Origin: Phycisphaerales bacterium
Lineage (GTDB): Bacteria; Planctomycetota; Phycisphaerae; Phycisphaerales; UBA1924
NCBI GenBank assembly: GCA_022843045.1
Contig: JALHOJ010000013.1
Span: 1-64,000, forward strand
Length of the DNA: 64,000 nt
Direction: 5' to 3'
Numbering within the stretch: the stretch's first letter is position 1; the number at the start of each line of letters is the position of its first letter. The position numbers were made by a program, and so were the translations under genes. Positions 1-64,000 of the stretch are shown here, piece after piece. The notes below the pieces were generated by a model that had not been told where the DNA came from, searched no databases, and saw only the letters and a program-made list of their open reading frames with translations.

Positions 1-1359
1 GCGCGGGGCGTCGTCGATGATGTCGTCGCCCATGAGGAGGTCGTCGATTTCGTCGCGGGGCGGGCGAGGCGCTTGAGGCTGTTGCGGCGGGCGCGGGGCG
101 CGGTCGTCGCGGGGTGGGGGGGGAGAGTCCGGGCGCGGGCCGCGATCATCGCGTTGCGGGCGCGGGCCATCGGGGCGCGGGGGGCGATCATCGCGCGGCG
201 GACGCTGCTCGCGTGAATCGGGTCTGGCATCGGGGCGAGCATCGGAGCGCGATTCAGGTCGCGCATCGGGTCGCGGGCCGCGGTCGGGGCGGTCTTGGCG
301 CGGGCCGCTTGCTCGGTCGTCGCGGCGCGGGGGGCGGGGCGGGCGGTTGTCGCCATACGCGGGCGGTGCCGGGCGCGGTGGCGCGGTGGCGTTCTGCGGC
401 GGGGTCAGGTCCTCCACGGCGATGGCGGCGGTGCGGTCCTTGCCATCTTCGCCCGGGGCGTCGAGCAGCACCAGCACGAGCTGGGTGAGAATCTGGCTGT
501 CAACCACCGTGCCGTCGCCTTCGGGCGTGCCGACGCGGCTCTTCTTGCGGGGGAGGCGCTTGGAGAGGTCTTCGTAGGTCTGGTCTTCGTAGCGGAGGCA
601 GCACATGAGCCGGCCGCAGCGGCCGCTGATCTTGAGCGGATCGAGCGTGGCCTTCTGGACCTTCGCGCTCTTCATGCTGACGGGCTTGAGCACCTTCAGG
701 AAGTTCTTGCAGCAGCAGTACTGGCCGCACTTTTCGTAGTCGGCGGTGAGGCGGGCCTCGTCGCGTGCGCCGACGGCGCGGATTTCGACGCGGGCTTTGA
801 AGTAGTGGCCCAGTTCGCGCCCAATGTCACGCAGTTCGATGCGTTCCTCGGTCATGACGTAGACGGTGAGCGTCTCGCCGCCCAGGATGGGCTCGACTTC
901 GATGACCTTGAGCGTGGGATGGATGCGCGAGACGATGGTGCGGGCGTGGATCTTGAGTTCGTGCTTGGCTTGCTCGATCTGGGCCTGGAGGTCCAGGTCT
1001 TCCTTGGTCGCGATGCGGAGGACCTTGCCTTCGGTAAAGAAGGGGTAGTCGCGCCCGCCGCTGTTGTCGATGTACTGGAGCATTTCCTGGCGGGAAACGC
1101 TCTTGGAGCAGCCGCTGTTGGGGCAGGTGCTGGTGAGCATCTCGCCCAGTTCGACGCCTCGGAAGGTGCGGACAACGACCTTGCTGCCGCAGCCGGGCTT
1201 GGCGGTGCCCACGTGCTGGAACTCGCCGACGAGCTTCATCGAGCCAAAGCGCACGACGAGGGTCTTGGGGACCTTCAGCGCTTCATACGCCTTGCGATCC
1301 TCCTCGGCGAGGTGTTCTTTGAGATCGGATTCGAATTGGGGGAGGGGGAGGATGGGCAA
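1..1359 (-). CDS. ricT: PSP1-domain protein, RicT/YaaT-like (C-terminus cut by window edge)
   Basis: I translated this frame by hand; it is open from a TTG at 1359 to base 1 and continues beyond the window. Residues about 30-270 match the PSP1/RicT family: the core begins TLVVRFGSMKLVGEFQ, and two cysteine clusters, CGQYCCCKNFL and CGRLMCCLRYE, are the family's Fe-S ligands. In Bacillus the homologue works with RicA and RicF and RNase Y in RNA processing; the role here is inferred. No ATG lies upstream of the conserved core, and GGAG sits six bases before the TTG, so TTG is the likely start. After residue about 310 the protein becomes an Arg/Asp/Pro-rich tail of at least 140 residues with repeated RPDxR, PPRDDR and RGPRPD units, ending in an acidic DEIDDLLMGDD segment. 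The tail is not part of the core family and looks disordered, possibly RNA-binding. Confidence 0.85.
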   Translation of the reverse strand, partial: MPILPLPQFESDLKEHLAEEDRKAYEALKVPKTLVVRFGSMKLVGEFQHVGTAKPGCGSKVVVRTFRGVELGEMLTSTCPNSGCSKSVSRQEMLQYIDNSGGRDYPFFTEGKVLRIATKEDLDLQAQIEQAKHELKIHARTIVSRIHPTLKVIEVEPILGGETLTVYVMTEERIELRDIGRELGHYFKARVEIRAVGARDEARLTADYEKCGQYCCCKNFLKVLKPVSMKSAKVQKATLDPLKISGRCGRLMCCLRYEDQTYEDLSKRLPRKKSRVGTPEGDGTVVDSQILTQLVLVLLDAPGEDGKDRTAAIAVEDLTPPQNATAPPRPAPPAYGDNRPPRPPRRDDRASGPRQDRPDRGPRPDARPESRSDARPDARPDSREQRPPRDDRPPRPDGPRPQRDDRGPRPDSPPPPRDDRAPRPPQQPQAPRPPRDEIDDLLMGDDIIDDAPR

Positions 1360-1430
1360 GGGAGGCTCCGAGCAAAGCGAAAAGCGAGAAAACGAAAATA
1401 GGACAAGCATCCAGAAGGTTGCAGCTATTT

Positions 1431-1462
1431 ATCGCTTCATCGCTCTATCGCTGTATCGCTTC
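1431..1462. repeat. 8-bp tandem repeat (ATCGCTTC-type, four units)
   Basis: Four consecutive octamers read ATCGCTTC, ATCGCTCT, ATCGCTGT, ATCGCTTC. They lie in the gap between the small membrane-protein operon and ricT, next to a purine-rich run at 1375-1400 (GCGAAAAGCGAG...). The same octamer type recurs at 37810-37870. It belongs to the octamer-periodic repeat family described in the findings. Confidence 0.7.
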
Positions 1463-1470
1463 TAGCGTCA

Positions 1471-1842
1471 CTACGGCCCCCCAATTGTCCGTGCACGAGC
1501 ATCGGTGAACAACTGGGCGACGGGGTAGCGCTGGAGCAACTGCATGCCGACCTTGAGGTCGGTCCGGTAGACGAACATCTCCTCGTTGCGGGCGTCGAGG
1601 ACGACCACGAGATCTTCGTTGCCGGTTTCGGACGTGAGGACGGTGAGGCCGCCGGTCTGAGACACGACGCCTGGGGCGGCGAAGGCCGACGCGACGTCGA
1701 ACGCAGCCGCTGGCTGTGCGGCGGGGCGGGCGTGGAAGCGAGCGATGAGGACGCCCACGAGCAGCGCAAGCGTCAGCGTGAGGATCACGGCGACGGGGCT
1801 TCGGCGTGCGCGAGTCTCGAATTGGACGGGTGTCGTGCTCAT
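1471..1842 (-). CDS. small membrane-anchored protein, paralogue of its upstream neighbour
   Basis: A 123-residue protein with one hydrophobic segment (about residues 15-34, PVAVILTLTLALLVGVLIA) followed by an extracytoplasmic part. The C-terminal half contains DLVVVLDARNEEMFVYRTD, which aligns with HVVYVIDSANQEVIGLRWD in the gene just upstream, so the two look like diverged tandem duplicates. The start overlaps the stop of that gene by four bases (ATGA), implying translational coupling. It is the last gene of a leftward four-gene operon beginning at 3170. I do not recognise a named family and assign no function. Confidence 0.7.
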   Translation of the reverse strand: MSTTPVQFETRARRSPVAVILTLTLALLVGVLIARFHARPAAQPAAAFDVASAFAAPGVVSQTGGLTVLTSETGNEDLVVVLDARNEEMFVYRTDLKVGMQLLQRYPVAQLFTDARARTIGGP

Positions 1843-2153
1843 CGGCCTCGGTTCCCCCGTGCGTCGTTGGCGAGGCTGCGGTAGCCCACGCCCAGCATCA
1901 CCTGCTTGCTGGAGTCCCAGCGCAGGCCGATGACCTCCTGATTGGCCGAGTCGATGACGTAGACGACGTGGTTGCCGCCCGCTCCGATGCGGCCGCTCAC
2001 CATGGTGTAGTCGCCTCGCGCACGCGCATCCGCAGGCCGCACGATGGGCGGCTCGGGCTGGGCGAAGGCTGGCCAGGTGAGGACCACGGCAGTCAGAGCG
2101 GCGAGGTTCGCCGCAGCAAGGAGCAGGATCGTGTTGGTGCGGGAGCGAGCCAT
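1839..2153 (-). CDS. small secreted or membrane-anchored protein, paralogue of its downstream neighbour
   Basis: A 104-residue protein with an N-terminal signal or anchor segment (NTILLLAAANLAALTAVVLT, then WPAFAQPEPP, a possible signal peptidase site after FAQ). The remainder carries the HVVYVIDSANQEVIGLRWD motif shared with the 1471-1842 gene. Such short V-x-V-x-D-x-x-N-x-x strands resemble a single blade of a beta-propeller, but one blade alone cannot fold as one; function unknown. It lies 21 bases downstream of the 76-residue gene and overlaps the next gene by four bases, so it is very likely co-transcribed. Confidence 0.7.
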   Translation of the reverse strand: MARSRTNTILLLAAANLAALTAVVLTWPAFAQPEPPIVRPADARARGDYTMVSGRIGAGGNHVVYVIDSANQEVIGLRWDSSKQVMLGVGYRSLANDARGNRGR

Positions 2154-2174
2154 GGCGGGTGTGGGGATGGGCGA

Positions 2175-2405
2175 TTAGTCCTGGTGGCCGCGCTTGGCGG
2201 GGATGAGGAACGCGCCGACGATCAGGGCGGCGACGAGCAACAGGACGAGGATGTTCATGATGACCGGGGGGTCATCGACGCGGCCAGGGGTGGGCGGGCT
2301 GAGTTGCAGCGGCGCGGTGGCCTGGGCCTGAGCGAGAGCCGAGCCAGCGGCGGTGAGCAACGTGCTGAGGCCCAGCAAGACCTTGAGTTGGAGAGAGCGG
2401 GACAT
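2175..2405 (-). CDS. 76-residue two-helix membrane protein
   Basis: The protein has two hydrophobic segments: residues about 7-27 (signal or first helix ending SALAQAQ) and about 49-68 (IMNILVLLLVAALIVGAFLI), followed by the short basic tail PAKRGHQD. The first segment may be a cleaved signal peptide. It sits 15 bases after the HYExAFE gene and 21 bases before the next small gene, so it belongs to the same operon. No family recognised. Confidence 0.65.
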   Translation of the reverse strand: MSRSLQLKVLLGLSTLLTAAGSALAQAQATAPLQLSPPTPGRVDDPPVIMNILVLLLVAALIVGAFLIPAKRGHQD

Positions 2406-2420
2406 GGGGGGATGGTAGGG

Positions 2421-3170
2421 CTAACGGGCCTCTGCGGGAGTCGGGGAAGCCTGGCCCGCGAGCAGCCCTTCCGGCAGCGGCGCGGCGGGCATTGCCAAGG
2501 CCTCGAGGGAGCGCACGGTGCTGCGATGTTCGAGGGGCACAACCGCGCCCGGGGCAACAGCCTGCGAGGGCGGGGCGGCGAGGTTTGGCGTGAAGGGTTC
2601 GCTGAGGCGTTCGAAGTCTTGCTGGGGCAGGTCCACCGTCCGCCAGCGTTCGCTGCGGACCTTCATGGCGGAGAGATAGTCCGTGAGCGTGATGCTGCGG
2701 AGGGCGTACCAGCGACGCTCAAACTCGAAGACCTCTTGGAACAAGGCCCCCGGCGGCTCGTCCTCGCACCAGTACACAAACACGAACGACGCGACAAATT
2801 CGGGGCCAAACAGGCGCTGCCAGTGCTGGAGCGAATCGACGTCGTCGCGCGTCACCCAGCATTCCATGCGGGCGGCGGGCGATGGCGCCCGATCGGGATC
2901 ACGGTCCTTGGACGAGAAGGTCGCAATGCGACGGCCCTTCACTTCGACGAGAAGGTTGCGCTGCTGGGTGTAGACGACGAAGTCGAAGAACTTCAGCGAG
3001 CGGGCCCCGGCGTTGAGGGGCGGCGAGGTCGGATGGGGGCCCCGACCACGCGTCCCCGGGAGGATCGGCGGACAGAGCAACGCCCGGGCCTGCTCGACGC
3101 CCACATAAGCGACGCCCCGGCTTCGCAGGTACGCATCAATCGCGCGTTCGTAGTGTCGCCAAGACTCCAT
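2421..3170 (-). CDS. HYExAFE family protein with PD-(D/E)XK-like core
   Basis: A 249-residue protein opening MESWRHYERAIDAYLRSRGVAY, which fits the HYExAFE family described mainly from planctomycetes. Around residues 60-80 the string FDFVVY...LLVEVKGRR gives the D...E-x-K spacing of a PD-(D/E)XK nuclease-fold core. Family function is not established; a nucleic-acid enzyme is an inference from the motif. The last 60 residues are Pro/Ala-rich and probably disordered. It heads a leftward operon with three small membrane proteins and is divergent from the tetR gene; the 90-bp gap carries operator-like repeats that could control both directions. Confidence 0.75.
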   Translation of the reverse strand: MESWRHYERAIDAYLRSRGVAYVGVEQARALLCPPILPGTRGRGPHPTSPPLNAGARSLKFFDFVVYTQQRNLLVEVKGRRIATFSSKDRDPDRAPSPAARMECWVTRDDVDSLQHWQRLFGPEFVASFVFVYWCEDEPPGALFQEVFEFERRWYALRSITLTDYLSAMKVRSERWRTVDLPQQDFERLSEPFTPNLAAPPSQAVAPGAVVPLEHRSTVRSLEALAMPAAPLPEGLLAGQASPTPAEAR

Positions 3171-3207
3171 GTCGTTCAGAGTATGTTAGGAACACGATTG
3201 CTGGTGT

Positions 3208-3247
3208 ACCGACCGACTGGACGGTCTTGACCGACCGGCTGGACGGT
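3208..3247. promoter_or_regulatory. tandem TetR-type operator candidates between HYExAFE gene and tetR
   Basis: Two near-identical 18-mers, ACCGACCGACTGGACGGT (3208-3225) and ACCGACCGGCTGGACGGT (3230-3247), are spaced exactly 22 bp, about two helical turns, on one DNA face. Each is itself an imperfect inverted repeat (ACCGACC...GGACGGT, six of seven positions pair). They end 13 bases before the tetR start codon, the usual place for an autoregulatory TetR operator. Assignment is inferred from position and symmetry. Confidence 0.65.
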
Positions 3248-3260
3248 TGTAGACTGGGGC

Positions 3261-3962
3261 ATGGCTGGATACTCGATGAGCGGCGTGGGTGGTGGGAGTG
3301 CGGGGACCGCAGGCAGCGCGGCGCCGATGCCGCTGCGCGAGCAGTTGCTGGACGCGGCTCAGGCCGTGATCCTCGAGCAGGGGATCGGGGCGCTCACGCT
3401 CGACAAGGTCGCGGCGAAGGCGAGCGTCTCCAAGGGCGGGCTGCTGCATCACTTTCCGAGCAAGGACGCCCTGGTGGGGGCGATCGTGCGGCGGGTGGTG
3501 GACGCGTGGCAGAGTGACTTGCGCGAGGCGATTGGCGAGCAGGCTGCGGGGCCTTTGCGCGTGCCTCGGGCGATGCTCAACGGGTGCATCAGCAAGCCGG
3601 AGGAGTGGACGGAGACGCTGCGGAACGCGTCGATTTGCGTGGTCGCGGCGATGTCGGAGCATCCCAAGCACGTGGAACCGTGCCAAGAGGTGTATGCGGA
3701 GCTCGAGGAGACGATGCGGGCGGACGGGACGCCCGAGGGGCTTGCGCAACTGCTCTTGTGCGCGATGGATGGGTTGTGGATGAGCTTTGTGTTCGGCACA
3801 CGGGCATTTTCGCGGGAGCGGCTGGACGCGATGTCGGGGTCGCTGGCCAGGGTCATTGCGATGCATGAAGAGAAGAGCGACGGGCGCGGGAAGAGCGAGC
3901 GGCGCGACGGTGGCGTGCGGGCGAAGGTGGTTCGCAAGAAGGTGAAGGTCGCGAAAGGGTGA
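3261..3962 (+). CDS. TetR/AcrR family transcriptional regulator
   Basis: A 233-residue protein. Residues about 23-75 form the TetR DNA-binding domain (REQLLDAAQAVILEQGIG, then TLDKVAAKASVSKGGLLHHF and PSKDALV). The middle is a helical ligand-binding domain, and the last 30 residues are Lys/Arg-rich (KVVRKKVKVAKG), an unusual basic tail. The first 22 residues are Gly/Ser/Ala-rich. The start at 3261 is preceded by GGGG and by two operator-like repeats. It is followed 67 bases later by the RND efflux genes on the same strand, so it is most likely their local repressor. Confidence 0.9.
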   Translation: MAGYSMSGVGGGSAGTAGSAAPMPLREQLLDAAQAVILEQGIGALTLDKVAAKASVSKGGLLHHFPSKDALVGAIVRRVVDAWQSDLREAIGEQAAGPLRVPRAMLNGCISKPEEWTETLRNASICVVAAMSEHPKHVEPCQEVYAELEETMRADGTPEGLAQLLLCAMDGLWMSFVFGTRAFSRERLDAMSGSLARVIAMHEEKSDGRGKSERRDGGVRAKVVRKKVKVAKG

Positions 3963-4029
3963 GCCAGTGGCGGGCTGTGTGACGCGTAGAGAGATTCAAA
4001 GGCAGTGGGCTTGATCAAGGAACGCAGCG

Positions 4030-5232
4030 ATGAAGCGGTGGCCGATTGTGTTTGTGCTGGTGTGCGTGGCGGGCGTGGGGACGCTGGGCGCGTGGAAGTA
4101 CTTCCAGATTCAGAAGGCGATGGCCCAGGGCGGCCCGCCCATGGAGCCGATGGAGGCCGCCGTCGTCGTGTCGGTTGCTGAAGAGGCGTGGCAGCCGATG
4201 GAGGGTGCCGTGGGCACGCTCGCGGCGGTGCGGACGGTGGAACTGCGCCCGGAACTTGCGGGGACGATCACCGAGGTGTTGTTTGAATCGGGCTCGCGGG
4301 TCGAGGCTGGTCAGGACCTGGTCCGGTTCGACACGCGCGTCGAAGAAGCCAACCTTCGCGCAGCGGTGGCGCGAGTCAATCTCGCGAAGGCGAGCTACGA
4401 GCGCCAGGAGAAGGCGGTTGCGATGCGGGCCAGCAGCGAAGAGGAACGCGACATCGCCAAAGCCGAGATGGAACGGGCCCAAGCCGAAGTCGAACTGATC
4501 AAGGCCCAGATCACCAAGAAGACGATCTCCTCGCCGTTCGCTGCGGTGCTGGGCCTGCGGCAGGTGCACCCTGGCCAGTACGTGGACGCGGGCGAGCGGA
4601 TGGCGATGCTGCAGAGCGTCGTCGAAGGCGAGACGGGCGAGGGCGTCTATGTGGACTTCATGGTGCCGCAGGATCTGGTGACGCAGGTGGGCGTCGGACA
4701 GAAGGTGATGCTGCGGACGACGACGCTGCTCGCCGATGCGGAGAGCACCCAGGTGGAAGCGACGATCACGGCCCGCGAGAGCGAGACGGACCCGCTGACG
4801 CGGACGCTGCGCACGCGGGCGCTGGTCAAGCCCGCCCCGGCGTGGATGCGCCCCGGCATGAGCGTCACGGTGCTCTTCCCGCGCGGGACGCCCACGATGG
4901 TGCTGACGATTCCCGTGATGAGCGTGCGGCGCGCCACGTTCGGCGATCACGTCTTCGTGCTCGAGCCCGAGAAGGACGACAAGGGAGACAGCAAGCCGGG
5001 CATGTATCGCGCGAAGCAGCGCTTCATCACGCTGGGCGAGACGATCGGGGCCCGCGTGATCGTGACCAAGGGCCTGAGCGCGGGCGAGAAGATCGCGGCG
5101 GAGGGGTCGTTCAAGCTCCGCGAGGGGATTCTGGTGGCCGATGGCTCGGCGGGCAACGCGGGCGGACCAGCGGGCCAGCCGGAGAGCGGGCCAGGGACAG
5201 GCTCGCGTTCGGATGCAGAGGACAAGAAGTAA
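4030..5232 (+). CDS. RND efflux periplasmic adaptor subunit (MFP/HlyD family)
   Basis: A 400-residue protein with an N-terminal membrane anchor (residues 4-20). Next come the barrel-sandwich/lipoyl strands (ELAGTITEVLFESGSRVEAGQDLVRFD), a coiled-coil hairpin (about residues 105-160, VEEANLRAAVARVNLAKA and following), a second lipoyl half (SPFAAVLGLRQVHPGQYVDAGE), a beta-barrel and a membrane-proximal domain. It links the inner-membrane pump to an outer-membrane channel. The RBS AAGGAA precedes the ATG. The C-terminus is a Gly/Pro/Ser-rich linker. The pump gene follows after 74 bases; no outer-membrane channel (TolC/OprM-like) gene is present in the window. Confidence 0.93.
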   Translation: MKRWPIVFVLVCVAGVGTLGAWKYFQIQKAMAQGGPPMEPMEAAVVVSVAEEAWQPMEGAVGTLAAVRTVELRPELAGTITEVLFESGSRVEAGQDLVRFDTRVEEANLRAAVARVNLAKASYERQEKAVAMRASSEEERDIAKAEMERAQAEVELIKAQITKKTISSPFAAVLGLRQVHPGQYVDAGERMAMLQSVVEGETGEGVYVDFMVPQDLVTQVGVGQKVMLRTTTLLADAESTQVEATITARESETDPLTRTLRTRALVKPAPAWMRPGMSVTVLFPRGTPTMVLTIPVMSVRRATFGDHVFVLEPEKDDKGDSKPGMYRAKQRFITLGETIGARVIVTKGLSAGEKIAAEGSFKLREGILVADGSAGNAGGPAGQPESGPGTGSRSDAEDKK

Positions 5233-5306
5233 CCGACGTCGTGCATCGCATCCGCATGTTTCTGTTTTCACTTTTCGCTTTTCGTTCTTCGCTCTGAGCT
5301 TCCCCC

Positions 5307-8300
5307 ATGCGTTTCACTGACATATTCATCAAGAAGCCGATCCTCGCGGTCGTGGTCAATCTGCTGATCCTGCTGGTGGGGTTGCAGGCGGTGCGGAACC
5401 TGCCCGTGCAGCAGTATCCGTCGATGGAGAGCACATCGATCACGATTACGACACGGTTCTATGGCGCCAGCGCCGAGGACGTGCGCGGGTTTGTCACTAC
5501 GCCCATCGAGCGATCGGTGAGCGCGGTGGATGGCGTGGACTACGTCGAATCCGCGAGCACGGCGGGGCTTTCGACCATCACCGTGCGCCTGCGATTGAAC
5601 GTCGAGAGCAAGGGGGCGCTCGCGGAAGTTGGTGCGAGGCTGGACGCGGTTCGGAATCAGTTGCCGCCCGAGGCCGAGGCCCCGTCGCTGGAGATCACGC
5701 GGGCGGATCGGCCTTTCGCGAGCTTCTACCTGAGCGCGGTCAGTGAGTCGATGGATCGGATGCAGCTGACGGAGTTTCTGTCGCGGCAGATCGAGCCCGA
5801 ACTCATCAGCGTGCGGGGCGTGCAGCGGGCCCAGATTCTGGGCGGACGGGCGCCCGCGATGCGGATCTGGCTGGACCCTGCTCGACTGGCCCAGCTGGGG
5901 CTGTCGCCTGGGGACGTCAACACCGCGCTGATTCGCAACAACTTCATCTCGACCGTGGGCCGCACGCAGGGGGAGGCGATCCAGGTTGAGCTCATGACCG
6001 ACACGGACCTCAAGAGCGCCAAGGAGTTTGGCGACATCATCGTGCGCGAGCGCGACGGGGCGACGGTGCGGCTGCGGGATGTGGCGAAGGTGGAACTGGG
6101 CAGCGAAGAGGCCTTTGATGAGACGGCGTTCACGGGCCAGCCGGCGATCTTCGTGGGAGTCTGGAGCAACCCGGGCGTGAACGAGATCGAACTCGCGCAC
6201 CGCCTTCGGGCCAAGATCGAGGAGATCAACACGACACTGCCCGCGGGCACAAGCCTGATCCTCGCGTACGACGCGACGCTGTACATGGAAGCGGCGCTCA
6301 AGGAGATCGCCAAGACGCTGGCGGAGACGATCGCGATCGTCGCGTTCGTGGTGTTCCTGTTCATGGGGAGCATTCGCACGGTCTTGGTGCCGCTGGTGGC
6401 GATTCCGCTGTCGTTGGTTGGCGCGGGACTGTTCATGTTCATGGCGGGCTTCAGCCTGAACTTGCTCACGATCCTGGCGATCGTGCTCGCGGTTGGATTG
6501 GTCGTGGACGATGCGATCGTCGTCGTCGAGAACATCGAGCGACGGGTGCGAGAGGGGAACACGCGGATGCAAGCCGCGCTGCTGGGGGCGAGAGAGTTGT
6601 TTGCGCCGATCATCTCGATGACGATCACGCTCGCGGCGGTGTATGCCCCGATCGGGTTTCAGGGCGGGTTGACTGGGATTCTGTTCCGCGAGTTCGCGTT
6701 CACGCTCGCCGCGGCGGTGATTGTGTCGGGGATTGTGGCGGTGACGCTGAGCCCGATCATGAGCGCGGTACTCGTGCAGGAGACGGGCAAGCAGGGATGG
6801 TGGACGCGCTGGGTCAACGCGCGGTTTGAGGCGATCAAGCGGGTGTATGGGCGTATGCTGGAGGGGATTCTGGCGATGCCACGCACGGTGTCGATGCTGT
6901 GCGTGGGGGCGGTGATCATCGCGCCGGCGTTGTACTTGTTTAGTCCGAAGGAACTTGCACCGGTGGAGGATCAGTCGGGCGTGTTCTTTGTTGTGAGCAG
7001 CGCGCCGGAGGCGAGCCTCAACTACACGATTGCCGGCAATCGCAACGTGGCTGACGTGCTCAAGCAGACGCCCGAGACCAAGTACATCTGGCAGATCACG
7101 ACGCCCACGGGCGGGTTTGGCGGGATTCAGACGGTTCCTTGGAGCCAGCGGGAACGGACGACTCAAGAGATTTCACAGGAGTTGTACGGCTCGCTGGCGA
7201 TGGTACCGCAAGTAAAGGTGTTTCCGATGCTGCCGGCAAGTTTGCCCGGAGCGGGGAACTTCGGCGTCGAGATGGTCGTAACGAGTTCGCAAGAGCCGGA
7301 GGAGTTACAGGCCTTGGCGAAGACGCTTGTGGAGTATGCCGTGAGCAGCGGGATGTTCCTCTACGCGGATACGGACCTGAAGTTTGACCAGCCGCAGGCG
7401 AGGATCACGCTGGACCGGGCGAAGCTCGCCGATCTTGGGCTTGATCCTGCCGTCGCCGGGCGAGAACTCTCCGTGCTGCTGTCGGGCGGATACGTCAACC
7501 GGTTCAATCTCGAGGGTCGCAGCTACACCGTGATTCCGCAGTTGCCCGATGCGCAGCGTGAGTACGCGGAGCAGCTCCTTAGCGTGCAGATAGCGAGGCC
7601 GGATGGCAGCATGATCCCGGTGTCGTCGTTTGCGAACATCGAGACGCAGGTGGGGCCGCGGTCGCTGAACCGCTTCCAGCAACGCAACAGCTTCCGGGTA
7701 CAGGGGGAGCCAATGTTCGGTGTGACACGCGAACAGGCACTGGCCGCGCTCGAAGCCAAGGCCAAGGAAGTTCTGCCCGCGGGCAGTGGCATCGATTACG
7801 CGGGCGAGTCGCGCCAGATTCGCAAGGAAGCCAGCAGCCTGGTGCAGACGATGGTGCTGGCGCTGGCGCTGATTTACCTGGTGCTGGCGGCGCAGTTCGC
7901 GAGTTTCCGCGATCCGCTGATCATTCTGCTGGGGAGCGTGCCGCTCGCGATTGTGAGCGCGTTGGTGCTCACGTTCGCGGACTTGACGACCATCAACATC
8001 TATTCGCAAGTGGGTCTCATCACGCTGGTGGGCCTGATCTCCAAAAACGGCATCCTCATCGTCGAGTTCGCGCGGACGCTGCAGGAGAACGGCAAGGACA
8101 AGATCACGGCGATCCGCGAAGGAGCGCAGACGCGCCTGCGACCGATCCTGATGACGACGGCGGCGACGATCTTCGGCCACCTGCCGCTGGTGTTTGTGAC
8201 GGGCGCGGGAGCGCAGGCCCGCAACAGCATCGGGATCGTCCTGGTGGTGGGCATGCTGGTGGGCACGATCTTCACGCTGGTGGTCGTGCCGGCGCTGTAC

Positions 8301-8414
8301 GTGCTGGTGGCGGGCAAGCACGTGAAGCACGCGGAAATCAGCGAGGAAGAGCTGACGAAGACAGCGCGTGTCAGCGAGAAGGTTGGGCCCTCCCCCACTG
8401 CTGTTCCGGCGTGA
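5307..8414 (+). CDS. RND efflux transporter, HAE1 family
   Basis: At 1035 residues this matches the usual length of AcrB/MexB-type pumps. It opens MRFTDIFIKKPILAVVVNLL, the typical first transmembrane helix. The sequence shows two repeats, each with one leading helix, a large periplasmic loop and five more helices. The conserved proton-relay segment GLVVDDAIVVVENIE (near residue 400) carries the paired aspartates. The second half ends with TTAATIFGHLPLVF and a helix that runs into a short charged tail. It probably exports hydrophobic compounds together with the upstream adaptor under the TetR protein. No frameshift is seen. Confidence 0.95.
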   Translation: MRFTDIFIKKPILAVVVNLLILLVGLQAVRNLPVQQYPSMESTSITITTRFYGASAEDVRGFVTTPIERSVSAVDGVDYVESASTAGLSTITVRLRLNVESKGALAEVGARLDAVRNQLPPEAEAPSLEITRADRPFASFYLSAVSESMDRMQLTEFLSRQIEPELISVRGVQRAQILGGRAPAMRIWLDPARLAQLGLSPGDVNTALIRNNFISTVGRTQGEAIQVELMTDTDLKSAKEFGDIIVRERDGATVRLRDVAKVELGSEEAFDETAFTGQPAIFVGVWSNPGVNEIELAHRLRAKIEEINTTLPAGTSLILAYDATLYMEAALKEIAKTLAETIAIVAFVVFLFMGSIRTVLVPLVAIPLSLVGAGLFMFMAGFSLNLLTILAIVLAVGLVVDDAIVVVENIERRVREGNTRMQAALLGARELFAPIISMTITLAAVYAPIGFQGGLTGILFREFAFTLAAAVIVSGIVAVTLSPIMSAVLVQETGKQGWWTRWVNARFEAIKRVYGRMLEGILAMPRTVSMLCVGAVIIAPALYLFSPKELAPVEDQSGVFFVVSSAPEASLNYTIAGNRNVADVLKQTPETKYIWQITTPTGGFGGIQTVPWSQRERTTQEISQELYGSLAMVPQVKVFPMLPASLPGAGNFGVEMVVTSSQEPEELQALAKTLVEYAVSSGMFLYADTDLKFDQPQARITLDRAKLADLGLDPAVAGRELSVLLSGGYVNRFNLEGRSYTVIPQLPDAQREYAEQLLSVQIARPDGSMIPVSSFANIETQVGPRSLNRFQQRNSFRVQGEPMFGVTREQALAALEAKAKEVLPAGSGIDYAGESRQIRKEASSLVQTMVLALALIYLVLAAQFASFRDPLIILLGSVPLAIVSALVLTFADLTTINIYSQVGLITLVGLISKNGILIVEFARTLQENGKDKITAIREGAQTRLRPILMTTAATIFGHLPLVFVTGAGAQARNSIGIVLVVGMLVGTIFTLVVVPALYVLVAGKHVKHAEISEEELTKTARVSEKVGPSPTAVPA

Positions 8415-8467
8415 CGAAGTGCGGTCGTCAGACGGCGGTTGCGCTGCGTGCTGAGCACTGGGCTTTT

Positions 8468-8599
8468 GAACGCAGAGGAAGACAGAGAGGAGAGGAAGAC
8501 GGAGGGGAGGGTGTGGTGGGCGAGGGAACAGCCTTACCGGTCCTTTTCTCGTTTCATCTCTGTGTTACTCGCTTCTTCTCTCTGGTTTCCTTTGCGTTC
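8468..8599. repeat. dispersed imperfect hairpin element
   Basis: A purine-rich left arm starting GAACGCAGAGGAAGACAGAG pairs with a pyrimidine-rich right arm ending TTTCCTTTGCGTTC. The central part is less well paired. It lies between the RND pump and the UPF0057 gene and has no coding features. It is one member of the repeat family discussed in the findings. Confidence 0.65.
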
Positions 8600-8662
8600 A
8601 CGAGCCCTGGAAGCCCGTTCTCGCAATCGAAACCGCGTTGGGGAGTTTCCCAAGAAGTCTGC

Positions 8663-8866
8663 ATGCGTTACGTGCTTGCAATCATCCTGCCTCCGATCGC
8701 GGTCTTCAGTTGCGGGCGGATCCTTCAGGGCCTGCTCAACATCCTGCTGACGCTTCTGGGGTGGGTGCCGGGCGTCGTGCATGCGGCGCTGATCGTGAAT
8801 GACTACAAGAACGAGCAGCGGACAAATCGGGTGATCGATGCGATTCGGTCGGCGCGGGTGGCTTGA
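8663..8866 (+). CDS. UPF0057/Pmp3-like small membrane protein
   Basis: A 67-residue protein reading MRYVLAIILPPIAVFSCGRI and then NILLTLLGWVPGVVHAALIV, the two-helix signature of the UPF0057 (YqaE/Pmp3) family. In other organisms these proteins affect membrane potential and stress tolerance. The longer open frame beginning at 8411 is rejected as the gene because its first 84 residues come from the intergenic repeat. The C-terminal 15 residues are charged and extend slightly beyond the usual 50-residue family length. Confidence 0.88.
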   Translation: MRYVLAIILPPIAVFSCGRILQGLLNILLTLLGWVPGVVHAALIVNDYKNEQRTNRVIDAIRSARVA

Positions 8867-8882
8867 GCAGTTGTTGATTCGA

Positions 8883-8969
8883 TTTTCAGCACAGAGACAC
8901 GGAGGTCGGGAGTAAGAGGCGAAAGTCGTTCTCTTCTTGCTCCTGGCCTTTGTGTGTTTTTGCTGAAAG
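8883..8969. repeat. dispersed imperfect hairpin element
   Basis: The left arm TTTTCAGCACAGAGACACGG at 8883 is mirrored by a right arm ending TGTGTGTTTTTGCTGAAAG at about 8969. It occupies the whole gap between the converging UPF0057 and comM-like genes and could act as a bidirectional transcription barrier. Member of the dispersed repeat family. Confidence 0.65.
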
Positions 8970-8991
8970 CGAATGCGCGGTGATCCGGTCG

Positions 8992-10602
8992 TCAGAGCTT
9001 GCGGTCGAGCAAGCGGTATTGGATGGCTTCGGTGAGGTGGTGGACCTGCACCGTGGCCGCGGCTTCGAGGTCGGCGATGCTTCGGGCCAATCTGCGAACC
9101 TTGTCGTAGGCGCGGGCAGAGAGGCCCAGCTGCGACATGGCTTCGCCCAGCAGGTTGCGGCACGCGTCGTCGAGGGATGCGAACTGATCGAGTTCGCGGC
9201 CTGACAGTCTTGCGTTGGGCGTGGTGCCTTGCCGCGCGGTGGCTCGCTGGCGGGCGGCGGCTGCGAGGGAGCGCATCTGGGCGGTGTCCATGCCCCGGGG
9301 ACGGTTGTCGGGGCGGCCGCTGCTGGTGGCGGAGAGGTCCTTGAAGGGCACGGCGGGGGCTTCGACGTGCATGTCGATGCGATCGAGCAGGGGGCCGCTG
9401 AGTTTTTCGAGATACCGCTCCATGGCGCGCTTGCCCACCTCGCCCGGCGCCACGTCGCCCTTGGGTGTGGGGTTCATCGCGGCGACGAGCATGACGTTCG
9501 CCGGGAATGTGACGCTGCTGTGTGCGCGCGCAATCGACACCTTGTGATCTTCCAGCGGCTGCCGCAGTGCTTCCAGCACGTCGCGGTCAAACTCGGGCAG
9601 TTCGTCCAGGAAGAGCACGCCCAGGTGCGCGAGGCTGATTTCGCCCGGCCTTGGGACCATGCCGCCGCCCACCAGCGCGGGCAGGCTCGCGGAGTGGTGC
9701 GGGCTGCGCACGGGTCGCGAGGTGATCAGGCCTTGTCCGCTGGGCAACTGGCCCGCGGCGGAGTAGATCCGCGTGATTTCGATGGCTTCGTCGGGCGAGA
9801 GCGTGGGCAAGACGCCCGGCAGGGCCTTGGCCATCATGGTCTTGCCCGTGCCTGGCGGGCCCAGCATGATGAGGTTGTGCCCGCCCGCGGCGGCGATGAC
9901 GATGGCACGCTTCACGCCTTCCTGTCCGCGCACGTCGCCAAAGTCCACCGGCGCGCGGGTTTGAGAGAGCAGGCCGGCCACGTCGAGCGTGGGCGTGGGC
10001 GCGAGGTCGAGCGAGCCGGCGACGAGGCCGACGACTTCGCTGAGCGTGCGCACGCCGTAGACCTCCAGACCTTCGACGATCGCGGCCTCGCTGGCGTTCT
10101 CAGCGGGCACGATCACGCCTCGCGCGCCGCGCTGCTTTGCGAGGGACGCGAGGGCGATCACCCCTCGGATCGGGCGAAGGCGACCGTCGAGGGCGAGTTC
10201 GCCCGCGAGCAGGAACTGGCGTAGGTCGATGCCGTCGATCTGGTTGGGGTCGCGCTCCTGGCCTGGCTGCACGAAGCCCATGCGCTGGGCGGGGCCGATG
10301 GCGAGGATGCCCTGCACCGCGAGCAAGCCCACGGCGATGGGAAGGTCGTACATCGGACCTTCCTTCTTCACGTCTGCGGGCGCGAGGTTGATGATGATGC
10401 GGCCGTTTGGCCAGCGGTAGCCGCTGTTGGTCATCGCGCTGCGGACGCGCTCGACGGACTCCTTGACGGCAGCATCGGGGAGGCCGACGACCGTGGCCCG
10501 ATTCTCGGAAGACGTGGTTTCGGCCTCGCTGAAGTCGACTTCGACTTCGCAGGGGAGGGCGTTGATGGCCTGAAGGAGGTAAGACTGGACCCGCGCGAGC
10601 AT
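8992..10602 (-). CDS. comM: YifB/ComM-like Mg-chelatase-family AAA+ ATPase
   Basis: A 536-residue protein. The start at 10602 (MLARVQSYLLQAINALPCEV) is chosen because this is the family's standard N-terminus; the open frame upstream to 10674 has no similarity. The N-terminal 170 residues form the Lon-like ChlI domain (TVVGLPDAAVKESVERV, NLAPADVKKEGPMYDLP). The ATPase core has Walker A GPPGTGKT, Walker B LGVLFLDELPEF and an Mg_chelatase C-terminal domain ending in ARAYDKVRRLARSIADLE. In Haemophilus and Vibrio ComM is a helicase that promotes branch migration during natural transformation. No competence operon surrounds it here, but a TfoX-N protein lies at 31.5 kb and pilus genes follow. Confidence 0.92.
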   Translation of the reverse strand: MLARVQSYLLQAINALPCEVEVDFSEAETTSSENRATVVGLPDAAVKESVERVRSAMTNSGYRWPNGRIIINLAPADVKKEGPMYDLPIAVGLLAVQGILAIGPAQRMGFVQPGQERDPNQIDGIDLRQFLLAGELALDGRLRPIRGVIALASLAKQRGARGVIVPAENASEAAIVEGLEVYGVRTLSEVVGLVAGSLDLAPTPTLDVAGLLSQTRAPVDFGDVRGQEGVKRAIVIAAAGGHNLIMLGPPGTGKTMMAKALPGVLPTLSPDEAIEITRIYSAAGQLPSGQGLITSRPVRSPHHSASLPALVGGGMVPRPGEISLAHLGVLFLDELPEFDRDVLEALRQPLEDHKVSIARAHSSVTFPANVMLVAAMNPTPKGDVAPGEVGKRAMERYLEKLSGPLLDRIDMHVEAPAVPFKDLSATSSGRPDNRPRGMDTAQMRSLAAAARQRATARQGTTPNARLSGRELDQFASLDDACRNLLGEAMSQLGLSARAYDKVRRLARSIADLEAAATVQVHHLTEAIQYRLLDRKL

Positions 10603-10845
10603 GGAAAAGGATAGGGCGTTGTTTGGTTGGGTTGGAGGATACGGAAGGCATGCCGGCAAGAGGCATCCGGGCATCGATTGGGCGGTTTATGCCGTCTGGG
10701 AAGCGTCACGGCCGGTTGCCCATGTTGCCCGGAAGGAGCGGCGTGAACTGGGCGGTTTTTGGGACCGATGACGAGGAGTCGGCCTCGCGTTGCGGCGAAC
10801 GGCCAGCTTGATCGCACTTGACCACTCTTCCCACGGGAGACTCCG

Positions 10846-11904
10846 ATGGACCTGCACCAGATTCTCAAGACGGCGTATGAACTCGGCGCGTCGGACGTCC
10901 ACCTGATTGGCAACAACCCGCCCGTGATGCGCGTGAACCAGGTGATGACGCCCATGGAGAAGACGGGCGTGATCAGCAAGGAGCAGGCTCGCGCGTTCTT
11001 TGACCAGATGAGCAGCCCGGAGACGAAGGCGACGTTTGAGCGCCAGAAGGACGCGGACTTCTCGTACTTCGTCGAGGGGATGGCCCGCTACCGCGTGAAC
11101 GCCCACTTGCAGAAGGGCATGGTCGGCCTGGCCATGCGCATGATCAAGACCAAGGTGCCGCCGCTGCAGGCGTTGAATCTGCCGGAAGTCATCGCCCGCC
11201 TGACGTACCTGCCCCGCGGCCTCGTGCTCGTGACGGGCGATACGGGTTCGGGTAAGTCGACGACGCTCGCCGCGATGATCGAGGCGATGAACCAGCGGTA
11301 CAAGAAGCACATCATCACGCTCGAGGACCCGGTCGAATATGTGTTCGAGAGCAAGCAGTGCGTGCTCGAGCAGCGCGAACTGGGGCAGGACATGCCCAGC
11401 TTCGCCAGCGGCCTCAAGCACGCCTTGCGTCAGGACCCCGACATCATCCTGGTGGGCGAAATGCGCGACCTTGAAACCGCGGCCCTCGCGATCTCGGCGG
11501 CGGAAACCGGCCACTTGGTGCTCAGCACCCTGCACACCGTCAACGCCAGCCAGACGGTGGAACGAATCATCGACATGTACCCCAGCACGCAGCAGAACCA
11601 GATTCGCTCGATGCTGGCCAACACGCTGCAGGCCGTCGTCAGCCAGACGCTGTTCAGCCGCACGGATCGGCCCGGCATGATCCCCGCGGTGGAAACGCTT
11701 CTTTGCACGCCCGCCGTGCGCAACCTGATCCGCGAGAACCGCACGTTCGAAATTCCCAACGTCATCGAAACCAGCCGCAACATCGGGATGTGCAGCCTGG
11801 ACAGCAGCATCGCGGAGCTGTACTTCAACGGCTACATCAGTCGCGACGACGCAATCGCGCAGGCCGCATTCCCGGACAAGCTGGAACGTCAGCTGGCGGC
11901 GTGA
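10846..11904 (+). CDS. pilT: type IV pilus retraction ATPase PilT
   Basis: A 352-residue protein that matches PilT end to end: MDLHQILKTAYELGASDVHL at the N-terminus, Walker A GDTGSGKST at residues 131-139, the Asp box around 155-165, Walker B DIILVGEMRD around 199-208, and the His box TGHLVLSTLHT around 221-231. The retraction-specific motif AVRNLIREN, a variant of AIRNLIRE, is present near residue 287. It powers pilus retraction at the cytoplasmic side of the inner membrane. GGGAGA precedes the ATG. It heads the pilus block; no pilB extension ATPase lies in the window. Confidence 0.95.
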   Translation: MDLHQILKTAYELGASDVHLIGNNPPVMRVNQVMTPMEKTGVISKEQARAFFDQMSSPETKATFERQKDADFSYFVEGMARYRVNAHLQKGMVGLAMRMIKTKVPPLQALNLPEVIARLTYLPRGLVLVTGDTGSGKSTTLAAMIEAMNQRYKKHIITLEDPVEYVFESKQCVLEQRELGQDMPSFASGLKHALRQDPDIILVGEMRDLETAALAISAAETGHLVLSTLHTVNASQTVERIIDMYPSTQQNQIRSMLANTLQAVVSQTLFSRTDRPGMIPAVETLLCTPAVRNLIRENRTFEIPNVIETSRNIGMCSLDSSIAELYFNGYISRDDAIAQAAFPDKLERQLAA

Positions 11905-11908
11905 GTGC

Positions 11909-12064
11909 AGTGACGAAGTGACGAAGTGACGCAGTAACGCAGTAACGAAGTGGTCCGGCGCACTGGCGTGCGTCTCACGAGGAGAACGAGGAGCGGCGAA
12001 CACAAACCGGCGTGCAAGCGGCGAAGCACTTCGTCTCTTCGTCACTCCGTCTCTTCGTCTCTTC
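11909..12064. repeat. octamer-tandem hairpin element between pilT and pilC
   Basis: The left arm has five octamers in a row: AGTGACGA, AGTGACGA, AGTGACGC, AGTAACGC, AGTAACGA. After about 80 bases a right arm reads CTTCGTCT CTTCGTCA CTCCGTCT CTTCGTCT. The arms are complementary with mismatches. Translation through the right arm produces the false N-terminal extension of the pilC frame (FVSSSLRLFVSSS). Confidence 0.75.
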
Positions 12065-12074
12065 TTCCCCACCC

Positions 12075-13301
12075 ATGCCCAACTACAAGTTCCAAGTTCG
12101 AACCAGCAGCGGTCAGGTGCAGACGGGCGTGCTATCCGCGGACAGCGCGGGCACGGCAGCGACGATCCTGCGCAATCAGGGCGCGCACATCCTGTCGCTC
12201 ACGGCCCAGGCGAGCATGGGCGGCGCGGGCGGCCTTCTCGGCAAGTTCAAGGACATGAACGCCGGGAAGCCCTCTCAGAAGCAGGTGCTGGACTTCACGA
12301 CGCAGCTGGCGGTGATGATCCGCGCCGGGATCAACCTGCGCGGCGCGCTCGACGGCATCGCGGAACAGACCGAACACTTGGCCTTCAAGCGCGTGCTGAT
12401 GCAGCTCAAGCAGGAAGTCGAAGGCGGCAAGCAGTTCAGCGAGGCCATCGCCAAGCATCCCAAGCTCTTCAACCCGCTGTACATCAACATGGTGAAGGCG
12501 TCGGAAATGTCCGGCTCGTTCAGCAAGATGCTCGACCGCATCGCGACGTACATGCACCAGGAAATCGAGACGCGCAAGATGGTCGTGGGCGCGGCGATCT
12601 ACCCGGGCATCATCGGCACGCTGGCGGTGGGCGTCACCGTCTTCCTGCTGACGTTCGTGTTGCCCAAGTTCGGCGCGGTCTTCCAGGGCAAGGAGGACGT
12701 GCTGCCCTGGGCAACCAAGTTCCTGATGGCGCTCAGCAAGTTCATGGTGCAGAACTGGTACTTCATCGTCGCGGCGATCCTCGCGCTCGTGGGCGTGATG
12801 TGGGCGTTCCTGCGGACGGAAGTGGGCAGCTTCTGGTTTGACAAGATGAAGCTGACGATTCCCGTCGTCAGGACGATGTTCCGCTCGCTCTACATCTCAC
12901 GCAGCCTTCAGACCATGGGCCAGCTCATCAACGCGGGCGTGCCCATGCTCGACACCCTCTCGATCACCGCGGACATCTCGGGCAACGCGCTCTTCAGGGG
13001 CGTCTGGAAGAAGGTGCACGCCGCAGTCAAGCAGGGTCGCAAGATCACGCAGGCCCTCCAGAAAGACACAACCCTGCCCCGAGCCGTTGTGCAGATGATC
13101 AGCGCGGGCGAAGAGTCCGGAAAGCTGGGCGAGGTGCTGGACGAGATCTCGGCCTACTACCAGCGCCAGTTAAAGGACCAGATCAAAGCGGTTACCAGCA
13201 TGATCGAGCCCATCATGATCCTCGCGATGGGCACAGTCGTTGGATTCATCGCCATGGCCATCATCCTGCCCATCTTCAAGATGAGCTCGATCGTGAAGTA
13301 A
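12075..13301 (+). CDS. pilC: type II secretion/type IV pilus inner-membrane platform protein PilC (GspF)
   Basis: A 408-residue protein. The start MPNYKFQVRTSSGQVQTGVL is the family's normal N-terminus; an upstream in-frame ATG at 12012 lies in the repeat and is rejected. Two T2SSF domains (about residues 75-195 and 280-400) each carry the helical bundle and a transmembrane segment, as in PilC/GspF. Motifs include FTTQLAVMIRAGINLRGALD and PRAVVQMISAGEESGKLGEV. It anchors the pilus motor ATPases in the inner membrane and sits directly downstream of pilT. Confidence 0.94.
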   Translation: MPNYKFQVRTSSGQVQTGVLSADSAGTAATILRNQGAHILSLTAQASMGGAGGLLGKFKDMNAGKPSQKQVLDFTTQLAVMIRAGINLRGALDGIAEQTEHLAFKRVLMQLKQEVEGGKQFSEAIAKHPKLFNPLYINMVKASEMSGSFSKMLDRIATYMHQEIETRKMVVGAAIYPGIIGTLAVGVTVFLLTFVLPKFGAVFQGKEDVLPWATKFLMALSKFMVQNWYFIVAAILALVGVMWAFLRTEVGSFWFDKMKLTIPVVRTMFRSLYISRSLQTMGQLINAGVPMLDTLSITADISGNALFRGVWKKVHAAVKQGRKITQALQKDTTLPRAVVQMISAGEESGKLGEVLDEISAYYQRQLKDQIKAVTSMIEPIMILAMGTVVGFIAMAIILPIFKMSSIVK

Positions 13302-13361
13302 TCGATATTGGACTGACGCGCCGCGGTCTCGCCGGGAGTTGGCCTGCACGCCGCGCGAGGA

Positions 13362-14075
13362 ATGCAAGCCATGCGACGTGCACGCACCATCTCGTTGATT
13401 CGTGATCTGTCCGGAGCGCCCGCGAGCATCCGCCGCGGACGACGCGGCTTCACGCTGCTCGAAACGCTCATGGCGCTGGTCATCGTGGGCGTAGGCGTGC
13501 TGGCGTTCGTGGACGCTCAGGCCAGCTTCCATCGCAGCAATGCCTGGTCGAGCCAGGCGGCCACGGCGATGCTTCTGGGCAACGAGATCCGGGCCCTGAC
13601 GGAGCGGCTGCCTCGACACGATCCCGTGACGGGCCTGACTACGGCCGCGGGTTGGGGCAGCGAAGCGGGCGAAACCGACATCCTCGACATCGACGACCTG
13701 GACGATCTTGACGGCGTGCGATTCGGCTCGGGCGGCACCTTCGTCGGGCCCATCGACGCGTTTGGCAACGTGATTCCGCAGATCGCGACGGACGGCAGCG
13801 TGATCATGAACGGCAACGACCCCGTGCCGCTCGAAGGGTGGAGCCAGCGGATCATCGTCGAGAAGGTTGACCACTACAACTTCAACCAGGTGCGGGGCGA
13901 CTACTACCAGCAGACGGCGAGTGCGCAGTTGCCGGCGATCGCGCCGGACAGTTTCCCGTTGCGAGTGACCGTGTTCGTGGAGTTCACGCCTCTGAACACG
14001 GGCGTCTCTCAGGAGATCACGCGGATGAGCTGGGTCGTGCCGCCCAAGACGGTGCGGTCGGCGGCATCGCCATGA
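13362..14075 (+). CDS. prepilin-like protein with type IV N-terminal methylation motif (PilV-like)
   Basis: A 237-residue protein with an unusually long basic leader (about 30 residues) followed by RRG/FTLLETLMALVIVGVGVLAF, the prepilin peptidase site with Glu at position 5 of the mature protein. The rest is a predicted globular domain without recognised family and with an acidic stretch (ILDIDDLDDLDG). An alternative ATG at 13371 would shorten the leader by three residues. It lies 60 bases after pilC and is followed by the PilX-like gene, which fits a minor pilin or pseudopilin. Confidence 0.85.
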   Translation: MQAMRRARTISLIRDLSGAPASIRRGRRGFTLLETLMALVIVGVGVLAFVDAQASFHRSNAWSSQAATAMLLGNEIRALTERLPRHDPVTGLTTAAGWGSEAGETDILDIDDLDDLDGVRFGSGGTFVGPIDAFGNVIPQIATDGSVIMNGNDPVPLEGWSQRIIVEKVDHYNFNQVRGDYYQQTASAQLPAIAPDSFPLRVTVFVEFTPLNTGVSQEITRMSWVVPPKTVRSAASP

Positions 14076-14141
14076 ACGAATACAGGGCAGCCGAATGAGT
14101 CGGGATCGGGTCGGACGCGTGGAGGAACGAGCGAGCACACC

Positions 14142-17051
14142 ATGAGCACGTCGCAGGAACGCAATTCGAATCTGCCCTTCTTCGGGTCGCCGCCGCTGCG
14201 GAGGCTTTCGAGCGCCGTGGGGCTGCTGCGCATGCGCGCGGGAACCGCGCTGCCGGCGGAGAAGAAGCGCCGCCGCCGAGGCGTTGCTGCGATCCTTGCC
14301 ATGATGTTCCTCATCATGTTCGGCTCGCTCTCGGCCGCCATGGCAATCGCCAGCCGAGGCAACATCACCACGGCGGCGACGCACCTGCACGTCATGCGTG
14401 CCCAGAGCGCGGCGGAGACGGGTCTTTCGGTCGCCGAGACGCGGCTGCGCGAGGCGGCGAGCCGGTTCCTGATGTCACACAGCGACGTGACGGGCGACTT
14501 TGGCTGGGACCTGTGGCGCGGACAACTTTCTGGATACTCAACGTACAGCGTGATTCCCGGCCGCACCGGCCCGCAGAACGCGGGAGCGCCCTCGGGCATC
14601 GCCCAGGCGCTGGCCCAGGCCCACGCCATGGACGCGAACGTCGTCGCAGCGATCGGGATCAACAGCGTGACCATTGCCAACGCCCCCGCGGGCACGAGCA
14701 CGAGCGTGTTCAGGGGTTCGCAGTGGGTGTACACGCCGGGCGTCGCGATCGCGCCGCAGGAAACCGGCACGAATCCGCCGCCGCCCTTGTCGTATCAAAT
14801 CACGTACGCGCCGCTCGCCAACGGGACGGACGTGCGCGTGATCGTGACGGGGTATGACTTCAACTACAACCGCGGCGGGCAGCCGATCTCGCGGACGATC
14901 AGCAAGGACTTCCGCGTCACCAAGCGCGTGAACCACGCCCTGATCAGCCCATCGCGCGTGATGCTGGGCAAGAACGTCCAGATCATCGGCGACCTGGGCC
15001 TGCGGTACGACGACATCGAGTTCAACAACGGCGATCCGCTCGTCACTCGCAGTGACTTCAAGAACCTCGACAACGGACTGGACTCCAAGCTCGACGCGTT
15101 CTTCGACGCACTCAAGCAGAACGGCGCGGACCCCGACGGCGATAACCGCCTCCGCACCAACCATCCCGGCGAGAGCAGCGTGCTCGAGGGCGTGACCGAG
15201 GACTATCAGAGCGACACGGGCACCAACGACACGCCCTTCGAGGATGTCACCAACGACGGCTACGTCGATGAGTTTGACATCTTCATCAAGCACTTCGACG
15301 GCAACAACGACGGACGCGTCGCCGCCTCGGAGTTCACCACCGGCGGCGGCCAGTTGCGCGATGCCGACCTCTTCAACCTGATCGACTCGAGCGATCCCGA
15401 CCGCAACCGCAACGGGCGCTACGGGTTCATCGACGCCAACGGCAACGGTCGCCTCGACGGCACCGAACCGTTCGTTGACGTCACGGGTGGCGAGAACCTT
15501 GACCAGATCCTCGGATACATGGACGGATACCTGGACCGGCGCGACCGCTACGTCAAGATGGTCGGTGGCCTGATGTTCAAGACCGACATGAACGACTGGG
15601 AATCGGAACTGGGCGACGTCCAGGACAAGATCCAGGGCGCGATTCGCCCCGGCAGCGGCAACTCGCCCCAGACCTACAACGCCAGCGACGAGGATCTGCC
15701 CGAGCTCTCCGCCGACAACTTCGTCACCGACCGCAACAGCCTCCAAGCCGCGGCCAACGGCCAGCCGTTTCTCACGCAGATCGCCAGTCCCGCGGCGGTG
15801 CCTGGCTTCACGGCGGTCGCGCAGACGCTCTCGGCGGACGCAAACCTCGATCAGCTTCCCGACAACCACGCGACGGCATACTTCGAGAAGATGCCGTTCA
15901 ACAGCCCCAACTTCAGCGACTACTACTACCGCCCGGTCTTCCGCAACATCGTCTTCCGCGATGTGGAAATTCCCGTCGGCACCAACGCGCTGTTTGAGAA
16001 CTGCTGGTTCATTGGCGTGACGTGGGTCCGCACCAGCCCCGACAACACGCACATCATGTTTGGCGAGTACGGCAAGCTCAAGCTCGACCCCAGCACGAAC
16101 CGGCCGATCCCAAACATCGCCCGTCGCATCTACGGCGATAACGCGGGCGAGACCAGCTATCCCACGATGCTGCCCTCGACGGCGACGCCGCCCAACCAGA
16201 TGATCCTGATGGCCAACGCGCCGACGTATCTCGACAAGGGCGACATCCCTGCGAATGAAGTGCAGTACGTGCAACCGACCAACGGCTTCGGCTACAACGA
16301 CCTGCCCGAGCCGCTGGTCGTGAACGGGCGGCGCATCACGGACACGAAAGAGATCGCCAACAACATCCGCTTCCACAACTGCCTGTTCGTGGGCAGCATC
16401 GTCAGCGACTCGCCCAACGGCTATACCCAGGCCCGCAACAAGATCCAGTTCACGGGCAGCACGCGCTTCGCCCAGCAGCATCCGGACTACCCGACTTCGA
16501 GCCAGTACAACCCGCAGTCGGCCGACATCGACATGATCAAGCGCAGCAGCATGATGCTGCCGGGCTATTCGGTGGACATCGGCGCGTTCAACAGCCCCAC
16601 GACGCAGAACGTCGCGCTGCAGGGCGCGGTGATCGCGGGCGTGCTCGACATCCGCGGCAACGCAGACATCAACGGCGCGCTGCTGCTCACGTTCAAGCCC
16701 GAGTTTGGCGAGGGGCCCATGGTGGACATCACAGGTCAGCCCGTGGGCAACCCTGCATCGTTCAACACCACGCTGGGCTACTTCGGACCAGACGACGGCG
16801 ATGAGGAGTCCCTCGATCCTAACACCCTGCCGATCGTCAATGGTCAGCGCATCGTCGGCTACGACACCAACGGCGACGGCCTGGCCGACGCCCCGGCGAC
16901 CGGTCCCCAGCCGGCCGGTTCGACCGTCGTGCCGTTCAACGGATATGGCAAGGTGACGCTGCGCTGGGATCCGAACATGCGCCTGCCCAACGGCATCCGC
17001 CTGCCCATGCAGTTTGAACCCCTGAGCTCGACGTACCGGGAGGGTCGATGA
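14142..17051 (+). CDS. very large PilX-like minor pilin with EF-hand-like calcium loops
   Basis: A 969-residue protein. Residues about 43-75 hold a PilX-type hydrophobic helix after a basic run (KKRRRRGVAAILAMMFLIMF), without the Glu-5 of major pilins. It continues with QSAAETGLSVAETRLREAA, the usual PilX pattern. Residues about 365-450 contain several EF-hand-like loops: DVTNDGYVDEFD, DGNNDGRVAASE and DANGNGRLDGTE; another, DTNGDGLADA, lies near the C-terminus. PilX proteins are normally about 200 residues, so most of this protein is an extra extracellular region. It overlaps the next gene by four bases. It may cap the fibre or mediate calcium-dependent adhesion; this is inference. Confidence 0.75.
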   Translation: MSTSQERNSNLPFFGSPPLRRLSSAVGLLRMRAGTALPAEKKRRRRGVAAILAMMFLIMFGSLSAAMAIASRGNITTAATHLHVMRAQSAAETGLSVAETRLREAASRFLMSHSDVTGDFGWDLWRGQLSGYSTYSVIPGRTGPQNAGAPSGIAQALAQAHAMDANVVAAIGINSVTIANAPAGTSTSVFRGSQWVYTPGVAIAPQETGTNPPPPLSYQITYAPLANGTDVRVIVTGYDFNYNRGGQPISRTISKDFRVTKRVNHALISPSRVMLGKNVQIIGDLGLRYDDIEFNNGDPLVTRSDFKNLDNGLDSKLDAFFDALKQNGADPDGDNRLRTNHPGESSVLEGVTEDYQSDTGTNDTPFEDVTNDGYVDEFDIFIKHFDGNNDGRVAASEFTTGGGQLRDADLFNLIDSSDPDRNRNGRYGFIDANGNGRLDGTEPFVDVTGGENLDQILGYMDGYLDRRDRYVKMVGGLMFKTDMNDWESELGDVQDKIQGAIRPGSGNSPQTYNASDEDLPELSADNFVTDRNSLQAAANGQPFLTQIASPAAVPGFTAVAQTLSADANLDQLPDNHATAYFEKMPFNSPNFSDYYYRPVFRNIVFRDVEIPVGTNALFENCWFIGVTWVRTSPDNTHIMFGEYGKLKLDPSTNRPIPNIARRIYGDNAGETSYPTMLPSTATPPNQMILMANAPTYLDKGDIPANEVQYVQPTNGFGYNDLPEPLVVNGRRITDTKEIANNIRFHNCLFVGSIVSDSPNGYTQARNKIQFTGSTRFAQQHPDYPTSSQYNPQSADIDMIKRSSMMLPGYSVDIGAFNSPTTQNVALQGAVIAGVLDIRGNADINGALLLTFKPEFGEGPMVDITGQPVGNPASFNTTLGYFGPDDGDEESLDPNTLPIVNGQRIVGYDTNGDGLADAPATGPQPAGSTVVPFNGYGKVTLRWDPNMRLPNGIRLPMQFEPLSSTYREGR

Positions 17052-17716
17052 TGCACACGCCGCGATCCATGCGAGGCAATGACATGAGCACGCCCATCGG
17101 TCGGAACATCGCACGGCGCGGCTTCAGCATGGTCGAAGTGCTGGTGGCGCTGGTGATCTCCTCGCTCGTCATGACGGCGGCGATCACGGCCCTGGACACG
17201 TCTTTCAAGGCGTACAAGGCCACCACCGAGAGCGCGTCGACCAACGTCGTGGCTCGCATGGTCGTCACGCGGGTCGCCTCGCTGGTGCGCACGGGAACCG
17301 ACTTTGGCCCGTTCCCCACCGACGTGCTGGACGCGGACCTGAACCCCATGCAGGCCACGTTCATGGAGTTCCGCACGTTCAACGATCCCGCGACCGAGTC
17401 GTCGACGGTGATCCGCCTCGAACGACGCGATCCCGACAACAACGGCTTGGCTCCGTTCGAACTCTGGTACGTCGAGACGCGCATCGCCAACGGCGCGGTC
17501 ACGCTGGCCGACCAACGCCCGCTGCTCACGGGGCTGGATGACCTGCGCTTTACGCTCGAGTACGACGTGGGCCCGCGCCTTCGCAAGGCGACGATGGACA
17601 TGACCGTCCGCCCCAACGACTTCCAGGACGCCTCGTTCTCCGTGCAGTCAGTGGACACGCCCAGCATCCGGCTGGTGACGTCGATGGCACCACGGAAGCT
17701 GGATGAAGTGAACTAA
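17048..17716 (+). CDS. prepilin-like protein with type IV methylation motif (PilW-like)
   Basis: A 222-residue protein with a basic leader and cleavage motif RRG/FSMVEVLVALVISSLVMTAA, Glu at mature position 5. The C-terminal domain resembles PilW/GspJ-type minor pilins only loosely. The ATG at 17048 overlaps the TGA of the PilX-like gene (ATGA), so translation is coupled; the in-frame ATG at 17084 (MSTPIGRN) is a possible alternative start giving a shorter leader. It is the last gene of the pilus block and converges on mraZ. Confidence 0.85.
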   Translation: MMHTPRSMRGNDMSTPIGRNIARRGFSMVEVLVALVISSLVMTAAITALDTSFKAYKATTESASTNVVARMVVTRVASLVRTGTDFGPFPTDVLDADLNPMQATFMEFRTFNDPATESSTVIRLERRDPDNNGLAPFELWYVETRIANGAVTLADQRPLLTGLDDLRFTLEYDVGPRLRKATMDMTVRPNDFQDASFSVQSVDTPSIRLVTSMAPRKLDEVN

Positions 17717-17761
17717 AGCTCGGCTCGGCGCGTCAGCCCGCGCAAGCCGCGCGAACTGCAC

Positions 17762-18235
17762 TTACTCGCCCTCGGCGTACAAATCGTCGATGAGCCTCTT
17801 CGCGCTCGCGAGCGGCATGACCTGCAGGTAGTCCCCGCCGCTAAAGATGATCATGTCCCCCTGGAGTTTCATGCGAGTCATGAGTTCCTTGGGCAGCGTC
17901 ACGCGACCCGCGCCGTCGGGCTCCAGACGCTCGCTGAGCGTGAAGTAACGTTGACGCGAAATCGTCTTGGAGTCCATCGTCGGCTTGATCACGGCGGAAG
18001 CGTCCGCCGCGAGCGCCTGAAACCGGCGCTCCGTGAGGATCACCAGCGAGTCATCCCAAGGCAGCACGTAATACGCCTGCGTGCCAGCAGCCTGCCCGAC
18101 CGAGCCCGCCTGCGTCCCGCCAGCCTCCGCTGCCATCGGCGTCACCACCGCGCGGAACTTCGCGGGGATCGACAGGCGACCCTTGTCGTCGATGCTGATC
18201 TCGGCATAGCCGGCGAATGGAGTGGGAGGATTCAC
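17762..18235 (-). CDS. mraZ: MraZ transcriptional regulator
   Basis: A 157-residue protein made of two SpoVT-AbrB-like repeats. The first starts GYAEISIDDKGRLSIPAKFR, the second ERLEPDGAGRVTLPKELM. The Ala/Gly/Gln-rich stretch between them (GGTQAGSVGQAAGTQ) is longer than usual. MraZ binds repeated TGGG-type boxes and normally heads the division and cell-wall cluster with mraW/rsmH. Here no dcw gene follows: downstream are convergent pilus genes. A sigma70-like promoter and a triple TGGGA repeat lie upstream. Confidence 0.92.
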   Translation of the reverse strand: MNPPTPFAGYAEISIDDKGRLSIPAKFRAVVTPMAAEAGGTQAGSVGQAAGTQAYYVLPWDDSLVILTERRFQALAADASAVIKPTMDSKTISRQRYFTLSERLEPDGAGRVTLPKELMTRMKLQGDMIIFSGGDYLQVMPLASAKRLIDDLYAEGE

Positions 18236-18450
18236 GGGACGTTACTCGAAGACAGAAAAGCCGCCCAAGAGAAGACCTTGCGGGCTTCGCGTTGGGCGGT
18301 GTGTCGAGGCAGTCCACTTTGGCCCGCCCGCATGCCTTTTTGCCGTCCTGGCACCGGGCATGGGAGCGGATCAAAGTGGTTCAATGAAGCCCTGAGGACC
18401 GCCGCATCCTTGCGTGGGTCAGGGAAGTGTCGCGTCCCTGCGACGGACAG

Positions 18451-18478
18451 ATTGTACAACATCTTCGATCCGAAGCAA
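18451..18478 (-). promoter_or_regulatory. sigma70-like promoter for mraZ
   Basis: On the minus strand TTGCTT (18478-18473) and TACAAT (18456-18451) are separated by 16 bases, in a locally AT-rich stretch with the repeated AAAAATCCA motif just upstream. Transcription from here would give a leader of about 210 nt before the mraZ start at 18235. Prediction by eye only. Confidence 0.4.
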
Positions 18479-18572
18479 GGGCTTGGATGGTCTGGACTGG
18501 ATTTTTATGGATTTTTGTGGTTCGCATTTGTTCCATTGTGTAGAGATTGCGCGATGGGACGACTTGCGGAAT

Positions 18573-18597
18573 TGGGATGGCGTGGGAACTGGTGGGA
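18573..18597. promoter_or_regulatory. mraZ: candidate MraZ box: three TGGGA repeats at 10-bp spacing
   Basis: TGGGA occurs at 18573, 18583 and 18593 with five-base spacers, exactly the TGGGN-N5 pattern reported for MraZ binding in E. coli. A further TGGGA at 18555 is off phase. The boxes lie about 340 bp upstream of the mraZ start, in the 429-bp gap between mraZ and the glycosyltransferase gene, and about 100 bp upstream of the predicted promoter. They read on the strand opposite to mraZ. The rest of the gap (18236-18664) contains no gene. Confidence 0.5.
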
Positions 18598-18664
18598 ACA
18601 GGGCGAGGTCCACAGTCGACGGTCGCTCACGCTCACGCTTCGTTAGGTCTTGCAAATACACGAG

Positions 18665-19840
18665 TTAGTGCGAAATCGAATCTATCTCCGCGAGGATCGC
18701 CGCGTCGAAGGCCTGTTCGCTGAAGCGCTCGGCGTTCAGACGGCACGCGGCGTCGACCCGGCGTGGACAGCGAATGGTGGCGGGGATCAGCGAATCAATG
18801 GCGGGGTCGTCAAAGAAGGTGCCGGTCTGACCCTCGACCACACTGTCGAGCGCGCCGCCAGCCCTGCGGGCGACCACGGGCATGCCGCAGGCCTGAGCCT
18901 CAACTGCGGTGATGCCGAAGTCCTCGACCTGCGGGAAGATGAGCAGGCGAGCCTTGCGATATTGCTCGCGGAGGGTGAAATCGTCGACTCGCCCGAGGAA
19001 CTGGGTGCGTGTGCCGCGGGCGAGGTTCAGGAGTCGGTGCAGTTCGCTTCCGTCGCCCACGATGATGAGGCGCTGATTGAGCTTCTTGGCCGCTGCGATG
19101 GCGAGGTCAACGCGTTTGTAGGGTTCGAGCGCCCCGACATACAGCCAGGCGTCTTCGCGGGCGTCGCCCATCTTTTCGACTGCGGGGGTGAAGAAGTCGG
19201 TGCGGACGGGCGGGTGGATGACCTTCGCCGAGCGTTCGTAGCAGCGGGTGATCTCTTCGGCGGTGTGCTGCGAGTTGGCGATCAAGCGCGTGACATAATC
19301 CGCGCTGGAGGACACCTGATCCCACCGCTGATAGCTCTTGCGAAACACTCGCAGGCCCAGCCGCCGCACCAGGCTGCCCTGCTCGTATTCCTTGGTCTGG
19401 CTCCAGACATAGCGGGGCGGCGTGTGGCAGTAGCACAAGTGCGGCACGCCCTGCGGGGCGCGGAGTCCCTTGATCGCGGCGGAACTGCTGGTGATCAGGA
19501 CGTCTATCGGCCGAGACTCGTGATCGCGCAGCAAGGCTCGGCTGAGCTGACGCGTCGCCTTGGGATAGAAGGGCAACAGATGCCGACGGAGCTTCGTCGA
19601 GGCCATGGGCCAGCGACCCACGCCCGAGACGGTGCGTTCGGTCGCATCGATCGCCGGGGCGACGGGGCGCTGGTCGTCAAACATCACGTACAACCCGGCG
19701 AGTTCGTGGTGGGCACGCACGACGCGGATCAGCCGTTCGAGGACGCCCTCGCCACCCCGATAGCCACACAGCCAATCGTGCCCAAGTGCGACCCGGAGGC
19801 GGCGAGACGCTGGGGCGGGGTTTGGGAACGGAATGGGCAT
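18665..19840 (-). CDS. glycosyltransferase family 4 protein
   Basis: A 391-residue GT-B enzyme. The start at 19840 (MPIPFPNPAPASRRLRVALG) is chosen because the conserved fold begins at RVALGHDWLCGYRGGEGVLE; the frame upstream is low-complexity. Residues about 120-150 include CYCHTPPRYVWS, and the C-terminal domain has AWLYVGALEPYKRVDLAI and the E-x7-E nucleotide-sugar motif EDFGITAVEAQACGMPVVA. This pattern is typical of mannosyl- or rhamnosyltransferases acting on exopolysaccharide or O-antigen. It stands alone, divergent from the amidohydrolase 95 bp away. Acceptor unknown. Confidence 0.88.
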   Translation of the reverse strand: MPIPFPNPAPASRRLRVALGHDWLCGYRGGEGVLERLIRVVRAHHELAGLYVMFDDQRPVAPAIDATERTVSGVGRWPMASTKLRRHLLPFYPKATRQLSRALLRDHESRPIDVLITSSSAAIKGLRAPQGVPHLCYCHTPPRYVWSQTKEYEQGSLVRRLGLRVFRKSYQRWDQVSSSADYVTRLIANSQHTAEEITRCYERSAKVIHPPVRTDFFTPAVEKMGDAREDAWLYVGALEPYKRVDLAIAAAKKLNQRLIIVGDGSELHRLLNLARGTRTQFLGRVDDFTLREQYRKARLLIFPQVEDFGITAVEAQACGMPVVARRAGGALDSVVEGQTGTFFDDPAIDSLIPATIRCPRRVDAACRLNAERFSEQAFDAAILAEIDSISH

Positions 19841-19935
19841 CGGGGCATCGAAGATCGGGGGCAAAGGTGGTAAGGTGCCGAGGGGCTGTATTATCGTCCG
19901 CTCGTGGATGCGGGAATGAGCGCGTGGAAATCGGC

Positions 19936-21156
19936 ATGAGCGAGTGGCCTCGGAGCAGCACGGTGAGTTCACAGCCCTGCACGGACGGTGCGGGGGCGAT
20001 GCTCCGCGGGCTCGCATCCTTTCAGACCACGCCCCCCACTGCTGCCAATCGATTCGGTCTCGATTTTCGCGAGGCGGCGAATTCCTTGCGCCCACCAGTG
20101 TGCCCGATCCTCGACATCCACGCTCACATCAACGGCGAGCGAGCTAGCGTGATCTGGTGGGAGGTTGCAAAGGTCTTCGGCGTCAGCGAAGTCTACAGCC
20201 AGGTGCGGGTGCAGGATTGCGAGCCGGTTCGTCGCGCGGTGCAGGGCGCGGGCGGCAAGGTCTCGTTCATCGGCTTCCCCGACTTTCGCCACCCGGATCG
20301 GCTCTGGGCCTGGTCCGAGGGCTATGTCGAGCACATCGCGCGGTTTCACAATGACCAAGGCGCGAAAGTGATCAAACTCTGGAACGCGCCGCGAACGTTT
20401 GAGCTCTTCGAGGGTGACGCGGGACGCGACATCATCGCCTTTGACTCGCTCTGGCGCGTCCGCCAGGCGGAAGCGGCCCAGGCCCTGGGCATGGGCATCA
20501 TGGTCCACGTCGCCGACCCGGACACATGGTTCGCCAGCAAGTACAAGGAACAGGCCAAGTACGGCGCCAAGACCGATCACTACCCGGCCCTCGAACGCAT
20601 GATGGATCGCTTCGCCGGTCCCTGGCTCGCGGCCCACATGGGCGGGTTTCCGGAGGACCTTGGATTCCTCGACGGGCTGCTCACGCGTCATCCCAACCTC
20701 TACCTCGACACGAGCGCGACCAAGTGGGTGGTGCGGGAGTTGTCCCGCCACCCGCGCGAAAAAGTCCGCGACTTCTTCCTCAAGTGGCAAGGCCGGATTA
20801 TCTTCGGCAGCGACATCGTCACGGTGGACGAGCACCTCATACCAACCAAAGAAGAAGCCGGCAAGCCCAAGCACCCCATGGCCGACCTCGCCGACTCGCC
20901 CGCCTCTGCGTTCGATCTCTACGCGAGCCGGTATCTCGCGCTGCGACTCCTCTTTGAAACCGACTACGACGCTGAGAGCGGCATCGCGGACCCGGACCTG
21001 CTGATGGTGAATCCTGGTCTTGGCAATGGCCTGCACGCGCCGCGGCTGCGAGGCATCGCCCTGCCGCGAGAGTCGCTGCGGGTGCTGTATCGCGACGCGG
21101 CGGAGGGCTTTTTGGCCAAGTGCTCACGAACCCGGAGTGTGAGCAACGGGGCCTGA
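19936..21156 (+). CDS. amidohydrolase-2-type TIM-barrel metal-dependent hydrolase
   Basis: A 406-residue protein. The metal-binding signature is spread along it as in the amidohydrolase_2 family: DIHAHING near residue 60, MVHVADP around 190, LAAHMGGFPEDL around 235, and FGSDIVTVDEHL around 295. These families hydrolyse or decarboxylate cyclic or aromatic substrates; the substrate is unknown. The start at 19936 follows GGAAA; the open frame from 19786 overlaps the divergent glycosyltransferase and is less likely. It converges on lipB with a 48-bp gap. Confidence 0.8.
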   Translation: MSEWPRSSTVSSQPCTDGAGAMLRGLASFQTTPPTAANRFGLDFREAANSLRPPVCPILDIHAHINGERASVIWWEVAKVFGVSEVYSQVRVQDCEPVRRAVQGAGGKVSFIGFPDFRHPDRLWAWSEGYVEHIARFHNDQGAKVIKLWNAPRTFELFEGDAGRDIIAFDSLWRVRQAEAAQALGMGIMVHVADPDTWFASKYKEQAKYGAKTDHYPALERMMDRFAGPWLAAHMGGFPEDLGFLDGLLTRHPNLYLDTSATKWVVRELSRHPREKVRDFFLKWQGRIIFGSDIVTVDEHLIPTKEEAGKPKHPMADLADSPASAFDLYASRYLALRLLFETDYDAESGIADPDLLMVNPGLGNGLHAPRLRGIALPRESLRVLYRDAAEGFLAKCSRTRSVSNGA

Positions 21157-21204
21157 TGAGATTGGTTGGTTTCGCTGTGATTGGACGCCGCGCAGTTCCG
21201 GCCC

Positions 21205-21933
21205 TCACGCACCAGGCCTGTTGAGACGATCTTGCAGCAACTCGATCAGTCGCGCGACCACAGCCTCCCGGGCCGCGTCCAGCGTCGGCGCGTTCGCTCC
21301 GAGTTCCTTCGCCAGGCTCGTCACCGGCCGCCCATGCAACCCGCACGGCACGATGTATGCGAAGTGCTGCAGATTCGTCCGCACGTTCAGGGCAAGTCCG
21401 TGCATGCTGATCCACCGCCGCACCCGCACGCCAAACGCGGCGACTTTCGCGAGCGGCGCTTCCGCGGCACGTCCCGGCGCGCTGCCAGGTGAGCGCACCC
21501 ACACGCCCGTCGCATGCGGATCCCGATGCCCCTCAACACCCCAACTCGCGCACGCGTCGATCACGGACTGCTCGAGCAATCTCATGTAGTCGTGCAGTCC
21601 CAGCTTCAGGCGATTCAGATCAATGATCGGATACAACACGAGCTGTCCCGGGCCGTGATACGTGATGTCGCCGCCCCGATCGGTTTCCTCGATTGACACG
21701 CCCTCCCCCACCAGCCAATCGCGCGACGCGACCAAGTGATCCGCCGCGGCGGCCCGGCGTGAGATCGTGATCACGGGCGGGTGCTCCACGGAGAGAATCA
21801 CGCCCGGCATCGGGCTCGAGGTGTCGCGTGACGCGAGCACCCGCTCGTGCCAGCGCTGCTGCTGTTCGTAGGCGTCGGCGTAGGGCATGATGCCCAGCGG
21901 AATGTGCTCGAATGGGCTCACGCAGGAACTCAT
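21205..21933 (-). CDS. lipB: octanoyltransferase LipB
   Basis: A 242-residue enzyme that transfers octanoyl from acyl-carrier protein to lipoyl domains. Family motifs: VEHPPVITISRR, DRGGDITYHGPGQLVLYPI, HATGVWV and the catalytic pair Cys in IVPCGLHGR and Lys in SLAKELG. The start at 21933 (MSSCVSPFEHIPLGIMPYAD) was chosen because the 129 residues upstream in the frame are antisense to the neighbouring lipoprotein gene. The gene is divergent from that lipoprotein with a gap of 34 bp. No lipA is adjacent. Confidence 0.93.
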   Translation of the reverse strand: MSSCVSPFEHIPLGIMPYADAYEQQQRWHERVLASRDTSSPMPGVILSVEHPPVITISRRAAAADHLVASRDWLVGEGVSIEETDRGGDITYHGPGQLVLYPIIDLNRLKLGLHDYMRLLEQSVIDACASWGVEGHRDPHATGVWVRSPGSAPGRAAEAPLAKVAAFGVRVRRWISMHGLALNVRTNLQHFAYIVPCGLHGRPVTSLAKELGANAPTLDAAREAVVARLIELLQDRLNRPGA

Positions 21934-21967
21934 GATATTGACGGTTCTTGGCGGCATACCACTGGGG

Positions 21968-23005
21968 ATGCGAAGCGATGCATATTGGATGCTGGTTGGC
22001 CTGATTGGGTTCGGTGCGGCGTGCGCCGGGGGCTGCGCGAGTGGGAGCGGAGGAGCGAGCGAGTCGCCCGGCGTCCGCGGCTCGGCCGACGCACCCGCGC
22101 CGGGCATGGTCGCCGCAGGCACGACACAGCAGAACGCGCCCCGAGGCAACGGCGAAGGCAAGCCCATCGCGCTCGTGGGCGAGCGGGCCATGACCATGGA
22201 CGATCTTTCGGCACAGCTCGCGGAACTGGCTGGCGGAGTTGCCCTGCGGGAGTTTGCCTTGGACGCTGCGCTTGATCGCGAACTCGCCGCGGCGAACCTG
22301 CGGGTGGGCCCGGCCGACATCGCCCGCGAGCGCGAGGCATTGCTTGCGAACCTTGCGGACGAGTCGCGAGAGTCGATGGATCAGGCCGAGCGCCTGCTGG
22401 AGCGTGTGCGGGCAAGCCGGGGGCTTGGGCCGGTGCGGTTTGACCAACTGCTGGTCCGCAACGCGAAGATGCGGGCGCTGGTGCGGGACGATGTGGTCAT
22501 CACGCCAGAGTTGCTGGAGCGCGAGGTGGCGTTGCAGACAACGCCCCGCGGACGGATTCGCCTGTTCGTGAACAGCAGCCAGCGCGAGGCGGGAGCGGCG
22601 CGCGAGCGAGTGGTGGCCGCTCCGGCGGGGCTGCGCTCAGCGACGTTTGCCGAAGAAGCCATCGCACGGTCAAACGATTCGTCCGCTGGCGCTGGCGGTC
22701 TGGTTGAGGCCGTCCACGCGAGTGATCCGGGCGTGCCCGCGGCGATCCGAGCCGCGCTGGGAACGATGCAGGCCGGCGACATCAGCGATGTGCTCGCGAT
22801 CGAGGGCGGGTTCGCGGTCGTGCTGTACGAGCGACAGGCTCCGCCAGCGATGCCCGAGGGCACCGCTGGCTCAACGATCGAGCGACGGCTTCGCGGCCGC
22901 CTCGAACGCCTCGCGATGGACGCCTTGGGCCAGCGACTGGTGCGAGAGAGCAACATTCGCGTGCTGGACAGTTCGATGTCCTGGAGTTGGGAGAACGCGC
23001 GGTAA
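21968..23005 (+). CDS. parvulin-like (PpiC/SurA-type) lipoprotein
   Basis: A 345-residue protein with a hydrophobic N-terminus rich in Ala/Gly/Cys (LIGFGAACAGGCASG), probably a lipoprotein signal, though the lipobox is not canonical. Residues about 220-285 resemble a rotamase/parvulin domain: ATFAEEAIARSNDSSAGAGG, then GTMQAGDISDVLAIEGGFAV. The upstream helical region (LDRELAAANLRVGPADIARE) resembles SurA N-terminal chaperone domains. The usual active-site His residues of parvulin are not obvious, so it may be a chaperone without isomerase activity. ATG at 21932 is an alternative start. Confidence 0.6.
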   Translation: MRSDAYWMLVGLIGFGAACAGGCASGSGGASESPGVRGSADAPAPGMVAAGTTQQNAPRGNGEGKPIALVGERAMTMDDLSAQLAELAGGVALREFALDAALDRELAAANLRVGPADIAREREALLANLADESRESMDQAERLLERVRASRGLGPVRFDQLLVRNAKMRALVRDDVVITPELLEREVALQTTPRGRIRLFVNSSQREAGAARERVVAAPAGLRSATFAEEAIARSNDSSAGAGGLVEAVHASDPGVPAAIRAALGTMQAGDISDVLAIEGGFAVVLYERQAPPAMPEGTAGSTIERRLRGRLERLAMDALGQRLVRESNIRVLDSSMSWSWENAR

Positions 23006-23044
23006 CGACGCCGCGTTGTGAGTCGAGTGACACCCAAAGCACAA

Positions 23045-23067
23045 GGCCCGAGCGAACTGCTCGGGCC
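23045..23067. terminator. bidirectional hairpin terminator
   Basis: GGCCCGAGC (23045-23053) and GCTCGGGCC (23059-23067) form a perfect 9-bp stem with a GAACT loop between the converging parvulin-like and HU genes. There is no long T-run on either side, so it may be partly factor-dependent. Confidence 0.6.
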
Positions 23068-23099
23068 CTGGGTCAATATTCAACTTGTCAGCGACGCAC

Positions 23100-23474
23100 T
23101 CAGACGGCGGCCTTGAGGGCCTTGAGGGCGCGGATCTTGATGCCGACGCTCGCGGGCTTGGCCTTGAAGACCTTCTCCGTCTTGGTGAAGGGGTCAATGC
23201 CCTTGCGCTCGGGGGTCGCGGGCTTGTAGCGGCTGACGACCTTCATCAGGCCGGGCACCACGAACACGCGCGGCTTGTCCTTGCTGGGCTTGGCCAGGTC
23301 GACGGCCATGATCTTGCCCATGGCTTCGAACACGCCAGCGACCTGCTTGCGAGCCAGGCCGGTGTGCTCGGCGATGGTGGTGTACAGCTCGCTCTTCTTG
23401 CGAGGCTTGGTGGCCTGCGTGAGCTTGGGGGGCTTGGGGGCGGCGGGTGCTTTCGCGGCGGGTTTCTTGGCCAT
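23100..23474 (-). CDS. HU-family DNA-binding protein
   Basis: A 124-residue protein. After an Ala/Lys/Pro-rich N-terminal arm (MAKKPAAKAPAAPKPPKL) the HU/IHF fold starts at KKSELYTTIAEHTGLARKQV, continues with the beta-arm region VFVVPGLMKVVSRYKPATPE and ends KIRALKALKAAV. The arm makes it about 30 residues longer than E. coli HU. It probably compacts DNA in the nucleoid. The leader contains a strong hairpin at 23501-23521. Confidence 0.88.
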   Translation of the reverse strand: MAKKPAAKAPAAPKPPKLTQATKPRKKSELYTTIAEHTGLARKQVAGVFEAMGKIMAVDLAKPSKDKPRVFVVPGLMKVVSRYKPATPERKGIDPFTKTEKVFKAKPASVGIKIRALKALKAAV

Positions 23475-23500
23475 AGGTTCCTACTCCAGTGTCTTGACAA

Positions 23501-23521
23501 CGGTTTTCCTCCGGAAAACCG
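23501..23521 (-). promoter_or_regulatory. perfect hairpin in the HU leader
   Basis: CGGTTTTCC (23501-23509) and GGAAAACCG (23513-23521) form a 9-bp perfect stem with a three-base loop, about 27 bases upstream of the HU start codon. A related ATTTTCCCGAAGGAAAC motif lies at about 23663. It may be an operator, an attenuator or an mRNA-stability element; its role is not known. Confidence 0.4.
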
Positions 23522-23704
23522 GGCTCACCACGAGCCATCGAGCAAACGTGCTCAGCATTGTGTAGCACGCCTGATCCTGCTTCGCAACTCCCGGACGCAC
23601 ATTTTCGCCGGGTTTTGCAGCACTTTTTTCGGTTCCCGCCGCGCGAGTGCTGCACAGAATCACGATTTTCCCGAAGGAAACTAGTGCCCCGGGCTGGCAA
23701 CGGG

Positions 23705-24538
23705 TCAGTCGCGAGGCGAGAACAGGCCGGTCGCGGCTTGCTGAGACGCCGCTGGCGGGTTCGCGCCGGTCGTGATTTCGATCGCGAAGTCCGCCACAAT
23801 CAAGGCATGATCGGAGAGCTTGTCGGTGACGCAACTCGCGTCCTGTGAAGCACTTTGGAGCGAAGCCAGCATGCCGGAACTGGCCCAAATACCGTCGATT
23901 CTGTGCACTTCGCCCATGGGGCCAAACCAGGTTGGAGACAGCGGCTGCCCCCGCGCACGTGCGTGCTCCACGACACAGTCGCGATATCCGGCGGTCGCGA
24001 GAGCGCCCATCCATCGCTCACACGTCTGCCCCGGGCGAGCAGCGTCCAACCCCGTCCGGGCCGTGTTGAAGTCCCCTGCAATCAGCACGCGGGGAGACCC
24101 GTTCCAGTCCGCCCCTGACGCCGCGTCGGGCGACACGAGCACCTTCGCAAGCCCCGCAAGCCCCTGCCACGTGCTCGCTCGGCGGGTCTCCGCGGATTCA
24201 TCGGGCACGTGCGCCGCGATCAGATCGATGCCAAGCGCCGTTACTTTCGCACTCAAGAGCCGTTCGTGCCATGCGGCCTGGTGCGTTGGCAGCAGCGCCC
24301 ATCGCGAGAGAATCGCGACTCGGTTGCGCGTCGACGGCGCATCGGGCGTGAGGGAATGTGCCAGCCCGTGATCCGACAGCATCGCTCGAAGCTGATCACC
24401 CCTGCTTTCGCGATACTCGCTCAGCATCACGATGTCCGGCGCGTGCGAGATGAGAAACAGCGCCTGCTCGGGCGTGCGCGTGTTGCCCCCGCCATGGCGG
24501 AGGTTCCAGCAAGCAACCCGAAGGCGAAGCGGTGGCAC
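23705..24538 (-). CDS. endonuclease/exonuclease/phosphatase family protein
   Basis: A 277-residue protein with the EEP fold motifs: RVACWNLRHGGG at the start, IVMLSEYRES with the metal-binding Glu, LIAGDFNTAR with Asp and Asn, HRIDGIWAS, and DKLSDHALIVADF at the end with the catalytic Asp-His. No signal peptide is visible. EEP members cleave DNA, RNA or phosphoester substrates; which one is not determinable here. It lies 49 bp after the upstream cardiolipin synthase gene on the same strand and may be co-transcribed with it. Confidence 0.82.
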   Translation of the reverse strand: MPPLRLRVACWNLRHGGGNTRTPEQALFLISHAPDIVMLSEYRESRGDQLRAMLSDHGLAHSLTPDAPSTRNRVAILSRWALLPTHQAAWHERLLSAKVTALGIDLIAAHVPDESAETRRASTWQGLAGLAKVLVSPDAASGADWNGSPRVLIAGDFNTARTGLDAARPGQTCERWMGALATAGYRDCVVEHARARGQPLSPTWFGPMGEVHRIDGIWASSGMLASLQSASQDASCVTDKLSDHALIVADFAIEITTGANPPAASQQAATGLFSPRD

Positions 24539-24587
24539 CGAAGAGGATACGGGCGCGCCGGTTCAACACGCGACGGTTGGCGCGTGC

Positions 24588-26105
24588 CTAGAGCAGCGGC
24601 CCCAGCAGCTGCGCCGAGTTGTCGCGGAATCGCTTCCAGAGAGGGCGGCGTCTCCACGAGCGCGGATTGATCTCGCGCGAGTCAGTGTGGTACTGCATCT
24701 GCAGGAATCGCAGCAGGCTCGCGAAGTCGGTGTCGTACACGAACAGCGTGATTTCAAAGTTGAGCCAGAAACTGCGCTGGTCAAAATTCGCGCTGCCGAT
24801 CACCGCGAGTGTGCGGTCCACCACCGCCGCCTTGCTGTGCAGGAGGCCCTTCTGGTGCAGGCGGATCTTGATGCCGGCGTCCATCAGGTCTTCAAAGTGC
24901 GCCCGACTCGCCGCGGCGACGAGCCGGCTGTCCGAAACCTCCGGCACGATGATGGTGACGTCGATGCCTCGCAGCGCGGCGTTGATCAGCGCGCCCTTGG
25001 TCGCTTCGTCGGGCACGAAGTAGGGCGTCGTCATGATGATCTCCTCGCGAGCCGCGTAGAGCATCTTGAGGAAGCCCTGGTGGATCGCGTCGGGGCGCGG
25101 GCCCGGGCCGCTGGGGATCGCCTGCACGATGCTCGCGCCCACGCGAGGCGTCGGCTCGCCCGTCGCGGACTGAAGGAAGTACCGCGTCTCGTTCTGGAGT
25201 CGCTCCTCGCTGTCGAGGACCCAGTCACGGAGAAACGTCGCCTGCAACGCCTGCACCGCGGGGCCGCGCATCCGCACGTTGGCGTCGATCCACGGCCCGG
25301 CGTTGGAGCCCAGCCGCTTGCGGAAGTTCTCTTCGGTGATGTTTTGGCTGCCCACATACGCGATGTGCCCGTCGATCACTGCGATCTTGCGGTGATTGCG
25401 CAGATCAACGCGATACAGCAATGCGCGGATCGGATTGACGGGCAGCGACTCGAACGCCTTGACCTTCGCCGCGTGCATCCGGTCCCACGTGTCACTTCCC
25501 ACCAGCGACTTGCTGCCCACCGCGTCCACCAGAACCCGACACGTCACGCCCCGCTGCGCGGCCCGGATCACGGCGTCAGCGAGGCGACGGCCGACAGCAT
25601 CGTCCTCCCAGATATAGAACAGCAGGTGGACGTGCGCCGTCGCCGCGTCGATGTCGGCAATCAGGCGCGACACGAACTGCTCGGAGTCGCCGATCAGGTC
25701 GAGGTGGTTGCCGATCAGGGCCGGCATGCTCGCGAGGTTGGTGAGCAGCCGCACCATCCCCGCGTGATCCAGACGCGTGGACGCGGGCACGTTCGCGTGC
25801 GCGTCGGGCGAATCCTCGCCCGTCCAATCCAGATGCTCGCGATGCCAGAACTCCACCGCGCGGTGCTCGATGTCCTGCGTGATGGTCTCAAACTTCCGAG
25901 CTCGCCGCGTGCCCAGGCGTCGCTCGCCGATCAGTGCATACAGGAAGCCGCTGAAGAACGGCACCAGCGCAAGGAGCAGAATCCACGCAAGCGTGTCGGG
26001 CACTGGGGTGCGGCGGATGATCACGCGGGCGATAAAGGTGAATCGCAGCAACGCGTCCAGCGCCGTGAGGCCGATGCCAAGGGTGATGGGGAATTCGAGC
26101 GGCAT
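24588..26105 (-). CDS. cls: cardiolipin synthase (phospholipase D family)
   Basis: A 505-residue membrane enzyme that condenses two phosphatidylglycerol molecules. Two N-terminal transmembrane helices (residues about 5-25 and 37-60, LAWILLLALVPFFSGFLYAL) precede two PLD repeats with HKD motifs: NHRKIAVIDGHIAYVGSQNI and HSKAAVVDRTLAVIGSANFD. The length fits ClsA. The C-terminus ends in WRRRPLWKRFRDNSAQLLGPLL as is usual for the family. Upstream is a dispersed hairpin element rather than a recognisable promoter. Confidence 0.93.
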   Translation of the reverse strand: MPLEFPITLGIGLTALDALLRFTFIARVIIRRTPVPDTLAWILLLALVPFFSGFLYALIGERRLGTRRARKFETITQDIEHRAVEFWHREHLDWTGEDSPDAHANVPASTRLDHAGMVRLLTNLASMPALIGNHLDLIGDSEQFVSRLIADIDAATAHVHLLFYIWEDDAVGRRLADAVIRAAQRGVTCRVLVDAVGSKSLVGSDTWDRMHAAKVKAFESLPVNPIRALLYRVDLRNHRKIAVIDGHIAYVGSQNITEENFRKRLGSNAGPWIDANVRMRGPAVQALQATFLRDWVLDSEERLQNETRYFLQSATGEPTPRVGASIVQAIPSGPGPRPDAIHQGFLKMLYAAREEIIMTTPYFVPDEATKGALINAALRGIDVTIIVPEVSDSRLVAAASRAHFEDLMDAGIKIRLHQKGLLHSKAAVVDRTLAVIGSANFDQRSFWLNFEITLFVYDTDFASLLRFLQMQYHTDSREINPRSWRRRPLWKRFRDNSAQLLGPLL

Positions 26106-26155
26106 CAGAGTTCGCGGGAACGCGTGACGGGCGTTGGTGGCAGTTCGACTTCACC

Positions 26156-26256
26156 AAAGAGACGCACAGATCAGGAGAAAGAGGAGGGAAGACCCTTCAC
26201 TCGCTTCAACCAAGTCCCGTTCTCTTCTGTCTCCTGATCTCTGTATCTCTGCGCTG
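26156..26256. repeat. dispersed imperfect hairpin element
   Basis: Left arm AAAGAGACGCACAGATCAGG at 26156 pairs with a right arm around 26221-26256 (TCTCCTGATCTCTGTATCTC and following). It fills much of the 192-bp gap between cls and the STAS gene. Same repeat family as at 8.5, 8.9, 44.1 and 59.0 kb. Confidence 0.7.
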
Positions 26257-26297
26257 AAGAACGTTCTTCCATCATCGTCCGCCACCGAGCACTCGCG

Positions 26298-26651
26298 CTA
26301 GTCCAGTGCGGCAAGCGCGCTCTTGCGGTCCTTGGTGATGGTCAGCAGCGTGTTGAGCTTGGTCGCCTTCATCACGCCCATGAGGTCGTCGCTGAGCCCG
26401 AAGATGATGAACTTGCCCTTCTGGTTCACGGCTTCCTTGCGAAGATTGAGCAAGAGACCCAGCCCCGCCGAGCCGAGGATGATCACCTGCGACATGTCCA
26501 CGGCGATCTTGCCGCCGCCGGTGGTCATCGAGTCCCGCAGGTCGCCTCCCAAGGGTGTGAGGTCAAAGTCGGTGACGTTCTCGAGCAGCACGGTGGCGAC
26601 GACGCCGCCCGTGGGGAGCTTTTCAGTCTTGACTCGCAGCGTGTCGGCCAT
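26298..26651 (-). CDS. STAS-domain anti-sigma factor antagonist
   Basis: A 117-residue single STAS domain. The start MADTLRVKTEKLPTG is preferred over an upstream ATG by five codons. The segment DMSQVIILGSAGLGLLLNLR carries the serine that is phosphorylated in SpoIIAA/RsbV-type antagonists. In partner switching the unphosphorylated form binds an anti-sigma kinase. No kinase is adjacent; the RsbW-like kinase of this window is at 37.9 kb beside a different STAS gene. It lies downstream of the PEP-CTERM-like gene on the same strand, separated from it by a terminator. Confidence 0.88.
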   Translation of the reverse strand: MADTLRVKTEKLPTGGVVATVLLENVTDFDLTPLGGDLRDSMTTGGGKIAVDMSQVIILGSAGLGLLLNLRKEAVNQKGKFIIFGLSDDLMGVMKATKLNTLLTITKDRKSALAALD

Positions 26652-26717
26652 GGGCGGAGGATACACGCCTTGGCGGGGGAGAGAAGATCCAAGGACCGTC
26701 CCTGTGCGGAAAACAAC

Positions 26718-26743
26718 GAACCCCGCCGGTCAGGGCGGGGTTC
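26718..26743 (-). terminator. rho-independent terminator of the PEP-CTERM-like gene
   Basis: GAACCCCGCC (26718-26727) and GGCGGGGTTC (26734-26743) form a perfect 10-bp stem; on the minus strand the stem is followed by the T-rich GTTGTTTTCC. It lies 44 bp past the stop of the 26787 gene. Confidence 0.85.
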
Positions 26744-26786
26744 GCGAGAAAGGACGTTGTGTTTTCACACGGTCGCGAAAGGCCAA

Positions 26787-27587
26787 TTAGGCCCGACGGC
26801 GACGGCTGGCGACCAGACCGCCCAGACCCAGGAGCGCGACGGCGCCGGGGGTGGGGATGATGGTGCCGGAGATGTTGTCCAGCTGGGCGAAACCGCCAGC
26901 GTTCTGGAAGTTGTCGCTGCGGAAGAGGAACTGCTCAACTGAGGTCGCCGCGACGGTGCCGGTCTGGCTGGTGTAGAACAGGTTGCCGTTCAGGTAGTAC
27001 TGGATCGCGCCCGCGCCAGCGTTGGCGGTGGGATCGGTCGCGACGGCGAGCTGGAACCAGCTGCCGACGGGGAACGCCGCCAGGCTGTCGACGAAGAGCA
27101 GGCCTTCACCCTCGTCGTCCAGGATGCGGATGTTGCCCTGGAAGCTGAGGTTGATGCGCCAGGTCAGCAAGCTCTGCGTGGGAGCCTGGCCGATGAAGTC
27201 ATAGTCCGCGCCGCCCACGTCGGACTGATCGACGTAGAACCACCAGCTGGTGGTGTCAGCGGTGTTGGCGGGGGTGGGGACGCTGGGGCTGAAGCCCAGG
27301 CGCTGGCTGCCCGCGGGGACCGTGGTGTCCTGCTGGATGCGGACCGACTGCACGCCGTCCTGGGGGTTGGTCGTCACGACCGAAGCCCAAGGCAGGTTGA
27401 CGCCGGAGGTGGGCCAGCCGTTCTGGTTGTCCAGCACGCCCGGGGTGAAATTCTCAAAGCTCGTCGTCCACGCGCCCTGAGCGCGCTCGCCGAAACCGGC
27501 GGACAGCGCGGACGTGGACGTGTCGAGAACCTTGGCGCTGGCGACGGAGCCAGCGAGCGCGACGATAGCGAACACAGCGATCTTCAT
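26787..27587 (-). CDS. secreted protein with PEP-CTERM-like sorting tail
   Basis: A 266-residue protein. A signal peptide (MKIAVFAIVALAGSVASA) is followed by a beta-rich region with features of a concanavalin-like fold (TTSFENFTPGVLDNQNGW, WWFYVDQSDVGG, WFQLAVATDPTANAG). The C-terminus reads IIPTPGAVALLGLGGLVASR plus an Arg run, the PTPG variant of the PEP-CTERM signal common in Phycisphaerae. It would be processed by an exosortase-like system at the cell surface. GGAGGAGAGAGG precedes the start. A terminator follows it. Confidence 0.88.
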   Translation of the reverse strand: MKIAVFAIVALAGSVASAKVLDTSTSALSAGFGERAQGAWTTSFENFTPGVLDNQNGWPTSGVNLPWASVVTTNPQDGVQSVRIQQDTTVPAGSQRLGFSPSVPTPANTADTTSWWFYVDQSDVGGADYDFIGQAPTQSLLTWRINLSFQGNIRILDDEGEGLLFVDSLAAFPVGSWFQLAVATDPTANAGAGAIQYYLNGNLFYTSQTGTVAATSVEQFLFRSDNFQNAGGFAQLDNISGTIIPTPGAVALLGLGGLVASRRRRA

Positions 27588-27922
27588 GATTGCCTCTCTC
27601 TCCTCCTATCGCGCTGAGCCGCGCGTGATAAGAGATTCCTGTTCATCCGAACCGGCGCGTGCACACAAACAACCCGCCGGGGCTCCGCGACAAAAGTCGC
27701 CACCGCGCTCGCCGTGTCTTGTCTCTCGGCGGCGATCGCAGTTAAGTGATGATACCCGAAATGGAAGCAAACGAAACGGCAAATGCCGCAAACTTGAGCA
27801 AACGAGCGCAATCTGGGACCATGACCGATCGCGGCAGGCGTGCTTGCAAGCCTTGTTGGCCCCTCAGTATTGTCCTATAAGCAATATCCGGATATGGGCA
27901 TCCGTATGGCGGACGAAGATTC
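27588..27922. other. intergenic region upstream of the PEP-CTERM-like gene
   Basis: This stretch holds no gene. It includes a 12-bp palindrome ATATCCGGATAT at 27884-27895, a small hairpin CGGCAAATGCCG near 27777 and an RBS for the 27587 start. No convincing -35/-10 pair could be fixed by eye. It is visibly less GC-rich than the flanking genes. Confidence 0.5.
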
Positions 27923-28399
27923 TCAACGCGTGGACGGCGGATGCGCCCCGTCGATCGCTGGGATGTGGATCAGGTCCGTGTGCGTCCACGCGAGGAACTG
28001 CAGGATCGCCGCACCGACGGGGAGGGCGGAAATGCAGATCGCGGCGATGGCGAGGCGGCGGCCCAAATCGAAGCGTCTGCGTCCGATGAACTCGCAAATC
28101 GCGATGACGAGAAGGACAGAGGAGAACTTGAGCAGGATGAGGCCCCAGTGGCCCAGCAGATGGATGAACTTCTGCGCGATGGCGTTGACCTCGCGCCCGC
28201 CCAAGCCCCAGATGATCAGGTACGTCATCATGATGTCCAGCGACGAGGCGAGGATGTACCACGCGTAGTGATTCGGGTAGAGCGCGATGCGGCAGATGCC
28301 CAGGGCGCGCCCGAGCGGACCCACGCGGGCGTCGCACGCAGCGTTGATGCCGTCGGGCGGTTCAGTGGACGTGCGGTCGCGTTGGTCGGGTGCTGGCAT
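27923..28399 (-). CDS. DUF5658-like membrane protein
   Basis: A 158-residue protein. Start at 28399 (MPAPDQRDRTSTEPPDGINA) is chosen; the longer frame to 28726 runs antisense through the aroDE end. Three hydrophobic segments are visible: ILASSLDIMMTYLIIWGLGG, GLILLKFSSVLLVIAICEFI and LAIAAICISALPVGAAILQF. The pattern N...D-x-x-x-T-x-x-x...E-x-N resembles DUF5658, a small family of unknown function. It begins 23 bp downstream of aroDE, so it is probably in the same transcript. Confidence 0.6.
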   Translation of the reverse strand: MPAPDQRDRTSTEPPDGINAACDARVGPLGRALGICRIALYPNHYAWYILASSLDIMMTYLIIWGLGGREVNAIAQKFIHLLGHWGLILLKFSSVLLVIAICEFIGRRRFDLGRRLAIAAICISALPVGAAILQFLAWTHTDLIHIPAIDGAHPPSTR

Positions 28400-28422
28400 G
28401 GATGGGCTGTTGACGACGAGGG

Positions 28423-30162
28423 TCAGGGCTGCTGTGCAAGGCGGGTACGGATGAGTTGATCGAAGTGGGCCCGAGTGTCGGTGAGCCCCGTACCACCCGC
28501 GTCGCCAAGCCACGCCTTCGACTGCAGCGCGGCTTGCTCGACAAACATCGTTGCACCGTCGATGGTCTGCCAGCCGGCCTCGCGGGCGGCGCGAATCGCG
28601 GCGGTTTCGAGCGGGTGGTAGATGGTCTCGATCAGCGCGACGCGGGGCGATGCGGGGCACTGCGTCATCGAGTCGATTGGCATGGCGGATCGCCCAGCGG
28701 TGTCGCCCATACCCACGCTCGTGCACTGGATGAACACGTCGCAGCAGGCCTTGGGCAATGCCTCCAGAGGCATCGAGACGATCTTGGGCGCGGCCTTGCC
28801 GGTACTCGCCAATCGCTCGCCCACGGCTTTCGCAAAGGGCTCGAGTCGCGAGGCGGCGGTCTGGGCTTTCTCGATGTCGCGGTTGTACAGCACCACGGTG
28901 CGCCCGAGCGACAGCCCGGCGAACGCCGCCGCGAGACCTGCGCCGCCCGCGCCGACGACGCCCACGCGCAGCGGCTCCGTCGCGACAATCCGTTGGGCCG
29001 CCAGTTCCAGGCAGTGCGCAAGCGCGGGGGCGTCGGTGTTGCAGACTTCACAGGTGAGCACTTGATCATCACGGTCACGCCGGACGATCAGCGTGTTCGC
29101 CGCGCCCGTGGCTTGTGTTGCGGCGTCCATGGTCCAGCCCGAAGCCTCGGCAAGGCGTGCCAGGTTCGCCTTGTGGGGCATCGTGACCGATGCGCCGCTG
29201 AAGGAGAGCGTGGGATGCTCGATGAGTTCCATCAACGCGGCCCGAAACGCCGCGAAGGAGAGATCGGCGTCTTCGTACCCCGCGATCGGCAGCGGCACAT
29301 ACACCGCATCTTCGTTCGCCCTCGCAAACGCGGCATTGTGCACCAAGGGCGAGAGAGAGTGCGCGACGGGATGCCCGATGATGCCGAAGACCCGCGTCTT
29401 TGGATTGATCGACTTGAATCGATACTGCTCGATCAGTTCGCGCAGCGTGGGCTGCCCCGGTGCGGTCGCTTGCTGCGGCCGCAGCGCGGCGAACGTCAGA
29501 AACGAACCGAACTTGGGCGCGAGGATGCGCGACAGCACGCCAAACTCGCCCATGCCCAGCGCGATCGTCGGCTTGGCGAGTTGCCGAGGCAGGTCGAGCA
29601 GCTCAAGGCTGTCATGCAGCGAGCGGGCGCGGTACGCGACCTTCACGATGCTCGCCGCGGATTCGTCGCGCATCGCGAGCACACGTCGGAGCAGGTCCGC
29701 GGGGCGGCCTTGGAAGTCATGCGTGGAGAGGACGAGCGAGGTCTTGAGGTCGCGGAGCTGCCGCGGGTGCTCGACGCACAGACGCACTTTCTGGGCAAGG
29801 TTCGCAGACCGCGAGAAGCTCGACCACTCCACATCCAGATATCGCGGCGGATGCTCGCTGGCGGCCGTCAGCTTCTCGAACAGGCTGATGCGGTCGGCGT
29901 CGTCAGCGTCATAATCGCCGCCCTCGCTCGCGACCCGGCAGGTCAGGATGCACGGGAGCGGCGAACGCTCAATCAAGTTGATCAGCTGAGCGACGATCGC
30001 AGCGTCGGCGTCGTCGCCGCCCGCGCTCTCGGAGGATGCGCCATGGAAGAACGAGTCGATCCGCCACTCGACGATCGTCGCGCCGTCACGCTTGGCCAAC
30101 GCAGCGTCCGCGAGGGCTTGGTCGACGCTCTCGACGGTGATGGGAACGCAGATCGCGGTCAT
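28423..30162 (-). CDS. aroDE: bifunctional type I 3-dehydroquinate dehydratase / shikimate dehydrogenase
   Basis: A 579-residue fusion catalysing steps 3 and 4 of the shikimate pathway. Residues 1-245: type I dehydratase with VEWRID, His148 in LSTHDF and the Schiff-base Lys174 in SIVKVAYRAR. Residues 255-575: shikimate dehydrogenase with HPVAHSLSPLVHN, catalytic Lys331 in VTMPHKANL, Asp377 in CNTDAPA and the NADP loop GAGGAG at 404-409. This order is the same as in plant DHQ-SDH and occurs in some planctomycetes and chlamydiae. The start at 30162 (MTAICVPITVESVDQALADA) was chosen over 30267. It follows the Minf_1886 gene by 10 bp. Confidence 0.94.
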   Translation of the reverse strand: MTAICVPITVESVDQALADAALAKRDGATIVEWRIDSFFHGASSESAGGDDADAAIVAQLINLIERSPLPCILTCRVASEGGDYDADDADRISLFEKLTAASEHPPRYLDVEWSSFSRSANLAQKVRLCVEHPRQLRDLKTSLVLSTHDFQGRPADLLRRVLAMRDESAASIVKVAYRARSLHDSLELLDLPRQLAKPTIALGMGEFGVLSRILAPKFGSFLTFAALRPQQATAPGQPTLRELIEQYRFKSINPKTRVFGIIGHPVAHSLSPLVHNAAFARANEDAVYVPLPIAGYEDADLSFAAFRAALMELIEHPTLSFSGASVTMPHKANLARLAEASGWTMDAATQATGAANTLIVRRDRDDQVLTCEVCNTDAPALAHCLELAAQRIVATEPLRVGVVGAGGAGLAAAFAGLSLGRTVVLYNRDIEKAQTAASRLEPFAKAVGERLASTGKAAPKIVSMPLEALPKACCDVFIQCTSVGMGDTAGRSAMPIDSMTQCPASPRVALIETIYHPLETAAIRAAREAGWQTIDGATMFVEQAALQSKAWLGDAGGTGLTDTRAHFDQLIRTRLAQQP

Positions 30163-30172
30163 GGGGCGCGAC

Positions 30173-30658
30173 CTAGTTGGAGGTGGGGAGATTGGGCTTG
30201 GAGGGAAGATCGACGAACGCGTCGTCGAAGCTGAAGACGTCGCGGAAGTCCTCGGCGCTGTCTTCATCGGTCTTGCGCATCATGCCGGCGTCGATCATCG
30301 CGAAGACGATCTTGCCGAAGTCCTCGGTGCCGCGGATGTGCCACTTCGCGAGGACAGTCTTGGCAAGCCGGCCGTACTGCCGCTGGGCGTAGTCTCGCAG
30401 GCCCAGGCAGAGCTGGCGGCCCGAAACGTGGCGCGACTCATCAACGCGCTGCAGCGACGCCTCATCGGCGGCGCGAAGCTTGGCCGGTTCCTCCCCATGC
30501 ACGCCCCGCGCGGTATACGCGAGACCCTCGCGCACAAACTCGTACGCGGCGATCGGGAATGGCCCGGCCTTCTGGCGTGCTTGGCGGAATCGGGAGTCGA
30601 GGTCGGTCACGGTCGTCGGTCCTGCGAAAACAAACTGCACACGATCACGCGTCGCCAT
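30173..30658 (-). CDS. Minf_1886 family protein
   Basis: A 161-residue protein matching the pattern of the Minf_1886 family: PFPIAAYEFVREGLAYTARG near the N-terminus, RHVSGRQLCLGLRDYAQRQY in the middle, then LAKWHIRGTEDFGKIVFAMI and KTDEDSAEDFRDVFSF. The family is widespread in planctomycetes and verrucomicrobia, with no known function. It is 10 bp upstream of aroDE, so the pair is probably co-expressed. Confidence 0.82.
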   Translation of the reverse strand: MATRDRVQFVFAGPTTVTDLDSRFRQARQKAGPFPIAAYEFVREGLAYTARGVHGEEPAKLRAADEASLQRVDESRHVSGRQLCLGLRDYAQRQYGRLAKTVLAKWHIRGTEDFGKIVFAMIDAGMMRKTDEDSAEDFRDVFSFDDAFVDLPSKPNLPTSN

Positions 30659-30812
30659 GAAGTGTTGGACGCCTGATGCCCTCTGGCGATTCGCTCAATC
30701 TCTCGCACGGGATACACCACCGTACGACGAATCGAGCGAGGGACACCCTCCCATACGCGATAGTTGGGAAGATGGTTTTCGGCTTGCGCCGTGGGAAGGG
30801 GTGGAGAAATAC

Positions 30813-31553
30813 CTATTTCGCTTGCCGCGGCGCCCGCCAAGCCGAGCCGCGTTGCCTTGGCCTCTGCTGCAGAAGGACTTGGCGAAGACTGCGCGCGGAG
30901 CGCGGAAACGGCACGGACAGGCAGGGATGGCCCGCAACACCGAATCGCAGAAGCCTCCGCGACCAAACGTTACCCGAACCTATGCCGATGCGCGGGCCCA
31001 GGACGATGCGGTTGACGGATGCCGGGAGGACAGTTGAGCGTTCGATCCAGAGATCGGAATGGGTGACAAGGTCGATGCCGTTCTGATCACGAGCGATCTG
31101 CAGGGCTTCGCAAAGCCGCGCGGGCCCCGCACACAGGTCGCGATCGCGTTTCGCGCCAGGGCGATTCGCCCGCATCGCCTCAAGACCCTCGACTGGCTCC
31201 AACGCCCGAAGCAGCACCGCGACCGGTTCGTCGACCTCGCCGCAGACCACGTTGCAGCAGAAGTGCATGCCGTAGGTGAAGTAGACGTAGAAACTGCCCG
31301 CGGGGGCGTACATCACCTCATTGCGAGGCGTGCGCCGCCCGCCATAAGAGTGGCACGCGCGATCGCGAACCCCGACGTACGCCTCCGTCTCGACGATGGT
31401 GCCCGCGAGGCGTGTGCCATTGGGCAGCACGCGCACCAGCGAGCAGCCCAGCAACATCGGCGCGAGTTCCTCCGCCGGCCTGCGGAAGAACTCCCCATCG
31501 CAACGCCCGCGGCTCGATGCCTCGATGCCGGGCTGCCTCGCTGCCTTCTTCAC
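30813..31553 (-). CDS. DNA-3-methyladenine glycosylase (AAG/MPG family)
   Basis: A 246-residue protein. It excises alkylated purines in base-excision repair. Family motifs: LAGTIVETEAYVGVRDRACH with the catalytic Glu, YAPAGSFYVYFTYGMHFCCN, LLRALEPVEGLEAMRANR, LCAGPARLCEALQI and GPRIGIG. The last 30 residues are Arg/Gln-rich and exceed the family end. The start overlaps the stop of the TfoX-N gene (ATGA at 31550-31553), so the two are translationally coupled. Confidence 0.92.
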   Translation of the reverse strand: MKKAARQPGIEASSRGRCDGEFFRRPAEELAPMLLGCSLVRVLPNGTRLAGTIVETEAYVGVRDRACHSYGGRRTPRNEVMYAPAGSFYVYFTYGMHFCCNVVCGEVDEPVAVLLRALEPVEGLEAMRANRPGAKRDRDLCAGPARLCEALQIARDQNGIDLVTHSDLWIERSTVLPASVNRIVLGPRIGIGSGNVWSRRLLRFGVAGHPCLSVPFPRSARSLRQVLLQQRPRQRGSAWRAPRQAK

Positions 31554-31996
31554 GTCGACTTCCTTCGTGCCGAGCGCGGAGCAGGCTTGGCGGCTGGTTT
31601 CGAAGCCTTGCTCGCTGTCTTCTTCTTGGCGTTCTGCTTTGGCTTCGCGGCCTTGGCCGCCGAGCGTTTGGCCGGGCGCTGGCCGGCGTCGACGCCCAGC
31701 CGCGCCCAGGAGAGCATGGCTTCGCGATCATCGAGCGCGTCGTCGGGCAGGCGGGCGTAGTTCATTGTCTTGGCGGGCTGGTCCTTGAACGGCGCGAACA
31801 GGCTCGACCCCGCGGCGAGAAACCGCGGCAGCGTCGACTCGTTCACCTTGATGTAGAGTTGATCGTCGTCGATCAACGCGAAGATGGCGTTGTCGCAGTA
31901 GAGCGTGCGCCCGCCCATCATCGATCTGGCCTGGATCTGGCCCAGCGGGGCCAATTGTTCACAGATGAACTCGACGAACTCGTTGGAGACGGGCAT
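31550..31996 (-). CDS. TfoX/Sxy N-terminal domain protein with Lys/Ala-rich tail
   Basis: A 148-residue protein. Residues 1-100 match TfoX_N: VEFICEQLAPLGQIQARSMM, GRTLYCDNAIFALIDDDQLY and MNYARLPDDALDDREAMLSW. From residue about 105 a histone-like tail of Lys, Ala and Pro repeats (KAAKPKQNAKKKTASKASKP) follows. TfoX/Sxy regulates competence in gammaproteobacteria; single-domain TfoX_N proteins elsewhere have no proven role. The basic tail suggests DNA binding. It precedes the 3-methyladenine glycosylase with a four-base overlap. Confidence 0.82.
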   Translation of the reverse strand: MPVSNEFVEFICEQLAPLGQIQARSMMGGRTLYCDNAIFALIDDDQLYIKVNESTLPRFLAAGSSLFAPFKDQPAKTMNYARLPDDALDDREAMLSWARLGVDAGQRPAKRSAAKAAKPKQNAKKKTASKASKPAAKPAPRSARRKST

Positions 31997-32151
31997 GCAG
32001 AGATTCTTGGAGGGGCCGACTAGGCGGACTGCAGCATCGGTCGGAGGAATCGGCCAGTCAAGGCGCGACAACTCGCCAACACTGCTGCGTGCGTCACGGC
32101 GAAGCAACTTCAGCGGATGCGGGCGGCGCGAGCGTGCGTTGGAGTGGCGAC

Positions 32152-32886
32152 ATGACCATTCGGATCGCATGGGATGGCCAGGCAATCCCGACGGCACCAC
32201 CGCTCAGCGCCCAGCAAGTCGAGGCTCGCGTCGGCGCGGTTCGCGACGCAGTCGACGAGGCTTTGCGTGCGGGACTGCTTGAGGGTGTCGTCGATTGCCT
32301 CGCCAGCGCGACGGTGGTACAAGTCGTATGTGATCCGCGCAGCGATGCCCAATTGATCATGGCAGCCATGACGGCGATCGTGCGGGATTGCGTTCACAGT
32401 GATCAGGTAGCGGTCCACGCCCCGCGGCACATCTTGATCCCGGTTTGCTACGACCCGCGAGTCTGGTCCGTGGGACAGCATGCCACCACAGGCAACGATG
32501 CTGTTCGCGATTGGGCCCGCGACCTGGGTGACGTCGCGCGAGAATCCGCCTTGCCCATCGAGGACCTGATCGCGCAGCACGCAGACGCGACATATCGCGT
32601 CCAGTTCCTCGGCTTCGCGCCAGGCTTCGCGTATCTCGCCGGCCTGCCCTCGCGATTGCATGTCCCACGCCTTCCCTCACCCCGCCCCATGGTGCCCGCA
32701 GGATCCGTCGCAATCGCCGCGGGGCAAGCGGGCGTGTACGCGCTCGCCACGCCCGGCGGGTGGCGGGTGCTGGGGCGGACGCCGCTCGCGATGTTCGATG
32801 CGCGCCGCGGTGCGATGCTGCGGGCGGGGGATGCAGTGAGGTTTCAGCGGATTGGGTGGGAGCGATATGTCGAGATGATGGGCTGA
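32152..32886 (+). CDS. pxpB: 5-oxoprolinase subunit PxpB (KipI family)
   Basis: A 244-residue protein with the allophanate hydrolase subunit 1 signature: HILIPVCYDPRVWSVGQ (usually V-Y-D-x-x-x-G-x-D), YRVQFLGFAPGFAYLAGLP, LPSPRPMVPAGSVAIAAGQA and GVYALATPGGWRVLGRTP. With PxpA and PxpC it forms the ATP-dependent enzyme that opens 5-oxoproline to glutamate. GGAG lies 8 bases before the start at 32152. The fused pxpC-pxpA gene follows after 68 bp. Confidence 0.92.
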   Translation: MTIRIAWDGQAIPTAPPLSAQQVEARVGAVRDAVDEALRAGLLEGVVDCLASATVVQVVCDPRSDAQLIMAAMTAIVRDCVHSDQVAVHAPRHILIPVCYDPRVWSVGQHATTGNDAVRDWARDLGDVARESALPIEDLIAQHADATYRVQFLGFAPGFAYLAGLPSRLHVPRLPSPRPMVPAGSVAIAAGQAGVYALATPGGWRVLGRTPLAMFDARRGAMLRAGDAVRFQRIGWERYVEMMG

Positions 32887-32954
32887 TTGGACAATCAGTT
32901 GCTGGAAGTGAGGAATGCAACTGCAGGACGGTGAAGCGGCGAAACGGTGAACTC

Positions 32955-34754
32955 ATGCGAATGCGTGTGGTGCAACCTGGCGTGTGTGCGAGCGTGCAGG
33001 ACTTGGGGAGACCCGGGCTCGCAGGGATGGGCGTGCCGCGCAGCGGCGCGGCGGATGCGCTCGCGCTGCGCGTGGGTAATCGGCTGGTGGGCAATCCCGA
33101 CGACGCTGCGGCGATCGAGATGACGCTGGTAGGGTGCGAGCTCGCGTTTGAAGGCGAGCGAGACGAGGAGTGCTGGGTGGTGTTGGCGGGGAGCGGCCTG
33201 CGGGGCGCAGTGCTGCGTGCCGCACGCTCAAGCGACGGCGCGGATCGCGCGGTTGCGCCGTGGCAGCCCTTCATCGTTCGCGCGGGCGATCTTCTTCGAT
33301 GCGGCACGATGGCTGATGCCAGGCTGGGTGGCGGCGTCCGCGCGTACCTCTGCGTTCGCGGCGGGATCGATGTGCCCAGAGTCCTGGGCAGTCGCAGCAC
33401 GCACGCGCGGGCCGGCCTGGGCGGGCATGAGGGCCGGGTGTTGCGGGCGGGTGATGTTCTGAGCGTGTTGCCGTCGGTGCGAGAGAGCGAAGATGTGCGG
33501 CGGATGCCGGAGGCAGTGCCAGCGTTGCTTGGCGAACCTCCGCAGCCCCAGGGGCAGGCCACCTCCGGCCAAGCCACCACCATCTGGGTCACGCCCGGGC
33601 CGCACGCTGCGCTGTTTGTGCGTTCGCCCGGCGCGCTGCTGGATCACGTGGAGTTCACCGTGAGTTCCCGATCCGATCGCATGGGCGTGCGGCTTGAAGG
33701 CGTCGCGCTCCCCAGCCCGATGGGTCTCGCCGCGGGGGGCGGGCGTTTGGCGAGCGAGCCGATGCCGCGGGGTGCGATCCAAGTGCCGCCCGATGGGCAT
33801 CCGATCGTGCTGATGCCCGATGGACCGACGACGGGCGGCTATCCGGTGATCGCGACGGTGGCCAGCGTGCACGTGCCAAGGTTGGGGCGGCTTGGGCCCG
33901 GCGCCAAGGTGCGTCTGGTCTGTGTGGACGAGGCGCGAGCCCGCGCCGAGTGGCGGCGGGTCGAGAGCGCGCTCTCGCGGGTGCTGCCTGCCGTCGCAAG
34001 CGTCCTCATCAACGCCGACGTGGGCGAGGACCCCAGCGACGCAGGCATCGCACGGGATGCTGCGCTCATGGACCATCTGGACCTCATCCACGTCGCGTGC
34101 GGCGGACACGCGGGCGATGAACGCACAATGAGAAGCCTCGTGCGAACAGCCCAGGATGCGAGCGGGAGCCAGCGCCCTCGCACATTGCTGATCGGCGCGC
34201 ATCCCAGCTATCCCGACCGCGCGAACTTCGGGCGAGCGCGGATGCCCCTGAGCGCTGACGCGCTGCAAGCCAGCGTGCGCGAGCAGGTCGCCGCGTTGGT
34301 GCGCATCGCACACGAAGAAGGTGCGTCGGTGCGCACCATCAAGCCCCACGGTGCGTTGTACCACGACTGCGCGGACGCCAACATCGCGCGCGCGGTCGCA
34401 GACGGAGCGGCAGACGCGCTCGGCGTCGCGTTGCGATCCTGCTCCCTCGTCGGAGCCGCGGCGAGCCCGGCCATCGACCATTGGCGCGCCTTGGGCTGGG
34501 CGACGCTGGAAGAAGGCTTCGCGGATCGGACCTACCAACCGGACGGGACGCTCACGCCGCGCTCGCTCGCTGGAAGCGTGATCAATGACCCCGCGCGGGC
34601 CGCACGCCAAGCGCGGGCGCTGATCGACAGACGTGGCATGACACTCGGGCTCGACACGGGATTGATGCTGGGGGTCGACACGATCTGCGTGCACAGCGAT
34701 ACAGCAGGCGCGGTGGCCATCGCCCAAGCCGTCCGCAACCAAACGCGAGCGTGA
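32955..34754 (+). CDS. pxpCA: fused 5-oxoprolinase subunits PxpC and PxpA
   Basis: A 599-residue protein that joins two normally separate subunits. Residues 1 to about 345 are PxpC (KipA/allophanate subunit 2): VVQPGVCASVQDLGRPGLAG, GVRAYLCVRGGIDVPRVLGS, SSRSDRMGVRLEG, MPDGPTTGGYPVIATV. Residues 349-599 are PxpA (LamB/YcsF): LINADVGED, HVACGGHAGDERTMRSLVR, IKPHGALYHDCA, EGFADRTYQPDGTL and ICVHSDTAGAVAIAQAVR. The junction (ALSRVLPAVASVLINADVGE) has no stop and no internal ATG suitable for separate start. The start at 32955 was chosen over 32760, which overlaps pxpB. The hydrolysis product would be glutamate. Confidence 0.92.
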   Translation: MRMRVVQPGVCASVQDLGRPGLAGMGVPRSGAADALALRVGNRLVGNPDDAAAIEMTLVGCELAFEGERDEECWVVLAGSGLRGAVLRAARSSDGADRAVAPWQPFIVRAGDLLRCGTMADARLGGGVRAYLCVRGGIDVPRVLGSRSTHARAGLGGHEGRVLRAGDVLSVLPSVRESEDVRRMPEAVPALLGEPPQPQGQATSGQATTIWVTPGPHAALFVRSPGALLDHVEFTVSSRSDRMGVRLEGVALPSPMGLAAGGGRLASEPMPRGAIQVPPDGHPIVLMPDGPTTGGYPVIATVASVHVPRLGRLGPGAKVRLVCVDEARARAEWRRVESALSRVLPAVASVLINADVGEDPSDAGIARDAALMDHLDLIHVACGGHAGDERTMRSLVRTAQDASGSQRPRTLLIGAHPSYPDRANFGRARMPLSADALQASVREQVAALVRIAHEEGASVRTIKPHGALYHDCADANIARAVADGAADALGVALRSCSLVGAAASPAIDHWRALGWATLEEGFADRTYQPDGTLTPRSLAGSVINDPARAARQARALIDRRGMTLGLDTGLMLGVDTICVHSDTAGAVAIAQAVRNQTRA

Positions 34755-34835
34755 GCGAGCGCCGAACGCGGCGTGCATCAGACGCTTCCTGACTGGCGCG
34801 TTTCGTCCCGACACGAACCCGGGTACGCTTACGTC

Positions 34836-35468
34836 ATGCCACTGACTCGTGACCAACTTGCGATGCGTGCCGCCAAGGAACTCCGCGATGGATACATCGT
34901 GAACCTGGGCATCGGGATTCCCACCCTCGTCGCGAACTACGTCCCCGCCGGCATGGACGTCTGGCTGCAATCCGAGAACGGCCTGCTGGGCATCGGCCCC
35001 TTCCCGCGCGAGCACGAAGTCGACGCCGACCTCATCAACGCCGGCAAACAAACCGTCACCGCCCGCCCCGGCGCAAGCTTCTTCAGCAGCAGCGACTCCT
35101 TCGCCATGATCCGCGGCGGCCACATTGACCTATGCATCTTGGGCGCGATGCAGATCAGCCAGGAAGGCGACATCGCCAACTGGATGATCCCCGGCAAAAT
35201 GGTCAAGGGCATGGGCGGCGCGATGGACCTCGTCGCAGGCGTGCGCAAGGTCATCGTGACCATGGAACACACCGCCAAGGGAACACCCAAAATCCTCAAG
35301 CAATGCAACCTGCCGCTCACGGGCCGCCGCTGCATCGACATGGTCATCACCGACCTCTGCGTCCTCGAAATGGACCACACCAAACGCCGCTTCAAACTGA
35401 TCGAACTGGCCCCCGGCGTGACGAAGGACGAAGTCTTGAAGGCGACGGAAGCCGACATCATCGCATGA
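34836..35468 (+). CDS. scoB: 3-oxoacid CoA-transferase subunit B
   Basis: A 210-residue protein. The catalytic glutamate lies in [15 protein letters not shown]; other family motifs are [38 protein letters not shown] and [20 protein letters not shown]. Subunit B pairs with subunit A to move CoA from succinyl-CoA to acetoacetate or similar acids. No subunit A lies in the window: the gene follows the 5-oxoprolinase genes after 81 bp and is followed by repeats. The start at 34836 ([20 protein letters not shown]) is standard. Confidence 0.92.
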
Positions 35469-35614
35469 CTTCCCGCCCTCTGTGAGCTGGGGCGTGCCGC
35501 CGCAGCCCAGGGCTGTGAGTATGAGCAGTTCACTCTGCCGCCGTGCGGGGAGCAGAGGCGGGGGCGGGGGCAGGTGGGTCGATGGTGGTGAAGCTTGGGA
35601 AGCGGTCAAGCGCT

Positions 35615-35728
35615 TCGCCCCAACGGGGCGACGGCCTGTAGCCACGGGTGGAGCGCAGCCCGCGCTTCGCGGGCGGAGTGGAACCCGTGGAAGAAATGAC
35701 GAAACGCGAGCCGCCCCGGCAGGGGCGG
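35615..35728. repeat. cluster of four hairpins, REP-like
   Basis: Consecutive inverted repeats: TCGCCCC-AAC-GGGGCGA (35615-35631); CCACGGGT (35642-35649) with ACCCGTGG (35683-35690) enclosing CCCGCGCTTCGCGGG; and CCGCCCC-GGCA-GGGGCGG (35711-35728). Such a compound pattern is typical of interspersed palindromic elements that occur many times in a genome. The flanking 35469-35614 holds no gene. Confidence 0.65.
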
Positions 35729-35749
35729 AGGAATCCACGAACGTACTGA

Positions 35750-35974
35750 CACTCCCATCGCGCCATCGTCGCGAATGTCCGCGGCCACACGACAAACTGT
35801 CCCGAAACCGCCCCTCCGTCGATTCGCGACGCGCGAATAGCATCGCACATCAAGATTGCGATCAAGCGAGCCCACTACCAGATGCAGGGGCTGTGCGGCG
35901 ACCTTGACGACGTGGACTACGGCACAATGAGCGAATTGGTAGATGACTTCCTTCTCTCGAAGGGGATTCCATGA
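35750..35974 (+). pseudogene. possible 5'-truncated reading frame overlapping the immunity-like gene
   Basis: The frame is open from just after a stop at 35747 to a TGA at 35972-35974 that overlaps the next gene's ATG (ATGA). It ends with HIKIAIKRAHYQMQGLCGDL and MSELVDDFLLSKGIP, which look like normal protein. The only in-frame ATG, 35882, gives 30 residues and has no Shine-Dalgarno. The frame begins at the edge of the hairpin cluster, so this may be the 3' remnant of a gene whose 5' part was lost. The family is unknown. Confidence 0.35.
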
Positions 35975-36927
35975 AAATCTACATCAAGGGTGGAGCGATT
36001 GGAAGTTACGGCAAGGAAGCAGTCTTGTTGCCCATCTTTCACGGCATCGCTCCCGAGAACTCAACGCTCGACAAGCAAGGCCGCGTTCTGATGCATCGCT
36101 TCTACTTTCCAGAAGGCGATCCGCGCATCAACGTCGTCGGTGAGTTGCTCATCGAGCACAAGCTTTTGGAACCATCGTATAGATCCAAGCCCAATTACGG
36201 CTTCTGGCGCGTTACTCACTTCACCGAAGAGGACTACGCCACGGCCCGGTTTTTCTGGATCGACACGCCCATGCCCGGCCGCTCGATGCATGTTCCGGAG
36301 AACTTTCTCTCGCTACCTTGGTTCTCTGACGATGTGCCCCGGATTGCAATCAGCTCCTTGCGCATGCTCTCTACTCGCAAGGCTTACGCGGCTAGCGGTT
36401 CTGGCTCAGAGATTCTCGTCCCCGGCGGCATCAAACGCGAACTCGAAGCGATGCACTTCGTTGGCCTCGGATTCAAGTTCATCCAGCCGATCAAGAAGCG
36501 CACTCCCAGCCGCCCCAGACCTGGGTACGACGTACCCAAGGCAGAATACCAAGCTTGGCTTGACTCCCACATCATCGTGAACGCCGAGTATGCGTCCGAG
36601 GATGAATCGTGGTGGATTCTGCACCCAACGATCGAACTGCCCAAGCAGCATCCATCCGTGATCCGACAGGCTTGGGGTGGCGAGCCACGCCCACAGCACG
36701 CTCAAGGCCCGGCTTGGTTCCACAACGAAGGCATGTTCGATTTTCATCCTGTGTACACCAAAGTAGCGCTCGCCTCCTGCGGTCCTTTCGACATCGCGCG
36801 CAGTTGGGAACAGACCAGCATCGAACCACCAATACACCTCAACATCTGCTCCCGCCGATTCATGGAAGCGTTCAAGAAGTACGCGAAGCACGCGGTGTGG
36901 CTGCCGGTTGAGGAGCGAGACGAGTAG
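35971..36927 (+). CDS. immunity-like protein of unknown family (Imm11/Imm43-like architecture)
   Basis: A 318-residue protein with no signal peptide and no recognised catalytic motif. The C-terminal string HLNICSRRFMEAFKKYAKHA followed by VWLPVEERDE resembles the end of DUF1629/Imm11 and Imm43-type immunity proteins; the rest could not be matched. Codons are visibly richer in A/T at third positions than those of neighbours, suggesting transfer. AGGGG lies before the ATG, and the start overlaps the stop of a truncated upstream frame. If it is an immunity protein, the cognate toxin would be expected just upstream. Confidence 0.5.
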   Translation: MKIYIKGGAIGSYGKEAVLLPIFHGIAPENSTLDKQGRVLMHRFYFPEGDPRINVVGELLIEHKLLEPSYRSKPNYGFWRVTHFTEEDYATARFFWIDTPMPGRSMHVPENFLSLPWFSDDVPRIAISSLRMLSTRKAYAASGSGSEILVPGGIKRELEAMHFVGLGFKFIQPIKKRTPSRPRPGYDVPKAEYQAWLDSHIIVNAEYASEDESWWILHPTIELPKQHPSVIRQAWGGEPRPQHAQGPAWFHNEGMFDFHPVYTKVALASCGPFDIARSWEQTSIEPPIHLNICSRRFMEAFKKYAKHAVWLPVEERDE

Positions 36928-37906
36928 AGGGCGGGTGGCACAACTTGAACTCGCCAACATGCCCGCACCATCCTCCCACCCGTGCCACATGCTTCGCCGC
37001 CGCTCTGGGCGGCGATGCTTGTGGCGAATCACCGCAAGCATGCCCACCCGGCTTCCGCAACGCCATCACACTCGCGGCCAATTGCAACGGGCTCGCCACA
37101 CCACCGCCTCCCGATCTCCGCGTTCCTCCGCTCCCTCTCCGCCCCTCCGCGATCACTTGCCCTCGCTCCCCAATCGACCACGTTTGTGCGCGCATCACGC
37201 CAAACAACCACTCTTGTGCGCGCTTCTGATCGCCTTTCACTCCTCCGCTCTTGCGTTCCCAAAAGTCCACGTCATACTACCGCATCGCCCGGCCCACCAA
37301 GCCGCGCGGCCCGTCTCTGGCGTTCCTTTGACGGTGGTGTAGGAAAAGAGCGGACCTCAAAGGCGATCGCTTCGCCCCGAGCACAGGAACGAACAGAACC
37401 TGTGGCGTGCCGACAAAAGTCGTCGCGCCTCTCCCTCAACCCCCACCCCACCCGAGGCAGCCCCGCCAGATCCTTCAGGCCGCACAGCAAAGTGTTCCAG
37501 GAGATACGGTCGAAGTGTTTCGGTGTTGGACGCGAACTGCCCCAGTCGGCTCCCGAAAGGAAAGCCGCCAAAGGCCAACTCCCACCGAAGGAGTAGCAAG
37601 GCTCCCCAGCGTGTGAACCCAATCGCGCGCCCGGTCTCTTCGCCCGTCAGTCACGCCGGATCTATGGAGGTGTAGGGGTTGCCGCAAGGCCAACCCCAAG
37701 ACCGAGCTGCCCGTCCGCGCGTGCCCTGAAAACTAATCCCAAGTGCGCCAAACGAAACGCGCCCGTCAGGAAGCGCCGCAGTCCCACTGCGCCCACACAC
37801 GCCCAGACTGTCGCTCTGTCGCTCTGTCGCCCCGTCGCTCTACCGCTCTGCTCTATCGCCCCATCGCTCTTCATCCCCCCCGACCCAAAGACCCATCCGC
37901 GCCCCG
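36928..37906. other. about 1 kb without a convincing gene
   Basis: Frames in this stretch are low-complexity and show no family motifs. Visible structure: one arm of the dispersed hairpin family at about 37112-37160 (CTCCGCGTTCCTCCGCTCCC), a stem GGGGTTGCC-GCAA-GGCcAACCCC at 37675-37697 capped by a GNRA tetraloop, and an octamer run at 37810. The stretch 37540-37620 has interleaved short complementary segments. I checked for tmRNA, RNase P RNA, SRP RNA and cobalamin riboswitch signatures and did not find them. Confidence 0.45.
37810..37870. repeat. 8-bp tandem repeat (GTCGCTCT-type)
   Basis: Octamers GTCGCTCT, GTCGCTCT, GTCGCCCC, GTCGCTCT, ACCGCTCT follow each other from 37810, then ATCGCCCC and ATCGCTCT at 37855-37870. 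Same unit type as at 1431-1462. It abuts the end of the RsbW-like gene. Confidence 0.7.
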
Positions 37907-38350
37907 TCAGGTGCCGGGCTTGTCGTAGACCATCCGCAGCGCATTGCCCTTGGCGTTGTATTCGACGATGCTCATGTACGCCCTGATCAGCAGCAGCCCT
38001 CGCCCGCTGCCGCGTTCGAGGTTTTCTTCGAGCGTCGGGTCGGGGACGTCCTGCGGGTCAAAGCCCGGGCCCTGGTCTTCGACGGTGAGGTCGATGTGCT
38101 GGTCGGAGACCTGGAACTTGACGTGAACGGGGACCGTGGGCGCGAGGCCTTTGTGGCCGTGGCGGAACGCGTTCATGATGGCCTCGTGCAGCGCGAGGCG
38201 TACGGCGAACAGCGACGCCTTGGGAAAGCCGCGCTTCTCGGCAAGAGCGATGACGTGGTTCTGTGCCTCGTCCATGGCCCGCTGCTCGTTGGGGACGCTG
38301 AGCGTTCCCTGGTCGAGGTCGGGAGCGGGCTTGTGGTGGGCATGGGCCAT
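37907..38350 (-). CDS. RsbW-like serine kinase/anti-sigma factor (HATPase)
   Basis: A 147-residue GHKL ATPase-fold protein. N box: FAVRLALHEAIMNAFRHGHK; G1: VEDQGPGFDPQDVPD; G2: ERGSGRGLLLIRAYM. This is the pattern of RsbW/SpoIIAB-like kinases that hold sigma factors or phosphorylate STAS partners. A His-rich N-terminal segment (MAHAHHKPAPD) precedes it. Start 38350 is preferred to 38413. A STAS gene lies upstream on the same strand at 38593-38949, separated by a strong terminator, so the two may be independently expressed. Confidence 0.88.
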   Translation of the reverse strand: MAHAHHKPAPDLDQGTLSVPNEQRAMDEAQNHVIALAEKRGFPKASLFAVRLALHEAIMNAFRHGHKGLAPTVPVHVKFQVSDQHIDLTVEDQGPGFDPQDVPDPTLEENLERGSGRGLLLIRAYMSIVEYNAKGNALRMVYDKPGT

Positions 38351-38554
38351 GGGCAACGCAGCGGTCGAGAGGCTTGGCCGATCAGCCAGGCACGCAGGTT
38401 CGAGATGGAGCACGCGGACGGACCTCCAAAGGCGAGAACCAGAGCCTCCGTGCCTTCCCCCCGACCCCCCACCCCCCCGACCCCGTCGCCCACTTCTTCA
38501 CTTCATCGCTCGCATGCACGGGTCCATCCGTGCGTGCCAATCGCGAAAAAGCAA

Positions 38555-38585
38555 GCGACCCGACGGAAGCGTTCCGGCGGGTCGC
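38555..38585 (-). terminator. rho-independent terminator of the STAS gene
   Basis: GCGACCCG-a-CGGAA / TTCCG-g-CGGGTCGC forms a 13-bp stem with one internal mismatch and a GCG loop (38555-38585); on the minus strand it is followed by TTGCTTTTTCG. Confidence 0.85.
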
Positions 38586-38592
38586 GTAGGGA

Positions 38593-38949
38593 TCACTTGA
38601 ACTGCTTCATGGCTTCGTCGGTGGTGCCGTGGATGTTGAAGAGCTTGTTGAGGCGGGTGATGACGAAGACTTCGTAGATCTGCGGATCGATGTTGGCCAT
38701 GCGGAGCTGGCCCGAACGGTTGCGGACGCGGTTGTTGATGGCGATGAGCGCGCCCAGAGCGGCGGAGGACAAGTGCTCGACGCCCTGGAAACTGATGAGC
38801 AGGCGCGGGCTGGCCTCAGCGTCGACCAGTTGGCTGATTTCCTGGCCAATCAGCTGGATGTTGGCTTCGTCGAGGATGTTGCGATCCAGGAACTCGACCT
38901 GCGTGATGTTCTCCACGCGCTTGACCCGGATACGCGAATCGCTGGGCAT
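38593..38949 (-). CDS. STAS-domain anti-sigma factor antagonist
   Basis: A 118-residue STAS domain with VEFLDRNILDEANIQLIGQE and the phosphorylatable serine in GVEHLSSAALGALIAINNRV. The C-terminal helix reads TRLNKLFNIHGTTDEAMKQF. It differs from the STAS protein at 26.3 kb. The RsbW-like kinase is the next gene downstream on the same strand, so this pair is a plausible partner-switching module; a terminator between them argues for separate control. No SpoIIE/RsbU phosphatase lies in the window. Confidence 0.9.
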   Translation of the reverse strand: MPSDSRIRVKRVENITQVEFLDRNILDEANIQLIGQEISQLVDAEASPRLLISFQGVEHLSSAALGALIAINNRVRNRSGQLRMANIDPQIYEVFVITRLNKLFNIHGTTDEAMKQFK

Positions 38950-39103
38950 ACGACAGAACTCCTGACAGACTGCTGAACAAGGCCGGCGTCGGGCCCGCTT
39001 TCCTGCGGGGACAGCGCCGGTGGGAAGGATGATAGACGGGCGAGGGGCGGGGCGGGACGGGCGGCTGGCCTCTCACTTGTCGCGGGAGCGCGGGTCAACG
39101 AAA

Positions 39104-39128
39104 AAGCCCGGGCAGCAGGCCCGGGCTT
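39104..39128 (-). terminator. rho-independent terminator of the secretin gene
   Basis: AAGCCCGGGC (39104-39113) and GCCCGGGCTT (39119-39128) form a perfect 10-bp stem, followed on the minus strand by TTTTTCG. It lies 22 bp after the secretin stop. Confidence 0.9.
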
Positions 39129-39150
39129 GAGACTGAGCTTGGCAGTTGGT

Positions 39151-41499
39151 TTACTGGCCGTCGGTGGGCACGCTGGTCAGGATGCTCTGGTTTTCAGCGT
39201 TCCAGCGGCTCATGAACTGGTTCCAGGCGGTGATGTTGCGGACGAAGCCGGTGGGGCCCGCCCACAAGCCGTTGTGGGGAGAGGTGAAGTAGGCTTCGAT
39301 CTGGTCATCGGTGAGCGGGGCGTAGGCGGGGGCGAAGCTCTCGGCGAGGCTGGTGGGCACGGTCACGGCGTAGGACTCGGGCTGCTGCTCGAGCCAGCTA
39401 TCGCTGGGGCCGGCCGAAGATTCGACCGAGGCGGTCTGGTAGTCGGAGGGCTGCGCGGCGGCCTCCTGGGCGTAGGTGCTCAGGCCGGCGTCCTGGTGGA
39501 ACTCGAGCGTGGGCTCGGGCTGGGCTTCGGGCTGGGCCTGGGCCGTCTGCTGCGCGGGCATCATGTAGTCGTACTGGGTGTTGTCGACTTCCCAGGAGGG
39601 CTCGGCGTGGGGATCCGCGCTGCTGATCAGGTCGTCCTTGGCCTTGACCTGGAGCAGGCTGCCGGCGGCTTCCTTGTTGATGACGCGATCCAGGAAGGAG
39701 CGGTTGAGGCCGGGGCGCTTCTCGCCCGTGATGCGTTCACGCAGGTGCATGAGTTCGGGCTGGACGGGGCTCAAGGTCAGCGAGCGCTCGATCTTGTTGA
39801 GGGCGGCTTCGGTGTTGCCTTCGCGGACGAGGCGGTCGGCCTCGAGGTTGAGGTTGTTGGTCAGGCGTTCGCGGCTGAAGGAGAGGACGCCCTGGCGAGC
39901 GCCGGCGGTGATGGTGTTCACGTATTCGCCCGCGCGGCTGCCGCTGTCGGTGATGGTGGCGTCGTTGAGGATGGTGGGCGTGATGAGGAAGATGATTTCG
40001 TTGCGGCTGGTGGTGTCTTCCTTGCCCTTGAAGGCGGTGCCCAGGAAGGGAATGTCACCCAGCAGCGGGACCTGCTTGCGGGTGCTGGTGACGCTCTCGC
40101 GGAACAGACCGCCCAGGACGACGGTCTGGCCGTCGCGGACGATGATGTTGGTGGTGATCTCGTTGGTGATTTCGTCGGGGATCGTCACCGCGCTGCCGCC
40201 GATATCGGTGACCTGACGGATCGCAGCTTCGGCGACCTTGGGCTTCAATTCCATGCGGATCATGTTGTCGTTGGTGACGAAGGGTCGGAAGTAGAGGCTC
40301 GTGCCCGTATCGAGGAACTCGACGGTCTGCGTCGTGCTGGTGTCGGTGGCGGTGGTGCTGAGGTAACCGACCTTACGACCGACGAGCACGCGGCTGCTCA
40401 TGCGGTTGAGCGCCATGATCTTCGGGTTGCTGAGGACGGTGGTGTCGGTGACTTCGTCCAGGGCGCGGATGAAGACGCCCACGTCGTTGGACAAGATACC
40501 GATCTTGAGGCCGCCGTTGCCGGTGGCGACGTTACCGACGGTGCTCACTGCGGCGGTGCCGCCGCCGTCGGCGGGGGCCTGGTTGCTCGCGGTGGCGGGG
40601 GCGAGCAGACCAGTGACGGCGCCCAAGGGACCCGTGGCGAGCTGGCCGAAGTTCATGTCGGCGACGATGCTGAAGTCCACGCCCAAGGCGACGGCGTCGT
40701 TGAGCTGAGTCTGCAGGATGGTCGCCTCGACGAGCACCTGCGCGGGGCGGGTGTCGATCTGGCGGATCATTTCTTCGACCTGAGCGACGTTCTCTTCAAA
40801 GTCGTAGACCACCAGCATGCTGCCGTTGGCATAGTCCTCGCCGCCGATGGGAACTTCGGACATGGAGGCGAAGGCGCTGGCCTTGCTGTTGACCTTGATC
40901 TGGCCTTCGGGGCTCAGGAGGGGCTTGACGAATTCGGCTGCGTCAACGGCGGCCATGTGGTTGAGGTTGACGACCTTGGAGATCTTGACGCGGTTGGCGG
41001 CCTGGATCTTCTGGAGTTCTTCCAGGGTGTAGATCTTGATGAAGTTGCCTTCTTCGATGAAGCCGTAGCCGTTGACGTTGAGGATGGCGTCGAGGGCTTC
41101 GTAGAAGGTGACGCCGTAAAGGTTGGCGGTCACGCGAGCGGAGACGTCCTTGCTGGCGATGATGTTCTTCTGGCTCTGGATGCTGAGCATCTCGAGCACG
41201 TTGGCGAGGTCTTCGTCCTTGACGTGCAGGTCGACGGTCATGTTGTCATCGACGCGCACTTCGCTCTCTCCATCCAGCGGGGCGCTCTCTGAGGCAACGG
41301 GGGTGCTCGGGGGCACGAAGGACTGGCTGACGCTCGCGGGAGCGTTGTCAACCTGCTCCGACCCGTCCGCATACATCGGCTCTTCCGCCGGCTGGAAGCT
41401 CTGGGCCAGGGTGGTGGTCGTGCCCGCGGCCAGCGCGAGCATCAAGCCCAAGAGGGCCGTCTTGTCCACGTTCTTCGAATTCAGGAACTTGCTCGCCAT
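39151..41499 (-). CDS. secretin (type II/type IV pilus PilQ-GspD family) with C-terminal extension
   Basis: A 782-residue protein. Signal peptide in residues 12-33, ending TTTTLAQ. Residues about 85-160: STN-like domain (VDLHVKDEDLANVLEMLSIQ). Residues about 170-250: a secretin N domain. Residues about 255-512: secretin channel (VLVEATILQTQLNDAVALGV) with the signature VPLLGDIPFLGTAF and FLITPTIL. From residue 520 an extra 260 residues follow: a TPR-like helical pair near 545-595, then a Gln/Pro/Ala-rich region and a final AYFTSPHNGLWAGP segment. Start 41499 is preferred; the frame upstream to 42723 is antisense and non-coding. It forms the outer-membrane pore of a pilus or secretion system, but is not next to the pil genes. 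Confidence 0.9.
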   Translation of the reverse strand: MASKFLNSKNVDKTALLGLMLALAAGTTTTLAQSFQPAEEPMYADGSEQVDNAPASVSQSFVPPSTPVASESAPLDGESEVRVDDNMTVDLHVKDEDLANVLEMLSIQSQKNIIASKDVSARVTANLYGVTFYEALDAILNVNGYGFIEEGNFIKIYTLEELQKIQAANRVKISKVVNLNHMAAVDAAEFVKPLLSPEGQIKVNSKASAFASMSEVPIGGEDYANGSMLVVYDFEENVAQVEEMIRQIDTRPAQVLVEATILQTQLNDAVALGVDFSIVADMNFGQLATGPLGAVTGLLAPATASNQAPADGGGTAAVSTVGNVATGNGGLKIGILSNDVGVFIRALDEVTDTTVLSNPKIMALNRMSSRVLVGRKVGYLSTTATDTSTTQTVEFLDTGTSLYFRPFVTNDNMIRMELKPKVAEAAIRQVTDIGGSAVTIPDEITNEITTNIIVRDGQTVVLGGLFRESVTSTRKQVPLLGDIPFLGTAFKGKEDTTSRNEIIFLITPTILNDATITDSGSRAGEYVNTITAGARQGVLSFSRERLTNNLNLEADRLVREGNTEAALNKIERSLTLSPVQPELMHLRERITGEKRPGLNRSFLDRVINKEAAGSLLQVKAKDDLISSADPHAEPSWEVDNTQYDYMMPAQQTAQAQPEAQPEPTLEFHQDAGLSTYAQEAAAQPSDYQTASVESSAGPSDSWLEQQPESYAVTVPTSLAESFAPAYAPLTDDQIEAYFTSPHNGLWAGPTGFVRNITAWNQFMSRWNAENQSILTSVPTDGQ

Positions 41500-42202
41500 G
41501 GGAAGGACCTCGCATGAAACGGGGCACGTGCCCCTGGGTTTGGACCGGCTTGGCCTGGGTGGTGGGACCGTCCGCGGTCGCCGACGGAACACCCGCCGGG
41601 CCACGCATCGGTCTGTGTCGTCTGGCGAACGGGGCGACTTTGGGCGAACACGCGAAAAAGCCCCAGTGGCGGCGCGGGCAACGGACTTTCGCAGGGTGCG
41701 GCGCGGGAGATGCGCACCGGCAAGGGCGGCGCGGGAGGAACGCGCGAGGGCGGGGATGCGTTTGCAGGCGTGGGTTTTCGGGCGTTGGAGTGGGCTTGGG
41801 GGGGAGCGTGACCCGAGCAGATGCCAAGTGGGGGAAAAAGGGAAAAGCGGGTCCAGGAATGAGGGCGGGTCCGAGATCGGGGGCTGCCGGAGAGACTGGA
41901 TTCGCTGCAGAGAGCGCGGAGGAGGGAGAGGGGATTGAGGTTTTGGTTGAGTTGATTGGGGCTCACGCACTGCCCTTCCCCAATCCGCGCCAATCCGCGG
42001 CCACTCTTCTTCTGCGTGCACGTTGTGATCTCGCTGGAGGATTCGGGGGTGCTCCGTGTGCGACGCTCCCTGACGGTCGCGTTTCGCGGGGCTAACGGGG
42101 GATGGGAAGAGCGCGAACAATGAGCGGATCACGCCTGAGGGCCGCGGGCGTTCGCGAACGGACGGATGCGCGGCGATGCAGGCGTGAGGTAAGGAATTGC
42201 AC
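41500..42202. other. divergent intergenic region between secretin and S8 protease
   Basis: This 703-bp stretch holds no supported gene; frames on both strands are Arg/Pro/Ser-rich and lack motifs. It contains the promoters and leaders of two divergent genes and a degenerate copy of the dispersed hairpin family at about 41907-42021, with arms GCAGAGAGCGCGGAGGAGGG and ending CTCTTCTTCTGCG. I could not fix promoter elements. Confidence 0.5.
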
Positions 42203-44116
42203 GTGAACAAGATCGCGTTCTTGGTTGTCGCGGCCGGGCTGGCCGTAGTGTCGCAGCAGCAGGTGGCCTTCGCGCAGCAGGCTGCGCCGGCGCAGGGCGA
42301 GAAGAAGGTGGTGCGGACGGCCGACGACCTGCCCACGCACGAGTATGAGCTTGAGCTCAAGCCCAGCGAGTTCCTCGACGCGGGCGAGCCGGTGTTCATG
42401 GCGTTTGTGAAACAGGTGAAGGCGAACATCGAGAACGAACTGGCGACGCTGGACATCCAGGACAAGACGACGCTGCGGGATCGGCACAGTCTGCTGGCGC
42501 AGATCGCGCTGCTGGAAGGCAACGACGCGGCGGCGCGGACGAACCTGGAGGCGGCGCGGCGGAACGAACTGAAGGAAGCCAATCGCCTGATGATCGGGCA
42601 TGTGCCCGAGTCGATGCTGGCGGGCAAGCAGGCGGCGGGTGAGATGAAGCTCACTGATCCGGCGTTCATCGCGGCGTTTGAGAAGTCGCTGGCGGGACGC
42701 TGGAGCGAGTTGCCCTGGGACAAGGTGTCGGATCAGATCAAGCAGCAGAAGGGGCGTGCGGAACTGATCACGCGCGAGCTGGTGATGGGCCAGGTCAAGA
42801 TGGGCCTGGACCCGGTGTGGGAGCAGGGCAACAAGGTGCTGAGCGGGGACATGGCGCATGCGCTGGTGTCGATGCGGATCGCGCTGCAGTATCAGTTGCC
42901 GCTCAACGCGACGATCGTGAAGGTCGCGGACGGCATCATCAAGAAGAACGCCACGGAGAGCGTGGACACATGGACGCCGACGCTGGCGACGCTGACGGGC
43001 AAGGAAGGCGGGAAGCCGGTGGTGGTGGGCGTGTGGGACAGCGGGATCGACGCGGCGGTCTTCTCCGACAACCTGTGGACCAACACCAAGGAAACCGCGA
43101 ACGGGACGGACGATGACAAGAACGGGTTTGTCGACGATCTGCACGGGATCGCGTTTGACCTTGAGGACAACCGGATTCCCGAACTGCTGCACCCTGTGAC
43201 GGAGATGAAGAACGATCCGGCGCTGGTGACGAAGCACATGAAGGGGATGATGGACGTGCAGGCGAGCATTGACAGCCCCGAGCGCAAGGCCCTGATCGCG
43301 TACATGCGCGATCTGGACGCGACCAAGTCGGGCGAGTTCATGGAGGACCTGGGCCTGTACGGCAACGTCGCGCACGGGACGCACGTGGCGGGCATTTCGC
43401 TGTCAGGGAATCCGTACGCGAAGCTGCTGGGCGTGCGCCTGACGTTTGACTTCAAGTCGATTCCGCGGGTGACGCCCAGCGTCGAGCAGGCTCGCAAGAC
43501 GGCGGCGAACTATCGCGCGACGGTGGAGTACCTGAAGGCCGCGGGCGTGCGCGTCGTCAACATGAGTTGGGGCGGTAGCAAGCAGGACGTGGAGACGCAG
43601 CTTGAGCAGAAGGGCGTGGGCAAGGACGCGGCGGAGCGCGATGCTCTGGCTCGCGAGATCTTTGACACGATGTCCAAGGGGCTGCGCGAGGCGATGGCCA
43701 GCGCGCCCGAGATCCTGTTCGTCGCCGCGGCGGGCAACAGCGACAACAACAACGCGTTTGTGGAATTCGCGCCCAGCGGGTTCAACCTTCCCAACATGGT
43801 GACGGTGGGCGCGATCGACAGCAGCGGCAAGCCCACGAGCTTCACGACCTTTGGCGACAACGTGACGCTGTATGCGAATGGCTTTGAAGTTGATTCGTTT
43901 GTGCCGGGCGGGGGTCGGATGAAGTTCAGCGGCACGAGCATGGCGGCCCCGCAGGTGACGAACCTGGTGGGGAAGATGCTGGCGCTGAAGCCTGATCTGA
44001 AGGTCGCGGAAGTGATCGACCTGCTCAAGCGCGGGAGCGATCCGCTGGCGGGCAAGGAGGGGCGGCTGGTGATCAATCAGAAGAAGACGATTGGTCTGCT
44101 TGCGAAGCCGAACTGA
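42203..44116 (+). CDS. secreted subtilisin-like serine protease (S8 family)
   Basis: A 637-residue protein. It starts at GTG 42203 (MNKIAFLVVAAGLAVVSQQQ), with AAGGAA six bases upstream; a TTG two codons earlier touches the Shine-Dalgarno and is less likely. A signal peptide ends near VAFAQQ. The catalytic triad is in VVGVWDSGID (Asp), NVAHGTHVAGISLSG (His) and KFSGTSMAAPQVTN (Ser), with the oxyanion Asn in FVAAAGNSDNNN. The N-terminal 250 residues form a helical pro-region, and the insert between Asp and His contains an acidic NGTDDDKNGFVDDLHG loop, common in calcium-binding subtilases. Likely acts outside the cytoplasm. Confidence 0.93.
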   Translation: MNKIAFLVVAAGLAVVSQQQVAFAQQAAPAQGEKKVVRTADDLPTHEYELELKPSEFLDAGEPVFMAFVKQVKANIENELATLDIQDKTTLRDRHSLLAQIALLEGNDAAARTNLEAARRNELKEANRLMIGHVPESMLAGKQAAGEMKLTDPAFIAAFEKSLAGRWSELPWDKVSDQIKQQKGRAELITRELVMGQVKMGLDPVWEQGNKVLSGDMAHALVSMRIALQYQLPLNATIVKVADGIIKKNATESVDTWTPTLATLTGKEGGKPVVVGVWDSGIDAAVFSDNLWTNTKETANGTDDDKNGFVDDLHGIAFDLEDNRIPELLHPVTEMKNDPALVTKHMKGMMDVQASIDSPERKALIAYMRDLDATKSGEFMEDLGLYGNVAHGTHVAGISLSGNPYAKLLGVRLTFDFKSIPRVTPSVEQARKTAANYRATVEYLKAAGVRVVNMSWGGSKQDVETQLEQKGVGKDAAERDALAREIFDTMSKGLREAMASAPEILFVAAAGNSDNNNAFVEFAPSGFNLPNMVTVGAIDSSGKPTSFTTFGDNVTLYANGFEVDSFVPGGGRMKFSGTSMAAPQVTNLVGKMLALKPDLKVAEVIDLLKRGSDPLAGKEGRLVINQKKTIGLLAKPN

Positions 44117-44139
44117 CTGGCTGTTCGCGGCTGACGTGC

Positions 44140-44242
44140 ATCGCGGCGGCCGCGGAGAGCAGAAGAGAAACGCGGAGAGGAGACTGGGCGAGAGCCTGTT
44201 CTTCACTCCGCGTTTCTCGTTTTGCTCCGCTGGCTCCGCGAT
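44140..44242. repeat. dispersed hairpin element (well-paired copy)
   Basis: Left arm at 44140-44179 (ATCGCGGCGGCCGCGGAGAG and on) pairs with right arm at 44201-44242 ending CGCTGGCTCCGCGAT. The two arms match with few mismatches; the loop region is about 20 bases. It lies directly downstream of the S8 protease gene. Confidence 0.75.
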
Positions 44243-44317
44243 CGGTGTTGACTTGACGCGGGGCTTCGCGTTGCTCAGCCCCGGCGTGGGTGGGCTGCGG
44301 GGGCTGTACCATCGGGG

Positions 44318-44854
44318 ATGTCGCAGCAACCTTCAGCGAACATTCCGCCCCAGCTTCAGGCGCCTTGGCGGATGGACTACCTCGAGTCGATGGGCGCGGC
44401 GGAGAAGAAGTCTGGCGCGCCGAAGGCGGGGAGCGGATCTTTCTTGTATGACTACTGGATGGCGCCTCAGGATGATGCGCGCAATCACGTGATCGTGCGC
44501 GATGGGCTTGGGATGATCCTGCTCAACAAGTTTCCGTATGCGAACGGGCACTTGCTGGTTGCGCTGGGGGATCCGCGGCCGACGCTGCTGGACTATGAAC
44601 CGGCGCAGCGGGCGCACTTGTGGGCGTTGGTTGATCGCGCGGCGGACTTGATGCAGCGGGCGCTGGAGCCGCAGGGGATCAACATCGGGGTGAATCAAGG
44701 GCGGGCGGCGGGGGCGGGGGTGCCTCAGCATTTGCATGCGCATCTGGTGCCGCGGTGGGGCGGGGATGTGAACTTCATGACGGTGGTTGGCAATGTGCGG
44801 GTGATGCCGGGGAGTTTGGAGAGGATGTTTGAGAGGTATTGTGCGGTGAGGTGA
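44318..44854 (+). CDS. HIT-family nucleotide hydrolase/phosphorylase
   Basis: A 178-residue protein. The histidine triad is in GVPQHLHAHLVPRWGGD, and the fold core in GMILLNKFPYANGHLLVALG. The length and the NHVIVRD opening fit bacterial Ap4A-type HIT proteins of the FHIT/Ap4A phosphorylase branch. It would hydrolyse dinucleoside polyphosphates or AMP-linked substrates. It precedes the dehydrogenase on the same strand by 95 bp. Confidence 0.9.
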   Translation: MSQQPSANIPPQLQAPWRMDYLESMGAAEKKSGAPKAGSGSFLYDYWMAPQDDARNHVIVRDGLGMILLNKFPYANGHLLVALGDPRPTLLDYEPAQRAHLWALVDRAADLMQRALEPQGINIGVNQGRAAGAGVPQHLHAHLVPRWGGDVNFMTVVGNVRVMPGSLERMFERYCAVR

Positions 44855-44949
44855 GGGAGAGGGCATTGGGCATTGGGTCGTGCGGCGTGAGTCGGCTCGC
44901 GGGCCCTCCCTCACGGTCGGGCTGCATGTATTCCTCCTATCCTCGGGCC

Positions 44950-46251
44950 ATGTCTTTTGCACTTGCTTCCACCGACGGTTTTTCGCGATATCAGTCCTTC
45001 TACGAGCGCCCGCCGGCGATCGTCGTGGAGTGGCACGATGATCAGACGGATGCCGTGGGTTGGCTGTGCATTGACTCACTGCGCGGGGGCGCGGCGGGGG
45101 GCGGGACGCGGATGCGGGCGGGCGGCACGCGCGAGGAAGCGATCTTTCTTGCGAAGACGATGGGCGTGAAATTTCGGGCGTGCGGGCCGGATATCGGGGG
45201 CGGCAAGAGCGTGATCCGGTTCAATGCGGGCGCGCCGATTGAAGTGAAGCATGGGGTCTTGGAGCGCTGGTATCGGCACATCGGGCCGTATCTCAAGTCG
45301 TGCTACGGCACGGGCGGGGATGTGGGCGTGGATGAAGTTTCGGAAGCGACCGCGATCACGGAGCGGGTGCTGGGTTTGAAGCATGTGCAGGAGGGGATCG
45401 CGCGCGGGCACACTTGGGACGACAAGGAGGGGCCCGAGCCGAAGATCGCGCGGCTCAAGCATGGGGTTGAGGCGTTGGTGACGCTGAAGGACTTGCCGGG
45501 GCCGCGCACGGGTGGTGCGTGGATGATCGCGGATGTGGTGACGGGCTTGGGCGTTGCCAAGAGCATCGAGGCGTACTACCGGCTGCGGAACATGAAGCTG
45601 GAAGGCCAGCGCGTGATCATCGAGGGGTTTGGGGCGGTGGGCGCGTTCGCGGGGTATTACCTGCAGCACATGGGCGCGATGACGGTGTCGACCAGCACGC
45701 GCAACAGCGATGGGACGATTCGGGTGGTGCAGAATCCCAAGGGGATTGATTGCAGGGCGCTGATTCTCGCGCGCGAGGGGACGAACCTGCCGGCGAAGTT
45801 CGAGGGCTCGCAGGTACTCGACACGGCGAGCGGCGATGAACTGCTGAACGTGCCGGCGGAGATCTACATCCCGGCGGCGGCGAGCCACACGACCACGCAG
45901 ACGCGGCTGGCGGTGATGCGGCATGCGGGCGTGAAGGTCGTGAGCTGCGGGGCGAACAACCCGTTTGCGTATGACAAGGACAAGGAACGCGTGAAGGACT
46001 GGGTCGCGGACCAACTCGCGCTGATGCGCGAGGCGGACAAGAGCTTTGCGATCATCCCGGACTTCATCGCCAACTGCGGCATGGCGCGGACGTTCCACTA
46101 CCTCATGCGTGCGGGCGGGCAGACGGACGCGACGAGCATCATGAACGATGCGGGCGGACTGATTGAAAGCCGGGTGAAGGAGTTGCTGGATGGGCACCAG
46201 GCTCCGACGGGGCTTTTGAATCGGGCGTTTGGGATGTTTGTGGCGGGGTGA
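44950..46251 (+). CDS. Glu/Leu/Phe/Val dehydrogenase-family protein
   Basis: A 433-residue protein. Residues about 30-130 hold the dimerisation/substrate domain: GGAAGGGTRMRAGGTREEAI and the catalytic-lysine motif PDIGGGKSVIRF. The Rossmann half begins LEGQRVIIEGFGAVGAFAGY. The sequence YGTGGDVGVDEVSEATAITE is also typical. The GGGKSVI motif is nearer to leucine/phenylalanine dehydrogenases than to classic glutamate dehydrogenase (GGGKGG), but the length exceeds leucine dehydrogenase by some 70 residues. NAD-dependent oxidative deamination is expected; the amino acid is not determinable. Confidence 0.85.
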   Translation: MSFALASTDGFSRYQSFYERPPAIVVEWHDDQTDAVGWLCIDSLRGGAAGGGTRMRAGGTREEAIFLAKTMGVKFRACGPDIGGGKSVIRFNAGAPIEVKHGVLERWYRHIGPYLKSCYGTGGDVGVDEVSEATAITERVLGLKHVQEGIARGHTWDDKEGPEPKIARLKHGVEALVTLKDLPGPRTGGAWMIADVVTGLGVAKSIEAYYRLRNMKLEGQRVIIEGFGAVGAFAGYYLQHMGAMTVSTSTRNSDGTIRVVQNPKGIDCRALILAREGTNLPAKFEGSQVLDTASGDELLNVPAEIYIPAAASHTTTQTRLAVMRHAGVKVVSCGANNPFAYDKDKERVKDWVADQLALMREADKSFAIIPDFIANCGMARTFHYLMRAGGQTDATSIMNDAGGLIESRVKELLDGHQAPTGLLNRAFGMFVAG

Positions 46252-46389
46252 GGGTGGGGGCTTGCGCCCCTCGGTTCCTAAAGTGTGATGGCGGAGGTTC
46301 GCCCCGGAGGGTGCCGGTGAGAGGCCGAGCGGGCTCGGGAAGACCGCGTCAGGGCTGGTGAGACCAGTCGCTGGGGCGCCTTCCGCCGT

Positions 46390-47082
46390 TTATGCCGTGG
46401 TGTGGAGCTGTTGGTTGAACCAGGCTTCGAGGGCGGTGGTGATCGCCGCGGGCTTGGCGTCGGTGAATCGGATTTGCTCGCCCACCACGATCTCGCTGTG
46501 GCTGCGGCGCCAGAGGCTGGCCCAGGCGGAGTCGGCTTGGGGGGTGTTGCGGATGAGGATGGGGAGGACGGGGGCGTTGGTCATGGCGACCATCATGCCA
46601 GCGCCTTGCTGGAAGGGGAGCAGCGTGCCGGGCGGGCGTTCGATTTTGCCTTCGGGGAAGACGCCGATGATTTCGCTGGCTTTGAGGGCGCGGACGGCTT
46701 CGCGGAGGGCGCGGGTGTCGGGCTTGGTGCGGTCGACGAAGATGATGTTGAAGTACGACCAGACGTCGGCGAGGCCGCCCCACTTCATGTCCTCGGCCAT
46801 CATCCAACGGACATAGAACGGGCACGCGGCCTGGATCAGCATCGGGTCGATGCCAGCGGTGTGGTTGCAGACGACGATGAGGGGGCCGCAGTATCGCTCG
46901 CGGGGGATGTTGTGAGGGTTGATGACGCGGAGGCGGTGGACAAGGCGGGAGTAGATCTGGATGAAGCGGTAGGTGAGGCCGGAGATGGTGTCGCTGCGCG
47001 GGTTGGCGAGGAGCCAATTTGCGATGCCGGCCCAGATGAGCCAGAGGCCGAGGAGGAGGATGAGGGTGGGGAGCCAGGGCAT
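46390..47082 (-). CDS. 1-acylglycerol-3-phosphate acyltransferase-like protein (PlsC)
   Basis: A 230-residue protein. An N-terminal transmembrane helix (TLILLLGLWLIWAGIANWLL) is followed by the acyltransferase motifs NHTAGIDP (H-x4-D type), the FVDRTKPD motif, IIGVFPEGKIERPPGTLLPF and PVLPILI. It acylates lysophosphatidic acid to phosphatidic acid at the cytoplasmic membrane, or a related acceptor. It is divergent from rarA. Confidence 0.9.
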   Translation of the reverse strand: MPWLPTLILLLGLWLIWAGIANWLLANPRSDTISGLTYRFIQIYSRLVHRLRVINPHNIPRERYCGPLIVVCNHTAGIDPMLIQAACPFYVRWMMAEDMKWGGLADVWSYFNIIFVDRTKPDTRALREAVRALKASEIIGVFPEGKIERPPGTLLPFQQGAGMMVAMTNAPVLPILIRNTPQADSAWASLWRRSHSEIVVGEQIRFTDAKPAAITTALEAWFNQQLHTTA

Positions 47083-47184
47083 TAATGGGGGGCGGATAGT
47101 AACGCGGTGCGATGTGGGCGACGGGAAGAAGGCAGCGAGGCATGAGGCATCGGGGCATCGAGGGCGGGGTTCGTATCCTTGATC

Positions 47185-48615
47185 ATGTCTGACCTTTGGG
47201 CCGCAAAGCGCGAGCAGTCACGCAAGGGGGTTGAGCCGCTTGCGGTGCGGATGCGGCCTCGGACTCTTGATGAGTTTGCGGGGCAGCAGCACATTTTGGG
47301 GCCGGGCAAGTTGCTGCGGCGGATGCTCGCGGCGGACACGGTCACGAGCATGATTTTTCATGGGCCGCCCGGCACGGGGAAGACGACGCTGGCGGAGCTC
47401 ATCGCTCGGCAGACCAAGCGGGTGTTTGTGCGGGAGAACGCGGCGCTGGTGGGTGTGAAGCGGATTCGGGATGTGATTGATGAGGCCCAGCGGCGGCTGG
47501 AACTCGAGAACAAGCGGACGATTCTGTTTCTGGATGAGATTCATCGCTTCACGAAAGCACAGCAGGATGTGCTGCTGGGTGATGTCGAGCGCGGGCTGAT
47601 CACGCTGATCGGGGCGACGACGGAGAATCCGCTGTTTGCGGTGAACTCGGCGCTGGTGAGCCGGAGCACGCTGTTTCGCCTCGAAACCCTGAGCGAAGAC
47701 GACATCATCGCCGTGCTGCGCCGGACGATCGCTGACAAGGAGCGCGGGTATGGCGGGCTGGCGCTTGAAGTGACGGAGGATGCGCTGCGGGTGTGGGCGG
47801 TCAAGTGTGATGGGGATGCGAGGAGGGCGCTGGGGGCGTTGGAGGTGGCGGTCGAAAGTCAGAGACGAAGAGACGAAGAGACGAAGAGACGGAGTGATGA
47901 AGTGGAAGCAACCACTGCGTCTCTGCGTCTCTCTGTCTCTTCGTCTCTTCTGATTGACGCCGCCGTCGCCCAAGACTCCATCCAGCAGAAGGCCGCGCTG
48001 TACGACGCGTCGGGTGATCAGCATTACGACCACGCTTCCGCGCTCATCAAGTCGATTCGGGGGAGTGATCCGGATGCGGCGGTGTATTGGCTCGCGCGGA
48101 TGTTGGATGCTGGAGAGGATCCGCGGTTTATCGCGCGGCGGTTGGCGATTCTGGCGAGCGAGGATGTTGGGAACGCGGATCCGCGGGCGATCATGATCGC
48201 GGCGAGTTGCTTTACGATCGTCGAGCGCATCGGCATGCCCGAGGCGCGGATCACGCTGTCGCAGACGGCGATCTACCTGGCGCTGGCGCCCAAGAGCAAC
48301 GCGAGCTATGTCGCGATTGATGAAGCGATGAAGGACGCGGCGGAAGGACGCACGATTCCGGTGCCGATGCACATCAAGGATGGGAACGTGCGCAAGGCGA
48401 CGCAGATCAGCGTGTCGGGCAAGGACGGGGACGCGTATCGGTACACGCACGCGGATGGGATCGCGGATCCGCACCTGGGCGTGATCGGGGCGCAGGACTA
48501 TCTGGGCGTGGAGAAGCAGTACTACCGGCCGACGACGCATGGGAGCGAGAAGGTGCTGAAGGATGCGCTGGAGCGGGCGCGGGCGGCGCGAGGCCCGAAG
48601 GATGTGGAAGCATGA
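47185..48615 (+). CDS. rarA: replication-associated recombination protein RarA (MgsA), with an in-frame repeat insertion
   Basis: A 476-residue AAA+ protein. N-terminus: LAVRMRPRTLDEFAGQQHIL. Walker A FHGPPGTGKTTLA, Walker B TILFLDEIHRF, sensor GATTENP. The C-terminal part has HYDHASALIKSIRGSDPDAA and YWLARMLDAGEDPRFIARRL. Between the AAA+ lid (GDARRALGALEVAVE) and QQKAALYDASGDQHYD about 33 residues of Arg/Glu/Ser-rich sequence derive from an octamer hairpin (47858-47957), which keeps the frame. RarA acts at stalled replication forks. The start 47185 (MSDLWAAKREQS) follows an alternative TTG. The stop overlaps the next gene by four bases. Confidence 0.92.
   Translation: MSDLWAAKREQSRKGVEPLAVRMRPRTLDEFAGQQHILGPGKLLRRMLAADTVTSMIFHGPPGTGKTTLAELIARQTKRVFVRENAALVGVKRIRDVIDEAQRRLELENKRTILFLDEIHRFTKAQQDVLLGDVERGLITLIGATTENPLFAVNSALVSRSTLFRLETLSEDDIIAVLRRTIADKERGYGGLALEVTEDALRVWAVKCDGDARRALGALEVAVESQRRRDEETKRRSDEVEATTASLRLSVSSSLLIDAAVAQDSIQQKAALYDASGDQHYDHASALIKSIRGSDPDAAVYWLARMLDAGEDPRFIARRLAILASEDVGNADPRAIMIAASCFTIVERIGMPEARITLSQTAIYLALAPKSNASYVAIDEAMKDAAEGRTIPVPMHIKDGNVRKATQISVSGKDGDAYRYTHADGIADPHLGVIGAQDYLGVEKQYYRPTTHGSEKVLKDALERARAARGPKDVEA
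47858..47957. repeat. octamer-tandem hairpin inserted inside rarA
   Basis: Left arm: AGAGACGA repeated three times, then AGAGACGG AGTGATGA AGTGG; right arm: CCACTGCG TCTCTGCG TCTCTCTG TCTCTTCG TCTCTTC. The six-base loop is AAGCAA. The arms match over about 40 bases with few mismatches. It adds a multiple of three bases and translates as charged and then serine-rich sequence (RDEETKRRSDE...ASLRLSVSSSLL). Confidence 0.85.
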
Positions 48616-49229
48616 GCGGGGGAGCGACCAAGCAGGCGGTGCGGGAGTTGGTGCGGGCGCGGATGGCGGCGCTGGGGGACGCGGCGTGGAACCACGCGGC
48701 GGAGGGGATTGCGGCACGACTGTTAGAGCTTGGGGCGCAGCGCGGGTGGCGGGCTTGGATGGTGTTTTTGCCGATGGCTCGGGCGGAGCGGGGGCGGGAT
48801 GAGGTGGATTTGACGGGGTTGGTGCAGGGGTTGCTGGGGGCGGGCGGGGTGCGGGTGTGTTTGCCGCGGACGGATTGGCAATCGATGACGCTGGAACCGG
48901 TGGCGGTGGAGAACCTGTTAACAGATATTGTGGTCGGCCGTTATAGCCTGCGCGAGCCACGGGCCGATCTTCTTCCCTTGGCGCTGGGCGATCTGGATGT
49001 CGTGATCGTGCCGGGGCTTGCGTTTGATTCCACGGGGGCCAGGCTGGGTCGTGGCGGCGGGTTGTATGACCGGCTGCTGGCTCGGGTGGCGGGGCTGCCT
49101 GCGGGGAATCGACCGGTGAGCGTCGGCGTGTGCGTGGACGAACAGGTGGTGGAAAAGGTGCCGGTTGAGGCGCACGATCTGCGCGTTGATATGATACTGA
49201 CGCCGACCACGATCCTGCGTGGTGCGTGA
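48612..49229 (+). CDS. 5-formyltetrahydrofolate cyclo-ligase
   Basis: A 205-residue protein with family motifs: LVRARMAALGDAAWNHAAEG, VVIVPGLAFDSTGARLGRGG and GLYDRLLARVAGLP, then VGVCVDEQVVEKVPVEAHD. It converts 5-formyl-THF to 5,10-methenyl-THF with ATP. The ATG overlaps the rarA stop (ATGA). The expected Lys/Arg in the N-terminal helix is present. Confidence 0.9.
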   Translation: MSGGATKQAVRELVRARMAALGDAAWNHAAEGIAARLLELGAQRGWRAWMVFLPMARAERGRDEVDLTGLVQGLLGAGGVRVCLPRTDWQSMTLEPVAVENLLTDIVVGRYSLREPRADLLPLALGDLDVVIVPGLAFDSTGARLGRGGGLYDRLLARVAGLPAGNRPVSVGVCVDEQVVEKVPVEAHDLRVDMILTPTTILRGA

Positions 49230-49287
49230 AGGAACGGACTCCCGACGTGGCTGATCACGTCGCTACTCAAGGAAGGGTTTTCGAGAT

Positions 49288-50622
49288 ATGGCACTGCCCT
49301 CTCAGTCGGAACGTGGCAACGACAGCAACCGCAGCGTGATGGCGCAGCCCGATTCGGGCTTATCGTCGGCGGCGCGGACTGGGCTCATCATTCTGGGGAT
49401 TGCGTTGGTGGGCGTGGCGGGGTACGCCGCGGCGAACTGGGTCAACAAGCCCAAGGACCCGACGAAGATTGCTGACTCAGCGGGGAAGGTGACGGAGCCG
49501 ACGGCTGCGCCCGTGACGCCACCGCCTACGGAGTTTGTGCAGGGGCAGCCGCTGCCTGGCGGGGCGACGGGGACGAGCACGCCTTCGGCGGGTACGTCGA
49601 CGACGGGCGGTGTGACGCCGTTTGGTCAGCCGGCGACGGTGGCGCGGCCCGGGACTGGGACGCCCACGACGGGCACTACTGGCACGGCGGCACCCACGAC
49701 GGGCGGAACCACGACGACGGGCGCGACAACGGGCGCTCCCACGCAAGCGGCAACGACTGGCGCGACGCCAGCGGGTGGCGCGACGACGCCTGGCACTGCT
49801 CCCGTGACCGCGCCCGGCGCGACGCCCATGACCACGACGGACTTGGGAGTGCTGTCGCTCATCGAGGCGGGCGACAAGGCCCTGCGCGAGAACAAGTTGG
49901 TTGATGCTCGTGCGTCGTTCAGCAAGGCATTGCTGCACAAGGATGCGAGCGAGCTGGATCGCGAGACGCTCCGCGGGAAGCTGGGCACGATCAATCAGGA
50001 TCTGGTCTTTGGCAGCTTGGTCGCGCAGGGCGATCCGCTGGTGGAGAGCTACAAGGTTGTCGCGGGCGATTCGCTGGAGAAGATCCGGCGCAAGCGCGAG
50101 CTGGCGACGGACTGGCGCCTGATCCAGCGCGTGAACAAGATCGCGAACCCCAACAGCATTCGCGTGGGGCAGAGCCTGAAGCTCGTGCGCGGGCCGTTCC
50201 ACGCGGTGGTCAACAAGAGCGCGTATCGCGTGGACGTCTTCGCGGGCTCGCCCGAAGACCCGGCGAACTGGCTGTTCATCAAGGGGTATCGCGCCGGGCT
50301 GGGCGAAGGCAACAGCACGCCCATCGGCAACTACGTGATCAAGAAGGGCAGCAAGCTGGTGAACCCTCCTTGGGTCAATCCTCGGACGGGCGAACGCTTT
50401 GACAAGGACGATCCCAAGAACCCCATCGGCGAGTTCTGGGTCGGCTGGCAGGGGATGGGCGACAGCAAGGCCAACTCGGGCTATGGCTTCCACGGCACGA
50501 TCGAGCCGGACAGCATCGGGCAGCAGAAGAGCATGGGGTGCGTGCGGCTGGGCAGCACGGACATCGCCGAGCTGTATGAACTGCTGGCGGAAGAGGTCAG
50601 CGTGGTGCGCGTGATGCCTTGA
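49288..50622 (+). CDS. membrane-anchored LysM and L,D-transpeptidase (YkuD) protein
   Basis: A 444-residue protein. A transmembrane helix (about residues 31-48, LIILGIALVGVAGYAAANWV) is followed by a 110-residue linker of Thr/Gly/Ala/Pro repeats, a helical TPR-like part (IEAGDKALRENKLVDARASF), a LysM domain (SYKVVAGDSLEKIRRK to GQSLKLVRG) and a YkuD catalytic domain with YGFHGTIEPDSIGQQKSMGC then VRLG (His, Ser-x-Gly-Cys). It cross-links peptidoglycan or anchors proteins to it. AAGGAAGG precedes the start. It is followed by a terminator. Confidence 0.9.
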   Translation: MALPSQSERGNDSNRSVMAQPDSGLSSAARTGLIILGIALVGVAGYAAANWVNKPKDPTKIADSAGKVTEPTAAPVTPPPTEFVQGQPLPGGATGTSTPSAGTSTTGGVTPFGQPATVARPGTGTPTTGTTGTAAPTTGGTTTTGATTGAPTQAATTGATPAGGATTPGTAPVTAPGATPMTTTDLGVLSLIEAGDKALRENKLVDARASFSKALLHKDASELDRETLRGKLGTINQDLVFGSLVAQGDPLVESYKVVAGDSLEKIRRKRELATDWRLIQRVNKIANPNSIRVGQSLKLVRGPFHAVVNKSAYRVDVFAGSPEDPANWLFIKGYRAGLGEGNSTPIGNYVIKKGSKLVNPPWVNPRTGERFDKDDPKNPIGEFWVGWQGMGDSKANSGYGFHGTIEPDSIGQQKSMGCVRLGSTDIAELYELLAEEVSVVRVMP

Positions 50623-50646
50623 GTGGGCTCAGCAGATCGAACCTTG

Positions 50647-50683
50647 AACGCGGTGAGCCTGTGCTCGCCGCGTTTTCCTTTTT
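50647..50683 (+). terminator. rho-independent terminator after the L,D-transpeptidase
   Basis: AACGCGG (50647-50653) and CCGCGTT (50668-50674), extended by GAG/CTC inside, form the stem; the following TTCCTTTTT is the T-rich tail. Confidence 0.85.
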
Positions 50684-50816
50684 GGTCGGGCAAAGTCCGG
50701 AAAACTGCCCATTCCGGACCTTGTCGGCGTGTTCCGCGACGAACCGGGCTCCACTTGCATCGTATAGTTGGGCGTTCGCGAACAATTGACGTTCGCCCGT
50801 AGGAGTTTGATTCGCA

Positions 50817-51194
50817 ATGGCCACCACCACGCTTCCCCAGTCCGAAACCCATGCTCACGCGCACGGTGTCATCCTTTCCGAGACCGCCGCGAAGGAAGTG
50901 AAGAAGATCATCGTTGATCAGGAGCTCGACGCCGACAAGGTCCGCCTGCGGGTGGGCGTGAAGGGCGGCGGGTGCTCGGGGTTCAGCTACGTGCTGGACC
51001 TGACCGAGACGCAGAAGGAGACGGACGAGATCTTTGAGCAGCATGGCGTCAAGATCATCGTGGACCCCAAGAGCCTGTTGTATCTCAACGGCGTGACGGT
51101 GGACTTCCGCGATGAGATCATGGGGCGCGGGTTTGTGTTCAACAACCCCAACGCGACGAGTTCGTGTGGGTGCGGCAGCAGCTTCAGCGCATAA
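50817..51194 (+). CDS. A-type iron-sulfur cluster carrier (IscA/ErpA/HesB family)
   Basis: A 125-residue protein. The three conserved cysteines are in VGVKGGGCSGFSYVLDL and TSSCGCGSSFSA; the core starts VILSETAAKEVKKIIVDQEL. It passes Fe-S clusters to apo-proteins. The first 16 residues (TTLPQSETHAHAHG) are a His-containing extension. AGGAG lies 10 bases before the start. It stands alone with a terminator on each side. Confidence 0.92.
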   Translation: MATTTLPQSETHAHAHGVILSETAAKEVKKIIVDQELDADKVRLRVGVKGGGCSGFSYVLDLTETQKETDEIFEQHGVKIIVDPKSLLYLNGVTVDFRDEIMGRGFVFNNPNATSSCGCGSSFSA

Positions 51195-51255
51195 GCACCG
51201 AAGGGCGCGAGCCCTTGGAGGAGCGTGGAGCGACGCGAGTGATTGAGTGACTTTG

Positions 51256-51279
51256 AAGCCGCGCTTGCGCGGCTTTTTT
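51256..51279 (+). terminator. rho-independent terminator after the Fe-S carrier
   Basis: AAGCCGCGC (51256-51264), loop TT, GCGCGGCTT (51267-51275) and a run of six T. It lies between this gene and the convergent dnaB gene. Confidence 0.9.
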
Positions 51280-51356
51280 CGTTTGGGCGTGAGTGGGCGT
51301 TTCGCGTGCCGCGGTTGGGTCGGCTGGCGGCTTGCGCCGCTTGGTTCTTACGCGGG

Positions 51357-54300
51357 TCAATCGAAGGGGGGTTCTTCGCCCGGCATGGGCTCGGGGGCTT
51401 CTGGGCGTTGATCGCTGCCGCCGCCGTCGCGGTGGTAGTCGGGTGGGCCGGTTTTGGGGCGGTTGGCGAAGGAGCTGCCGCCTGGGTTTGGCTTGGGTTC
51501 GTTGAAACCGCCCGGGCTGGCCGCCGCGCCTTGCTGGGTCCAGGGGACGCCGCCGAAGTCGGCCGCGGCGTTGGACGGGGAGGAGTAGCCGCCTCCCGAG
51601 CCGCCTGCGCCTCCCCCACTGCTGCGGCTGTTGCCTGCCGGCTTGACGGGCGGGATGTCGTAGCTGCCGCCTTGATACTGCTGGCCTTGCTCGAGGTTCT
51701 TGAAGCGGGTGGTCTTGTTGTCCCAGTGGAGCTTGACGATGCCGGTGGGACCGTTACGTTGCTTGGCGATGATGAGCTCGGCGACGCCGATCTTGTCGGG
51801 GTTTTCGGTCTTCCAGTCTTCGTCCTGGACGTGGTAGTACTCCTCGCGGTGGAGGAGGATGACGACGTCGGCGTCCTGCTCGATGCTGCCTGATTCGCGG
51901 AGGTCGCTCATGCGGGGGCGGTTGCCTTCGCGGTTTTCGCTGCCGCGGTTGAGCTGGCTCAAGCAGATAACGGGGATGTTGAGTTCGCGTGCGAGGGACT
52001 TGACGCCTCGGGAGATCGTGGAGACTTCGACCTGGCGGCTTTCGCGGGCGGCGCTGGGGGAGCTCATGAGCTGGAGGTAGTCGATCATGAGGCACTTGAC
52101 GCCGTATTGCTGGACCATGCGGCGGGCGCGGGCGCGAAGGTTGAGGACGGTGAGGTCGGGGGTGTCGTCGATGTAGACGGGGGCGATCTTGAGGTCTTCG
52201 GCGGCGAGCATGAGCTCGCGGAGGTCGCGATCGGGGATCTTGTGACCGCCGCGAAGGGTCTGGCTGGAGACGCCCGAGCGAGCGCTGAGCAAGCGCTGGA
52301 CGATTGCGCTCTTGGACATTTCGAGGCTGAAGAGGCCGACGGGTTGGCGCTTGGTGCTTTGGGCGCCGGCGGTGAGGCCGCCCAGGGCCATTTGTTCGGC
52401 GAGGTTGAGAGCGAGGGCGGTGTTGTGGACGCAGATGTCGTTGGCAATGAAGTTGTGGGTCTTGGGGACGGTGAGGTCGTAGACCTGGCGAAGGCCCAAG
52501 GGCTCGATGGAGACGATCTCGTCCCAGTAGAGGTCGCTGTGGGCGAGGTTTCGGAGGGTTGCGTCGTCGAGCGCGTCGGCGATGGCGGCGAGGCGGGCGC
52601 GCGTCGGGGAACGCGCGCCTGGGTGCAGGCCGTGGGGAGCGTTGATCTCGCGGGCGAGCTGCGCCCAGGACTTGGTGCCTTTGGCTTGTTCGATGCGATG
52701 CCAGACGCCATTGGGAATGAGGTCGCGGTTGGTCTGGTAGCGCTTGGCGGCGAGGGCGGCGCTGGCACGCTCGAGAGCGTCTTCTTTGGCGAAGATGCCG
52801 ATGTCTTCGATGAAGGCGGTGATGCTGCGGGCGTCGGTGATATCGAGCTGCCACGAGACTCGGCGTGCGTCCTTGTAGCGGACCCAGCGTTGGCGGAGCG
52901 AGGCGATGACGCCGAAGCGGAGCAGCAGGTGCTGGACCTGGCGGGCGAGGCGTTCGTTGACGGTGGCGTAGCCGAGTTGGGCCTGGCCGGAGGCGAGCAA
53001 CGTGGCCCAGCCGTCGGTGGCGAAGAGGCGATTGAGGAAGAGAGCGACTTGATCGCGGCGGAGGGTGAAGATCGTGTCGGGGATGGACTTGTCGTGGGAG
53101 CCCTTTCCGCAGAGGCCAAGGGAGTCGAGCCAGGCACTCAGCGCGCTGGGCGCGTTGCGGCGGGCGGGCTCGACATCATCGGCTGCGGATTGGATCGAGA
53201 GCACGGACTCGCAGAGCAGGCGCACTTCGGTATCGGGCAGGGTCTTGGCCTGCAGCCAATGCGTGATGGACGCGGGCGAGACGCCGACGCGGCGGGCGAG
53301 TTCGTTCTGGGGGATGCCAGCGGCGCGCAAGCCGGACTCAAGCGCGCTCGCGAAGGCCTTGCGAGCCTCCACCACCGACTCATCGGTCTTGACAATGCGC
53401 CACGACGGGGCTTCCCAGTCGCGGGTGCTGCTGAGCGTGGTGGTGACGCCGCCGAAGTTCTGGACTGCGTCGGCAAAGTCGGCGGCGATGCGCGGGTTGG
53501 AGTTGGTGAAGCGCGGAGTGGTTTGGGTGAGGCCGCCGTCGCCGATGAGGTAGGCGAGCAGTTTGACTTCGCAATCGCGGAGGCTGGCGGTGCCGAAGGC
53601 TTCGAGTTTGCGAGGCACGCCGATGTGATCGCCCGCGCGAAGCTGACCAAGAGGCTTCCAGCCGTCGATGGTGAGGAACGGATGGGTGAGCGTGGTGCGA
53701 ACGCGCCGGCCCAGGCGCGTGGTGACTTCGAACGCGGGCTTGAGCCCGTCGTCGATGAAGTCGCTTGGCGTGGTCCAATCGATCTTGAGATCGTCGCTGA
53801 CCGTGGCGATGGAACCGCAGCGCCGGCGGACGAGTTCTTCGATGGTGGCGATGGAGCCGTCCGCCAGCACGATCTCGCAATCCGCGGTGAGGCACTTGCC
53901 CATGCTGGGGCGTGCCGCGATGATGATGAATTCGCCGGGCTGGAAGCCGCGGAGCATTTCGTCGAGGTCGTAGTAGCCTGTGACGACGCCGGAGAATGCG
54001 CCGCCCTCAAAGTCGGCGGCTTCGATGCGGCGGAGTTCGGATTCGAGCAGTTCGGCGAGGGCCTGGGGATCGCTGGAGACGGTTTCCTGGGCGATTTCGA
54101 AGACGGCCATCTCGGCCTTGTCGAGCACTTCGCGTGCGCCTTCGGGGCCCAGTTCGCCCGTGTGGTACGCGCTGTAGATGATCTTGCCGGCGGTATCGAT
54201 GAGGCGGCGGAGCTTGGCTTTCTCAGCGACGATCTTGGCGAAGAAGGCGGCGTTGGTGGGCGCGGGGACGCTGTTGGCGAGTTGTTCGAGATAGTCGATG

Positions 54301-54614
54301 CCGCCGACGTCGTCGAGGACTTTGCGGTCGCGGAGGAGGTCTACGAGTTGGACGAGGTCGCCCGTGTTGCGCTGGTCGTAGATGTCGACGACGGCGCGGT
54401 AGATGTGGCCGTGGGACTCGTTGTAGAAGTCCTGCTCGCTCTTGATGATGGGCAGGACCTCTGCGACCATCTTGGGCTCAAGGATGATGGAGCCCAGGAG
54501 GCTCATCTCGGCTTCGAGGGCCTTGGGGGGCTCGCGGTCGAAGAGCATCTGTGCCGAGAGGGGCGGCGCGGGGGGCTGGCGGCGGGAGCGGAATTGGTTG
54601 GATGCGTCGTCCAT
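51357..54614 (-). CDS. dnaB: replicative DNA helicase DnaB precursor with intein
   Basis: A 1085-residue precursor. Exteins together are 594 residues. Residues 27-180 form the DnaB N-terminal domain (PPKALEAEMSLLGSIILEPK). The helicase domain starts VTGYYDLDEMLRGFQPGEFI and has Walker A ARPSMGK/TALALN, interrupted after the Lys by an intein (residues 241-731). Downstream motifs: LFSLEMSKSAIVQRLLSARS, CLMIDYLQLMSSPS, ISRGVKSLARELNIPVICLS and SGSIEQDADVVILLHREEYY. The final 75 residues are Gly/Pro/Ser-rich and end DEPMPGEEPPFD-like (PMPGEEPPFD), similar to SSB-type acidic tails. Loading onto the fork requires splicing, because the intein separates the Walker A lysine from the following threonine. 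Confidence 0.95.
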   Translation of the reverse strand: MDDASNQFRSRRQPPAPPLSAQMLFDREPPKALEAEMSLLGSIILEPKMVAEVLPIIKSEQDFYNESHGHIYRAVVDIYDQRNTGDLVQLVDLLRDRKVLDDVGGIDYLEQLANSVPAPTNAAFFAKIVAEKAKLRRLIDTAGKIIYSAYHTGELGPEGAREVLDKAEMAVFEIAQETVSSDPQALAELLESELRRIEAADFEGGAFSGVVTGYYDLDEMLRGFQPGEFIIIAARPSMGKCLTADCEIVLADGSIATIEELVRRRCGSIATVSDDLKIDWTTPSDFIDDGLKPAFEVTTRLGRRVRTTLTHPFLTIDGWKPLGQLRAGDHIGVPRKLEAFGTASLRDCEVKLLAYLIGDGGLTQTTPRFTNSNPRIAADFADAVQNFGGVTTTLSSTRDWEAPSWRIVKTDESVVEARKAFASALESGLRAAGIPQNELARRVGVSPASITHWLQAKTLPDTEVRLLCESVLSIQSAADDVEPARRNAPSALSAWLDSLGLCGKGSHDKSIPDTIFTLRRDQVALFLNRLFATDGWATLLASGQAQLGYATVNERLARQVQHLLLRFGVIASLRQRWVRYKDARRVSWQLDITDARSITAFIEDIGIFAKEDALERASAALAAKRYQTNRDLIPNGVWHRIEQAKGTKSWAQLAREINAPHGLHPGARSPTRARLAAIADALDDATLRNLAHSDLYWDEIVSIEPLGLRQVYDLTVPKTHNFIANDICVHNTALALNLAEQMALGGLTAGAQSTKRQPVGLFSLEMSKSAIVQRLLSARSGVSSQTLRGGHKIPDRDLRELMLAAEDLKIAPVYIDDTPDLTVLNLRARARRMVQQYGVKCLMIDYLQLMSSPSAARESRQVEVSTISRGVKSLARELNIPVICLSQLNRGSENREGNRPRMSDLRESGSIEQDADVVILLHREEYYHVQDEDWKTENPDKIGVAELIIAKQRNGPTGIVKLHWDNKTTRFKNLEQGQQYQGGSYDIPPVKPAGNSRSSGGGAGGSGGGYSSPSNAAADFGGVPWTQQGAAASPGGFNEPKPNPGGSSFANRPKTGPPDYHRDGGGSDQRPEAPEPMPGEEPPFD
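52422..53894 (-). other. intein in DnaB with LAGLIDADG endonuclease and helix-turn-helix segments
   Basis: The intein is 491 residues, from Cys241 (block A, CLTADCEIVLADG) to Asn731 (block F/G, RQVYDLTVPKTHNF...VHN), with Thr as the first C-extein residue. Block B is TTLTHPFLTIDGW with the conserved Thr and His. LAGLIDADG blocks are LLAYLIGDGGL (352-362) and FLNRLFATDGWA (526-537). Between them residues 433-465 form an XRE-like helix-turn-helix (IPQNELARRVGVSPASITHW). A second helical segment resembling it is at 648-682. All splicing residues are present, so it is probably active; insertion at Walker A is the known DnaB-b type site. Confidence 0.93.
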
Positions 54615-54736
54615 GACGGGGAAACGAAGGTAGTCAAGGGTTGGCGGGTCGCGCTTGGATGTGACAAGGAACGACAGCAGCTGCAGAGTTCTGTTCAGGT
54701 CAGGGGTCTTGCTCTAGTCGCTTGCTTGCGAGAGGC

Positions 54737-55201
54737 TTAGGTGCAGGCTTGGTCGAGTTTTCCCCAGACCTGGGGCACAGCTCGAAAACTGGTGGCTCGA
54801 AGGCGTTGCACCGCGCGACGAAGGTCAATCAGGCCGCGTTCGCGGGCGAGCAGCAGGACGGCGACCAATCCGAGCGGGACGAGGCCGCGTTCCGTTGCGA
54901 TACGTGTGCCTTCGCGTTCGTCGATAAGGAGGAAGTCGGCGCGAACTTCAATTGCGAGTGCGATCGCGGCGGCTTCACCAGGATGGAGTTTGGATGGGGC
55001 TTCGATCAACGGGGCGCGTACTGCCAGCCAGATTGGCGGCGAGTTCGCCCAATCACGAACTTTCTGCGGAGCTCGTTGATCGGCCAGCTCAGACAGCACC
55101 GTGGGCGGGACGAGGACGTTCGCAAACAGGCCCGGGAGAACATCGATTTCATCGATGAGAATGAGGTAGTTGAGCGGAGACGTGTCGCTGACCACGATCA
55201 T
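54737..55201 (-). CDS. PIN-domain toxin-like protein (DUF3368)
   Basis: A 154-residue protein. It starts MIVVSDTSPLNYLILIDEID with the first acidic residue of the PIN active site; the second cluster is LHPGEAAAIALAIEVRADFL and LIDEREGTRIATERGL the third. This architecture is DUF3368. PIN toxins cleave RNA. The start overlaps the stop of the UPF0175 gene by four bases. Confidence 0.85.
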   Translation of the reverse strand: MIVVSDTSPLNYLILIDEIDVLPGLFANVLVPPTVLSELADQRAPQKVRDWANSPPIWLAVRAPLIEAPSKLHPGEAAAIALAIEVRADFLLIDEREGTRIATERGLVPLGLVAVLLLARERGLIDLRRAVQRLRATSFRAVPQVWGKLDQACT

Positions 55202-55464
55202 GCGCTGAGCTTACGGCGAGCAACGCGGAGTTGGTTATCCACTTCGGACTCGGTCGCGAGGTCCTCGATGACGGCGTGACGCTGCAACACGGCGTCGACC
55301 TGAGTTCGGGAGATGCCGAGGGCGGTGGCGAGGTCGGCTTGGGAGAGGCGGCCCCGGCGGTAAAGATCGATGATCGCGGATTCCTTGATCGCTTGAGCGG
55401 CGTCTTGGCCCAGATCGGCGAAGAGGGCGAGGAGGGCGGGGGGCATGTCGATCGTGACGCTCAC
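55198..55464 (-). CDS. UPF0175 family antitoxin-like protein
   Basis: An 88-residue protein. The helix-turn-helix IIDLYRRGRLSQADLATALG followed by ISRTQVDAVLQRH is typical of UPF0175, found as the partner of DUF3368 PIN genes. The gene precedes and overlaps the PIN gene (ATGA), the usual antitoxin-toxin order. It is divergent from pdxH. Confidence 0.85.
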   Translation of the reverse strand: MSVTIDMPPALLALFADLGQDAAQAIKESAIIDLYRRGRLSQADLATALGISRTQVDAVLQRHAVIEDLATESEVDNQLRVARRKLSA

Positions 55465-55557
55465 GCGGGAATTCTAGGGTGGGAGTCGCGGGGGCTTGCG
55501 CGACGAGCCCGTGGGCTGCATGAGGGCGTTACGTTGCGGTGATCCGTACGCTTGGGC

Positions 55558-56349
55558 ATGGCCACGAATCGTGATGATGTGCTGGCGGAGTTGGCGGTGC
55601 GGGTTGCGGCGACTTCGAGTGGGTTTACGTTGCCTGCGACGTTGCCCGCGTCGGGGATGAGCATGCTCAAGGAGTGGCTGGGCGAAGAGGTGAAGGCTCA
55701 GCGGACGGCGAATCCGAATGCGATGAGTGTCGCGACGATTGATGCGGATGGGACGCTCAGCAATCGGATTGTGTTGTGCCGGGGCGTCGACGTGGAGGTC
55801 GGGTCGATCACGTTCTTCACGAACTATCGCGGGCGCAAGGGGCGAGCGTTGCTGCGGGAAGGGTGGGAAAAGGCCACTGTGTCAGGAGCGGGGGCTCCGA
55901 CGCCTCAGCAAGCGGCGGCGTGTTTTCATTGGGATGCGAGCGATCGGCAGGCGCGGGTGGAGGGGTTGGTGATGCCTTGCTCGGCAGCGGCGAGTGATGC
56001 GTACTTCGCCGCGCGGCGGTGGGAGAGTCGGTTGGCGGCGTGGGCGAGTGATCAGAGTGAGCCGATTGGATCGCGGGATGCGCTGCTTGCGAAGTTGGGC
56101 GGGGTGTGCGAGAAATTGAAACTGGATCCGCAGGAGTTGCTGGAGCGGGGGAATGACGTGGTGATTCCGCGGCCGGCGCATTGGGGTGGGTTCAATCTGT
56201 TTGCGCGGAGCGTGGAGCTGTGGATGGGCGGGCCGGGGCGGATGCATGATCGGGCGGTGTGGCGGCGGGCGATTTCCATGGAGGATGTCCGGGCGGGCGG
56301 CGGGGCTTTGGCGACCAAGGCATGGAGCTCGACGCGGTTGCAGCCGTAG
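55558..56349 (+). CDS. pdxH: pyridoxamine 5'-phosphate oxidase
   Basis: A 263-residue protein. FMN-binding motifs: PNAMSVATIDADGTLSNRIV, ITFFTNYRGRKGRALLREGW and CFHWDASDRQARVEGLV. The C-terminal part WSSTRLQP replaces the family's R-L-x-P end. It is longer than E. coli PdxH by about 45 residues, mainly in the region after RRWESRLAAWASDQSEPIGS. It makes pyridoxal 5'-phosphate. The start at 55558 follows a weaker TTG two codons upstream. Confidence 0.9.
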   Translation: MATNRDDVLAELAVRVAATSSGFTLPATLPASGMSMLKEWLGEEVKAQRTANPNAMSVATIDADGTLSNRIVLCRGVDVEVGSITFFTNYRGRKGRALLREGWEKATVSGAGAPTPQQAAACFHWDASDRQARVEGLVMPCSAAASDAYFAARRWESRLAAWASDQSEPIGSRDALLAKLGGVCEKLKLDPQELLERGNDVVIPRPAHWGGFNLFARSVELWMGGPGRMHDRAVWRRAISMEDVRAGGGALATKAWSSTRLQP

Positions 56350-56548
56350 CGTCGTTTACCGGACTACTCGCGGAGCTTCTTGTTGTGCCGGTATTGCCGC
56401 GCGGGATTCCACATATTTCTGGGTGATTCGACCTACGCGGTAAGCCCGGCTGAATGCGGAAGCCGGATGTTCCGATGACTTTGTGGTCGTGGTCCGCGCG
56501 GATCGCGAGTTGTCGTCGATTTGCACCTTCTCCACGGGAACCCGCCGC

Positions 56549-57775
56549 ATGAAAGCACGCAGACTCATGAGCGCGGCGGAGGTGCAGGACTTGCACGGGC
56601 AGCTTCAGGTGAAGCTGGAGAACGTCGGTCTGAGCAGTCAGCCTGAGGTTGCGCTCAAGATGCTGGAGCTGTCGAACCGGCCGAACGCGCAGCTGGCTGA
56701 TTATGCCAAGCTGATCGCGCACGATCAGGCGACAGCGGGGCGGGTGTTGCGGCTTGCGAACTCGGCTTTTTTCGCGCAGCGCAAGCCGGTGACGGCGATT
56801 GATCGGGCATGCGTGGTGCTTGGGGTGGATCGGCTCAAGGCGGTGGCGCTGGGCTTTCACTTGAGCCGGGCTGCGCAGTGTCCGGATGACAAGGAGCTGT
56901 CGCGGAGGATCTGGGGGCAGTCGCTGCTGCGGGCGTGCATGGGGTCGCAGATCGCGCGGCTTTCCGCTCCGAACATGGTGAGCGAGGCGTTCATCATCGG
57001 GCTGATGATGGATGCGGGATTGCCCCTGATGGGCAAGCTGGCTGGCGATGGGTTCCGGAATCTGCTGCGGGAAAGTCCGAGCCCGGGGCGGCTGCATCGC
57101 TTGGAGTTTGACACGCTCGAGTTCACGCACGTCGACGTGATCATCGCGATGATGACGCGGTGGAAGCTGCCTGAACTGCTGATCAAGCCGATCGAGCGGC
57201 ATCACGTCAAGCCCGCGGAGAGCAAGCTGGATGATCCGATTTCGCGGCTGCACCGGATCGCGTATGTGGTCGGCCTCATCGAACTGGAAGGCAAGGGCGG
57301 CGTGGTCGAGGAAGTGACGGAACAGACGCCTGGCGTCGCGACGGCGCAGCGGCTGCTGAACCTCACGGATTCGGAAGTGTCGCACGTGGTCACCAAGAGC
57401 TTCAGCGAGTATGAAGCGACGAGCGAGATGTTCAAGGACATCGCGGCGTACCTGAACACGGGCGAGGACCTGATGGATCAGGTGCAGATGGGGCTTTCGA
57501 GGGCCGTGGATGCGGTGATCGAGCTGGGGATGAACTGTGAGAGCGTCTGCAAGCCGATGCGGCTGGTGATCAGCGGGAACATCGTCGAGGTCGTCCGCGA
57601 AAGCAACGGGGACACGATGGCGTATCTCTACGACAAGGGCGGCCAGCGGATGCTGAGCCATCGGTTCCAGATCGGGGCGACGCCCGAGGATCTGTGCGAT
57701 GCGCTGGGCATCGAGCCAGGGCCCAAGCCGGACATGATGAAGCTGAACGAGGCGATCACGCGGCTGGCGGCGTAA
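56549..57775 (+). CDS. HDOD-domain signalling protein
   Basis: A 408-residue protein. Residues about 20-240 carry the HDOD domain: LSSQPEVALKMLELSNRPNA, AQLADYAKLIAHDQATAGRV, LRLANSAFFAQRKPVTAIDR, and VSEAFIIGLMMDAGLPLMGK. The His-Asp pair of true HD hydrolases is absent, as in other HDOD proteins. The C-terminal 100 residues are of unknown family. HDOD proteins regulate motility and gene expression in response to stress. An alternative start is the ATG at 56567. No partner lies next to it. Confidence 0.85.
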   Translation: MKARRLMSAAEVQDLHGQLQVKLENVGLSSQPEVALKMLELSNRPNAQLADYAKLIAHDQATAGRVLRLANSAFFAQRKPVTAIDRACVVLGVDRLKAVALGFHLSRAAQCPDDKELSRRIWGQSLLRACMGSQIARLSAPNMVSEAFIIGLMMDAGLPLMGKLAGDGFRNLLRESPSPGRLHRLEFDTLEFTHVDVIIAMMTRWKLPELLIKPIERHHVKPAESKLDDPISRLHRIAYVVGLIELEGKGGVVEEVTEQTPGVATAQRLLNLTDSEVSHVVTKSFSEYEATSEMFKDIAAYLNTGEDLMDQVQMGLSRAVDAVIELGMNCESVCKPMRLVISGNIVEVVRESNGDTMAYLYDKGGQRMLSHRFQIGATPEDLCDALGIEPGPKPDMMKLNEAITRLAA

Positions 57776-57801
57776 GTCGCGAGTGCGCGAGCCTTCTGGA
57801 T

Positions 57802-58956
57802 TCAGCCCTTGAAGACGACGGCGGGCTCCAAACGCACAACCTTGATCATGCTGAGCATCGCGGCGAGGGCGCTGATGACGGCGACGGCGCAGCCAGCCAT
57901 GAAGAGCGTCTGCCAGATAAGCCGGAAGGCGAGGGGGCTGTTGCGGGCGCTCGCGCCCATGTACGCCGCGAGGCCCACGCCCAGGCCGTAGCCGATAATC
58001 GCGACGCAGAGGGCCTGGACGATGACCATGAGCATGAGTTTGTCGTTGCTGGTGCCCATGGCCTTGAGGGTGCCGAAGTAGCGCAGGTTGTCAACGGTGA
58101 ATGAGTAGAACATGAAGCCAGTGATGATGGTGCCGACGACGAAGCCCAGGGCGACGGTGATGCCGAAGCTGATGGGGATGCCGGTGTTGTTGATGAAGAA
58201 CATCACGGTCTTCCAGCTGAACTCGCGGCCCGAGTATGCGGCGAGGCCCGTGCGTTCTTCGATCAGTCGCTGGGTGGCGGCGATTTCCTCGCCTGGCTTC
58301 ACCTTGACGAGGATGTACGTCAACATCTTCCGCTCCCGCGGCGCGAACTGCATGGCGCGGGAGTAGGTCGTGAAGATCGTGGGCTGGCTCTGGAAGCTGC
58401 GGGTCTGGGTCGAGAGGCCGACGACCATGGCGCGGCGGTCGTTGAGCTCGAGCATGTCTCCGACGAGCAGCGGGCGGCGGCTGCCATCCGCGTTCGTTCG
58501 GGCCAGGCGGGTTGACGCTCCCACGGTATCGACGATCACTGCGTCGGCGCGCCAGAGGTCCGACACGTTCCCATCGACCATGTTCGCCGGGCCGGCGATC
58601 AGCGTCGCGTCGTCGATGCCGAAGAGGTTGCAGTTGACGATGGTGCCGTCTTCCTGGCGGGCACGGATGTTGCCCTTGTAGAGCGGCATGGCCCAGGCGA
58701 CGCCCTCGACGCCTCGCACGCGATTGAGGGCGGTGTCTTGGAGGGGCTTGGCGTCGTCGATGAACTGGACTTTTTCATCCATCACCCAGATGTCGGGCTG
58801 GGCGATGTCGGTGATGACCGCAAAGGTGCGGGTCATGAGCCCGACGAAGATCGAGCCCTGCCAGACGATGACCAGAGAGGCCAGCGCGACACCGAGGATG
58901 ATGCCGAAGTACTTGCCCTTGTCGCGGAAGAGCATTTTGAGGGCGATGGAGAGCAC
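57802..58956 (-). CDS. ABC transporter permease of the FtsX/MacB-DevC type
   Basis: A 384-residue protein with four transmembrane segments: one near residues 17-40 (YFGIILGVALASLVIVWQGS), then a large extracytoplasmic domain (about 45-250), and three segments at ISFGITVALGFVVGTIITGF, MLMVIVQALCVAIIGYGLGV and LFMAGCAVAVISALAAMLSM. The fold matches FtsX-type permeases, closest to DevC by length and lack of a coiled coil. No ATPase subunit is adjacent; DegT is upstream on the same strand with a repeat between them. Confidence 0.82.
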   Translation of the reverse strand: MLSIALKMLFRDKGKYFGIILGVALASLVIVWQGSIFVGLMTRTFAVITDIAQPDIWVMDEKVQFIDDAKPLQDTALNRVRGVEGVAWAMPLYKGNIRARQEDGTIVNCNLFGIDDATLIAGPANMVDGNVSDLWRADAVIVDTVGASTRLARTNADGSRRPLLVGDMLELNDRRAMVVGLSTQTRSFQSQPTIFTTYSRAMQFAPRERKMLTYILVKVKPGEEIAATQRLIEERTGLAAYSGREFSWKTVMFFINNTGIPISFGITVALGFVVGTIITGFMFYSFTVDNLRYFGTLKAMGTSNDKLMLMVIVQALCVAIIGYGLGVGLAAYMGASARNSPLAFRLIWQTLFMAGCAVAVISALAAMLSMIKVVRLEPAVVFKG

Positions 58957-58992
58957 GGGGGAGGGTAGGGGCTGTGGTGCGGATCAAAGACC

Positions 58993-59088
58993 GATCGCGG
59001 AGGGACGGAGAACAAGCGGAGACACGCGGAGGGACAAACCTACTTTCTTCTCAGCGTTCCTTCGCTTTTCTCCGCTCCTCCGCGATTG
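58993..59088. repeat. dispersed imperfect hairpin element
   Basis: Left arm GATCGCGGAGGGACGGAGAA at 58993 and right arm ending TTTTCTCCGCTCCTCCGCGA near 59085; the loop region is about 12 bases. It lies between the permease and DegT genes. Confidence 0.7.
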
Positions 59089-59103
59089 CTTTGTGTTTCG
59101 AAT

Positions 59104-60336
59104 TCAGCCGCGTCGCAGATTCTCTCGTTGGATCATGACTTCCAGCGTCATTGCAACGATGTCCACGTCCTTCTTGGTCATCTGGTTATAGAACGGCAGG
59201 GCGATCGTGCGGTTGCTCACGCTTTCGGCGATGGGGAACATGCCGGGCTGGTGCTGGGGCAGGTATGACAGGTTGCCCGCGGGCTGCAGGAAGTGCTGCT
59301 GGAGGTGGATGCAGGGGAAGTAGTCGCTGGCGCCGATGTCGTGGGCGCGCAGGCCTCGGATGATGCTGTCGCGTTCTTCCATGGTGTAGGTCGGGGCGAG
59401 GCGCACGACGTACACGAACCAGCTTTGCGAGACGTTTTCTTCGACGGTGGGCAGGACCAGGTCCTTGTGACCGCCCAGGCGCTCCCAGTACCGCTGGGCG
59501 ACTTGCTGGCGCTTGGCGATCATCTCGTCGAGGCGGCGCATCTGGGCGCAGCCGATGGCTGCGTTGATTTCGCTGAGGCGGTAGTTGTACCCCAGGCGTT
59601 CGTGGCGGAGCCAACTGCCGGTTGCGGTGCCGCCGTGGGTGGGCTCGGCGGCCTTGGGCGCGCTCCAGCCGAGGGGGCGGCCTTGGTTGCGCAGGCTCTT
59701 GCACATATCCGCGAGGCGAGAGTCGTTGGTGACGATCATGCCGCCTTCGCCGGTGGTGATTTGCTTGTTGGGATAAAACCCGAAGACGCCGATGCGGCCG
59801 AAGCTGCCGGCGGGCTGGCCCTTGAGGGTGGCGCCCAGGGCTTCGCAGCAGTCTTCGATGATGGGGATTTCGTGGCGGGCGGCGATGGCCTGGTACTGAT
59901 CGAAGTATGCGGGGTTGCCGAAGGTTTCGACGGCGAGGATCGCCTTGGTGCGCGGGCCGATGGCGGCGGCGAGCTTTGCCGGGTCCATGTTCAGCGTGCG
60001 TGGGCAGATGTCGATGAACTTTGGGGTCGCGCCGACCATCAGGATGCAGTTGGCGCTGGCGACGAAGGAGAAGGGCGTGGTGATGACTTCGTCGCCCGGG
60101 CCCACGCCCAGGGCGAGCAGGGCAAGGTGCAAGCCGCCCGTGCCGCTGTTGACGGCGACGCCATGGCGGCAGTTGACGCGGGCAGCGACGAGGTCTTCGA
60201 AGCGTTCGACGACTGGACCGATGGAGAGGCGGCCCGAGCGGAGGGTCTGGAGGACGTATTGCTCCTCAAGCTCGGTGATGTCGGGACGGGAGAGGGGGAT
60301 TTCCGAGTGCGCGGGCTTGGGGGAGGCAGACATCAT
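59104..60336 (-). CDS. DegT/DnrJ/EryC1/StrS family aminotransferase
   Basis: A 410-residue PLP enzyme of sugar-aminotransferase type. Motifs: VAVNSGTGGLHLALLALGVG, IIEDCCEALGATLKGQPAGS and the PLP-lysine segment FGFYPNKQITTGEGGMIVTN. The start at 60336 (MMSASPKPAHSEIPLSRPDI) is chosen over a longer frame into the intergenic repeat. DegT-type enzymes aminate keto-sugar nucleotides for O-antigen or exopolysaccharide; no other sugar gene is adjacent, although a glycosyltransferase is at 18.7 kb. Confidence 0.92.
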   Translation of the reverse strand: MMSASPKPAHSEIPLSRPDITELEEQYVLQTLRSGRLSIGPVVERFEDLVAARVNCRHGVAVNSGTGGLHLALLALGVGPGDEVITTPFSFVASANCILMVGATPKFIDICPRTLNMDPAKLAAAIGPRTKAILAVETFGNPAYFDQYQAIAARHEIPIIEDCCEALGATLKGQPAGSFGRIGVFGFYPNKQITTGEGGMIVTNDSRLADMCKSLRNQGRPLGWSAPKAAEPTHGGTATGSWLRHERLGYNYRLSEINAAIGCAQMRRLDEMIAKRQQVAQRYWERLGGHKDLVLPTVEENVSQSWFVYVVRLAPTYTMEERDSIIRGLRAHDIGASDYFPCIHLQQHFLQPAGNLSYLPQHQPGMFPIAESVSNRTIALPFYNQMTKKDVDIVAMTLEVMIQRENLRRG

Positions 60337-60378
60337 GCCATGGTATCGGCGGGGGTGCGGCATGGCGTTCGGAATTGA

Positions 60379-60421
60379 TCGGGGCGGGGCGGAGAGGAAG
60401 CGGAGCAACGCGGAGAGGAGG
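60379..60421. repeat. left arm of a dispersed hairpin element
   Basis: GGGGCGGAGAGGAAGCGGAG with following GCAACGCGGAGAGG repeats the purine arm of the family; the right arm to 60466 (GGCCTCCGCGAT) is only partly kept. It lies between the divergent DegT and hydrolase genes. Confidence 0.5.
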
Positions 60422-60513
60422 CTGGGTGCGCGTGGCACTCCGGCATGGCCTCCGCGATGTGTGTTTTGGCTGTTGGGTCGGCGGCTTGCTCCGTCCGGCA
60501 CTTATGCTTCGGC

Positions 60514-62742
60514 ATGAAAACGGCTTTGATGGCGTGTTTCGTGGCGGCTGCTGGTGCGTGGGGGCAGGTGCAGTTGCGTGAGCAGGACGCATCGGTGAAG
60601 CTCACGGAGGGGCTGACGATTTCGGGCGTGGGGTCGTGGGGGCGGCGGACGATTAACACGGATGCGTTGGTCGCGGCGATGATCGACGAGGATGCGCGGG
60701 CGGCGTTTGCGCCCAGCAGTGCGAAGTTTGATCCGCCCGAGGCGGGTGATGTGCTGGCGGGGACGGACAAGGCGTGGAGCGAGGTGAAGGCGAACGCGGA
60801 GGGGGCGTTTAGTGATCTGCCGCGCGGGTCGTATGTGCTAGTGCGGGTGCAGAGCGAATCGGACCGGGCGATGCTGCTGCATGCGACGGGGAACTCGGTG
60901 GTGTATGTGAATGGCGAGCCGCGGACGGGGGATGCGTATGGGCATGGGTTTGTGAAGTTGCCGGTGGCGATACGGCGGGGGGAGAATGTGTTGGTGTTTG
61001 GGCATGCGGGGCGGGGAGGGATGAGGGCGGAGTTGGAGGCGGCGGGCTCCACGATGGGTGTGAACACCGGCGATATCACGAAGGCGGATGACGTTGTCGG
61101 CGAGCTCGTGCGAATGACAACGCACCATCCTCGCCATGTTGGTGTACCGGTTTGGAACGCGTCGGACGAACCGTTGCGGACGAAACTGGGCTCCACGACG
61201 GCGGCGGTTCAGCCTTGGTTCGTCGCCAAGGTGCCGATGGAAGTGTCGTTTGATGGATCCGACCAGAGCGCCCCGCTGTCGGGAGATGCGCTGTCGTTGG
61301 AAGTATCCGCGACACCGATCGGTGCTCAGAGGGATCAGACCGCGTTGACCAGCGCCATCCAGTTCACGAGGCGAGCGTTGCGAGAGTCGCACTCACGGAC
61401 GTTCGTCAGCGAGATCGACGGCAGCGTTCAGTATGTGTCGCTCGTGCCGTCGTCAGCCGACCCGCAAGAGTCGCGAGATCGCCCCGCACTCGTCCTGTCC
61501 CTCCACGGCGCCTCCGTCGAAGCCACCAGCCAAGCCGCGAGTTACGCCGCGAAGCCCGACATGCTGATCGCGTGTCCGACGAATCGGCGGCCGTTCGGCT
61601 TTGACTGGGAGGATTGGGGCCGCCTTGATGCGCTGGAGGCTCTTGCGTTTGTGCAGCGAGAATACTCGACCGATCCGGATCGCGTGTACCTCACGGGCCA
61701 CAGCATGGGCGGGCACGGCACGTGGCAACTGGGCGTGCTGTATCCGGAGAAGTTCGCGGCGATTGCGCCCAGCGCGGGGTGGCTGAGCTTTGATTCGTAC
61801 GCCGGGGCGCGGGGGCAGCAAGCGGGGGAGGCTGAGGGCGATGCGAACGCGCGGGCGATGCGTGGGGCGCGCGACAGCAGCGACACGCTCAACTTCTTCG
61901 ACAACCTGCGCGGGCGGGGCATCTACATCCTGCACGGCGACGCGGACGACAACGTGCCGGTTTCGGAGGCTCGGGCCGCTCGTGAGAAACTGCTCGCGAT
62001 GGGGCTCAAGGAAAGCGAGGACTTCGGGTATCACGAACAGCCCGGCGCGGGGCATTGGTGGGACGCGCCCGTCAACGGCGAAGACCTCCCCGGCGCGGCG
62101 TGCCTGGATTGGCCCGCGATCTTTGAGACGTTCCGCAAGCACACGCTGTCGGCGCAGCGCGAGGCGCGTGCGAAGGAGAATCGGGAGTTGGTTGTGCCGC
62201 CGCTGGATGCCCGCGGCTTTCCGAAGGGCTCGTTCAAGCGGGCGTTTGATCGGCGGTTTGTGATGATTTATGGCAGCGCGGGCACGCCCGAGGAGAACGC
62301 GTGGGCGCTCGCGAAGGCGCGGTTTGACGCGGATCAGTGGTGGTATCGCGCGAACGGGTACGCGTATGTGCTGCGCGATGACGATGCCGAGGTTGAGTCG
62401 CTCGCCAAGAACATGGCGCACAATGTCATCCTGTACGGCAATGCTGATACCAATCGCGCGTGGAGGCTCCTGATGCCGGACACGATTCGCGTGTCGCGCA
62501 GCGAGGTTCGCATCGTGAACGAGGAGGGCGAGCAGACGTGGACGGGAGATGACCTTGGCGTGCTGCTCGCGCACAGCGACGGCGATCGCACGATTGGAGT
62601 CATCGCGGGGACGGGGCTATCGGGCAGCCGAGCGCTGGATCGGATGCCCTACTTCTTGAGCGGGACGGGGTTCCCCTCACAACTCGTGATGCGAAGCGCG
62701 GTCTGGCGAGATGGCATGCGGGGTGTGCTGCACGCTCGATGA
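60514..62742 (+). CDS. secreted alpha/beta-hydrolase (prolyl oligopeptidase-like/phospholipase-carboxylesterase type)
   Basis: A 742-residue protein. A signal peptide (MKTALMACFVAAAGAWGQVQ) is followed by about 300 residues of unknown beta-rich sequence. The hydrolase domain begins near PALVLSLHGASVEATSQAAS; the nucleophile elbow is YLTGHSMGGHGTWQLG, the Asp is in YILHGDADDNVPVSEARAAR and the His in YHEQPGAGHWWDAP. The C-terminal 190 residues (FKRAFDRRFVMIYGSAGTPE) form another domain. Esterase or peptidase activity is likely; the substrate is unknown. It is divergent from DegT. Confidence 0.85.
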   Translation: MKTALMACFVAAAGAWGQVQLREQDASVKLTEGLTISGVGSWGRRTINTDALVAAMIDEDARAAFAPSSAKFDPPEAGDVLAGTDKAWSEVKANAEGAFSDLPRGSYVLVRVQSESDRAMLLHATGNSVVYVNGEPRTGDAYGHGFVKLPVAIRRGENVLVFGHAGRGGMRAELEAAGSTMGVNTGDITKADDVVGELVRMTTHHPRHVGVPVWNASDEPLRTKLGSTTAAVQPWFVAKVPMEVSFDGSDQSAPLSGDALSLEVSATPIGAQRDQTALTSAIQFTRRALRESHSRTFVSEIDGSVQYVSLVPSSADPQESRDRPALVLSLHGASVEATSQAASYAAKPDMLIACPTNRRPFGFDWEDWGRLDALEALAFVQREYSTDPDRVYLTGHSMGGHGTWQLGVLYPEKFAAIAPSAGWLSFDSYAGARGQQAGEAEGDANARAMRGARDSSDTLNFFDNLRGRGIYILHGDADDNVPVSEARAAREKLLAMGLKESEDFGYHEQPGAGHWWDAPVNGEDLPGAACLDWPAIFETFRKHTLSAQREARAKENRELVVPPLDARGFPKGSFKRAFDRRFVMIYGSAGTPEENAWALAKARFDADQWWYRANGYAYVLRDDDAEVESLAKNMAHNVILYGNADTNRAWRLLMPDTIRVSRSEVRIVNEEGEQTWTGDDLGVLLAHSDGDRTIGVIAGTGLSGSRALDRMPYFLSGTGFPSQLVMRSAVWRDGMRGVLHAR

Positions 62743-62890
62743 GGCCAAGTGCACCAGCACCGCAAGTCGGGCGTCGCTCCGGGCCCTGCGTCACGCCATG
62801 GTTCAATCGGTGGTCACGACTCGCGAAGCGAACGGCGCCCAAGCACAAGTTCGTGTGATTCTGTGCCGGGCGGCTTGGGCACCAAGGCTG

Positions 62891-64000
62891 CTAATCGTTC
62901 CACACCCGTGCGCTCATCGGCGGCACCATGCAGTCCCGGATGAAGAACTTCATGAAAACGCCCGCGTCGTAAGGCTCGTTGCCGCGATTGACGACCACCA
63001 GCACGCGCTGATTGTTGAGGTGCCTCGCGAACGCGAAGACGTCGGCGTTGCCGGATTCCAGGTGCTCGATGGCCCCATATCGCAGCGTCTCACCAACGGT
63101 CGTGTCCTGTCGCAGGCGCAGCCAGTAGCGGTACTGCTCGCGCACCTCAGGCATGAGCACATCGGTCGCGTTCTTGTTCGCTCCCTTGTCCTCCCACGGC
63201 ACGGGCTTGCGATCGTTGGGATCATCCGCGCCCCACATGCCCCATTCGTCGCCGTAGTAGATCATGGGAGAACCGATGTACGTTGCCTGGAGAGCGACGC
63301 CCAAGATCGACAGCTTGTAGATGTCGCGTGAGGGCTGCTCTTCGACGAAGGGGATGTAGTTTGGATCATTCGCCCGCGGCTCGCCATGCCCGTTGTGGAT
63401 CTCCGCGTCGCGGTCGTACTGCCGGCCTGGATTCGCGAGCATGTTCACATACCGCGGCGTGTCGTGGCTGGCGAAGAGGTTCTGGTGGATCAGGTTTGTT
63501 TGCGCCGCGTCCTGGAACGCAGCCTTGAGCGCGGCGCTCATCTGGAAGCTGTCATAGGGCTCTGGCGGCGTGCTCCAGTTGGGCCGGGGTGTTTCGTTTG
63601 TCAACCAATTCAGGATCGGATACGCGAACGGATAGTTCATCTGCGTGTCAAAGCCGCTTGCACCGCCAAGGCCTTCGACCTTGCTCCAGATTTCCGCGAT
63701 CATGACCGCTTCGGGGTTGATGCCCTTGACCAGGCGCCGCCAATCCCGCCAGAACTGCTCGCCCACTTCGCCAGCAACGTCGAGGCGCCAGCCGTCGATG
63801 CCGTCGCTGGGGTCGCCGTCGCCGTTGGGGTCCATCCAGCGGCGGGTCACGGCGAAGATGTGCTCCTTGACGCCTTGATTGAGGTCTCCGCGTTCGACGG
63901 TCTGATCGCGATCACGCGTGAGGCCGCCCTTGACCTGTCGGAACTCGGGCAGGCTGCCGTTCTTGCGGCCTGGCCAGCCGGTCCAGCTCATGAGCTTGCC
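62891..64000 (-). CDS. GH13 alpha-amylase-family glycosidase (N-terminus beyond window)
   Basis: The frame is open to the right edge. Visible residues carry the GH13 conserved regions: GIDGWRLDVAGEVGEQFWRD with the nucleophile Asp, VMIAEIWSKVEGLGG with the acid/base Glu, and NLFASHDTPRYVNML with the stabilising Asp. The C-terminal part (LRYGAIEHLESGNADVFAFA) is the usual beta-sandwich domain. The ATG at 63991 within the window lies after expected N-terminal regions (barrel strands 1-3 are missing), so the true start is outside. Likely acts on alpha-glucans. The upstream gap 62743-62890 has no gene. Confidence 0.9.
   Translation of the reverse strand, partial: GKLMSWTGWPGRKNGSLPEFRQVKGGLTRDRDQTVERGDLNQGVKEHIFAVTRRWMDPNGDGDPSDGIDGWRLDVAGEVGEQFWRDWRRLVKGINPEAVMIAEIWSKVEGLGGASGFDTQMNYPFAYPILNWLTNETPRPNWSTPPEPYDSFQMSAALKAAFQDAAQTNLIHQNLFASHDTPRYVNMLANPGRQYDRDAEIHNGHGEPRANDPNYIPFVEEQPSRDIYKLSILGVALQATYIGSPMIYYGDEWGMWGADDPNDRKPVPWEDKGANKNATDVLMPEVREQYRYWLRLRQDTTVGETLRYGAIEHLESGNADVFAFARHLNNQRVLVVVNRGNEPYDAGVFMKFFIRDCMVPPMSARVWND

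Follow-up and report, generated by a model that had tools for sequence, protein, structure and literature searches.

In other type IV filaments, the minor-pilin complex at the tip is described as being capped by a subunit without Glu5 (PMC10191384). Modular pilins are reported to be widespread, comprising >1,200 proteins in 264 architectures (PMC8179133), and those bearing adhesive modules are known (PMC8179133, PMC10191384). The closest described counterparts of the protein analyzed here, P0001, are ComZ of Thermus thermophilus and GspK, both modular tip pilins. As predicted for P0001, ComZ (PDB 6QVI) carries a large beta-solenoid on a GspK-like minor pilin, is encoded beside minor-pilin genes and has been proposed to lie at the tip (PMC6561018). 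However, that source mentions no calcium region for ComZ, the word calcium being absent from its text, the ComZ PDB chain has 534 residues versus 969 in P0001, and the sequence link between the two is not significant (E = 0.068). Subunits in the GspK/XcpX and PilX/PilK position are also described as caps that lack Glu5, adjoin I-like and J-like pilins and have a modular insert and calcium sites (PMC10191384, PMC6211770, PMC8179133), but the insert of GspK is an alpha-domain, its model is 307 residues long and its match to P0001 has an E value of 0.14.

Two further systems resemble P0001 in part. PilB and PilC of Streptococcus sanguinis are reported to bear a functional module attached to a pilin, to adhere in a metal-dependent manner and to be presented at the tip (PMC8179133); their modules are vWA or lectin domains, whereas P0001 has a predicted solenoid with a calcium-loop insert and no recognized Pfam domain. 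The tip adhesin PilY1/PilC is described as large, tip-located and equipped with an EF-hand-like Dx(D/N)xDGxxD calcium site that controls pilus function (PMC13190605). Unlike P0001, it is not a pilin, and its beta-propeller (PF05567) was not found in P0001. In diderm type IVa pili, the tip minor pilins are said to lie normally beneath PilY1 rather than to replace it (PMC10191384).

Here, we analyze P0001 in a 64,000-nucleotide stretch (the window) of contig JALHOJ010000013.1 from a Phycisphaerales bacterium. Judged by its sequence, P0001 is a modular minor pilin in which a pilin domain is followed by a beta-solenoid-like region interrupted by an acidic insert of ~250 residues (Table 1).

Table 1 Features of P0001 and its operon in the window (residue numbers in parentheses refer to P0001).
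Feature	Position	Strand	Basis
PilT retraction ATPase	10846..11904	+	TIGR01420, 433 bits (cut-off 319)
PilC/GspF platform protein	12012..13301	+	PF00482, E 2.5e-60
PilV/GspI-like minor pilin, 237 aa, Glu5	13362..14075	+	N_methyl 1.4e-6; PilV model 9.5e-8, below its cut-off
P0001, modular minor pilin, 969 aa, whole gene	14142..17051	+	ORF and full-length relatives
Basic leader ending RRRRRG (1–47), putative start codon	14142..14282	+	Sequence; conservation from about residue 45
N-terminal pilin helix (48–107), hydrophobic part first	14283..14462	+	AF2 and 47-row alignment
Pilin alpha/beta domain (108–262)	14463..14927	+	AF2 strands 217–258; VIA PDB chains 7o5y, 6qvf
First solenoid turn (263–289), ahead of insert	14928..15008	+	Alignment with short relatives
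Acidic calcium-loop insert (about 290–545), net charge −32	15009..15776	+	Loop patterns, conservation, EF-hand_7 in A1 members
DPDGDNRLRTNHPGE stretch (330–344; DPDGDNRLR..E)	15129..15173	+	D330, D334, E344 in 47/47
Loop A1 DVTNDGYVDEFD (368–379)	15243..15278	+	Column conservation
Loop A2 DGNNDGRVAASE (386–397), 6 residues past loop A1	15297..15332	+	Pattern and conservation
Overlapping loops B1/B2 DRNRNGRYGFIDANGNGRLDGTE (420–442; 420–431 and 431–442)	15399..15467	+	Pattern and conservation
Half-loop B3 DGYLDRRD (461–468)	15522..15545	+	Conservation
Beta-solenoid-like region (580–905), two invariant Cys (621, 747)	15879..16856	+	Alignment, AF2, VIA
Conserved tail (906–969), loop DTNGDGLAD (908–916), YREG-type end	16857..17048	+	Alignment
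PilW/GspJ-like minor pilin, 222 aa, Glu5	17048..17716	+	N_methyl 5.3e-7

A conserved pilus operon

The ATG of the pilW-like gene overlaps the stop codon of the P0001 gene by four bases (ATGA). Gene order (pilT-pilC-pilV-P0001-pilW) was constant across 46 related loci (L002–L047) wherever the flanks reach: PilC was found in 45, PilV in 45, PilW in 44 and PilT in 37, and each missing neighbor reflects a stretch that ends first (L005, L010, L012 and L044, and the short-flanked L021–L027). PilT was present next to the cassette in all 37 loci whose flank extends that far. These data support placement of P0001 in an operon of minor-pilin genes that belongs to a type IVa pilus, with PilT scoring above its NCBIfam cut-off. 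A scan for promoters and terminators yielded nothing above shuffled sequence.

Co-occurrence was consistent at the level of genomes. Of 101 genomes sampled from the order, 80 encode the P0001 family, which is conserved over its full length, and all 80 carry the cognate PilC (E ≤ 2.8e-102). Among the 21 order genomes without the family, three have a close PilC, and in the other 18 every PilC relative is distant (E ≥ 1.3e-95). For G034, G038 and G091, the close PilC lies at a contig end, on the strand that would place a P0001 homolog beyond that end; in G035 both genes are present and far apart.

We recovered 19 related loci, most of them recorded under Phycisphaerales or Phycisphaerae, so that the sampled order is probably Phycisphaerales, and aligned their products with P0001 (alignment A1, 20 sequences; 50–63% identity to P0001). 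This alignment is colinear along full-length relatives, which rules out a fused-ORF artefact. Searches with the A1 profile found the family in 58 of 150 genomes of a class sample (some via short stretches only) and in 8 of 149 genomes of a phylum sample, every one within the class. It is present as a single copy in its own genome.

Other secretion-related genes were also observed. A YifB/ComM-type AAA ATPase (8992–10674, minus strand) lies divergent from pilT in the window; ComM was beside PilT in 0 of 46 related loci, as far as their flanks reach, and the adjacency therefore appears to be local. The window also encodes a secretin of 1,190 aa (39151–42723, minus strand) that is best described as PilQ-like (TIGR02515, E = 3.4e-61, below cut-off) and whose ~490 N-terminal residues lack any Pfam match. 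The genome as a whole holds 14 places with PilT/PilB-type ATPases and five secretins. Many of these secretion-ATPase and secretin genes are on other contigs, so more than one ATPase is a candidate for assembling the P0001 pilus.

Pilin features and relationship to PilX

The N-terminus of P0001 (RRRRRG-VAAIL) resembles a class III signal without Glu5: as in type IV pilins, a basic leader ends in Gly and a long hydrophobic helix follows (residues 47–107). G47 is present in 43 of the 44 rows of the family alignment that have a residue there. The fifth position after the Gly is Leu in 41 members, Val in two, Met in one, Pro in one and a gap in two (n = 47), and Glu in 0 of 45. Glu5 is carried by both neighbors in the window (GFxxxE), as expected around a subunit in the GspK/PilX position. 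The protein is probably cleaved after the basic leader, and its bulk, beyond the hydrophobic helix, is predicted to lie outside the cytoplasm because an arginine-rich stretch precedes this single helix. This prediction speaks against a cytoplasmic C-terminal part, which the first-pass annotation had named as a refuting case.

The P0001 sequence produced nothing over threshold against Pfam, NCBIfam or PDB and matched no Pfam family at E ≤ 1. PilX_N (PF14341) was matched by none of the 20 A1 members at E ≤ 1, and GspK (NF037980) reached an E value of 0.14 over residues 46–107 (11.6 bits versus a cut-off of 130). PilX_N was matched by shorter relatives, including four of seven in alignment A3 (best E = 6.3e-7) and seven of eight in a second short group, A4 (best E = 1.2e-8), and by an 805-aa ortholog in the order (7.6e-4, below cut-off). 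Profile comparison aligned A1 with A3 end to end with the loop region skipped (E = 1.8e-38) and A3 with A4 (E = 2.9e-38), and directly aligned A1 with A4 over the pilin part only (E = 5.7e-13). Because the A1, A3 and A4 profiles link to PilX_N matchers, the relationship to PilX runs via relatives rather than through P0001 itself. A first-pass annotation of this DNA had described a protein that starts as PilX and continues into a large C-terminal part with calcium-type loops. Its anatomy holds in sequence and conservation, and its N-terminus is homologous to those of PilX_N-matching short relatives, but P0001 itself gave no PilX_N match.

Calcium-type loops

The 969-aa reading frame proposed at 14142–17051 (plus strand) is present, as are its EF-hand-like loops at the sites that had been quoted, including DANGNGRLDGTE (residues 431–442) and a C-terminal DTNGDGLADA motif (residues 908–917). 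In total, we identified seven calcium-type stretches (residues 330–344, 368–379, 386–397, 420–431, 431–442, 461–468 and 908–916), of which the first, second, fourth and sixth are absent from the earlier list. Five positions (D330, D334, E344, D368 and D468) are invariant across 47 rows and seven more are nearly so (D376 in 46, D379 in 45, D386 in 46, E397 in 46, and D420, D461 and D465 in 45 each). Across 42 representatives with <90% identity from these 47 rows, the mean frequency of the commonest residue was 0.93 in ligand columns versus 0.55 in other loop columns and 0.61 in all columns, where the division into ligand and other columns is our own choice (T370, position 3 of loop A1 and Thr in 33/47 rows, was placed in the latter).

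A relaxed 12-residue EF-loop pattern, defined for this analysis, matched P0001 three times, a number reached by 0 of 5,000 shuffled sequences. A stricter, PROSITE-like pattern matched once (32 of 5,000 shuffles reach one). One or more loops, by one pattern or the other, were found in 44 of 47 family members, the exceptions being L011, L013 and L034. Pfam EF-hand_7 was detected in eight of 20 A1 members (best E = 2.1e-4), P0001 not being among them at E ≤ 1. The EF-hand-like loops noted earlier are borne out at the family level by loop columns conserved in 47 relatives. The 12-residue loops with conserved ligands fit the EF-hand/dockerin type; the six residues separating loops A1 and A2 are an unusual spacing for EF-hands. 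From these patterns, we infer that P0001 would bind calcium.

Predicted folds

AF2 modeling gave a mean pLDDT of 58 on A1 and of 60 (pTM 0.61) on residues 548–969. The resulting low-confidence outline comprises a helix (47–107), then an alpha/beta domain up to residue 258 and a region of mixed character, with numerous short strands beginning at residue 594. With VIA, residues 76–261 listed a minor pilin first (7o5y, Z 6.6, rmsd 3.1, 96 aligned) and also 6qvf (Z 6.1); a pilin Z of 6 is supportive only, because unrelated chains (actin capping protein, phage coat proteins and polycystins) score Z 3–4 for residues 46–263. Calmodulin/troponin-type EF-hands were listed for about residues 304–388 of the low-confidence model (Z 3.2–3.7), and right-handed beta-helices, among them pectate lyases, ice-binding proteins and the PfbA adhesin, for parts of 524–969 (Z 4.6–6.4). 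The separate C-terminal model, also of low confidence, again returned mainly beta-helices (Z 3.4–6.6). The putative likeness to the ComZ solenoid consists of beta-helix chains at Z 3.4–6.6 for residues 533–969 and 548–969 of low-confidence models. Z values of such size are common, with unrelated chains close behind, and the predicted folds of the P0001 regions rest on these middling values. Foldseek with the full model gave no PDB hit within E ≤ 0.001 (best E = 0.34, nothing sensible). The structure prediction suggested in the first-pass annotation recovered pilin (76–261), EF-hand (308–388) and beta-helix (533–969) chains through VIA (Z 3.2–6.6), from weak models and with Foldseek blank.

Cys 621 and Cys 747 (nucleotides 16002–16004 and 16380–16382) are invariant in 20/20 A1 rows, each within an NCxF motif. 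Both are also conserved in the seven A3 short relatives, where they are 26 residues apart, or about one coil; they may form a stacked pair or a disulfide.

Profile searches of PDB gave polcalcin EF-hands (E = 0.34) and SV2 (E = 3.8) with A1, and nothing with one short relative alone. With A3, ComZ was the top match (profile positions 123–212 on ComZ 74–163), at the weak E value given above; it was no longer found with the A4 and A5 profiles.

Origin of the calcium region

The syntenic relative in sister orders is short (L055: PilT-PilC-PilV-548 aa-PilW). Among 16 short ORFs from sister orders (477–672 aa), neither the relaxed nor the strict pattern identified a loop, with one weak DxDxSG at L063, and each of four intermediate ORFs (737–869 aa) has at least one loop. 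Because the pilin and solenoid parts occur in short sister-order relatives that lack canonical loops, the calcium region is, on this comparison of sequences, a lineage-specific expansion. For the same reason, namely that syntenic relatives retain both parts without such loops, the calcium loops are not the whole story. A simpler forerunner of the region is possible, since A3 carries a looser, non-canonical DExGNRIYSxxDE-type stretch at about the matching place.

In sister-order genomes, two or three adjoining genes for solenoid-type PilX-like pilins of 477–646 aa were observed at L061:4286–9045, L062:3937–7518 and L056:2832–6242. In one genome, two minor-pilin cassettes lie in tandem at L059:4081–12894 (pilT-pilC-pilV-477 aa, then pilV-742 aa-pilW), the second having a calcium loop.

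Proposed role

We consider it reasonably probable that P0001 is a tip-type modular minor pilin (PilX/GspK/ComZ position) of a retractable type IVa pilus, with a calcium-loaded solenoid tip. If it behaves like GspK, ComZ and other modular pilins, P0001 would insert into the inner membrane in an N-in/C-out orientation and, once processed, would initiate the fiber, its bulk being pushed out first. Assembly would begin with the adjoining PilV-like and PilW-like pilins as a tip complex, and Glu5 would be dispensable in P0001 because nothing packs above it. P0001 is probably at the pilus tip, where a rigid beta-solenoid would be presented beyond the fiber. Within this solenoid, a segment of ~250 residues would have grown in this order, containing two or more compact pairs of EF-hand-like loops. 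Extracellular Ca2+ would load the acidic insert, folding and stiffening it, and the loaded tip may then be competent for binding surfaces or polysaccharides and for transmitting retraction force. The calcium-dependent adhesin proposed in the first-pass annotation is plausible as a function.

A bolder version, which we regard as doubtful, is that this order of Planctomycetota has fused into a single polypeptide both tip elements that other type IVa pili keep separate, a capping minor pilin and a calcium-switched PilY1 adhesin. The pilin that initiates the fiber would then bear a calcium-gated solenoid adhesin of its own, extracellular calcium would directly set tip stiffness or the balance of extension and retraction, and PilY1 would never have been needed. 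From its position, the first-pass annotation had likewise taken P0001 to stand in for a large PilY1-type tip protein missing here, a substitution that is a possibility only. PilY1 (PF05567) was found neither in P0001 or its own genome nor in 149 genomes of the phylum; this absence is not usable as proof, because the model matched none of 14 control genomes either.

Calcium could instead be purely architectural, as in dockerin or TSP3-type repeats, with loops that fold the segment outside the cell and P0001 acting as a core priming subunit without a ligand of its own. Core minor pilins are described as conserved primers of assembly (PMC10191384), GspK is reported to bind calcium as well (PMC6211770) and presence of the P0001 family tracks the pilus operon. 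However, a solenoid of >300 residues and an insert of 250 residues far exceed the needs of priming, and both small neighbors are ordinary pilins, so we judge this explanation unlikely.

By analogy with known tips, attachment is the likely role of P0001, and the chief alternative function is that of a ComZ-like DNA receptor. In that case, the tip solenoid would bind DNA outside the cell during natural transformation, and calcium would either bridge the acidic surface or do no more than stabilize the fold. ComZ is the top PDB match of the short-relative profile A3 and the genome encodes ComEC, but the ComZ match (E = 0.068) disappears with other profiles and the net charge of mature P0001 is −39 (family median −54). 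We rejected a competence link through ComEC co-occurrence because it does not discriminate, ComEC being present in 76/80 genomes with the family and 20/21 without. DNA uptake is, in our estimate, distinctly unlikely. A pseudopilin (GspK homolog) of a type II secretion-like system handling secreted cargo is improbable: GspK is the NCBIfam model touched by most members (6/20, best E = 0.13) and the neighboring PilC is best matched by GspF, below its cut-off, but the GspK score of P0001 is far under the required 130 bits and the adjoining ATPase is PilT/PilU above cut-off in 37/37 loci that reach it.

Returning to the tip-type minor pilin, P0001 seems to represent a kind of sticky pilus tip that is already known, in a form that is new and specific to this lineage. 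A literature search found no description of this Phycisphaerae family, and within its scope the order-wide combination of a GspK-position pilin, a solenoid and a multi-loop calcium insert appears to be undescribed. P0001 would offer an order-wide, single-gene handle on type IV pilus attachment where PilY1 is not detected (PF05567 being blank in controls too). The short forms without canonical loops, the intermediate forms and the long forms may serve as a natural series for the role of calcium at the pilus tip.

Follow-up and report, generated by a model that had tools for sequence, protein, structure and literature searches.

A pxpC-pxpA fusion gene beside a separate pxpB: a predicted two-polypeptide 5-oxoprolinase with evidence for repeated origin of the join

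5-Oxoprolinase converts the dead-end compound 5-oxoproline to glutamate. The window analysed here, a 64,000-nucleotide stretch of a draft genome of a Phycisphaerales bacterium, carries pxpC and pxpA in what appears to be a single gene, which raises the question of whether the two are truly joined, how the join came about and what it would mean for the enzyme. The published scheme assumes that PxpB and PxpC use ATP to phosphorylate 5-oxoproline and assigns ring opening and dephosphorylation to PxpA (PMC13274462). PxpBC and PxpA may equal the two components of the older P. putida enzyme, one of which hydrolyses ATP while ring opening depends on the other (PMC8453981). A study by Li (1988), cited in PMC13274462, bears the title 'Substrate-dependent enzyme complex formation'.

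The locus lies on contig C13 of a 4.08 Mb draft genome in 147 contigs that is 91% complete. Pfam domain profiles placed pxpC and pxpA in one frame in the order C-A, with pxpB separate upstream, in agreement with the original prediction; the start given there, 32152, is that of pxpB, the ATG of the fused gene being at 32955, and the rest of that observation was exact (Table 1). CT_A_B (PxpC) covers residues 25-321 of the fused protein (E 1.7e-78; 264.3 bits against a gathering score of 25) and LamB_YcsF (PxpA) covers residues 351-596 (E 4.3e-63; 213.6 bits against 22). The pxpB product matches CT_C_D with 168.8 bits (gathering score 22.1), and its stop is separated from the fused gene by 68 bases. 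The B, C and A domains each occur once in this genome and are encoded together at the pxp locus, so that no separate partner is left beside the fusion.

Table 1. Features of the pxp locus, in positions of the window
Feature	Position	Strand	Basis
pxpB, separate gene, 244 aa, CT_C_D	32152..32886	+	Pfam PF02682, E 1.5e-49
pxpC-pxpA fused gene, 599 aa, ATG start, TGA stop	32955..34754	+	one open frame, both domains
PxpC part, residues 1-343, including C-terminal helix 326-343	32955..33983	+	Pfam CT_A_B, TIGR00724, model
In-frame GTG, codon 343	33981..33983	+	start scan
Junction, residues 344-350	33984..34004	+	stop scan; alignment with seven other fused proteins
PxpA part, residues 351-599	34005..34751	+	Pfam LamB_YcsF; conserved motifs

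Several neighbouring genes were also recorded. Divergent from pxpB is a gene for a TfoX N-terminal domain with a Lys/Ala-rich C-terminal tail (31550-32200, minus strand). A 614-aa frame at 28423-30267 (minus strand) joins a type I 3-dehydroquinate dehydratase to a shikimate dehydrogenase in AroD-AroE order, both parts being under the NCBIfam equivalog cut-offs. The pxp genes are followed by an orphan gene for 3-oxoacid CoA-transferase subunit B (PcaJ/ScoB; 34836-35468, plus strand), which is over the TIGR02428 cut-off. Apart from it, the genome has a single CoA_trans match, a subunit A on a different contig (G000:C36:31449-32168), so that the two genes, usually paired as A-B, are apart here.

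The stop-to-stop frame of the fusion comprises 740 codons with zero internal stops, and the codon-position G+C pattern is unchanged through the junction. A stop scan found all three forward frames to be stop-free across 33848-34117. In an AlphaFold2 model of the fusion (mean pLDDT 88.8) the last PxpC helix spans residues 326-343 and the first PxpA strand residues 351-356, leaving about seven linker residues; this bears out the position of the junction, near residue 345, that had been predicted. Foldseek matched the PxpC part to the PxpC structures 5dud and 3mml (E. coli YbgK and M. smegmatis; target-normalised TM 0.89-0.90) and the PxpA part to the LamB/YcsF structures 1v6t, 2xu2, 2dfa and 1xw8 (0.84-0.86).

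Relatives were sought in 163 genomes of the window's family, 57 of which had a match, and their loci were sorted by the B, C and A profiles. At most other loci of the family the three genes are separate and arranged B, C, A. PxpC and PxpA share one frame in eight genomes from six genera (the window's genome, G189, G090, G349, G411, G414, G397 and G331), scattered among unfused pxpB>pxpC>pxpA kin and with differing linkers. The PxpC-PxpA order was thus found in seven further genomes of the family, as well as in nine of a second phylum described below. G416, in which the open frame is of equal length, was rejected as a fusion, as its pxpC stops ahead of pxpA. Among the window's closest kin, pxpC and pxpA are unfused in the two congeners that have the genes (G282 and G299) and in the sister branch G392-G394. 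One of these congeners has pxpB and pxpC fused in one 558-aa frame (L090 1966-3639, plus strand) with pxpA separate, and G355 likewise has B and C fused; in the other congener, G299, pxpA is on a different contig. The original prediction had counted separate C and A in all close relatives against the fusion. They are separate in the congeners and in G392-G394, though not in all close relatives, which points to a recent and recurrent join rather than to its refutation. In four loci of the family (L080, L070, L069 and L117) pxpC and pxpA are separated by a gene that, judged by its sequence, encodes an MFS-type transporter; it is possibly the operon's 5-oxoproline importer.

A tree was built on the C and A domains with the linker omitted, and nearly all fused genes adjoined unfused ones on it. 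The fused label required eight changes over nine fused rows, at least six of them forced by well-supported branches, although such counts by themselves cannot separate gain from loss. The observed eight changes were no fewer than shuffling gives, the mean for shuffled labels being 8.5. Forcing the eight family fusions into one clade lowered the log-likelihood by 516 (AU p 5.4e-92), and with this single clade rejected by the AU test, one ancestral fusion lost many times was also rejected. From the sequences we conclude that the PxpC-PxpA join is not ancestral and was made several times separately in the window's family. Within genus g19, it is possible that G403 represents the re-splitting of a fusion. 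The difference between G403 and G411 (97 and 96 nt) was considered as a one-base junction change, and DNA alignment showed no simple change of this kind.

The junctions themselves differ. The distance from domain to domain in fused genes is 54-162 nt, and the sequences between are unlike one another. In most unfused kin the two genes overlap at NTGA, and pxpA starts in a different frame, one base ahead of the pxpC stop codon; the pxpC stop lies 24-96 nt past the end of its domain. In the sister-branch genome G394, which has the NTGA overlap, 86 nt separate the domain ends, as compared to 57 nt in the window, a net loss of 29 nt. As the 86-nt spacing and NTGA overlap in G392-G394 stand against 57 nt here, the event that formed the window's fusion was probably a small deletion and not a point mutation.

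To place the join more widely, we examined 80 named bacterial and archaeal loci, picked as best matches, of which one, L152 (MAG SKS5.bin58), is a C-A fusion. Nine genomes from the phylum of SKS5.bin58, here called the G784 clade, carry a PxpC-PxpA fusion at 68-100% identity and stand beside unfused kin. Their fusion lacks the C-terminal helix of PxpC and has the two domains directly adjoining (ITFVPVRTIDLNADLGEG), and its origin on the tree is separate. Three of the four pairs compared gave dN/dS ratios of about 0.05-0.22 across the junction (where computable), indicating that the fused form is under purifying selection. No fusion was found in samples of Pseudomonadota (162 genomes with a match; 12 full-length in-frame matches, each with an internal stop) or of the Acidobacteriota phylum (95 genomes with a match; six such matches, each with an internal stop), although both zeros are rough because some matches are urea carboxylases and a long-linker fusion could split into two matches. 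Sinorhizobium fredii pNGR234b, a candidate one-piece full-length match, has separate pxpC and pxpA. PxpB-PxpC fusions are present in 22 of 105 related loci, urea-carboxylase-type proteins included. The view that PxpA, PxpB and PxpC are normally three polypeptides therefore holds as far as the C-A join is unusual and fails for PxpB-PxpC fusions, which are common. The literature that we found does not mention a PxpC-PxpA fusion; that search was without the founding paper (Niehaus 2017) and the Pfam architecture tables, and an earlier database listing is possible.

Against family models the three parts of the window's system scored unevenly. The PxpC part passes TIGR00724 (245.1 bits, cut-off 230.2) and misses the NCBIfam equivalog NF045499 for PxpC (171 bits, cut-off 500); the latter cut-off is narrow, since an ordinary Paenibacillus PxpC falls short of it too (276 bits). 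PxpB reaches 136.5 bits with TIGR00370, slightly below the cut-off of 145.55. PxpA is below all NCBIfam PxpA cut-offs (NF003812-NF003816), the nearest being 193 against 226 bits. The PxpA motifs NADxGE, ACGxHAGD, GAHPSYPD, KPHGALY, FADRxY and CVHSD are present, and PxpA retains 41 of the 47 columns that show at least 93% conservation elsewhere, including D355, E358, H385, H416, H465, D524, R525, H580 and D582. The six deviations are D351L, S377L, N379H, H461T, N470H and A541S; N470H is typical of the window's family, and the other five are not general there. PxpA of genus g19, whether fused or unfused, is changed at four of the window's deviating positions. The g19 loci L061, L062, L063, L104 and L109 encode PxpA without the conserved D351, N353, N379 and H461 (window numbering), and these losses suggest an altered active site in g19.

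Could the single frame be an assembly or base-calling error in which two genes were read as one? The draft state of the genome and the separate genes of the nearest relatives speak for such an error, and a single stop-to-sense substitution is possible in principle, the Trp codon at 33957 being one candidate site. However, with all three frames stop-free around the junction and the pxpC stop of unfused kin falling so close behind its domain, no single indel would restore the end of pxpC; a one-base indel error is thus no explanation for the join. The 29 nt missing relative to the sister branch, and the same domain order, stop-free, in the seven other genomes of the family and the nine of another phylum, also argue against an error, which we consider very improbable. 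It is less far-fetched, though still improbable, that some or most PxpA is translated on its own from the GTG at 33981, in which case the operon would behave much like three polypeptides. This GTG is in frame, lies eight codons ahead of the PxpA domain and was the sole start codon near the junction that could yield a whole separate PxpA; moreover, the gene overlap couples translation in unfused kin. Inspection of tcgagagcgcgctctcgcgg, upstream of the GTG, found no clear ribosome-binding site for it, and the fused genes of G189 and G090 have no in-frame start within 27 codons ahead of the PxpA domain, so that their protein must be a single chain.

A further alternative is that the substrate of the fusion and PxpB is a different lactam or amide, or that the PxpA part is losing activity. 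The substitutions D351L, N379H and H461T at otherwise conserved positions, the similar pattern in a clade of genus g19 that includes fused and unfused proteins, and the scores below the PxpA cut-offs are consistent with this alternative, as is the membership of urea carboxylase and allophanate-related proteins in the PxpC and PxpB families. On the other hand, most other PxpA motifs are intact and the frame is open, and the G189 fusion scores over the cut-offs of TIGR00724 and of two PxpA subfamily models (NF003814 and NF003816). We regard this alternative as unlikely. Given its six PxpA deviations and the missed NCBIfam PxpA and PxpB cut-offs, a shifted substrate or lowered activity is possible for the window's copy, which would have no bearing on whether such fusions work elsewhere.

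Our preferred interpretation is that the real pxpC-pxpA fusion, together with the separate PxpB, constitutes a working ATP-dependent 5-oxoprolinase in two polypeptides. We consider this likely, with the activity inferred from sequence. PxpB would pair with the PxpC part, and 5-oxoproline would be phosphorylated; the PxpA part, held by a short linker behind the last helix of PxpC, would then open the ring and release glutamate. The tether would stand in for the meeting of a PxpBC complex with free PxpA, and the halves could not part. It would also set PxpC and PxpA at 1:1, as had been predicted; the one-chain architecture supports this ratio, which holds only if GTG 33981 yields no separate PxpA. 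The ancestor would have been a pxpB>pxpC>pxpA operon with pxpC stop and pxpA start overlapping at NTGA. A small deletion probably took out both the stop and the start and brought the frames into register, with joins arising separately in other genera too. Such recurrence could reflect either selection for the join or merely a junction prone to fusing. That the join was favoured repeatedly in the window's family, and once in another phylum, because the tether passes on a short-lived phosphorylated intermediate or keeps PxpBC and PxpA together, is a tentative and rather doubtful suggestion.

As in the three-subunit PxpABC of Bacillus subtilis and Corynebacterium glutamicum, the window has all three domains once each in one operon; unlike there, PxpC and PxpA form one chain and PxpA is substituted at conserved positions. 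The PxpB-PxpC fusions (Thermus TTHA0988, PDB 3OEP; congener G282) are also subunit fusions in the same enzyme family, but they join both phosphorylating subunits, whereas the window joins C to the ring-opening A and leaves B free. The G784 clade shares the window's domain order and has pxpB upstream and separate, differing in the missing PxpC helix, the abutting domains and the separate origin. In the eukaryotic 5-oxoprolinase OplA, too, the halves that carry out the ATP-dependent reaction are fused, as compared to the two-subunit caprolactamase CapAB (PMC8453981). OplA sequences are unrelated to the window's fusion (PMC13274462, PMC8453981), and the likeness is an analogy only.

The C-A order is unusual, but its parts were already known, and its recurrence is the more interesting point. 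A chain linking the PxpC C-terminus to the PxpA N-terminus limits the possible position of PxpA, and the near-zero-length linkers in the G784 clade and in G090 leave that position little freedom. For structural studies, single-chain versions would make the complete complex easier to trap, and the repeated fusions beside unfused sisters provide a set of natural comparisons. If the tether does act as proposed, these natural fused and unfused sister enzymes would be a ready experiment on assembly of the PxpABC complex.
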